Assembly: GCA_018335035.1 (NCBI GenBank)
Contig: JAGXKT010000027.1
Location: 1 to 32,050, forward strand
DNA: 32,050 bases
Source: Phycisphaerae bacterium
GTDB lineage: Bacteria > Planctomycetota > Phycisphaerae > SM23-33
Direction of reading: 5' to 3'
Below the pieces are notes generated by a model, which worked only from the letters and a program-made list of their open reading frames with translations, was not told the origin of the DNA and searched no databases. Below, piece by piece: positions 1 through 32,050 of the stretch (positions are counted from its first letter, which is position 1; the number at the start of each line of letters is the position of its first letter). The translations under genes were made by a program, and so were the position numbers.

Positions 1-1543
1 CGGGAAACGTCCCGACGGCGACAGCCCAGTCGCTCTTGTACGGGGCCTTCCAGGTGTGCTCGCCGGGCGTCAGCGGGCCGATGTCGATCTCGCGATAAGC
101 CTTCTTGGTATCCACCGCCACGGCCGGCTGGGGGCCGGACATGCCGGACAGGTCCATCGCGACGCTTTCGGCGCTCTCGGCGTAGAAAACGCCACAGCTC
201 TTGTCCGAGCTCATCAGGCAGTAGGTACCCGACGAGCCCTTCTGCGGGCTCAACGTGTGGGCGAACCGGTCCTGCCAGAAGGCGAAGAACGTTTTGAAAT
301 ACTCGGGGTGCGAATACGGGTCCCGCGACCAATCGCCCTTGTTTCCAAAGATCGCGCTGACGCCCCCGCCCATGTTGCACAGCCATAGCTGCCGCCGGAG
401 CTTGTCCTCCGAGCCGAGCCGCTTGATCCACCACCGCTCGTCGAAGGTGTGCGGCTTGTCCGTCTCGGCCTTCATGGCCTTGACCAGGTCGCCGTACGAA
501 GCGCCGCGGAACCAGTGCCCGCGCGAGTAGAAGTCCGCCTCCGGCCAGTAGGTATAGTTGATGTTCCCGCCCTGGTCGCGGGCGCCGAGCATGTGGCGAT
601 AAGCCATATGTTTGCGCAGGTAACTGCCCCATCCGCGCAGCTCCGCCGTGTTGACGTGCTCGGGATTGTCGTAACCATAGCCCATGATCCAGCCCGGCAG
701 CGGCCCCAGGCGCGCGCCGATGTAGCGCAGCAGGCAGCGCTCTTCCTTCGTGGCGGCGCCGGCCTTGCCGAACGCGCGTCGGGCGCTTTGCCGTCGGCCG
801 CTGTCGCCGCAATACCACAAATGCACCACGCCGTCCCTGGCGTACGTGCCGGCGATCATGTCCTCCAGAACGCCGAACGACCGCAGGTCCGGATCGCGCT
901 TGTGGAACTTCGAGCCGCCGTCCCGGTCGACCCAGTAGCCGGCCATGAAAACGAATACGCCGTTGAAGCCCTCGCGCCCCAGCCACACGTCGAGGTTGCG
1001 ATTGATCTCCGCGGCGCTCCAGTTGAAGCTGCGTTTCTCGAACCCCATGCGGAAGTGCGGCACGAACGCCACGACCGCGCCGTCGTTGCCCTGATGACGC
1101 GCCCACCTGTTGCCCAAATTGGTTACGAAGCCGTAAGCGTCCGCGTCCCGATTCGGCCGGACCGTCACGGCGCCGCGCTTGCCGTCCAGCTCGGGGTCCT
1201 TGGTCGTGCCGTCGGCTCCGTCGGCCTGCGTCGTGAAGGTCCATTCGCCGGTGCGCGTGCCGGTGAAGCGGAACTTCCACGTATCGTCGCCGGCGTAGAA
1301 CATCTCGGTGACGCGCTGCTCCTTGCCGCTGGCGTGCGTGAACGTCGCCTTCGCGACCAGGTCGAACGGGTTGCCCTCGTGCGACGCGTTCTTCAACGTC
1401 CACTCCAGCGTCGGCGACCACAGTGTGGCCGTGTTGTCGCCGAACGTGGCCGGGGCAATTTGCTTCGCGCTATCGGCGCTGAGGGGCGCGACGACCGCCA
1501 ATACGCAAACGGCCGCAATACATCTCGCCGTCATCGAACTCAT
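1..1543 (-). CDS. Secreted glycoside hydrolase-like protein (DUF5060/DUF4038 type), partial
   Basis: The gene runs off the left edge, so its C-terminus is missing; about 514 codons are visible without a stop. It starts at an ATG (1541-1543) preceded by AAGGAAG about 7 bases upstream. The first ~23 residues form a signal peptide (MSSMTARCIAAVCVLAVVAP). Residues ~27-100 look like the DUF5060 beta-sandwich that precedes GH140-like (apiosidase) barrels, with the pattern EMFYAGDDTWKFRFTGTRTG. The rest has barrel-like segments such as NLDVWLGREGFNGVFVFMAG, GWIMGYGYDNPEH and FDERWW; acidic residues in the last two are candidate catalytic groups, which is inference. It probably cleaves a plant or algal polysaccharide outside the cytoplasm. 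The next gene upstream ends 58 bp away on the same strand and is also secreted and carbohydrate-related, so the two may be co-transcribed. Exact substrate is unknown. Confidence 0.72.
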   Translation of the reverse strand, partial: MSSMTARCIAAVCVLAVVAPLSADSAKQIAPATFGDNTATLWSPTLEWTLKNASHEGNPFDLVAKATFTHASGKEQRVTEMFYAGDDTWKFRFTGTRTGEWTFTTQADGADGTTKDPELDGKRGAVTVRPNRDADAYGFVTNLGNRWARHQGNDGAVVAFVPHFRMGFEKRSFNWSAAEINRNLDVWLGREGFNGVFVFMAGYWVDRDGGSKFHKRDPDLRSFGVLEDMIAGTYARDGVVHLWYCGDSGRRQSARRAFGKAGAATKEERCLLRYIGARLGPLPGWIMGYGYDNPEHVNTAELRGWGSYLRKHMAYRHMLGARDQGGNINYTYWPEADFYSRGHWFRGASYGDLVKAMKAETDKPHTFDERWWIKRLGSEDKLRRQLWLCNMGGGVSAIFGNKGDWSRDPYSHPEYFKTFFAFWQDRFAHTLSPQKGSSGTYCLMSSDKSCGVFYAESAESVAMDLSGMSGPQPAVAVDTKKAYREIDIGPLTPGEHTWKAPYKSDWAVAVGTFP

Positions 1544-1601
1544 GGATCGCTTCCTTTCTGCGCTGCCCGTCGCCGCAGGCCGCCTCAAGGGGCTTGCGCG
1601 G

Positions 1602-4600
1602 TCAGTGACTCAGCACGTCGGACGGGATCGGCTGCTTCTCGCCGCCCGGGCCCTTCCAATGGACCTCCAGGCCCTTACCGCCGATGCCCTGGAAGAACTC
1701 CACGCGGATCAGGTGCGGGCCCTCGCTGACCGTGACCGTGCCGCTGCGGGCCTGCATGCCGTGGGCGCCGTCGTTATCCACGACCTTCTTGCCGTCGATG
1801 TACAGCGCGCTGCCGTCGTCGCTGGTGGTGTAGAACGTGTACTCCCCGGCCGTCGGCACCGCCAGGTAGCCGTTGAACACGAGGCCGAAGTTGCTGCCGC
1901 GGTCGGTCACGTCCATCCCGATCCGCTCGGCCGTTCCGCTGTCGGCCGGGTCGAGCTCGTCGAACTCCGGCAGTTCGTTCCAGCCGCCGTCATACACGCG
2001 GTAGACCAGGCCCGGCTTCGCGTCATCCAGGCCGCTGAGGAAGATGAACTTCGCCATCCCCGGCTTGCCCGGCACCGGCTCGCCGTCGCGGAAACAACGG
2101 GCGCGGACGGTGGTGTCCTTCTCGACGGCAATCGGCTTGTCGTACGCCGCGGACTCGCCCGTCGGCTCGCTGCCGTCCAGCGTGTAGCGGATCGTCACGC
2201 CGGACGCGTCGGCGCGGGTGTCGACGCCCAGGCGGACCGCGACCGTCTCGCCGCCCTCGTGCAGCCCGCCGCCCGGAGTGATGACCGCATTCCAGCGCCG
2301 CGGACGGTAGAGCGCGTCGGCGGGGATCGGCCGCTTGGTCACGCCGGGACCCTCGTAACAGACGTTGAACAGCTCGTCCTCAGGATACCAACACTCCAAA
2401 CGGAAGGCGTGCTTGCCGGCCGCCAGCTTCAGGGAACCCCATGACTCGAGTTCCGGTTGAAGGTACTTGCGCTTTTCGGCCTTCTCATCGTCGCGGTGGC
2501 GCCGGTGGTTATTGACCACGAGCCGCTCGCCGATATACAGCCGGCTGGGACCGGCGGTCTCCGTGTAAAACCGCCAGACGCCCGATGCCGGGACCTGCAC
2601 GTAGCCGGAGTAGATCAACCCGGCCTTGCCCCTGCCCTTGCTCAACGCCGGCGTCAGCGAATCCAGCGCCTCGACGGCAAGCGGCTTGCCCAGGCGTTCG
2701 GGCTCGCGCTCCAGCGGGGTGTCGTCGTAGACCTCTACGAGAACGCCGGGCTCGATCTCCGTCGGCTCATCGGGGCGCCGCGTTTCGGCCACGAACGTGA
2801 ACGTGTCTTCGTATTCCCGCCATTGCCTTCGGAAGTGCGGGCCGGGGTACTGAATGCAGCCCGCCTTGATCGTAGTCGTCTCGGTGATCGTAATCGGCCC
2901 GTCGTAGACCGTGCCCTGGCCCTCGCCGGTCTCGCTGCCGTCGGTCGAGTAGCGGACCTTGCCTTCGGGGTCGCCGAGCCAGTCGAGGCGTACCGCGACC
3001 TCCTCGCCGGCGGCGAACGTGCCGCCCGAGGGGAGGATGCGGAAGTAGCGATTGTCGATCACGCCCCCGGCGGTGACGGCGATCTCCCGCTCGGTACCGC
3101 GCTGGGCCGCCTGCTTCCGCCACCGCGCGATCTGCTCTTGCGCGTCTTCGTCGGCTTCGAACTTCGCGAACAATGCGTCGCCGGCGGCCTTATTGTGCGT
3201 GCCGAAGCCGATGTTTCGCCACGTCTGGCGGACGTCAGGATCGAGCAGGCGGATGTCGCCCTTGCCGACCCAGTCGAACACGACGTTCTCGAGCTTCTGC
3301 TCGCCGAAGATGTTCACGTTGATCGTACGTTCGGCTTCGGGGAGCTTCTCGAAGTAGTCCTTCGGCGTGCCGTCATCTCCGTAAGTGGTGCTGCGAACGC
3401 CGTGCCAGGTCACGTGCAGACGGGCCTTATCCGGGTCCGCCGTGTGCACGCGCATACGCCCTCCCGGCGCCACGGTCAGGCCGCGAACGTTGGCGAAGCG
3501 ATAGTGTTGCCTGCCCAAGCGCGTCGTGGCGAGGCGCCCGTGGCTGTCCTTGATGCTGATGCCGAGATAGACACTGCGCGTGATCGGCTCGTCCGGCGTG
3601 CCGGCCAGCAAGTCGCCCAAGATGCGCATATCGTTCTTATAGGCCTGATTGCCGCTGTTCTTGCCGAGCACGGAACCGGATTTCATGATCAGCTTGGCGT
3701 CGAGGCCGACCGTTTGCACGCACCGCGGGCCGACGGAGATGACGCTGTCTTCCTCGAGGATCGTCACGCCGCGCATCCAGTGCGTCTCGTCGCCGGACTT
3801 GAACCCGCCGATGAGCGTAATGGATGCCTCGGGCGTGGCCTTGCGCACGACCCACTTGCGCGCGAAGTACGGCGCCGCGTCCATCAGCACATCGAACTGC
3901 TCGGGCGTCTCGGGCAGCGTACCGTCGTGCGGCCGGCCGTTGATGAAGAACGTGTGCTTGGCGCCGCCGAGGTTGGCGCCGCCGCCCCCATTGTACGCGC
4001 CGTTGGGGCCGATCCAGATGTTGCCCGTGCAGACGTTCAGCGCCATGTCGATGTCGCCGCCGTGCTCGACGGTCAGGTGGCGCACGTGGAAGCGGTCGCT
4101 GGCGGCGCGGACCCCGTACCGCTCATCCGCGGCCGGAAACAGCAGATCGGTCGTGTCGGGCTTGAAGAAGTTGGTGCCGAAGAAATGCCCCACCGCCCGC
4201 GGCCAACGGGTCAGCGGTTGACCGTTGACCAGCCAGTTGCCGGGGTCCTTCACCTTCCCGCTACGCCCCGGATGGGCCCAGACCATCAACTGCAGCGGCT
4301 TGTCCCAACTCTCGGTCGTGTAGGCGGGCTTGACCCCTTTCGCCGGCGGCGCATCGGGCCAGTCCGTCTGCCCGAGCAGCGTCTTGTCCTCGTCCGTCAG
4401 CTCGCGCTTCGCGTTGAGCTGCCGGCGCGTGCCGTCCACCGTCAGCGCGTGGACGTGGTCCTTCAGGAAGCTCCGCACCGTCGCCAGGCGCGGCGAGTAG
4501 ACGATCAGGTGATCGGGCATGTCGAACTGCACGGCCAGCTTGCCGGCAACCTCCGTCCCGTCGACCAGCTCGATCGTGCAGGGCTTGAGCTTCAGTTCGG

Positions 4601-4679
4601 GCGCTTCGCCTGCCAATACCGGCACGGCCGCAGCGCACAGCACCACTAGACAGGCGGTCATCGGAGCATGTCGTCGCAT
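1602..4679 (-). CDS. Secreted multidomain protein with two PA14 and two chitobiase-C-like domains
   Basis: This 1025-residue protein starts at an ATG with GGAGAG upstream. A signal peptide ends near residue 23 (VPVLA then GEAP). Residues ~80-520 are Gly- and Val-rich and read like a beta-helix or G8-like fold; I recognise no catalytic motif there. Residues ~535-607 and ~799-864 resemble the chitobiase/hexosaminidase C-terminal domain, each with the hallmark RYSTDGSE or RYTLDGSEP. Residues ~645-790 and ~888-1025 are PA14 domains; the second carries FYTTSDDGSALYIDGKKVVDND. PA14 and chitobiase-C modules are carbohydrate-binding or accessory domains in secreted planctomycete proteins, so a role in polysaccharide attachment or breakdown is likely. 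The gene lies 58 bp upstream of the DUF5060-type hydrolase and may be its operon partner. Enzymatic activity is not shown by the sequence. Confidence 0.8.
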   Translation of the reverse strand: MRRHAPMTACLVVLCAAAVPVLAGEAPELKLKPCTIELVDGTEVAGKLAVQFDMPDHLIVYSPRLATVRSFLKDHVHALTVDGTRRQLNAKRELTDEDKTLLGQTDWPDAPPAKGVKPAYTTESWDKPLQLMVWAHPGRSGKVKDPGNWLVNGQPLTRWPRAVGHFFGTNFFKPDTTDLLFPAADERYGVRAASDRFHVRHLTVEHGGDIDMALNVCTGNIWIGPNGAYNGGGGANLGGAKHTFFINGRPHDGTLPETPEQFDVLMDAAPYFARKWVVRKATPEASITLIGGFKSGDETHWMRGVTILEEDSVISVGPRCVQTVGLDAKLIMKSGSVLGKNSGNQAYKNDMRILGDLLAGTPDEPITRSVYLGISIKDSHGRLATTRLGRQHYRFANVRGLTVAPGGRMRVHTADPDKARLHVTWHGVRSTTYGDDGTPKDYFEKLPEAERTINVNIFGEQKLENVVFDWVGKGDIRLLDPDVRQTWRNIGFGTHNKAAGDALFAKFEADEDAQEQIARWRKQAAQRGTEREIAVTAGGVIDNRYFRILPSGGTFAAGEEVAVRLDWLGDPEGKVRYSTDGSETGEGQGTVYDGPITITETTTIKAGCIQYPGPHFRRQWREYEDTFTFVAETRRPDEPTEIEPGVLVEVYDDTPLEREPERLGKPLAVEALDSLTPALSKGRGKAGLIYSGYVQVPASGVWRFYTETAGPSRLYIGERLVVNNHRRHRDDEKAEKRKYLQPELESWGSLKLAAGKHAFRLECWYPEDELFNVCYEGPGVTKRPIPADALYRPRRWNAVITPGGGLHEGGETVAVRLGVDTRADASGVTIRYTLDGSEPTGESAAYDKPIAVEKDTTVRARCFRDGEPVPGKPGMAKFIFLSGLDDAKPGLVYRVYDGGWNELPEFDELDPADSGTAERIGMDVTDRGSNFGLVFNGYLAVPTAGEYTFYTTSDDGSALYIDGKKVVDNDGAHGMQARSGTVTVSEGPHLIRVEFFQGIGGKGLEVHWKGPGGEKQPIPSDVLSH

Positions 4680-4912
4680 TCGTTACTCTCCATACAACGC
4701 GGTTCGTTTGCCCCATATAACACACGTTATGGCCAATGCGCTCGCAGGGACTGAAACAAATCTGACCAGGCGGCGACGTGCACCGTCACGCCAGCCAATA
4801 CCACGTCGACGCGGCGCTGGTGTCGCGCGACAAGACGAGCCGGACCGGGGCGGTCAGCGCCGCCCCCATGCCCCACGGCGAGAAGCCCGATGCGCGGCGT
4901 ATGGCACCCGCG

Positions 4913-6175
4913 TCAGAGCGTGTCGGGCGCGTCCGTCTCGTCGCGATTGTCGCCTTCGGGGCAGCCGTGGGCCTCCGGCGTGACCATCCCCAGCTTCCAG
5001 AACAGCAGGGCGACGGCGACCAGCCCGACGCCGTACAGCGCCATGGCGTACCGCCCGCGGAGGTAGATTGCCGCGACCACGCCGATGCCGGCGGTCGCAG
5101 CGGCCAACACGTAGAACAGCCCGACCACGCCTTTGACACTCATGCCGCGATCGACGAGTTGATCGTAAAGGTGGCTGCGGTCCCCGGCGAAAATGCTGCG
5201 CCCCGCGCGGATCCGCCGCACAACGGCCAGACCCGTATCCAGGATCGGCAGCCCGAAAACCGCCAGCGACGAGACGAACCATCGAGGCGTGGTGGCCTGG
5301 CCGGCGGACCCCTTGCAGAACAGCATCATCATCGCCGCCACGAAGAACCCCAGCAACATGCTCCCGGCGTCGCCCATGAAGATCGTAGCCGGCGGCAGAT
5401 TGTAGGGCAGAAAGCCGATGACCGCCCCGGCCATCGCCAAACACAGCGCGACGCGGAGCGGGTCGATCTGCGGCGCGGTGTCGTACATCGCCAGGTGCAC
5501 AGTCAAGCCCAGGAAGCCCAGCGCAATGATCACCGTCACGCCGCCGCACAGCCCGTCCAGCCCATCCAGCAGGTTCGTGGCGTTGCACGTGGCGATGACC
5601 AGCACGATGCACAGCAACACGCTCAGTGGCACCTCGACCCATAACGGAAGCGGCACGCCCCACGCGCGAAGCACCGGATCGGTCAACGTGCCGACCAACC
5701 TATGCCCCACGCCGCCGAGCAAGAGCACGCCCGCGGCCAGCAGTTGTCCCCCCACCTTCTGATGCGGCTGGATGTCGCGCAAATCGTCCATCAACCCGAC
5801 GATCGTGATCACCACGGCGCCCACGGCCACGGCCAGAAGATGCCACAGCGGATTGGCCATCAGGCCTGCCCAGCCCGCGTCGCCCCCGCCGGCGGCGATC
5901 TGACGCCAATGCGTCCCCAGCTGCGGCAGGACGACCACGTAGCACGCAAGCCCTGTCAGCAGCGCCAGGCACATCGCCACGCCCCCGAGGTACGCCACGG
6001 GCCGGCCGTGGGGCTTGAGCCCCGCATCGCCCACATCCGGACGGTCAACAACACCCAACCGGTAGGCGCACAGACGCACGATCGGCGTGACGGCGAGGGA
6101 CGCTCCCGCCGCGGGAACAGCGATCCACCAGAGCGGTTTGAGTACCTCCACGGCGCTATGGACAGGACCTGCCAC
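4913..6175 (-). CDS. WecA/MraY-family polyprenyl-phosphate sugar-1-phosphate transferase
   Basis: The 420-residue polytopic membrane protein starts at GTG, with AAGGGG 8 bases upstream. It belongs to the glycosyltransferase 4 family (WecA, TagO, MraY), which moves a HexNAc-1-phosphate from a UDP-sugar to undecaprenyl phosphate at the cytoplasmic face. Visible family motifs in order are HGRPVAYLGG (~residue 55), NLLDGLDGL (~200), FMGDAGS (~265) and the cytoplasmic loop FAGDRSHLYDQLVDRG (~328-343). The last resembles the His/Arg loop of WecA-type enzymes more than that of MraY, so priming of a surface polysaccharide is likelier than peptidoglycan synthesis. About ten hydrophobic segments are present and length is normal. 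It is divergent from the UDP-GlcNAc dehydrogenase gene, and both fit nucleotide-sugar use for exopolysaccharide. The sugar specificity cannot be read from the sequence. Confidence 0.9.
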   Translation of the reverse strand: MAGPVHSAVEVLKPLWWIAVPAAGASLAVTPIVRLCAYRLGVVDRPDVGDAGLKPHGRPVAYLGGVAMCLALLTGLACYVVVLPQLGTHWRQIAAGGGDAGWAGLMANPLWHLLAVAVGAVVITIVGLMDDLRDIQPHQKVGGQLLAAGVLLLGGVGHRLVGTLTDPVLRAWGVPLPLWVEVPLSVLLCIVLVIATCNATNLLDGLDGLCGGVTVIIALGFLGLTVHLAMYDTAPQIDPLRVALCLAMAGAVIGFLPYNLPPATIFMGDAGSMLLGFFVAAMMMLFCKGSAGQATTPRWFVSSLAVFGLPILDTGLAVVRRIRAGRSIFAGDRSHLYDQLVDRGMSVKGVVGLFYVLAAATAGIGVVAAIYLRGRYAMALYGVGLVAVALLFWKLGMVTPEAHGCPEGDNRDETDAPDTL

Positions 6176-6216
6176 TGCGTAAACCCCTTGCTTTGGCCAC
6201 TATGGCGAACGCCTGC

Positions 6217-6245
6217 AGTATACGGGGCAACGCCTGTTTCCACAA
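6217..6245 (-). promoter_or_regulatory. Predicted promoter of the sugar-1-phosphate transferase gene
   Basis: On the minus strand TTGTGG (6240-6245) is followed after 17 bp by TATACT (6217-6222), a 5/6 match to the -10 consensus. The -35 is weak. The predicted start lies about 35 bases before the GTG start codon. Confidence 0.5.
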
Positions 6246-6311
6246 CCCGCCGCACACGCGCCAAGGCCGAAATCCGCACACGATCCGACAGCAGCCCACG
6301 CGACCGAATTG

Positions 6312-6340
6312 ATGACAAGCCGGCGGCATGCCGATATGCT
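6312..6340 (+). promoter_or_regulatory. Predicted promoter of the UDP-GlcNAc dehydrogenase gene
   Basis: ATGACA (6312-6317, 5/6 to TTGACA) and TATGCT (6335-6340, 4/6) are separated by 17 bp. It sits 50 bp before the ATG at 6390. This placement argues against the longer frame opening at 6309, whose first codons overlap the -35. Confidence 0.5.
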
Positions 6341-6389
6341 AAGCGACACCGGTCGAGGCGATCATGCGGCCGGACGCGAAGGAGCCCCC

Positions 6390-7706
6390 ATGGTTGACCC
6401 GTTGCTTCAACGCATCGAGGACCGCAGCGCCGTGATCGGCGTCGTAGGCCTGGGCTACGTGGGCCTGCCGCTGGTCCGCGAGTTCGCCGCCGGCGGCGTG
6501 AAGGTCCTTGGCTTCGACGTGGACGCCGAGAAGGTCTCCCGGCTGATGGCCGGACAGAGCTACATCGGGCACATTCCGAACGAGACGATCGCCGAACTGG
6601 TCAACTCCGGCCGATTCGAGGCCACCAGCGTTTTCGCGCGCCTCGCCGAGGCCGACTGCATCCTCATCTGCGTGCCGACGCCGCTGACGCCGATGCGCGA
6701 GCCGGACATGACGTACGTGGAGGCCACGACGCGGACGATTGCCGAGCACCTTCGCACGGGCCAACTCGTCGTTCTCGAATCGACGACCTACCCCGGCACG
6801 ACGCGAGAAGTGATGCTGCCGATCCTGTCCGAATCGGGGCTGGAGGTCGGCAAAGACTTCTTCCTGGCCTACTCGCCGGAACGCGAGGATCCCGGGCGAA
6901 CGACGCACACCACCCGGACGATCCCGAAGGTCGTCGGCGGCGACGATGAGGCCAGCCGTAAGGTCGCCGCCGCCTGCTATGGCATCGCCATCGACCAGGT
7001 CGTTCCGGTGACGAGTTGCGCCGCGGCCGAGGCGTCGAAGATCCTCGAGAATACCTACCGCTGCGTGAACATCGCGCTGGTCAACGAGCTCAAGAAGCTC
7101 TTCGACCGCATGGGCATCGACGTCTGGGAGGTCATCCGCGCCGCGAGCACCAAGCCGTTCGGCTTCAAGCCGTTTTACCCGGGCCCGGGTCTCGGCGGAC
7201 ACTGCATCCCGATCGACCCGTTCTACCTGTCGTGGAAGGCCCGCCAGTACGGGCTGCCGACGCGGTTCATCGAACTGGCCGGCGAGGTGAACGTCTCGAT
7301 GCCGGAGTACGTCGTCCACCGCACGATGGACGCCCTGAACGAGCGATCCAAGGCGATGAAGGGCGCGAAGCTGCTCGTGCTCGGCCTGGCGTACAAGAAA
7401 AACGTCGACGACGTCCGCGAGAGCCCGTCGCTGGAGTTGATCGAACTGTTCCAGGCCCGCGGCGCCGAGGTGGACTACAACGACCCGCACGTGCCCCGCA
7501 CGCACAAGATGCGCGAGTACGACCTGAAGCTGACCTCCCAGACGCTCAGTGACAAGATGCTGGCCGGCTACGACGCCGTCGTAATCTCGACGGACCACAG
7601 CGCCTACGACTGGGACTGGATCGTCGACAACGCCCAGCTCGTGATCGACACCCGCAACGCCACCGCCGGCGTCACACGCGACCGCGAGAAAATCGTCAAG
7701 GCGTAG
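6390..7706 (+). CDS. UDP-N-acetylglucosamine 6-dehydrogenase (WbpA-like nucleotide-sugar dehydrogenase)
   Basis: The chosen ATG gives 438 residues and has GAAGGAG upstream; an in-frame TTG at 6309 would add 27 unlikely residues. The family oxidises the C6 hydroxyl of a UDP-sugar to a carboxylate with two NAD+. Residues ~17-28 hold the NAD-binding GVVGLGYVGLPL. YSPEREDPG (~161-169) with the following TRTIPKVVGG is typical of the UDP-GlcNAc/UDP-HexNAc branch (WbpA, TviB) rather than UDP-glucose dehydrogenase. The catalytic Cys is C272 within GLGGHCIPIDP, and the C-terminal KNVDDVRESPSLELI substrate-side motif is intact. The product, UDP-GlcNAcA, is a common precursor of acidic exopolysaccharides. 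The gene is divergent from a sugar-1-phosphate transferase gene, and its stop lies 6 bp from that of the convergent phosphate-binding protein. Substrate choice is inferred from motifs. Confidence 0.92.
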   Translation: MVDPLLQRIEDRSAVIGVVGLGYVGLPLVREFAAGGVKVLGFDVDAEKVSRLMAGQSYIGHIPNETIAELVNSGRFEATSVFARLAEADCILICVPTPLTPMREPDMTYVEATTRTIAEHLRTGQLVVLESTTYPGTTREVMLPILSESGLEVGKDFFLAYSPEREDPGRTTHTTRTIPKVVGGDDEASRKVAAACYGIAIDQVVPVTSCAAAEASKILENTYRCVNIALVNELKKLFDRMGIDVWEVIRAASTKPFGFKPFYPGPGLGGHCIPIDPFYLSWKARQYGLPTRFIELAGEVNVSMPEYVVHRTMDALNERSKAMKGAKLLVLGLAYKKNVDDVRESPSLELIELFQARGAEVDYNDPHVPRTHKMREYDLKLTSQTLSDKMLAGYDAVVISTDHSAYDWDWIVDNAQLVIDTRNATAGVTRDREKIVKA

Positions 7707-7712
7707 CGGCGC

Positions 7713-9008
7713 TCAGTCGCCCGTCTCGCCCGGGCCCGTTGTCTGAATGCCGATCTTCTCGAAGCCCGCCATACGAAGGGCGTTGAACGCGTCCACGACA
7801 TGCGCCCAGCGTGTGGTCTTGTCGGCGGCGAGGGTCGCCCGACAGTCCTCGCCCGGCGGGACCGCCTTGAGCCAGCGCTGCAGCGCCTCGGGCGTCAGTT
7901 CGGCATCGCCGGCGACGATTGTTCCGCCGCCGGTCACCGTGACCGTCAATTCCCCGGCCGTGACCTGCCGCGGGACCGGGTGGACCGGTACGTAGCCGCT
8001 TTCGGCGACCACGGACTGCCCGGCCGGCGTGGTCAGCCAGTCGCGCAGCGTCGCCGCCGCCGCTTCGTCGCCGAGGTCCTTGCGCGTGACGGCGTAGACC
8101 GGCGTGACCCAGCGGTATGCCCCGGATGCAATGGTTTCGCGAGACGGCATGACGTCGTCCACAGCCAGGATGTCCACGCGCGGGTTCGGCGACATCCGCT
8201 CGTTGTAGTAGTAGAACGTAAAGCCGATGCCCTGCGGATCGCCAGGAAGCTGCTCGTAGGGGCCCATCATGGTGAGGGCAACCGCGGACCGACCGGCCGT
8301 GATCGTCAACTCGCCCATGACGACGGACTGCATCGTCTCCTGGCTGCCGGAGTTGGGGTTGCGGACGTAGGCGTGGACCTCGCCCTTGCCGCCGGCGGCT
8401 TGCCAGGACGTGATCTTGCCGGCGTAGATGCCCTTGATCTGCTCGGCCGTGAGCCCCTTGACCGGGTTCTCCGCGTGGCGGAGAAACACGAACGCGTCCA
8501 GGGCGATCGGCGTCAGTTCCAGCTCGACACCCTTGTCGGCCATCAGCTTCCGCTCATCGGCGCTCGGCGGGCGGCATTCGTAAATCAGGTCGCACTCGCC
8601 GGCGATCAGTCGCGTGTATCCGGTGTGCGTGCCTTGGTGCCACGTCTTGCCCTTCAGCGCCGCGTGTATGAGGAGGTCGTGCAATCCGGGCAGCAGCGTC
8701 GCCCCGCCGACCTGCGGGCTCGGGGTCGTGCGTACGACGGGCACCAGGCGGGCCTGCAGGGGCTGCCGCCCGAAGCGGCTGGAGGCGTCACACCACTGAC
8801 AGGCCGTGCCGGTCAGCCGGCAGGCGACGGTCACGCCCAGGGGATGGGCGGACGTGGACCCGCCGGTCGTCGGGTAGTCCTTGGGCTCAAAAGCCAGGCC
8901 GACATCCTCAATCGCCGCGGCCGAGGGTTCGTCCGCCGCCAGTCCCACATGCCCCGCGGCCGCCATCATCGCCACCAGCACGCCCGTCGCGATACGTCGC
9001 GTTGTCAT
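7713..9008 (-). CDS. PstS-like phosphate-binding protein fused to an ExbD/TolR-like C-terminal domain
   Basis: The ATG at 9006-9008 has GAAAGG upstream and opens directly into a signal peptide (MTTRRIATGVLVAMMAAAG), giving 431 residues. Residues ~40-350 are a PstS-type periplasmic binding domain: GGSTSAHPL near the N-terminus for phosphate contact, then FVFLRHAENPVKGLTAEQI and the typical IYAGKITSWQAAGGKG and RNPNSGSQETM. Residues ~353-431 do not belong to PstS. They match the periplasmic half of ExbD/TolR (LTVTVTGGGTIVAGDAELT, then AADKTTRWAHVVDAFNALR and AGFEKIGIQTT), without the usual N-terminal transmembrane helix. PstS delivers phosphate to PstCAB, but no pst transporter genes are in view. 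The frame continues upstream of 9008 without a stop, but that extension is the remains of another gene. Confidence 0.82.
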   Translation of the reverse strand: MTTRRIATGVLVAMMAAAGHVGLAADEPSAAAIEDVGLAFEPKDYPTTGGSTSAHPLGVTVACRLTGTACQWCDASSRFGRQPLQARLVPVVRTTPSPQVGGATLLPGLHDLLIHAALKGKTWHQGTHTGYTRLIAGECDLIYECRPPSADERKLMADKGVELELTPIALDAFVFLRHAENPVKGLTAEQIKGIYAGKITSWQAAGGKGEVHAYVRNPNSGSQETMQSVVMGELTITAGRSAVALTMMGPYEQLPGDPQGIGFTFYYYNERMSPNPRVDILAVDDVMPSRETIASGAYRWVTPVYAVTRKDLGDEAAAATLRDWLTTPAGQSVVAESGYVPVHPVPRQVTAGELTVTVTGGGTIVAGDAELTPEALQRWLKAVPPGEDCRATLAADKTTRWAHVVDAFNALRMAGFEKIGIQTTGPGETGD

Positions 9009-9106
9009 TGCGCAGTCCTTTCCGTTACAGAAACCCGCATCATGCCTACCTGTTGGCATCAGACGCGTCAACGGCCGACATGTTCCCCACAAATGACGCC
9101 TGCGGT

Positions 9107-9408
9107 TCAATGCCGTCGCCGGCGGGCGACCAGCATGACCAGGCCGCCAAGGGCAAACAGGCCGGAGGCCGGCTCCAGCAGCGTGGCGCGCCAGGCCTCG
9201 GTCCGCCCGTCCGGGTCGAGCCCGACGCGCGCGCATCCGGCAACGGTGGTTCCGTCGGCGGAAACGTCTTGGGCGACGCTGTATGCGGGCCCGGCGTCCA
9301 GGAAGCAGGAAGCCCAACCCGCATAAATTGTTGGCCCGGGCGACGCCGGCGCACAGGCCGACCCCCACACCAAACGAACACAGCACACGACAGATAGCGC
9401 AGAAGCAT
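9107..9408 (-). pseudogene. Frame-broken short PEP-CTERM/HAF-repeat protein
   Basis: An ATG at 9406-9408 follows a strong GAGGAG site, yet its own frame soon turns into Arg/Pro-rich nonsense. A sensible protein appears only if the reading frame shifts twice, each time by skipping one base: near the G5 tract at 9362-9366 and near 9293-9299. The restored product of ~100 residues has a signal peptide ending in GVARA, then NLCGLGFLLPG, a HAF-like stretch AYSVAQDVSADGTTVAG, and a C-terminal sorting signal LEPASGLFALGGLVMLVARRRRH. That tail is the PEP-CTERM signal (here LEP) recognised by exosortases, and an exosortase gene is in this window. The gene is either decayed or has two sequencing errors. 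Even when repaired it holds only one HAF-like unit, shorter than usual. Confidence 0.62.
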
Positions 9409-9488
9409 GGCGACTCTCCTCTTTCAAACAGCGCGTGTGAGCGACAGCGATGCGTGTGAGTGAGCAACACGACACAACGACCGCCGAC

Positions 9489-9516
9489 GGCATACCACGG
9501 ATGCGTTATTTGTCAA
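9489..9516 (-). promoter_or_regulatory. Predicted promoter of the PEP-CTERM remnant
   Basis: On the minus strand a perfect TTGACA (9511-9516) is followed after 16 bp by TATGCC (9489-9494, 3/6). It points at the GAGGAG/ATG at 9408, leaving a leader of about 75 bases. Confidence 0.45.
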
Positions 9517-9599
9517 GAAGCTAGCGCCTACGTTGGTGCGGGGTTGTGCCAGGCGGCGCGGGCACATCCAACCGGGACCAAGAGGGCGGCGGGCGCGCG

Positions 9600-10544
9600 T
9601 CAGCCCGTGCAGAGATCGACGACCAACTGCTGCATCGCCGCCTGGGGCCGCCGGCCGCTCTTGAGGGCGAGATCCGCCCGCAGCAGCGCCCGGAAGTCCC
9701 CGGCGAGGCGCTGTTGCGAGCGACGACGCAGCATCGCGAGGAAGTCGCGTTTAGGCCCGGCAGGCATCTTGAGGTCGGGGGTTCTGCCGGCATCAAGCTG
9801 GCGCTTGGCCTTGAGCGCGCGGCGGAGGTGCCAGGTCAGCAGCCCCAGCGTACGGAACTCCTCACCGCGCACCTGGCACATGCCGTCAAGTGCGGTCAGC
9901 GCGCCGCGCACGTCGCCGGCCGTGACTGCGTTGGTCAGGGCGAACGCGCCCGGACCGGCCGTGGCGGTGACAAGCTCGCCGACGTCGGCGGCCGTGATGG
10001 TCTGCCGCTCGCCAACGTACAGCGAGAGCTTCTCGATCTCGCCGTCCAGCGCCGCCAAGTCTTGCCCGATCCACTGAGCCAGCAGCTCGGCCGCGTCGCC
10101 GGCGAGCGTTTTGCCCCGTGCCCGCGCCATGTCGCGCAGGCGGCGCCCCACGCCGCCGGCGTTCGGGGGGCTGCAATCGATCGCGCGCCCGATCCGCTTG
10201 ACGGTCTTGTACAGGCGGGTATTGGACGCCCACGAGTTGACCTCCAACACGAGCACGGAGCAGTCTGAGGGCGCCTCGAGGTACTTCTCGACGGCCGCGC
10301 GGTTTCGGCGAACGAAGCCGTCGGCGTCGCGAACGACCACGACGCGCCGCGGCGAGAGGAAAGGAATCGTGCGCAGCTCGTCGAAGACCTCGGCCGGTTC
10401 GGCATCGGCGTCGAACGACGTGACGGCGACCTGCGGATCGGCATCGCCGATGACGGCGGCGATCACCTCGCTGCGGCGCGCGTCGCGCAGAAAGGCATCT
10501 CCGCCGTTGAGCACGTACACGGGATGCACCGCCGCATCAGCCAT
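9600..10544 (-). CDS. holA: DNA polymerase III subunit delta
   Basis: The ATG at 10542-10544 has GGGGAA upstream and gives 314 residues, slightly short of the usual 320-345. HolA is the delta subunit of the clamp loader and opens the beta sliding clamp at the replication fork. Evidence is the N-terminal VYVLNGGDAFLRDARRSEVI, then FDELRTIPFLSPRRVVVVRDADGF (the AAA+-like fold, including the clamp-contact region), VLVLEVNSWASNTRLYKTVKR, and the C-terminal helical collar (LLTWHLRRALKAKRQL to the terminal ALKSGRRPQAAMQQLVVDL). There is no Walker A motif, as expected for delta. A longer in-frame GTG opening at 10805 overlaps the microprotein gene and adds Arg-rich sequence, so it was not used. The gene follows that microprotein at 146 bp on the same strand. 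Confidence 0.88.
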   Translation of the reverse strand: MADAAVHPVYVLNGGDAFLRDARRSEVIAAVIGDADPQVAVTSFDADAEPAEVFDELRTIPFLSPRRVVVVRDADGFVRRNRAAVEKYLEAPSDCSVLVLEVNSWASNTRLYKTVKRIGRAIDCSPPNAGGVGRRLRDMARARGKTLAGDAAELLAQWIGQDLAALDGEIEKLSLYVGERQTITAADVGELVTATAGPGAFALTNAVTAGDVRGALTALDGMCQVRGEEFRTLGLLTWHLRRALKAKRQLDAGRTPDLKMPAGPKRDFLAMLRRRSQQRLAGDFRALLRADLALKSGRRPQAAMQQLVVDLCTG

Positions 10545-10602
10545 GAAGTCGTTCCCCGAGGCGCATGACGGACATCGTGTCGCACGACCAGCGCGCGGAC
10601 GC

Positions 10603-10619
10603 ACGGGCGGGGCGCCCGT
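10603..10619. repeat. Short GC-rich inverted repeat
   Basis: ACGGGCG and CGCCCGT are perfect 7-bp arms around a GGG loop, between the microprotein gene and holA. No T-tract follows on either strand, so a terminator function is doubtful. Confidence 0.35.
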
Positions 10620-10690
10620 CCTGACCGCGCGCGTCCATCGGCGCCCGCGCCTTCGGCCGACAAGCGCCGCCCCCGCCCGGCACCCGGAGG

Positions 10691-10807
10691 TTACATCTGT
10701 TGCTTGCGAAGGCGCAAAAAGAACCAGATCAGAACGACAAGCAGAATGAACAGTGGAATCTGCCAGACTTGGAAGATCCACAGGTCCGTCGTCAAGAAAT
10801 CCCACAT
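10691..10807 (-). CDS. 38-residue single-helix membrane microprotein
   Basis: The ATG at 10805-10807 follows a strong AGGAGA site 6 bases upstream and the frame ends at TAA (10691-10693). The product begins MWDFLTTDLWIFQVWQ, followed by one strongly hydrophobic helix (IPLFILLVVLIWFF, residues 17-30) and a basic end (LRLRKQQM). That gives an N-terminus rich in Trp/Asp, one membrane span and a positively charged tail, so the C-terminus probably faces the cytoplasm. I recognise no family. The good ribosome site, short leader and sensible topology in otherwise Arg/Pro-rich non-coding frames support a real gene. It lies between tRNA-Met and holA on the same strand. Function is unknown; small membrane proteins of this type often bind a larger membrane partner. 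Confidence 0.6.
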   Translation of the reverse strand: MWDFLTTDLWIFQVWQIPLFILLVVLIWFFLRLRKQQM

Positions 10808-10895
10808 ACTCGTTCTCCTATGCTTCGCAGCGTATCACACAAGATGTGCTGCGGCCCGTCTGTGCGGGCGTCTCGTCGCGCGGCGCCTCGGGCAC

Positions 10896-10969
<74 letters not shown>

Positions 10970-10985
10970 GCTGGATCACGCGGCC

Positions 10986-11014
10986 ATTGTGTGCTTCGGC
11001 TCGGAACGATGCAA
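10986..11014 (-). promoter_or_regulatory. Predicted promoter of tRNA-Met
   Basis: TTGCAT (11009-11014) and CACAAT (10986-10991) are 17 bp apart on the minus strand, 16 bp before the tRNA 5' end. A run of six A (minus strand, 11019-11024) just upstream of the -35 could act as an UP element. The -10 context CACAATGGC closely matches that of the tRNA-Ser promoter (GACAATGGC). Confidence 0.6.
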
Positions 11015-11061
11015 GTCGTTTTTTCGCCGCCCCCTCGAGCCCGTCGGTGCCGCGTTTGCGC

Positions 11062-11090
11062 TTGACGAATCCGGCAGGCAGGCCGAGAAT
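11062..11090 (+). promoter_or_regulatory. Predicted promoter of secDF
   Basis: TTGACG (11062-11067, 5/6) and GAGAAT (11085-11090, 4/6) with a 17-bp spacer lie ~87 bp before the secDF start. It is back to back with the tRNA-Met promoter, 47 bp apart, so the two transcripts diverge from one short control region. Confidence 0.55.
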
Positions 11091-11176
11091 GCGGCACTTC
11101 GCGGCGGGGCGGCTCGTCGCAGTCGCCGTCGGTCGTCCCGTCGCGCCGGGAAAAGCCGGAGAGCTTGGAAGCGAGT

Positions 11177-14100
11177 ATGAACGCGAAGCACTTACCGTTG
11201 AAGTTCGCGATGGTGGCGGTTGCCGTGGCCATCTGCATAGGGCTGCTGTCGACGCAAGGACTCCAGCAGGGCATCGATCTGCGCGGCGGGCACAGTCTGA
11301 TCTTCGAGATCCGCAGCAACGAGATGGAACTCGAGCGGCTCAGCGAGCAACGCCAGTCCCTTCGTGTCGCACTGCGGCAGGCGGAACAGGCCGACGACGC
11401 CGAACAGGCCGAGAAACTTCGTCGCGACGTCGAGCGCATCGAGGCGGACATCGAGCATCTCGAACGGGCCCCCGCCGCGGCCGGTCGCACCGAAGACATG
11501 ATCGCGGTCATTAAGGGGCGGCTCGACCCGCAGGGCCTGGCGGGCGTGGAGGTCCGTCCGGTAGGCAGCAACCGCATTGAGGTTCGCATCCCCGCCGCGG
11601 GCAAGGAGACCCAACAGGCCAAAAGCGCCTACCAGGCGGCCTTGGAGGACCTCGAGCGCGGCAACCTGACCCAGGGCGACCTGCGCCGGCTCGTGGAGAC
11701 CTACCGCCGGGTCGGCGACATGGACGCCCTCAGCGATCGCGTCCGCGAATTGGCTCACGGCAACGCGGACCAGATCGCGCGGATCGAGACGGTCTTGACG
11801 ACGTACGACGAGATCGTCGCCGCCCAACGGGCCATAAAGGCCGTCGAGACAAAGGCGAGCATCGCCAACAAGGCCGCCCGGCTGCTGGCGGCCGTCACGA
11901 AGGCACAGACCGACCTGACCGAGGCGCGCCGGAGACACGCCGATGCCGCCGAAGCGCTGAATGCGGCGCAGCAGGATCTCGCCGCGTTGGGCCCGGGCGA
12001 GCCGACCGACGCGCCCGGCGAACTCGCCGAGCAACTCGCCGAGGCCCGCGCCGCCGTCGAGCGCCAACAGGCGACACTGCGCGGCGCGGAGGAAGCCCTC
12101 GACCAGGCGACCGGGGACCTCGAGGCCGCCACCGAGGCGGTCACGGCCGGTGCGGCGTTCGTGGTGGCGCATGATCGCCTCCAGGCCGCCCGCGAGGCCG
12201 GCGATGCCGACGCCGTCGCCGACGCCCAGGAGACATACGATGACGCCGTCGAGGCGATCCGCGGGTTGCTGGCGGTCGACGCGGCAGCCAGGCAGGCCGA
12301 CGCCGCCGACGCGGACGCCCAGGCCGACGCCGCCGCGGCGTTGGAAGCGGCCCGGCAGCGCGCCGCCAAGCGCATCGAGGCCGTGGCGGACCTGGCCGCC
12401 GGTGCTGATCTGTCGGCCTTGGCCGATCAGGCCAATGACATCGCTGCCCAGCGCGATAAGGCCGTGGGGACCGCCGGCAAGGCCCTGGACAAGGCCCAGG
12501 ACGCCCACGCCACGGCGCGGCAGGCGGCCGTCGAACTCGGCTCCGTCCGCCAGGCCGAACTCGAACGCGACGTGCTGAGTTTCTACGTGCCGCCGCGCGA
12601 GGCCGAGGCCAGCAGCGGCGAATCGCACGAGCGGGCCGTCGCGCAGAAGATGGAGACGTTCAGAACCGCAAAACGGGAACTCCTCCAGGCGCACCCGGCG
12701 CGCCGGGAGCAGATCGAGAAGGTAATCGCGGCCTACACGGCGTGGATGGACCTGCGGCGTCCGCTGGACGATCCCGAGGACGTCAAGCGAATCATCGCCA
12801 AAGCCGGGGTGCTGGAGTTCCGCATTGTCCCGTCCTTGCCCGGCGGCGGCGCGTACACGATCGATCCGGACACGTTCCGCCGTTACAGGCGCCTGCTCGA
12901 GCAGGAAGGCCCCGAGGAGGTCCGCAAACGCGACGAGCAGTTCATCTGGCTGCCGCTGAGCGGTGAGCGGGGTGATCACTTCGGCGGCTTGCCCGTCATT
13001 CGCAACTGGGGCGAGCAGTATGCCCACGCCGACGGCAAGTGGTACATCCTCTGCTGCAACACCGAGCCGCTGACCATGCTGCACGAGAAGCCCCCCGGCG
13101 GCTGGACGCTGACCGACGCCTACCCCACCTCCGACGACATGGGCCGCCCGGCCGTGGGGTTTGAATTCGACGCCCGCGGGGCCAAGCTCTTCGCCCAACT
13201 GACGAGCGCCCACACCGGCAAGCCCATGGCCGTCATGGTCGACGACGTCGTCTACTCGGCGCCGGTGATCCAATCGACGATCTCGTCCAAAGGCATCATT
13301 ACGGGGCAGTTCACGCGGACCAAGACGGAGCAACTGGCCCGGACGCTGCAGGCCGGCTCCTTGCCGGCGCGGCTGAACTCCGACCCGGTCGCGGAGAACA
13401 CGTTCGGCCCGTCGATCGGCCAGGTCAACCGCGAGCGCGGCTTCCGCGCGGCGATCTGGGGATTGATCCTCGTGGCGGGCTTCATGCTGATCTACTACAT
13501 GCTGGCGGGCCTTCTGGCGGACGTGGCGCTGCTGTTGAACATCATTCTCGTGCTGGGCGCGATGAGCGCGCTGTCGACGGTGTTCACGCTTCCGGGCATC
13601 GCGGGGGTGATCCTGACCATTGGCATCGCCGTGGACGCGAACGTGCTGATTTTCGAGCGGCTGCGCGAGGAGCAGGCCAAGGGCCAATCGGTCCGCATGA
13701 CGCTGACCAACGCCTATCAGCGCGCGTTCAGCGCGATCTTCGACGCGAACGTCACCACGCTGATCACGTGTCTGATTCTCGCCTGGGTCGGCAGCGAGGA
13801 AGTGCGCGGGTTCGCGATCACGCTGGGCTTCGGTGTGGTGTTCAGCTTGTTCACCACGCTGGTTGTCACGCGCTGGCTGTTCCAGTTCCTGCTGGACCGG
13901 CGGTGGGTCAAACGCCCCGTGTTCATGCTGTCGATCCTCGGAACGCCGAAAGTCAACTGGATGAAGAAGCGGCACCTTTTCTGGGGCCTTTCGGTCGCCC
14001 TGATGGTGATGGGAATCGCCTCGCTGCTGTGGCAGAAGGGCGACATCCTGGGCATCGAGTTCTCCTCGGGCACGCAGTACGTCGTGCAGTTGAAGGACGG

Positions 14101-15520
14101 CGCGCTGCTGACGGACCCCGACTCCGGCGAGCGGGTCCTGCCCGACGACGCCGTGGTCCGGCGGTTGTACGTCGCCGAAGCCCGCACGCAGGGCCACGAC
14201 AAGCTCGCCGAGACCGCGCGCGTCGAGACGCGGATCGACCCCGACCGGCTCAAGGCGTATCTCGCCGCGTACGACGACAACGGCGACGAGCGGATTGCCG
14301 CGGACGAAGCGCCGGGAACACAGGAATACTTCCGCCTGCTCGACAGCAACGGCGACGGGGCCCTGAGCCGCGGGGAACTGAACGAGAACCTGCCTCACAA
14401 GGATTACCAGATCTCCACGACCGTCACGGACGTGGACACGGTGCGGGCGCCGGCGACGGCCTTCGGTGACGCGCTGGAGACGCGACGGCCGCGCACGTTC
14501 GCCGCGCTGTCCGGAACGGCCCGGCGCCTGGGTGTGTCGCTCGGCGCCGCCGACCGCGGCATGCGGCGCATTGACGAGACGCTGGTCAGCAAGGCCGACG
14601 CGGCCTTCCGTCCCGAACTGGAGTCCTTCAAGGGCGGAGCCCTGTATGCGTTCGAGTCGGTCGCGCCGGCGATCACGCCACGCGAGATGGCCGCGCGGAT
14701 CAGCGACATGCGCCGCCAGATCGACTTCTCCGACCATCGCTTCGCGCGGACGAAGGTCATCCCCCTGGATGACGCGGTCGACGACGCTCACACCGCCCTG
14801 GCCGTGCTGGTCAAGCCCGCCGAGCCCGTCTCGCGCGCGCGCCTGGACGACTGGACCGCGAAGGAGCACGACCTGTTGACGGCGGCGTTCAGCCGTTCCG
14901 AGGCCGGCGAAACACGCAACTTCGACGCCGCCATCGCCGGCGAGATGGCCCAGCGGGCGATCCTGGCCGTCGTGCTGAGCTGGCTGGCGATCGTCGGCTA
15001 CCTGTGGTTCCGGTTCGGGTCGGTGCGGTGGGGCCTGGCCGCCGTGGTGTGCCTGATTCACGACGTGGTCATCGTCGTGGGCATGGTCGCCGCCAGCGGG
15101 TGGCTGTACAAGACGTGGCTCGGCGACGCGGTGGGGCTCAGTTCGTTCAAGATCGACCTGGCGATGATTGCCGCGATCCTGACGGTCATCGGCTACTCGG
15201 TCAACGACACGATTGTCGTCTTCGATCGCATCCGCGAGAACCGCGGCAAGCTGACGACGGTCTCCAGCGAGGTGATCAACCGCTCGATCAACCAGACGCT
15301 CAGCCGGACGCTGCTGACGTCGGGCACGACGTTCCTGGTGGTCGTCATCATGTACGCTTTCGGCGGCGAGGGCATTCACGCGTTCAGCTTCGCCCTGCTG
15401 GTCGGCGTGATCTTCGGGACGTATTCGTCGATCGCGGTGGCGAGCCCGCTGTTGATGGGCCTCAAGAAGGCCCTGGTCGCCCGTACCGTCGGCGAGCCGG
15501 GAGCCGAACCGGCAAGCTGA
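11177..15520 (+). CDS. secDF: Protein translocase SecDF fusion with a large insertion and EF-hands
   Basis: The ATG at 11177 has GGAAG upstream and gives 1447 residues, far longer than usual SecDF fusions. SecDF uses the proton gradient to pull proteins through SecYEG on the periplasmic side. Residues ~10-28 are TM1, followed by the SecD motif GIDLRGG (32-38). P1 begins (GRLDPQGLAGVEV, then RIEVRIP ~134-140), is interrupted by an Ala/Glu/Asp-rich, coiled-coil-like insertion at ~145-530, and resumes at VKRIIAKAGVLEFRIV (536-551). The SecD membrane block has GIAVDANVLIFERLREE with its conserved Asp and Arg. The SecF half starts near residue 930 and carries GIEFSSGTQY, two EF-hand loops (1033-1044, 1056-1067) and IGYSVNDTIVVFDRIREN. 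No yajC gene is adjacent. A lipoprotein gene follows at 111 bp. Confidence 0.93.
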   Translation: MNAKHLPLKFAMVAVAVAICIGLLSTQGLQQGIDLRGGHSLIFEIRSNEMELERLSEQRQSLRVALRQAEQADDAEQAEKLRRDVERIEADIEHLERAPAAAGRTEDMIAVIKGRLDPQGLAGVEVRPVGSNRIEVRIPAAGKETQQAKSAYQAALEDLERGNLTQGDLRRLVETYRRVGDMDALSDRVRELAHGNADQIARIETVLTTYDEIVAAQRAIKAVETKASIANKAARLLAAVTKAQTDLTEARRRHADAAEALNAAQQDLAALGPGEPTDAPGELAEQLAEARAAVERQQATLRGAEEALDQATGDLEAATEAVTAGAAFVVAHDRLQAAREAGDADAVADAQETYDDAVEAIRGLLAVDAAARQADAADADAQADAAAALEAARQRAAKRIEAVADLAAGADLSALADQANDIAAQRDKAVGTAGKALDKAQDAHATARQAAVELGSVRQAELERDVLSFYVPPREAEASSGESHERAVAQKMETFRTAKRELLQAHPARREQIEKVIAAYTAWMDLRRPLDDPEDVKRIIAKAGVLEFRIVPSLPGGGAYTIDPDTFRRYRRLLEQEGPEEVRKRDEQFIWLPLSGERGDHFGGLPVIRNWGEQYAHADGKWYILCCNTEPLTMLHEKPPGGWTLTDAYPTSDDMGRPAVGFEFDARGAKLFAQLTSAHTGKPMAVMVDDVVYSAPVIQSTISSKGIITGQFTRTKTEQLARTLQAGSLPARLNSDPVAENTFGPSIGQVNRERGFRAAIWGLILVAGFMLIYYMLAGLLADVALLLNIILVLGAMSALSTVFTLPGIAGVILTIGIAVDANVLIFERLREEQAKGQSVRMTLTNAYQRAFSAIFDANVTTLITCLILAWVGSEEVRGFAITLGFGVVFSLFTTLVVTRWLFQFLLDRRWVKRPVFMLSILGTPKVNWMKKRHLFWGLSVALMVMGIASLLWQKGDILGIEFSSGTQYVVQLKDGALLTDPDSGERVLPDDAVVRRLYVAEARTQGHDKLAETARVETRIDPDRLKAYLAAYDDNGDERIAADEAPGTQEYFRLLDSNGDGALSRGELNENLPHKDYQISTTVTDVDTVRAPATAFGDALETRRPRTFAALSGTARRLGVSLGAADRGMRRIDETLVSKADAAFRPELESFKGGALYAFESVAPAITPREMAARISDMRRQIDFSDHRFARTKVIPLDDAVDDAHTALAVLVKPAEPVSRARLDDWTAKEHDLLTAAFSRSEAGETRNFDAAIAGEMAQRAILAVVLSWLAIVGYLWFRFGSVRWGLAAVVCLIHDVVIVVGMVAASGWLYKTWLGDAVGLSSFKIDLAMIAAILTVIGYSVNDTIVVFDRIRENRGKLTTVSSEVINRSINQTLSRTLLTSGTTFLVVVIMYAFGGEGIHAFSFALLVGVIFGTYSSIAVASPLLMGLKKALVARTVGEPGAEPAS

Positions 15521-15631
15521 CGCGCCCAACGCCGCGCGTCCCGGCGGACCGAAGCGCGCCTCGGGGCGCCGATCACAGGGTGCACCAGCGGCGCGTCGAC
15601 GAACGGGCCGGACACATGGAGGCATGCGCCC

Positions 15632-17194
15632 GTGGGTAGACGCGGCGGACATCTTCTGGCCTGCCTGCTTCTGGCGTGCGGGTGCGCGTCGCTGCGCGGG
15701 ACGTCGGACGGCGACGTGGCGTCCCCGAAGCTGCCGCCCCTGTCCGTCCAGCAGGCCCGGACCTACCCGGAGACCGTCACGGGGCGGTTCGTGCCGCTGG
15801 CCGACTTCGAAGACGTTGCAGGCGTCCGGGCCGGCCGCGCCCAGCAGCACGACTTCGCTCTCAGTCCGGCGCCGCGTCGCACCTCGCCCGACGAACCGCC
15901 GCCTCCGCCCGGCGAGGTGCGCTTCACCCTGAGACGCACGCGAACGGGCATCGGGGCGCTGGAGGTGCTCGCGCCGACAGGGCGGGAACTGCGGTACACG
16001 CCGCCGACGCGCGATTTCACGGGCTATACGCTTATGAGCATCGCGATTCATAGCCCGACGATTCGAGATGATTTCCGCGTGCAGCTGGTCACACGATCGG
16101 GCTCATGGGTCTCACGCCGTCAGCTTCTGCGTGCCGGTTGGAATACGGTCCAGGTCGACATCCGCCGCCCGGACCGGCAACGCGAGGTTGATCTGACGGA
16201 CGTGCGTCGCGTGGCGATGGGGTTCTCCGATGCGGCCGGGCCGGTCCGCTTCGTCGTGGACGACGTCATATTGATCGACAACGCGCGGACGCTGCAGCCG
16301 GCGCCGGACGGCATGATGCTGCGCAAGGACGGGCTGGACTACACGGTAGCGATGGCGGATGGGCCGACGTATACGCTATCGGCCGGGACGGACGGGCTCT
16401 GGCGGCTGGGCGACCACCAGGCCGTCCTGGCCGTGACGGACGCACCCCGAGCGCCGCCGCAGCGCGAGGCACTGGCGTTGTTCGGCCGGCGACGCATCGC
16501 GCGGGTCGAGTTGATCGAACACAACGCGGTGCGCGTGCGCTTGGCGAGCACGTGGTACTTCCCCGCGCGGCGCGGTGCATGGGCGTCGGAGGCGATCCGC
16601 CGCGTGCGGTGGACGTACACCTTCTACCGCGACGGGCGTCGCGTCACGCATCTGGTGATCAACAACGCCGGGGGACGCAAGATCGGCGCCGTGCGCATTC
16701 GCCCCGCCTCTCGCTGCGCGCGAAGCGGACGCCCCGCCGTCGACGAGATCGTCGCCGAGAACTTCGCCGGGCCGGTCGGGCGGTGGAGTTGGCTGTGCGT
16801 CGCCGCCAACGATGCCGGTCGCCCGCCGCCAAGCGCCGAGACCGTACGACGCCGCTACGCCCACCCCGCCACCATCCGCCCCGTGCTGGTCGGCCGGCGG
16901 GCGTCCCGAAGCGGGCAGGCCGCGGGCTTCGATGCGTCCGAAGGGTGCTACGTCGTCCACGCCCGCGCGGGCAACTGCCGCTTCGTGGTCGTGCCGCCGT
17001 CCGACGGGCTGGAATCGCCGGTCTTTCGCGTGGTCGGGCGATGGGCCGCAACGCCAAGCGTCAACTGCGCCGGCCGGGCCGTGCGACGGATCGTCCGCCT
17101 GTCCGACGGATCGATCCTGTTCGCGCTTCCCGGACGTCTGGAGCGGCCCACGCCGGTGGAAGTCGCCGGAACATCCCCGCCGGGCGAGACGTAA
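15632..17194 (+). CDS. Putative lipoprotein of unknown function
   Basis: A GTG start with GGAGG 9 bases upstream gives 520 residues. The N-terminus MGRRGGHLLACLLLACGCAS is a lipoprotein signal peptide, with C16 the likeliest lipidated Cys and C18 an alternative. Residues ~50-215 look like a galactose-binding/CIA30-like beta-sandwich: FVPLADFEDVAGV, then GYTLMSIAIHSP, GWNTVQVDIRRP and VRFVVDDVILIDN. The rest (~220-520) is beta-rich and Arg-rich, with segments such as RVRWTYTFYRDGRRVTHLVINN and CYVVHARAGNCRFVVVPPSDG; I recognise no family there. It follows secDF by 111 bp on the same strand and could share its transcript. A surface or periplasmic carbohydrate-related role is a guess from the fold. 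An ATG at 15624 is in another frame and short, so it was rejected. Confidence 0.7.
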   Translation: MGRRGGHLLACLLLACGCASLRGTSDGDVASPKLPPLSVQQARTYPETVTGRFVPLADFEDVAGVRAGRAQQHDFALSPAPRRTSPDEPPPPPGEVRFTLRRTRTGIGALEVLAPTGRELRYTPPTRDFTGYTLMSIAIHSPTIRDDFRVQLVTRSGSWVSRRQLLRAGWNTVQVDIRRPDRQREVDLTDVRRVAMGFSDAAGPVRFVVDDVILIDNARTLQPAPDGMMLRKDGLDYTVAMADGPTYTLSAGTDGLWRLGDHQAVLAVTDAPRAPPQREALALFGRRRIARVELIEHNAVRVRLASTWYFPARRGAWASEAIRRVRWTYTFYRDGRRVTHLVINNAGGRKIGAVRIRPASRCARSGRPAVDEIVAENFAGPVGRWSWLCVAANDAGRPPPSAETVRRRYAHPATIRPVLVGRRASRSGQAAGFDASEGCYVVHARAGNCRFVVVPPSDGLESPVFRVVGRWAATPSVNCAGRAVRRIVRLSDGSILFALPGRLERPTPVEVAGTSPPGET

Positions 17195-17240
17195 CAGCGA
17201 CATGCCGCCCCCCGTCTGGACCCGAGCGAATCAAGCCCGG

Positions 17241-17269
17241 TTGACAGTTGGCCGATATCAAGGTACATT
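17241..17269 (+). promoter_or_regulatory. Promoter of the exosortase/polysaccharide export operon
   Basis: A perfect TTGACA (17241-17246), a 17-bp spacer and TACATT (17264-17269, 4/6) form the best sigma-70-type promoter in the window. Transcription should begin near 17276, leaving a ~165-base leader. The leader holds a run of eight G (17281-17288) right after the start and a 15-codon frame (17298-17345) opening with GTG. Confidence 0.72.
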
Positions 17270-17441
17270 TAGCCCGCGCCGGGGGGGGCTTTGCGCGGTG
17301 GAACTGCGCTTGCAGTACGGGGAGGTATTTGTCAAGGTAGTCTAATTAGTGACCCCCGCATCGCCTGCGACGACGACCGAGCCGTTCGACCAGAGCCGTC
17401 CGGGCTGAGGAATGCGGCCGGGTAAACAAGAAAGGCCGCCC

Positions 17442-19094
17442 GTGAGACCCACGCGACGATCAACAATCGTTCTGACTGGTTGCGTTCTGGTCAGCGTGCT
17501 GCTGGCCGGATGTGAGGACATCCAGGACTTCCTGGCGACCGACAAGTATCGGCTGTTCGGTCCGCACCACGTGGTCCGCCCGCCGGAACGTCCGGGCATC
17601 AATCCGATCCGAGACACCATCGGCATGGGCGACACGCACCAGGAACTCGTGCCCAACGCGACGTTCCCGCGCGAGGGCGACTGGTCCTACAGCGAGCGCG
17701 ACTACGTCATCGGCGCCGAAGACGTGCTGGACATCTCCGTGCTGGACCTGTTCCAGCAAGGTCTGGAGACGGTCCTGCGACGCCAGGTCAGCATCAGCGG
17801 GTACATCGACCTGCCCCGCCTGCCGGAGCGGGTCAAGGCCGAGGGGCTGACGGCCGCTGAGCTCAAGGAAGCCGTCAAGGACGCCTACCGCGAGGACATG
17901 CTGAGGGACCCGACGGTGTCGATCTCCATCGTCTCGAAGCGGCAGAACACCTTCTCCGTGCTGGGCCCGGTCGATCGCCCGGGGACATACAACATCATCC
18001 GCAAGGACATGCGGCTTCTGGAAGCGTTGGCAACCGCCGGCGGCATTACGCAGACGAACATTCCCTACATCTACGTCATTCGGCCGACGCCGGCCGTAGC
18101 CAAAACGGCCGCCCCGGGGCGAGGGGCGGAGGCCGAGCTTCCGAAGATTCCCGACGCTGCCAGCGATCAGCCGGGCGACGAACCGTCCGAGACGCCGAGC
18201 GAGGAACCGGCGGACGAGCCAACCGATGCGGAGACCGACGCGGCGCTGCAGGAGATCGAAGGGTTGCTGGGCGGCGAGGGGACCACGCGCCCGACGCCGC
18301 CGGAGCCGGATGTTCCCCGCCAGACGCACACCCCGCGGTTCAGCGAGACGGCCTCGACGGGTCCGACGACCGGGCCGTCGGGCATGCCGAGTCCCTCGCG
18401 GCGCGTTAAATGGATCTACTCGGACGGGCGGTGGATTCCGGTGACCGAAGAGGCCCCGCCCGCGGACGAGCCGTCCGGGCGCGACAGCGAGCCGGTCCGT
18501 CCGGCGGGTCGGCCCGCCCCGCACCGTGAGGCCCTGTCGCCGCGCACGCGGCAGGAGGGGCGGGATCCGTTCGGTTGGCGCGAGATCGTCCGGTCGGACA
18601 TGGCGCGGGTGATCGCGATCAACCTCAAAAAACTCCGCGCCGGCGATCCACGAATGAACATTGTCATTCACAGCAACGATATAGTTCATGTACCGCCGTT
18701 GGAGGTCGGTGAGTTCTACGTGGGCGGGGAAGTGCGCCGCCCCGGGGTCTATTCGCTGACCGGGCGCAACGTGACGGTCAAGCAGGCGGTCACCGCGGCC
18801 GGCAACCTCGGCGTGGTGTCCTGGCCGGAGAACTCGATCCTGATCCGCCGATTGGGCGGCATCCAGGAGCAGATGGTTTCCTTGAACGTGGAGGCGATTT
18901 TCCAGGGCGACGAGCCGGACCTGTTTCTACGCCCGGATGACGTGATCGTTGTGGGCACGGACCCGCGGGCGACGTTCTACGCCGTCATGCGCAACGCATT
19001 CCGCATGACGTACGGGTTCGGGTTCATCTACGACCGAAACTTCGCCAATCCGCTGCTCACGACGCCCACGAGCCGACGCTTCAGCCGGTTGTAG
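17442..19094 (+). CDS. Wza-like polysaccharide export lipoprotein with two SLBB units
   Basis: A GTG start with AGAAAGG upstream gives 550 residues and places a clean lipoprotein signal at the N-terminus (MRPTRRSTIVLTGCVLVSVLLAGC, lipobox LLAGC). An in-frame ATG at 17412 is nearly overlapped by its own Shine-Dalgarno. The family forms outer-membrane or periplasmic conduits for capsule and exopolysaccharide export. Residues ~80-165 are the polysaccharide export domain (YVIGAEDVLDISVLDL and LRDPTVSISIVSKRQNTF). An SLBB beta-grasp follows (VLGPVDRPGTYNI, AGGITQTNIPYIYVIRP). A Pro/Glu/Thr/Ser-rich segment of ~165 residues (~219-385) then interrupts it before INLKKLRAGDPRMNIVIHSNDIVHVPP. The second SLBB is FYVGGEVRRPGVYSL. 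First gene of the operon, 50 bp before the exosortase gene. Confidence 0.88.
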   Translation: MRPTRRSTIVLTGCVLVSVLLAGCEDIQDFLATDKYRLFGPHHVVRPPERPGINPIRDTIGMGDTHQELVPNATFPREGDWSYSERDYVIGAEDVLDISVLDLFQQGLETVLRRQVSISGYIDLPRLPERVKAEGLTAAELKEAVKDAYREDMLRDPTVSISIVSKRQNTFSVLGPVDRPGTYNIIRKDMRLLEALATAGGITQTNIPYIYVIRPTPAVAKTAAPGRGAEAELPKIPDAASDQPGDEPSETPSEEPADEPTDAETDAALQEIEGLLGGEGTTRPTPPEPDVPRQTHTPRFSETASTGPTTGPSGMPSPSRRVKWIYSDGRWIPVTEEAPPADEPSGRDSEPVRPAGRPAPHREALSPRTRQEGRDPFGWREIVRSDMARVIAINLKKLRAGDPRMNIVIHSNDIVHVPPLEVGEFYVGGEVRRPGVYSLTGRNVTVKQAVTAAGNLGVVSWPENSILIRRLGGIQEQMVSLNVEAIFQGDEPDLFLRPDDVIVVGTDPRATFYAVMRNAFRMTYGFGFIYDRNFANPLLTTPTSRRFSRL

Positions 19095-19144
19095 GCCGGC
19101 GATCGGACGGAGGCACCGGTCCCCCGCGGCGGTACGCCAGAGCG

Positions 19145-20143
19145 ATGACGAACGAACCCGCCCATGGGCATGCTGACCACTCGTCATCGCCCCACAGCGG
19201 GCGACTGGCGGACCTTGTTGCTGCGCCGACAGCGGCGCCGCGATTCAGCCAGGCCTTTCCGCCCGCGACCCTGGCCAAGATCGCCGTCATCACCGCGCTG
19301 TTCGTCTGGCTGACGGCGTGGCAGTATGAGGGGCTGGTCACCCGGTGGATCATCGACACGAACTGGTCCCACGGGTTCATCATCCCGTTGTTCAGCATGT
19401 TCCTGATCTACCTCCGCTGGGACGAGTTGCTCCGCGCGCCACGGCGCACCTGCCTGTGGGGCCTGCCGATCGTGCTGCTGGCTATCGTCGGCATGTTTGC
19501 CGGCGTCTGGCCCCTGCCCAACGCGATGCTGCAGCGGGCGAACATGGTGTTCCTGTTGTTCGGGCTCGTGCTCTACCTGGCCGGCCCGCATGTGATCCGC
19601 CTGACGTGGCTGCCGATCCTGTTCCTGTTGTTCGCCGTACCCCTTCCGGACCTGATCTACGGGCGCATCGCCGGCCCGTTGCAGGAAGTCGCCGCCAGCG
19701 GCTCGACCTTCCTGCTGCGGCTGTTCGGCGTGCAGATCCACGCCACGCGCAGCCACTTGCGGCTGTTGAGCGTCAACGGTAACGTCCACAACCTCACGGT
19801 TGCCGAGGCCTGCGCCGGGATGCGGCTGCTGATGGCGTTTGCGGCCCTGGGCGTGGCGATGGCATACGTGGAGACGCGGCCGCTGTGGCAGCGGATCACG
19901 CTGGTTCTGGCGGGCATTCCCATCGCGGTGTTGTGCAACGTCGTTCGGGTCACGATCACCTCGACCATGTACGTGCTGGACAAGCCCGAACTGGGGGATG
20001 ATTTCATGCACCATTTCACCGGCATGTTGATGCTCATCCCGGCGTTGGTGCTGCTGTGGCTGCTCAGTAAGCTGCTCCAGGCGCTGTTCGTGGAAGACGA
20101 GGAGGAGGACGCCTCCCCCGCCGGTACGGAGGGCACGGCATGA
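19145..20143 (+). CDS. Exosortase (XrtU/EpsH-type membrane transpeptidase)
   Basis: This 332-residue protein has about eight membrane helices after a ~40-residue hydrophilic N-terminus. Exosortases cleave C-terminal PEP-CTERM signals from exported proteins and usually accompany exopolysaccharide genes. The expected catalytic residues are present in order: Cys223 in VAEACAGMRLLMAF, Arg268 in VLCNVVRVTIT and a His pair at 289-290 in DDFMHHFTGMLM. The early WSHGFIIPLFSMFLIYLRW is also typical. The C-terminus is acidic (EDEEEDASP). The ribosome site is weak (AGAG). It overlaps the EpsI-like gene by 4 bases (ATGA). A frame-broken PEP-CTERM gene lies 10 kb upstream, so substrates probably sit mostly elsewhere in the genome. 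Subtype is inferred from the organism and the operon, not proven. Confidence 0.9.
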   Translation: MTNEPAHGHADHSSSPHSGRLADLVAAPTAAPRFSQAFPPATLAKIAVITALFVWLTAWQYEGLVTRWIIDTNWSHGFIIPLFSMFLIYLRWDELLRAPRRTCLWGLPIVLLAIVGMFAGVWPLPNAMLQRANMVFLLFGLVLYLAGPHVIRLTWLPILFLLFAVPLPDLIYGRIAGPLQEVAASGSTFLLRLFGVQIHATRSHLRLLSVNGNVHNLTVAEACAGMRLLMAFAALGVAMAYVETRPLWQRITLVLAGIPIAVLCNVVRVTITSTMYVLDKPELGDDFMHHFTGMLMLIPALVLLWLLSKLLQALFVEDEEEDASPAGTEGTA

Positions 20144-21060
20144 GCGACGGCCGCAACACCTTTGTGGCGCGAGCGGCGCGCATCGCGCGAACCTGCCTTC
20201 GGGACCGTCACTTCGTTTTCACCGTGATTGTCCTGGTCGTCTGCGCCGGCGGATGGAACGTCGCCCACAGCACGCTCAAGTGGACCTTCCGCAAAGAGCC
20301 CATCCCCTGGCCCGAGGGCGCCCGCGTCAACGAGGAGTTCCGCTGGGCGAACCTGGCGACGGTCCTGCGCGACGCTGACGGCGAGATCCGCTACAGGATG
20401 ATCACGGAGGACGCGGACGACGACGGGCGGGCCGACGGGGAAATGCATCTCCGCGACAACGAGCTGGAACTGCTGGGGATCGGCCACGCGCTGGACCGCC
20501 GCCGCCGACCCAAACGCCGCAGCAACTGGTACGTGATCCGCCATTACCGCGACGTCAAGACCGGTCAGCATTGGCGCCTGGGCGTGTATTACTACACGGG
20601 CATGCTGGATACGGTCCCGCACGTCCCCGAGCGGTGCAACATTGCCGGCGGCATGACACGCATCGGGCGCCTCTCGCGCAGCGTGAAGCTGAACGTCCCC
20701 CCCGCCGCATTGGACGCCGACGCGCCCGGGCTGAAGTGGTCGGGCCCGATCCCCTTCCAGCGCTCCGTCTTTGAGGCCGACAGCGGTCACAGAACGGCGG
20801 AATACTACACGTTCAGCTTGAACGGCCACTGCGAGCCCCGTTGGGAAGTCATTCGACTGCGCCTCTCGGCGCCGTGGATGAAGTACTGCTATTTCGCGAA
20901 GATCCAGTTCAGCCCGCGTCACAGCGTCCGCGATCTGGAAGCGCTGGACAGACAGGCGGAGGCCTTCATGGCCTGCGCCCTGCCGGCCGTGTTCAAAGGC
21001 CTGCCGACACCGGACGACATCGTCCGCGCGCGGGAGGCCTCCAAGACCGGAAACCGCTGA
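20140..21060 (+). CDS. EpsI-like exosortase-associated protein (DUF3485 type)
   Basis: This 306-residue protein starts inside the exosortase stop codon (ATGA overlap), a sign of coupled translation. One N-terminal membrane helix (HFVFTVIVLVVCAGGWNV, ~residues 26-43) anchors a periplasmic domain. YYYTGMLDTVPHVPERCNIAGG resembles the conserved core of EpsI proteins, which accompany exosortases and help in exopolysaccharide assembly or sorting by an unknown mechanism. An acidic loop at residues 91-96 (DADDDG, followed by RADGE) fits the DxDxDG calcium-binding pattern. It lies between the helix-proximal region and the core and looks like an insertion. The next gene starts 24 bp downstream. Identification rests on position and the Cys-containing core motif, not a full alignment. 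Confidence 0.8.
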   Translation: MSDGRNTFVARAARIARTCLRDRHFVFTVIVLVVCAGGWNVAHSTLKWTFRKEPIPWPEGARVNEEFRWANLATVLRDADGEIRYRMITEDADDDGRADGEMHLRDNELELLGIGHALDRRRRPKRRSNWYVIRHYRDVKTGQHWRLGVYYYTGMLDTVPHVPERCNIAGGMTRIGRLSRSVKLNVPPAALDADAPGLKWSGPIPFQRSVFEADSGHRTAEYYTFSLNGHCEPRWEVIRLRLSAPWMKYCYFAKIQFSPRHSVRDLEALDRQAEAFMACALPAVFKGLPTPDDIVRAREASKTGNR

Positions 21061-21084
21061 CCAAACAAACCATCGAGAACCGCC

Positions 21085-24000
21085 ATGGCACGACGTAAGC
21101 GACTCAACAAACGACTGGTCATTCTGCTTTGCGCCTTCGGGGTCATCCTGATTGCCGGACTGATGATCCCGCTGTTGGCCGAGCCCGACCCTTCATCCGC
21201 CGCCGCCCGGGGCGCGCGCGAGCACGAAGCGGCCAAGGCCGCTATCGAGCAGGGCGACTACGAAGCGGCGACGCAGCATCTCCAGCAGGCGGTCCGAGCG
21301 TACGCGCAGGCCGCCAATGCCGCTGAGGACAACGCCGATTACTGGTACGAACTGGCGCAGGTCCATCGCACGTGGTCTGGTGTCGATCAACCGATTCCGT
21401 CCGTCACGCGGAGCAAGAGTACGGAGGAATGGGGCGAGCACGTCGCTGCGCTGAACAAAGCGCTGACCTTGGACTCGAATCATCGCAAGGCGCGCGAGGC
21501 CAAGGCGGAGGTCGTGTGGTTCCAGGCACATCACGCCCGCGGCGGGGGGTGGGGGCCCTACATCGAGGAAGCCGACAAGCTGCTCGAGATCGCCCCCGAG
21601 CATGCGGTGACCTACTACCGGCGCGGTTATGCGAACAGCCGATTGTTTGTGCTGCGCGACGAGGACGTCTACGTTCAGCGCGCGCGGGAAGACCTGCGCA
21701 AGGCAACGACGCTGGCGCCCGAGGAGGTCGACTACTGGAAACAGCGGCTCAGCTTCCTCGAGAAGTACGCCCCGGACGCGCTCAACGACGTGTATCGCGA
21801 GGCGCTGGAGCACAATCCCGGCAACCCCGAACTGCTCGTCCAACACGGACAGCACGCCCTTCGCCGGGAAGCCCGCATCCGCGACAAGAGGGACCTGACC
21901 GAGGCCGAGAAACAGCAGGCCGACGCGCTTCACAAGATGGCGCGTCAGCAATTCGAACAGGCCATCGAAGCAGCCGAGGACACGCCTGTCGGTCATCTCG
22001 CCCTCGCCCGGCTGCACCTGGCCGAGGAACGCCCGGAGGAAGCCCTGGCCGTGCTGAGCAAAGCCCGCCAGATCGCTCCGGACAACGGTGCGGTTCATCT
22101 TCGTTTGGCAGACGCGCACGCGGCATTGGATGATTCGGACGCGATGATCGCCTCCTTGCGCGACGCGCTGGACGCCCTGCCCCAGCCCAGCCGCGTCGGG
22201 CAGGCCAGTCGCGAACAGGTTGTCGCCCAGCGCCGCAGTACCCTCGTTCGCCTGGCGTCGCTGCTGTTGCACAAGGCACTGCAAGACGCCGATCGCCGCT
22301 CTGCGCTGGTCGACGAGGTGCGACAGTGCGTCAACGCACTGAATGCGCTCGGCGGCGAACCCGCCGGCGTACTCGCCACATTGAAGGCGCACATTGCCTG
22401 GCTGAGCGGTGACACGGAGCGTGCCGTCAGCATTCTCTCGCAATCGCTCGAAGAGGAGAACTTGACCTCACGGGGGCTGAACCTGCTGTTCAACCTCTAC
22501 CGCCAGCGCGACCCCGGCAAGGCCGCCAAGCTTCTCGAGCGTCTCAGCGCCACACCAGACAGACTCGCGCTGCGCGGATTGCTGCAGATTCAGTTCCGCA
22601 ATTACGAACAGGCCGCGCGTCTCGTCAATCGCGCCCTGGCGTCCAACCCCGATCACGAACTGGCCGGCCAGTTGCGCCTGGCGCTCCAGGCCTTGACACG
22701 TGGCGCGACCGCCCTGCCGGAAGACCTGACCTTCGACGGCTTCGCGACGAACGCCCTGCTCGATGCATTCATGGATCGTGCCGAACAGTTGTGGGCGGAA
22801 GACCGCCAGGCGGCGGCCGTCAACCTGCTGACCGATCTGCTGAACCGCGCGCCGACCGCGCGGCCGGTCATTTCACGACTCGTGACATATTATCGCCGAA
22901 TGAATCGTCCCGACGCGGCGGAGCGGATCATCCAGGCCATCAAAGACCGCCACCCGGACGATGAGCAACTGAACCGCTTCCTGGACCAACTTACCGCGCG
23001 GAATCCGCAGGAACGGTTCCAAGCTCTGCTCAAGTCCGCCGAGCAGGCCGACACGCCGCTGGTCCGCCACATCGCCAAGGCGGAGGTCTGCGCGACGTTT
23101 AACCGGACGGAGTTATTTGCCGAACACGTTCGCAAGGCCGCCGAGATCGATCCGAGCGACCCGCGCGTCGTGTCACTGCAGTTCAGCCACGCCCTGTCGC
23201 AGGAGCCACCCGATTGGGACCTCGCCGAGGCGTGCGTGCAGCGCGCCCGCGAGGGCAACGTGGACAAAGTCGGCGGGCGGTACTTCGAAGCCCGCCTGGC
23301 CGCAGCCCGCGGAAATCGCGCCGCCGCAATCGAGGCGATGGACGCCGCCGTGGAACAGCGACCGGGGATGAAGCAGTGGCGCATGCAGCTGGCAACCCTC
23401 TATCGGCGTACGGGCCAACCCGACAAGGCCGAGCAGGCCCTTCGAACTGTCGCCGACGCTGACCCGACCTACGCCCCGGCGGCAATCGAGTTGGCCTCAC
23501 TGCTGCGAGCCCGTCGCCGCTACGATGAGTTCGCCACCTGGGCCATCAAGGCCGCCCGCCTCCAACCCGACGACCCCCGCGTGAAGAGCTGGAAGCAGCT
23601 GATTCAGGAAAACCGCGCCGACGATGACGCCCTGGAGCCGTTCATCCGCCGGCGCCGCGAGATGCTGAAAGACGCGGCCGCGGATTGGACAGCCCAGGAC
23701 CTTCATAACGTCAACCGCCTGGCACAACTGTGCGAGCGGGCGGAGCTGATCGATCAGGCCGAACGCTACTACGAATTGCTTCACCGCAAGAGCACCAACA
23801 AGCTCGCCACGGCCACACAGCTCGGCACGTTCCACGCCCGACAGGGCAACTACGGTCAACTCGATGCCGTCATGCAGGACCTGCTCAGTAGCGCGCCCAC
23901 CAACGAGGCCAAGAGCCGGGCGTACGTCCTGTATGCGAACATACTGTCCGGCGACAAGCCCGACCAAGCGATCAAGGCCTACGATGCCGCCTTGGCCGCC

Positions 24001-25635
24001 GATGCCGAAAATGCCGAGGCCTATGCCGGCAAGGCGCGGTTGCTCGCCCGGCGCGGTCAGCTCGACAAGGCCGACGCCACCTTCAGCCAGGCGCTTGAGA
24101 CGATCGGCGAGACCACATCGCTGCTGTACCAGCGGGCGCAGGTGCGTTTGAACACAAACCGGCTTTCCGCCGCCGCCGACGACCTTGACGCGGTGCTGGC
24201 CCAAGCCCCCGACGCCCTTCAGGCGATGCGCCTGCGCGCCGTGGTGGCCCGTCGCCGCAACCGGCCAAGCGTCGCCAAGAAATATCTCAACCAGGCGCTC
24301 GAGATGGCGCCTGACAGCCCCGACTTGCTGGTTCAGCGCGCCGAGCTGCACCTGTCGATGAACCGTCCGGAAGCAGCACGGGCCGATCTGCAACACATCG
24401 AGATGATGGACAATCCGCAGATGATGGCGCAGGTGGCGCGGGCCTGGATGCGCCTCGATGAACCCGACGCCGCCGAACGGATCCTGCTGCGCGTGTTGCG
24501 CGGCGTCGACGGCGACAAGCCGCCGGAGACCGCCCTGCGGGCGCTGATCGAGCTGTACGCATCGCAACGAGAGTGGCGCCGCCTAGTGCCCGTCCTGCGA
24601 GACGCCCAGCGCCTCTTCCCGGACGAGCCCTACTACCGGCTTCAAGAAGCACGCATGTACGCGGCGCGGCAGCAGCGTGACGCGCAGTTGTCCACACTGA
24701 AGGAGGCGTACGAGTCGAGCCCGGAGAGTCTCGCCGTAACCGGCAGGTACGTTGATGCGTTGCTGGCGACCGACAAGCCCACCCAGGCCCTGCAAGTCCT
24801 TCGGAACTACGAGGGGAACAGGCCGACACTGCTTGAGGCCTATCGCGCCCGTGCCCTGCTCGCCCGCGGCGAGACGGCCGCCGGAGAGAAGCTCTTAAGC
24901 TCGTTGCTCGCCGCGGCGGAGCCGCGCGAACTTGGTCTCATCATCGAGCAGGTCAGGGTCTCATACGGCTCGCTGGCACGGGCCGCGAACAAATTGGAGG
25001 CACTGGCCGGTCAGCGCGAAAAGACCTACAGTGTTCAACTGACGCTGGGACAGTGGCGTATGGCTTCCGGCAAAGAGGACGCGGCATTGAGAGCGTTCTC
25101 GCGGGCACGCGACCTCGCCGGAAGCGGTCCCAACCGCGCCATCGCCGATTACTACATCGGCCTGGTTCACCACCAGCGCAATGAGCCGGCCGCGGCCGTC
25201 AAGAGTTACCGCGCCGCCTTGGAGAACAACCCGCAGCACTTCGCCGCGTTGAACAACTTGGCATATCTGCTCTCGGAGTCGAACGTCGGCATCGAGAAGC
25301 TGGGCGAAGCCCTCAAATACGCCGAAAGGGCCCGCGCCCTCCGGCCCGAAGATGCGAACGTTCAGGACACGTACGGATGGATCCTCGCCCAACAGGGCAA
25401 GCATGCCGAGGCGTTGGAGGTGCTGGGCCTGGCCGTGCAGATCGATCGCGACAACCCGACACTTCGGTTCCACCTGGGCTGGGCACAGGAACAGCTCGGC
25501 GAGCTCGAGCGGGCCCAGGCCCAATACCGCCAGGCAAAAGAGCTTGACCCCGAGGAGGGGTTGGCGACGAAAATAGATGAGGCCTTGCGGCGCGTCACCG
25601 AGGCGCTGCGCTCAAGGAGAGAAACGAATGACTGA
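21085..25635 (+). CDS. Membrane-anchored giant TPR protein (PrsT-like)
   Basis: The 1516-residue protein has one N-terminal membrane helix (LVILLCAFGVILIAGLMIPLL, ~10-30) and is otherwise helical repeats facing the periplasm. Tetratricopeptide signatures recur throughout, e.g. HNPGNPELLVQHGQHALRRE, VGHLALARLHLAEERPEEAL, PGMKQWRMQLATLYRRTGQ, and near the C-terminus PQHFAALNNLAYLLSES and DTYGWILAQQGKHAEALEVL. TPR proteins of this size occur in exosortase/PEP-CTERM exopolysaccharide loci (PrsT type) as scaffolds, and in alginate- and cellulose-type synthase systems. It most likely bridges the inner-membrane machinery and the export lipoprotein encoded at the head of the operon. It overlaps the next gene by 8 bases, suggesting coupled, stoichiometric expression. 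No enzymatic motif is visible. Confidence 0.88.
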   Translation: MARRKRLNKRLVILLCAFGVILIAGLMIPLLAEPDPSSAAARGAREHEAAKAAIEQGDYEAATQHLQQAVRAYAQAANAAEDNADYWYELAQVHRTWSGVDQPIPSVTRSKSTEEWGEHVAALNKALTLDSNHRKAREAKAEVVWFQAHHARGGGWGPYIEEADKLLEIAPEHAVTYYRRGYANSRLFVLRDEDVYVQRAREDLRKATTLAPEEVDYWKQRLSFLEKYAPDALNDVYREALEHNPGNPELLVQHGQHALRREARIRDKRDLTEAEKQQADALHKMARQQFEQAIEAAEDTPVGHLALARLHLAEERPEEALAVLSKARQIAPDNGAVHLRLADAHAALDDSDAMIASLRDALDALPQPSRVGQASREQVVAQRRSTLVRLASLLLHKALQDADRRSALVDEVRQCVNALNALGGEPAGVLATLKAHIAWLSGDTERAVSILSQSLEEENLTSRGLNLLFNLYRQRDPGKAAKLLERLSATPDRLALRGLLQIQFRNYEQAARLVNRALASNPDHELAGQLRLALQALTRGATALPEDLTFDGFATNALLDAFMDRAEQLWAEDRQAAAVNLLTDLLNRAPTARPVISRLVTYYRRMNRPDAAERIIQAIKDRHPDDEQLNRFLDQLTARNPQERFQALLKSAEQADTPLVRHIAKAEVCATFNRTELFAEHVRKAAEIDPSDPRVVSLQFSHALSQEPPDWDLAEACVQRAREGNVDKVGGRYFEARLAAARGNRAAAIEAMDAAVEQRPGMKQWRMQLATLYRRTGQPDKAEQALRTVADADPTYAPAAIELASLLRARRRYDEFATWAIKAARLQPDDPRVKSWKQLIQENRADDDALEPFIRRRREMLKDAAADWTAQDLHNVNRLAQLCERAELIDQAERYYELLHRKSTNKLATATQLGTFHARQGNYGQLDAVMQDLLSSAPTNEAKSRAYVLYANILSGDKPDQAIKAYDAALAADAENAEAYAGKARLLARRGQLDKADATFSQALETIGETTSLLYQRAQVRLNTNRLSAAADDLDAVLAQAPDALQAMRLRAVVARRRNRPSVAKKYLNQALEMAPDSPDLLVQRAELHLSMNRPEAARADLQHIEMMDNPQMMAQVARAWMRLDEPDAAERILLRVLRGVDGDKPPETALRALIELYASQREWRRLVPVLRDAQRLFPDEPYYRLQEARMYAARQQRDAQLSTLKEAYESSPESLAVTGRYVDALLATDKPTQALQVLRNYEGNRPTLLEAYRARALLARGETAAGEKLLSSLLAAAEPRELGLIIEQVRVSYGSLARAANKLEALAGQREKTYSVQLTLGQWRMASGKEDAALRAFSRARDLAGSGPNRAIADYYIGLVHHQRNEPAAAVKSYRAALENNPQHFAALNNLAYLLSESNVGIEKLGEALKYAERARALRPEDANVQDTYGWILAQQGKHAEALEVLGLAVQIDRDNPTLRFHLGWAQEQLGELERAQAQYRQAKELDPEEGLATKIDEALRRVTEALRSRRETND

Positions 25636-27877
25636 TCTGGTTCCGACGCGCGAGCAGCCGACACAAATCGTGCACCGCACATCGGGCAGACCGCCCGCGG
25701 GCGGGCCGCAGCCCTCCGGCGGCATGACCGGACGCGACCTGCTCCAAATCCTCCGTAGACGCAAATGGATGATCGGGCTGGCGGTGCTCATCTGCCTGGC
25801 GCTGACCACAATAGGCACTTTGTTGTGGCAGTTCTACGCGCCGCTGTACACGGCCACGGCGCTGCTGGGTGTTTCGGCCCCGAAAGTCAGCGACCTCGAC
25901 CCCCACATCATGCGCGGGTCGCCACAGTACTTGGAGCGGCTGACCGCTGACGCGGCGCGAATGGCGGCACGACACGAGGTGCTCGACAAGGCCGCCTCGG
26001 ACAGGAGACTCCAGTACACGCCGGCTCTTCAGCAAACCAGTTTCTTCCAGAACAACAAGGGCGACATCGTTTCCGCCCTGGAAGAAAACATCACGATCCA
26101 TCCAGTGCCTGACGAGAACTTTATCAGACTCTCGATGACCGGCGGCAATGCCGAGGAATGCGCCGTCATCGTCAACGCCGTAGCTCTCGCCGCCGAAGAG
26201 GACGGCAAAGATCGCACGATCAGGCGCCACGAGCAGGACATCGCCAATCTTCAGACACGTCTGGGACAGCAGCAGGAAGAGCTCAGAGAACTCCGAGAGA
26301 CCCAGGGAGACGCCCCTCCAGCGGGCGAGTCGGCGCGTCTGCTGCAATTGCAACGTCAACAGACCATGCTCGAATACAACATGCGCGAGCTGAACCGACA
26401 GATCGCCGAGGCACGCAGCGAAAAGGAGGCGGCAGACGCCGCCAAGCTCGTTGCCCAACAGTACACGCCCGAGCAGTTCGCGGAATTACCGGAAGTGCAG
26501 TTCGCCGCCGAGAACGACCCGATCGTCCGAAGTCTGCGCTCGCAACTGTCGCAATTGCGAGCGGAGCTGGAAAACGCGCGCCGTAAGTTCCACGACGAAC
26601 ACCTCGTTGTCAAGAACCTGCAAACGCGCCGCGACAGCATTTCCGAGCAGCTCCGCGCTCGCGTGCTCGAGGTGGCGCAGATGCTCCGCCAGGACCGCCT
26701 GACCGCTCCGGACAGCTACGCCCAGCAATTGGAGCAGCTCATCCGTCAGCGTCAGCAACTTGAAACCGAGGCCACGGGAATCGAGGATCAACTCGCCGCC
26801 GAAGCCCAGCGCCTCGAACAGGAGCGCGCCGAGTGGGAAACCGCATATGAACGGGCCAGCGTGGAGCAGCACGCCGTCCGCGACCGCATCAACCGCATTC
26901 AGAACCGCTTGCTCGAGTTGCAACTGCTCGCACAGGGCGACCCGCCGCTGAACGTGTCCAGCTACGCGCGTACGCCGAAGACCTACTCCTGGCCGAAATG
27001 GGAAGTCATGCTGCCGCTGGGCTTCTTAGTGGGGTTGTTGATCGGCGTCGGCATGGCCGTTCTCGTGGAGTTGATCGACACGTCGATCAAGAACCCTGCC
27101 GACGTCTCGCGGCGCGTGGACCTGCCGCTGCTGGGCATGGTGCCGCACACCGAAGACCTGGACGATGAGATCGCAGATATGCGGCTGGCGTTCATTGAGA
27201 GCCGCGAGTCGCTCGTCGACGAGGCCTTTCGCCAGATTCGCACGGGGCTTCTGTTCAGCGGTCCGGCCAGTGAACGTCGTAGCTTGCTGATCACCAGCCC
27301 CCTGCCGGGCGACGGGCGGTCCACCGTCACGCTGAACCTCGCCGCGTCCATCGCACGTAGCGGGCGAAAGGTGCTCGTCGTGGACGCCAATTTCCGCCAG
27401 CCCTGCATCAGCGACACGTTCGATAACTGCCCCACCGACGGGCTCAGCAGCGCCCTGGTCGGACGTGCCGCCTGGCAAGAGAACGTCCATCCGGTCGAGG
27501 AGAACTTCGACGTGCTGCCGGCCGGGCCCCTCCCGCCGAACCCCGCCGAGTTGCTCGGCTCGGACACCATGCGGACGGTCATCGGTGAGATGCAGCAGGC
27601 CTACGACCAGGTGCTTTTCGACGGCTCGCCATGCGTCGTCATAACCGACGCACAGGTACTGTCCACGCAGGTCGACGGCGTGATCCTCGTCGTCCGCGCC
27701 GGAGCCAACACCTACGGCCTCGTCCAGCGAACCCGCGACATGGTCGAACGCGTCGGCGCCCACATCGTCGGCGCCGTCCTCAACGGCGTGCGCGTCACCT
27801 CCGGCGGGTACCTCCGTAGAAACTACGAAACGTACTACCAGTACCAGCAGCGCCCGGCCGAACTGAGCGAAAGCTGA
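25628..27877 (+). CDS. Wzz/BY-kinase: polysaccharide chain-length regulator with atypical kinase domain
   Basis: The ATG at 25628 with AAGGAGAG upstream gives 749 residues and overlaps the TPR gene by 8 bases. Layout: cytoplasmic N-terminus, TM1 (~47-69), a large periplasmic Wzz-type domain with long coiled coil (~195-440), TM2 (~460-483), then a cytoplasmic BY-kinase-like domain (~545-720) and a C-terminal Tyr cluster (Y728, 733, 736, 737, 739). Such proteins control polymer length through cycles of tyrosine autophosphorylation. The ATP site is degenerate: Walker A reads SPLPGDGRST, with Arg564 where the catalytic Lys is expected; Walker A' is VLVVDANFRQP; Walker B is VLFDGSP. Thus the Wzz role is secure, but kinase activity is uncertain. 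It is the last gene of the operon; a stem-loop follows 20 bp after the stop. Confidence 0.88.
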   Translation: MTDLVPTREQPTQIVHRTSGRPPAGGPQPSGGMTGRDLLQILRRRKWMIGLAVLICLALTTIGTLLWQFYAPLYTATALLGVSAPKVSDLDPHIMRGSPQYLERLTADAARMAARHEVLDKAASDRRLQYTPALQQTSFFQNNKGDIVSALEENITIHPVPDENFIRLSMTGGNAEECAVIVNAVALAAEEDGKDRTIRRHEQDIANLQTRLGQQQEELRELRETQGDAPPAGESARLLQLQRQQTMLEYNMRELNRQIAEARSEKEAADAAKLVAQQYTPEQFAELPEVQFAAENDPIVRSLRSQLSQLRAELENARRKFHDEHLVVKNLQTRRDSISEQLRARVLEVAQMLRQDRLTAPDSYAQQLEQLIRQRQQLETEATGIEDQLAAEAQRLEQERAEWETAYERASVEQHAVRDRINRIQNRLLELQLLAQGDPPLNVSSYARTPKTYSWPKWEVMLPLGFLVGLLIGVGMAVLVELIDTSIKNPADVSRRVDLPLLGMVPHTEDLDDEIADMRLAFIESRESLVDEAFRQIRTGLLFSGPASERRSLLITSPLPGDGRSTVTLNLAASIARSGRKVLVVDANFRQPCISDTFDNCPTDGLSSALVGRAAWQENVHPVEENFDVLPAGPLPPNPAELLGSDTMRTVIGEMQQAYDQVLFDGSPCVVITDAQVLSTQVDGVILVVRAGANTYGLVQRTRDMVERVGAHIVGAVLNGVRVTSGGYLRRNYETYYQYQQRPAELSES

Positions 27878-27897
27878 TGCCCGACTCACAGCAACGC

Positions 27898-27937
27898 CGA
27901 CGGGCGGTCAGGCAGCACTCGGCCGCCCGTTGCTTTT
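27898..27937 (+). terminator. Rho-independent terminator of the exopolysaccharide operon
   Basis: CGACGGGCGG (27898-27907) pairs with CCGCCCGTTG (27923-27932) over ten pairs with one G-T, around a 15-base loop. It is followed by CTTTT. It sits 20 bp after the BY-kinase stop. Confidence 0.65.
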
Positions 27938-28013
27938 GCGCCGCGGAGGCGACTACGATACGACGCCGTCAGCCGATGCACGCACAGTCCTGCACAACGA
28001 AAGGACAGCGACT

Positions 28014-28376
28014 ATGAGCAACATCACCGACCTTGCCGAACGTCTCGGCCGCGCCATCGCCGAGTCCGATGAGGCCAAGGCCCTTCAGGCCGCTCGAAAG
28101 GTCCTTAACGACGACCCGGATACTGCTGAGGCCCTCAAGAAGTACCGAGACCAATCAGAGAAAATGGCGAAGCTCGAAAGCGAGGGCAAGCCCATCGAGC
28201 CGGATGACAAGCGAGCGCTGCAGGAACTCCAGGACGCACTGACGGCCTCGGCGACGTTCAAGAAATTCACCGAAGCGCAGATGGAATACGTGGACCTGAT
28301 GCGCCGCGTCAATGAGGCCATGGGCAAGCATCTCGCCGCGACCGAGCCGCCCGAACCACAAGGTCAGCCCGCGTAG
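28014..28376 (+). CDS. YlbF/YmcA-family protein
   Basis: The ATG at 28014 with AAAGGA upstream gives 120 residues; an in-frame opening at 27930 lies inside the preceding terminator and was rejected. The protein is all-helical and charged: an N-terminal helix (ITDLAERLGRAIAESDEAKALQAARK), NDDPDTAEALKKY, then the typical tail EAQMEYVDLMRRVNEAMGKHL. This is the Com_YlbF pattern. In Bacillus, YlbF, YmcA and YaaT form a complex that affects RNase Y-dependent mRNA processing, biofilm formation and competence; whether this applies here is unknown. The C-terminus is a short Pro-rich tail. It stands alone between the operon terminator and a convergent radical SAM gene, 75 bp from that gene's stop. Confidence 0.8.
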   Translation: MSNITDLAERLGRAIAESDEAKALQAARKVLNDDPDTAEALKKYRDQSEKMAKLESEGKPIEPDDKRALQELQDALTASATFKKFTEAQMEYVDLMRRVNEAMGKHLAATEPPEPQGQPA

Positions 28377-28431
28377 GCCCTCACACGCTGTGGCGTTCAC
28401 CGGGCGGCGACCCCGCCGCATGATCGCGGGC

Positions 28432-28453
28432 AGCCCCGCCCGTGAGGCGGGCT
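28432..28453. terminator. Candidate bidirectional stem-loop between convergent genes
   Basis: AGCCCCGCC (28432-28440) and GGCGGGCT (28446-28453) form an 8-bp stem with one bulged C and loop CGTGA. It lies at the meeting point of the ylbF-like and radical SAM genes and overlaps the latter's stop codon. No clear T-tract follows. Confidence 0.35.
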
Positions 28454-29768
28454 ACGCTTTGCGCCCGCAGCAGTTCTTGAACTTGCGCGCCGATCCGCAC
28501 GGACACGGATCGTTCCGCCCGACTTTCGTCGGCGGACGCGTCGGCTGCGGCGCTGCAGCGCCGGGCCCCGTCTCGAATCCCGCGTCTGCCCCCCCGGCCG
28601 GCGGAGGAACATGCCCCGCCCTCTGCGGCGGCATCTCGCTTCGCCGGAAATACTCCGCCAGACGTTTCAGTTCCGGTAGGGCCTCGCGAAAGAACATCTT
28701 GTAGCCCTCGCAGAAGTGATTGACCCGATCGGGATCGGTGCCGATGGGGCGATGGTGCTTCGGGCAACCGCCGTGGCAGTACGCGACGAATTCGCAATCC
28801 CGACACGCTGCGGGCAACTGGGTCTTCATCGCGGCGAACGCATCCAACGTGGCGTCACAGACCAGCTCGACCAGGGGGCGTTCGGTGATGTTGCCGATCT
28901 TCCACTCCGGATAAACGAAGTGATCGCATGCGTAAAGATCGCCGTTCCATTCGAGCACGTGGGCGTTTGCACAGCGTGGGGCATGGCAGCACATCGCGGC
29001 CTTGCCGTGAATCAGGGAATGCAGCACGCTGTCGATCAGACGTTCGCTGACGCGCCCGACATCGCGCGAGACCCACACGGCGAACACGTCGAGCATGAAT
29101 CGCCCGAACTGCTCGCCCGTGCAGGAAAACGGCGCCGGCGAGCCATCGGATGCTCGCTCGAGAATCGGAATGAACTGCAGGTACCGCACGCCGCGATTGA
29201 CGAAGTAGCGGTAGATGTCGCCCCCGTGCGGTGCGTTGGCGGCATTGAGCGTTACCAGCACGTTGAACGCGACCGATCGGTCCCGCAGCCGTTCCAACCC
29301 CGCCCAGGCGCGGTGGAACGTCGGCCGGCCCGCGTGGTCCCGACGGTAGTGATCGTGCCATTGCGGCGGACCGTCCACACTGATGCCGACAAGGAATTCC
29401 TCCTCGGAAAGGAAGTCGCACCAGGCCTCGTCCAGCAGCGTCCCGTTGGTCTGAAGAGCGTTGGTCACGACCTGACCGTCGCGGCGGTACTGCTTTTGGA
29501 GCTCAACAGCCCGTTTGAAGAAGTCCAACCCCGCCAGCGTCGGCTCCCCCCCCTGCCAACCGAACTCCGCACGAGCCGGCATCGCCTCCAGGTACTGACG
29601 CGTGTACGCCTCCAGCACCGCGTCGCTCATGCGGAATTGCGACGGATCCGACACCTCGGGGTACAACCGCTGCGGCTTCATCGTGTAGTAACAGTAGCTG
29701 CAGTCGAGGTTGCAAACCCCGCAGACCGGCTTGGCCATGATGTTGAAGGGGCGAACGATCTCTGCCAT
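28452..29768 (-). CDS. Anaerobic sulfatase-maturase-like radical SAM/SPASM enzyme with SEC-C tail
   Basis: The ATG at 29766-29768 follows GGGGGGAG about 10 bases upstream and gives 438 residues; the frame's longer opening at 29915 adds unrelated sequence. The N-terminus carries the radical SAM cluster CNLDCSYCYY (C19, C23, C26), then GWQGGEPTL, NALQTNGTLLDE and VGISVDGPP as in anSME-type enzymes. The SPASM region (CCHAPRCANAHVLEWNGDLYACDHF and CRDCEFVAYCHGGCPKHH) would hold two auxiliary 4Fe-4S clusters. anSME converts Cys or Ser of sulfatases to formylglycine; planctomycetes have many sulfatases, though none is in this window. The last ~22 residues are a SEC-C zinc motif (GRNDPCPCGSARKFKNCCG), joined by a Pro/Gly-rich linker. 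Identity as a maturase rather than another SPASM peptide modifier is likely but not certain. Confidence 0.85.
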   Translation of the reverse strand: MAEIVRPFNIMAKPVCGVCNLDCSYCYYTMKPQRLYPEVSDPSQFRMSDAVLEAYTRQYLEAMPARAEFGWQGGEPTLAGLDFFKRAVELQKQYRRDGQVVTNALQTNGTLLDEAWCDFLSEEEFLVGISVDGPPQWHDHYRRDHAGRPTFHRAWAGLERLRDRSVAFNVLVTLNAANAPHGGDIYRYFVNRGVRYLQFIPILERASDGSPAPFSCTGEQFGRFMLDVFAVWVSRDVGRVSERLIDSVLHSLIHGKAAMCCHAPRCANAHVLEWNGDLYACDHFVYPEWKIGNITERPLVELVCDATLDAFAAMKTQLPAACRDCEFVAYCHGGCPKHHRPIGTDPDRVNHFCEGYKMFFREALPELKRLAEYFRRSEMPPQRAGHVPPPAGGADAGFETGPGAAAPQPTRPPTKVGRNDPCPCGSARKFKNCCGRKA

Positions 29769-29911
29769 GCGTGTCACGCTCCCCCCGAGCGTAGCTGATG
29801 CGCCCCGGCTCGACCAAACGAATCCGCCTTCCATCGCGAGATTGCCCCCACAGCGTTTCGCAGGACTGCCGGAGCCCTTGTACGGCACCGGCCGCCATTG
29901 GACAGCGGAAC

Positions 29912-29930
29912 GCATCGAGCGTCTCGATGC
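29912..29930. repeat. Perfect 8-bp inverted repeat upstream of the maturase gene
   Basis: GCATCGAG and CTCGATGC flank a CGT loop, in the 280-bp gap between tRNA-Ser and the radical SAM gene (both minus strand). With no T-tract it could be an operator or a weak terminator of the tRNA transcript. The rest of the gap shows nothing I can name. Confidence 0.4.
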
Positions 29931-30048
29931 CGGCAGGCCCGACGCGGCCCGCGGCTCGCGCGGCAGGCGGATCAGAGCACTCGCCCGCGCGCGGTGTTCT
30001 CGCGAAGCATGCCCTCTGGCAGGAGGAGCACGTCCGGCGGCCTAGACG

Positions 30049-30135
30049 CGGTAGGGGTGGGATTCGAACCCACGGTGGACTTCCGCCCACAGCGGTTTTC
30101 AAGACCGCCTCCTTCAGCCACTCGGACACCCTACC
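30049..30135 (-). tRNA. trnS: tRNA-Ser(TGA)
   Basis: The minus strand folds into a class II cloverleaf: acceptor GGTAGGG/CCCTACC, D arm with GTCCGAGTGGCTGAAGGA, anticodon stem-loop GCGGT-CTTGAAA-ACCGC with anticodon TGA, a long variable arm, and T arm GTGGG-TTCGAAT-CCCAC. The discriminator is G, as in serine tRNAs; CCA is not encoded. Confidence 0.97.
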
Positions 30136-30143
30136 GACGGCGC

Positions 30144-30159
30144 ACGGTCGCCCGACCGT
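30144..30159. repeat. 7-bp inverted repeat in the tRNA-Ser leader
   Basis: ACGGTCG and CGACCGT are perfect arms around a 2-base CC loop. It lies between the tRNA-Ser promoter and the mature 5' end, so it may be a processing hairpin or the weak terminator of the response regulator upstream. Confidence 0.35.
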
Positions 30160-30169
30160 CGCCCGAGCC

Positions 30170-30198
30170 ATTGTCGGCCGGTTGTGAGCGGTTGTAAA
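30170..30198 (-). promoter_or_regulatory. Predicted promoter of tRNA-Ser
   Basis: TTTACA (30193-30198, 5/6) and GACAAT (30170-30175, 4/6) are 17 bp apart on the minus strand, directly after the response regulator stop and 34 bp before the tRNA 5' end. Confidence 0.62.
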
Positions 30199-30209
30199 GC
30201 CCGCACGCC

Positions 30210-30620
30210 TCAGGCGCTGGCACGCCGCTGGGCGCGGTCGATGACCTCGCGCGCCGTTGCCCGGAAGACGTCCAGGTCGAACGGCTTGTGGGCGACACGA
30301 ATCCGATGCTCGCCCAGCAGCATGACGTCCGGACACCGCCGCTCGGCCGTCAGCACAATCGTCCGGTCGAGCAGATCCGGGCGAAGCTGGCGGCAAAAGG
30401 CCAGGATGTCCCGCCCGTTCGGGCGCGGCATGAGCAGATCGAGGATGACCAGGTGGAACGGGCTGATCTGCAGAAGCGACATTGCCTCCTCGCCGCTGTC
30501 GCAGACCGTCACGGACGCTCCCTCGCAACTGAGCACGTCCTCGATAAGTGAACTGATTTCCGTCGAATCATCGACCACCAATACGTTGCATCCCGCTAGA
30601 GTCTCTTGAGAAATCAACAT
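30210..30620 (-). CDS. Single-domain response regulator (CheY-like receiver)
   Basis: The ATG at 30618-30620 with AGGAGCG upstream gives 136 residues. The whole protein is one receiver domain: acidic pair D17-D18 (VLVVDDST), phospho-acceptor D61 (LVILDLLMP), T91 (IVLTAER) and K112 (VAHKPF), all in the right places. No DNA-binding or enzymatic output domain follows, so it must act by protein contact, as CheY or Spo0F do, or as a phosphorelay step. No histidine kinase is in view. It starts 60 bp after the stop of the sigma factor gene on the same strand and probably shares its transcript, which hints that it could modulate the sigma factor or its anti-factor. That link is inference from position only. 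Confidence 0.88.
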   Translation of the reverse strand: MLISQETLAGCNVLVVDDSTEISSLIEDVLSCEGASVTVCDSGEEAMSLLQISPFHLVILDLLMPRPNGRDILAFCRQLRPDLLDRTIVLTAERRCPDVMLLGEHRIRVAHKPFDLDVFRATAREVIDRAQRRASA

Positions 30621-30680
30621 GATGTCCGCTCCTATGTTTCAACGGCACTTCACGTAGCACCGCAGCGTTTTCCAATCCCA

Positions 30681-31283
30681 TCAGGCCTCTGCGACGGCAA
30701 CCGCATGACGCCCGGCGGCGGAACCCGCCAGTCGGCGCAAGCGATGCAGCACCGCCTTGTGACGCAAGCATACGGCCGACTCGCTGATCTCGAACACCTC
30801 CGCGATTTCCGCAAAGGTCATTGACTCGCTGTAGTACAGCATCAACAGGCGGCGATCCTCCGCGGGCAACCGGCCCAGCAGCGACCGGCACGCTTCGCGC
30901 GCCTCGAACCGCTTCTGAGCGCCCTCGGCCGTCGGATCGGGCAGTTCGCCCGCGTCCGCCGTCTCGTCCGAACTGTCCATCGCCGACGTGTGAATCTCCA
31001 GCGGCGCGTTGCTGTTGGCCCGGCGGAGCAGCCCATCCTTCCGCATCTCGTCTATCGCCAGATACATCCCTTTCCGCGAAGCGAACGGCTCAAATGCTAC
31101 CCCCCGATCCGGATCAAACCGCTCCTTGGCCTGCACCACACCCCACAGGGCGTAGCTGTACAACTCTTCGCGGTCAATCCATCCGTACCGCCGCTTCAAT
31201 CTCCGAGCGATACGCCGGCCCAACGCGACCTGCTGCGACGCATCCGCCACCTCCGTCGGCGCAAGTTCTTGTGACCAGATCAT
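30681..31283 (-). CDS. Small FliA-like sigma-70 family RNA polymerase sigma factor
   Basis: The chosen ATG (31281-31283) has AGGAAAGG 7 bases upstream and gives 200 residues. An alternative ATG at 31346, with GAGGAA closer in, would add 21 residues; both lie downstream of the predicted promoter, so either is possible. Residues ~17-88 match sigma region 2 in FliA/SigB style (ALGRRIARRLKRRYGWIDREEL, RFDPDRGVAFEPFASRKGMYLAIDEMRKDGLLRR). Residues 134-186 are region 4 with the helix-turn-helix MTFAEIAEVFEISESAVCLRHKAVLHRLR. Region 3 is reduced to an acidic linker (~95-130). It therefore resembles a group 3/4 intermediate that directs a specialised regulon. The response regulator gene follows at 60 bp. 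No anti-sigma factor gene is adjacent. Confidence 0.83.
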   Translation of the reverse strand: MIWSQELAPTEVADASQQVALGRRIARRLKRRYGWIDREELYSYALWGVVQAKERFDPDRGVAFEPFASRKGMYLAIDEMRKDGLLRRANSNAPLEIHTSAMDSSDETADAGELPDPTAEGAQKRFEAREACRSLLGRLPAEDRRLLMLYYSESMTFAEIAEVFEISESAVCLRHKAVLHRLRRLAGSAAGRHAVAVAEA

Positions 31284-31376
31284 GTTCAGCCCTTTCCTCT
31301 GAGACGCCAAATATGTGCCCGACTTCGAATCACTTGCTTCCTTCATTGCTTCCTCTTGCTCCCTGACTATGAGCCC

Positions 31377-31406
31377 ATTATCGCACCAGTTATCAACATC
31401 CATCAA
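31377..31406 (-). promoter_or_regulatory. Predicted promoter of the sigma factor/response regulator pair
   Basis: TTGATG (31401-31406, 4/6) and GATAAT (31377-31382, 5/6) are 18 bp apart on the minus strand. The predicted start near 31370 lies upstream of both candidate start codons and rules out the longer frame opening at 31577. Confidence 0.5.
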
Positions 31407-31569
31407 CAGGGCGGTATCCTCAATGGCCTGGGCCCAAAACGGGAATACTCCTCCCCCGAAGCGGCAAAACAGGCGGTAATGGACGTTAATATAGGCAATT
31501 AAACAGACTACTCTTATTACACCCATACTTCGAGGTTCCCGGCATAGTGAACCCCCACATATGGGATAC

Positions 31570-31653
31570 CCCGCCACCGTAACGCCTACTGCTGCGGGGC
31601 CCCATCACCATGTGCCCGGAGGGCTAGGGGAATACGCCCAGCGCGGTGGCGGG
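31570..31653. ncRNA. Nested hairpin, candidate structured RNA or cruciform element
   Basis: Four arm pairs nest in order: CCCGCCACCG (31570-31579) with CGGTGGCGGG (31644-31653), GCTG (31591-31594) with CAGC (31639-31642), CCCC (31600-31603) with GGGG (31627-31630), and GCCC (31614-31617) with GGGC (31621-31624) around a GGA loop. The 10-bp outer stem is perfect. No known RNA class is recognised and the strand cannot be fixed. It sits in a stretch without a complete gene. Confidence 0.35.
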
Positions 31654-31673
31654 CAAAAAAGCGCTTTGTGCCC
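31651..31673. repeat. Imperfect palindrome directly after the nested hairpin
   Basis: GGGCA-AAA and TTT-TGCCC pair with one A-G mismatch around AGCGC. The left arm shares GGG with the preceding element. A terminator or a continuation of the same structure is possible. Confidence 0.35.
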
Positions 31674-31907
31674 TGAAATATTCTAGAAACCGCAATAGTC
31701 TGGCCGCAGAAAGCGGCGTGGACACATGCGCCCCTTCCACTCCTCGACCCCTCCATGCTCACACGACGGGTTATACCCCGGCCAAGGGGCCACGCCTGCT
31801 ACCGGCACGCAACCCGGCTGCGATGAGACGGGCCAGCGCGCCACCGCGCGCCCCCTTCCGTCCCTCGTGAAAGGGAACGAAACCATTCAAGATTATTCTT
31901 GCCTTGA

Positions 31908-32030
31908 GCCGATGCGGCAGCCTACACGGCCGAGAACTACAGCGTCCAGGTCTGGTACACTTACAACGCCGTCAACAACGACAAGACCGAGCAGGACATG
32001 GGGGGGTGTATGTTCTTGTCTGTAAATTGA
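31908..32030 (+). pseudogene. Orphan coding fragment, possibly Rhs/YD-like
   Basis: After a stop at 31905-31907, a frame with strong third-position G/C reads ADAAAYTAENYSVQVWYTYN and onward to TEQDM, then breaks at a run of seven G (32000-32006) into AT-richer sequence and stops at 32028-32030. It has no start codon for the good part. The YTYNAVNN stretch loosely recalls Rhs/YD repeats; that is weak. It looks like a gene remnant cut off on both sides. Confidence 0.35.
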
Positions 32031-32050
32031 TGCGGAGCGTCCGGTCGAGG

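Follow-up and report, generated by a model that had tools for sequence, protein, structure and literature searches.

A gene of a Phycisphaerae bacterium encodes a PstS-like binding protein with a signal peptide and, at its C-terminus, the periplasmic domain of ExbD/TolR devoid of its membrane helix. The same half of ExbD was detected in about 20 further proteins of the class (L149-L168), most of them extracytoplasmic. It is tentatively proposed, at close to an even chance, that the ExbD tail provides an orphan oxyanion-binding protein with a soluble envelope module for docking to peptidoglycan and/or for dimerisation. A literature search on fused or soluble ExbD domains found no report.

Gene structure

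The gene is located in a window of 32,050 nucleotides, which is the whole stretch of DNA analysed. Its features are the following:

7713-9008, minus strand: whole gene, 431 aa, PstS-like protein plus C-terminal ExbD/TolR periplasmic domain (translation, coding score, Pfam)
9016-9020, minus strand: Shine-Dalgarno sequence AAGGA, 7 nt before the ATG (sequence)
8934-9008, minus strand: Sec-type signal peptide MTTRRIATGVLVAMMAAAGHVGLAA, residues 1-25, without a lipobox cysteine (sequence; hydrophobicity)
7983-8879, minus strand: PstS-like periplasmic binding domain, residues 44-342 (Pfam, NCBIfam, alignment, model matches)
7956-7982, minus strand: linker HPVPRQVTA, residues 343-351 (binding-domain relatives end just before it)
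7737-7955, minus strand: ExbD/TolR periplasmic domain, residues 352-424, without transmembrane helix (Pfam, profiles, model)

The frame extends on the minus strand from the ATG at 9008-9006 to the stop codon at 7715-7713 (431 codons). A codon model trained on clear neighbouring genes assigned +0.40 bits/codon to the whole gene, +0.39 to the binding domain and +0.41 to the tail, with negative scores in the other two minus-strand frames and values of about zero or below on the opposite strand. A start at GTG 9470 (585 aa) was rejected since the in-frame upstream extension scores -0.51 bits/codon; this extension is non-coding by codon usage and the 431-aa start is therefore the right one. The junction had been described in the original prediction as continuous, with no stop or composition break, and the analysis bears this out: both domains are in one uninterrupted frame with GC of 0.69/0.70 and codon scores of 0.39/0.41 on either side, the domain borders fall between complete domains and the signal peptide is in front.

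Directly upstream of the fusion gene there is a short frame that ends in a PEP-CTERM-like sorting signal, EPASGLFALGGLVMLVARRRRH (window 9108-9409, minus strand); its codon score is poor and it is probably the remnant of a PEP-CTERM gene. The same window also encodes a polysaccharide export cluster and an exosortase (Exosortase_EpsH, 19145-20143, plus strand). A 1,619-aa open frame antisense to SecDF (window 11192-16051, minus strand) is not a gene, it is an effect of high third-position GC.

The C-terminal domain belongs to the ExbD/TolR family

The identity of the tail as an ExbD/TolR domain is firm. On the whole protein PF02472 (ExbD) matched residues 349-424 with E 3e-5 and 24.5 bits, just under the cut-off of 25.4, which was exceeded in the genome-wide search (26.7 bits) and when the tail was scanned alone (28.4 bits, E 1.9e-6). 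The match spans profile positions 50-126 of 128, the membrane-helix part being absent, and is accompanied by weak matches to TIGR02803 (ExbD) and TIGR02801 (TolR). The scan of the tail alone retrieved no other Pfam family up to E 10, so that the tail is not an ordinary PstS extension. Against a profile of 12 canonical planctomycete ExbDs, most of which had been retrieved using the tail itself, the tail scored 55-59 bits (best of 2,000 shuffles, 7.0). The profile of 14 other transmembrane-less ExbD modules, which were found by Pfam and not selected for similarity to the tail, is a fairer test and gave 39-43 bits (best shuffle, 7.7). Comparison by hhalign yielded 99.1% with canonical ExbD (E 1.1e-18, 30% identity) and 97.3% with the other soluble modules (2e-11, 22%).

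The structural models agree with this assignment. The six best PDB matches of an AlphaFold model of the tail (pLDDT 79), for which the alignment rows were ExbDs, are all ExbD/TolR, with TM-scores of 0.80-0.82 on target at ~2 Å for 8p9r and 8vgd. A second, full-length model built from PBP rows only, with no ExbD rows, reproduced the order E-E-E-H-E-H-E of the tail-only model at pLDDT about 60-80.

The tail has the fold, the secondary-structure order and the periplasmic core motif of ExbD/TolR (AD-x-T-x-x-W-x-x-VVDAFNA-x-x-x-AGF-x-KIGI), that is, the periplasmic alpha/beta domain of PF02472. Unlike ExbD/TolR, the fusion protein lacks the cytoplasmic start, the single N-terminal transmembrane helix with its proton-carrying aspartate and the NIBS segment, the tail beginning at about ExbD residue 63-66 and hence lacking the domain-closing NIBS strand; moreover, the domain follows a PBP and the gene is not beside exbB. 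A resemblance of ExbD to siderophore-binding proteins is mentioned in the literature. The possibility that the tail is a duplicated PBP lobe was considered and rejected, as it matches ExbD itself and no PBP.

Signal peptide and PstS-like domain

The signal peptide is the sole transmembrane-like/hydrophobic segment of the 431-aa protein. PF12849 (PBP_like_2) matches residues 124-327 with E 8.8e-22, and thus an ExbD/TolR domain behind a signal peptide and a domain of the phosphate-binding type, as originally described, is confirmed. The protein has the type II PBP fold of the PstS family together with an intact STS / R / R-x-x-x-SGS anion-binding signature. In an alignment with 32 relatives S51-T52-S53, R216 and S220-G221-S222 are invariant and R146 is kept in at least 90%; by position, these residues presumably correspond to the anion-holding loops of PstS. 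The top PDB matches of the full-length model are the phosphate-binding proteins 4q8r and 4gd5. In contrast to the PstS family, the score with TIGR02136 (PstS) is below the cut-off (105.6 vs 206.6 bits), the gene is an orphan with no adjacent pstCAB and, unlike the PstS relatives found, the protein carries an extra C-terminal domain.

The nearest relatives of the binding domain (L057 and L058, ~54 and 53% identity) are encoded in Lentisphaeria and Kiritimatiellae metagenome genomes, and those of the same family are more distant (~45% identity), suggesting that the PstS-like PBP may have been transferred between phyla. A lipobox is present in several relatives (L005, L006, L007). The idea that the ExbD tail replaces a lipid anchor was rejected, since L057, L058 and L047 have neither lipobox nor tail. 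PstS-like relatives in two genomes (G020 and G009) adjoin DUF4139-like proteins (L051:8580-14280, L053:6822-8615, L054:13975-15855), which rest on weak Pfam matches below cut-off, and a similar-looking protein is located 4 kb from a PstS-like relative in a third genome (G002).

Distribution of the fusion and of soluble ExbD modules

The same PstS-like/ExbD fusion was not found in 35 genomes of the same family, about 390 genomes of the phylum or the 80 nearest loci of a public collection, the latter searched for relatives with an alignment query (a single-sequence query gave no match). Among the ~90 closest relatives, the binding domain either terminates at 'GYVPL', only a few residues from the position where the fusion protein starts its linker, or is followed by an unrelated tail. 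In some Firmicutes relatives (L122, L125, L126) the C-terminus is extended by about 320 residues of other, unrelated sequence. A search with the tail only in 397 Phycisphaerae genomes retrieved ordinary ExbDs. The genus is represented by this one genome and, with one metagenome-assembled genome as the only source of the exact fusion, the event could be recent and even neutral. In the original prediction the case depended on finding the fusion in other genomes; none of those searched carries it, yet this measure is too narrow given the other proteins with the module.

Based on a PF02472 scan, transmembrane-less ExbD halves occur in 12 of the 35 genomes of the family (the fusion genome and 11 others). 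Outside the family they were matched in 7 of 29 checked Phycisphaerae genomes, a sample that was chosen and leans to genomes with more than two PF02472 matches. Within the family they are carried by the following proteins:

L149: PQQ_2 propeller protein with a C-terminal half-ExbD (E 7e-15)
L150: membrane protein terminating in a tandem pair of half-ExbDs (E 8.5e-21)
L151: one half-ExbD at the end of another membrane protein
L152: half-ExbD ending a beta-helix/CBM_6 protein (Beta_helix+CBM_6)
L155: two half-ExbDs in a lipoprotein-like HMBD/I42-inhibitor protein (Inhibitor_I42+HMBD), the second copy recognised by eye and alignment
L154: half-ExbD after a Thr/Pro-rich linker; a half-ExbD is also present in its relative L156
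L153, L157-L161: half-ExbD central in YdjY-domain proteins of several genera (YdjY assigned by NCBIfam on three proteins, on the remainder by likeness)

The partners outside the family, named by eye, are YdjY-like proteins, a beta-helix-like protein, an SH3b-like protein and a putative lipoprotein. As in the fusion protein, the module is a half-ExbD (profile from ~24-65 to ~125) on signal-peptide or membrane proteins and is mostly placed at or near the C-terminus, the YdjY proteins differing in this respect. Unlike in the fusion protein, none of the partners (PQQ_2, Beta_helix/CBM_6, I42, YdjY, SH3b-like or unknown) is a PBP. When scanned alone, several modules (L149, L150, L151 and L155) were above the Pfam cut-off; weak ones (E about 1e-3, e.g., L157 and L158) could singly be questioned. 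As a set, the modules matched canonical ExbD in a profile comparison with a probability of 98.9% (E 1.2e-17).

In a small tree the modules are scattered among canonical ExbDs, well-supported branches force at least two switches between module and canonical form and one origin of the modules appears in no bootstrap tree, so that judged from these sequences the soluble modules apparently stem from several captures. The fusion tail groups weakly with canonical ExbDs of the 'TVRW' type, a placement by which it probably derives from an ExbD captured independently.

Ton, Tol and Pst loci in the genome

The neighbours of the fusion gene checked in the window are UDPG_MGDP_dh, Glycos_transf_4, DNA_pol3_delta, SecDF and the exosortase; exbB, tonB and pst genes are absent from this set. 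The canonical PstS-PstC locus is on another contig (C76). Similarly, no exbB or tonB was seen near the relatives of the binding domain, where the original prediction had proposed to look for them. The only ExbBD locus of the genome (ExbB-ExbD-ExbD) is on contig C59 with von Willebrand-type proteins, and TonB (C48) and the TonB-dependent receptors are likewise on contigs other than that of the fusion gene. The C59 locus (L055:814-6580) encodes, one after another, two von Willebrand-type membrane proteins, one ExbB and two ExbDs, an arrangement that resembles the motor-driven vWA transducers described previously (PMC12204202). An apparent ExbB on contig C30 was rejected as a second Ton motor, being a MotA within a flagellar operon.

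Possible function of the soluble ExbD domain

Three abilities are known for the periplasmic domain alone, namely dimerisation, uptake of the TonB D-box peptide and peptidoglycan binding, with known cases of peptidoglycan or D-box binding in the ExbD and TolR of E. coli/Serratia (PMC10771500, PMC4646322, PMC10907165). Once the N-terminal (NIBS)/strand-swapped segments are released, the periplasmic domains of ExbD and TolR bind peptidoglycan in isolation (PMC10771500, PMC4646322). Binding of wild-type ExbD to peptidoglycan is only transient, the dimer being loosened (PMC10771500), and TolR binds only after the swapped end segments have been cut at both ends, residues 60-133 (PMC4646322).

In the proposed scenario an orphan PstS-like oxyanion-binding protein, predicted to be secreted, would have acquired a soluble C-terminal copy of the ExbD/TolR periplasmic domain. 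The fusion protein would be exported to the periplasm, where its PBP part may bind phosphate or a similar anion, as the kept signature suggests, and the ExbD module would retain the PBP in the cell envelope. By analogy with the isolated domains, retention may be achieved by docking to the glycan strands of peptidoglycan, and/or by pairing with itself, with another ExbD-type domain or with a beta-strand peptide. As the module begins after the NIBS region, it would be in the released, open state by construction, and the fusion protein would perform no proton-motive work.

The main argument for this reading is that the common denominator of a PQQ propeller, a beta-helix protein and a PBP is a place and not a motor: the partners are very unlike each other, and localisation, anchoring or oligomerisation is thus the simplest role common to them. 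In addition, the motor role of ExbD needs the ExbD membrane helix within ExbB, which argues against such a role in a protein that lacks one. As counter-evidence, the L150 and L151 modules are within proteins having several membrane helices, where an extra anchor is unneeded. Small envelope-binding domains appended to varied extracytoplasmic proteins are familiar from the peptidoglycan-anchoring domains of the OmpA/Pal type; these are a different family, and peptidoglycan binding is established for them whereas it is only inferred for the ExbD module. It is possible, rather than probable, that the soluble ExbD/TolR half is a mobile envelope module of Phycisphaerae that was acquired from motor proteins on more than one occasion. 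Comparable in use to the OmpA or SPOR domains of other systems, it would hold unrelated secreted proteins (binding proteins, PQQ propellers, beta-helix and YdjY proteins) at peptidoglycan or in dimers outside proton-motive machines.

The module may otherwise be mainly a protein-protein connector that dimerises the PBP or captures a beta-strand peptide (e.g., the TonB D-box) in the ExbD groove without peptidoglycan contact, which is unlikely but merits consideration: ExbD59-141, about the span of the tail, binds the TonB D-box 2:1 by beta-strand recruitment (PMC10907165), E. coli Leu132, required for D-box binding, corresponds to Ile421 of the tail (strand IGI in place of IGL), and the genome encodes a TonB. 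However, no D-box of the published pattern was evident, when read by eye, beside the membrane helix of this TonB, the genes around the fusion gene suggest no partner and D-box binding, being mainly via the backbone, is not confirmable from sequence. The original prediction also suggested that phosphate capture is coupled to a proton-motive TonB/Tol-type system, e.g., with the ligand-loaded PBP handed to an ExbBD motor. Although the genome has ExbB, two ExbDs, TonB and TonB-dependent receptors and the groove residues of the tail look permissive, this is very improbable, as there is no transmembrane helix and hence no proton-binding aspartate, no exbB, tonB or receptor gene was seen near the fusion gene or the relatives, phosphate uptake has its separate canonical PstS-PstC locus and such coupling would be senseless on the PQQ propellers, beta-helix and YdjY proteins bearing the same half. 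The use of the fold as a binding module, the other option raised in the original prediction, is the one favoured by its presence on unrelated extracytoplasmic proteins; that interpretation was half right and is partly supported.

A recent neutral accident in one lineage, placing an ExbD fragment in frame behind a dispensable PBP paralogue, would account for a fusion seen in only one of the genomes searched and for a tail whose hhalign comparison favours canonical ExbD over the other soluble modules. Such an event is nonetheless quite unlikely: the tail shows full coding bias, an intact domain and precise borders, it has diverged to about 30% identity from the canonical ExbDs compared while keeping the core motif, and parallel fusions are known in many genera. 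The draft state of the assembly (82 contigs) and the single genome also call to mind an artefact, i.e., a frameshift, a chimeric contig or an ExbD assignment wrongly given to an ordinary C-terminal extension of PstS. With an unbroken frame, an even coding score over the junction, borders exactly between complete domains, PstS domains of relatives that end at the linker start and a tail that matches no other family, this explanation is already refuted as far as sequence allows and can practically be discarded.

Concluding remarks

The role of peptidoglycan binding by ExbD/TolR is one of the questions in Ton/Tol motor function. The soluble envelope module proposed here would offer natural motor-free ExbD halves on easily assayed proteins, in which peptidoglycan binding would be testable by itself, and such halves would show a function of the ExbD domain independent of the proton channel. 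As phosphate uptake driven by a Ton motor is unsupported, a misleading annotation is removed. Taken singly the fusion is a curiosity; viewed as one instance of a soluble ExbD module that recurs, it deserves testing at the bench.
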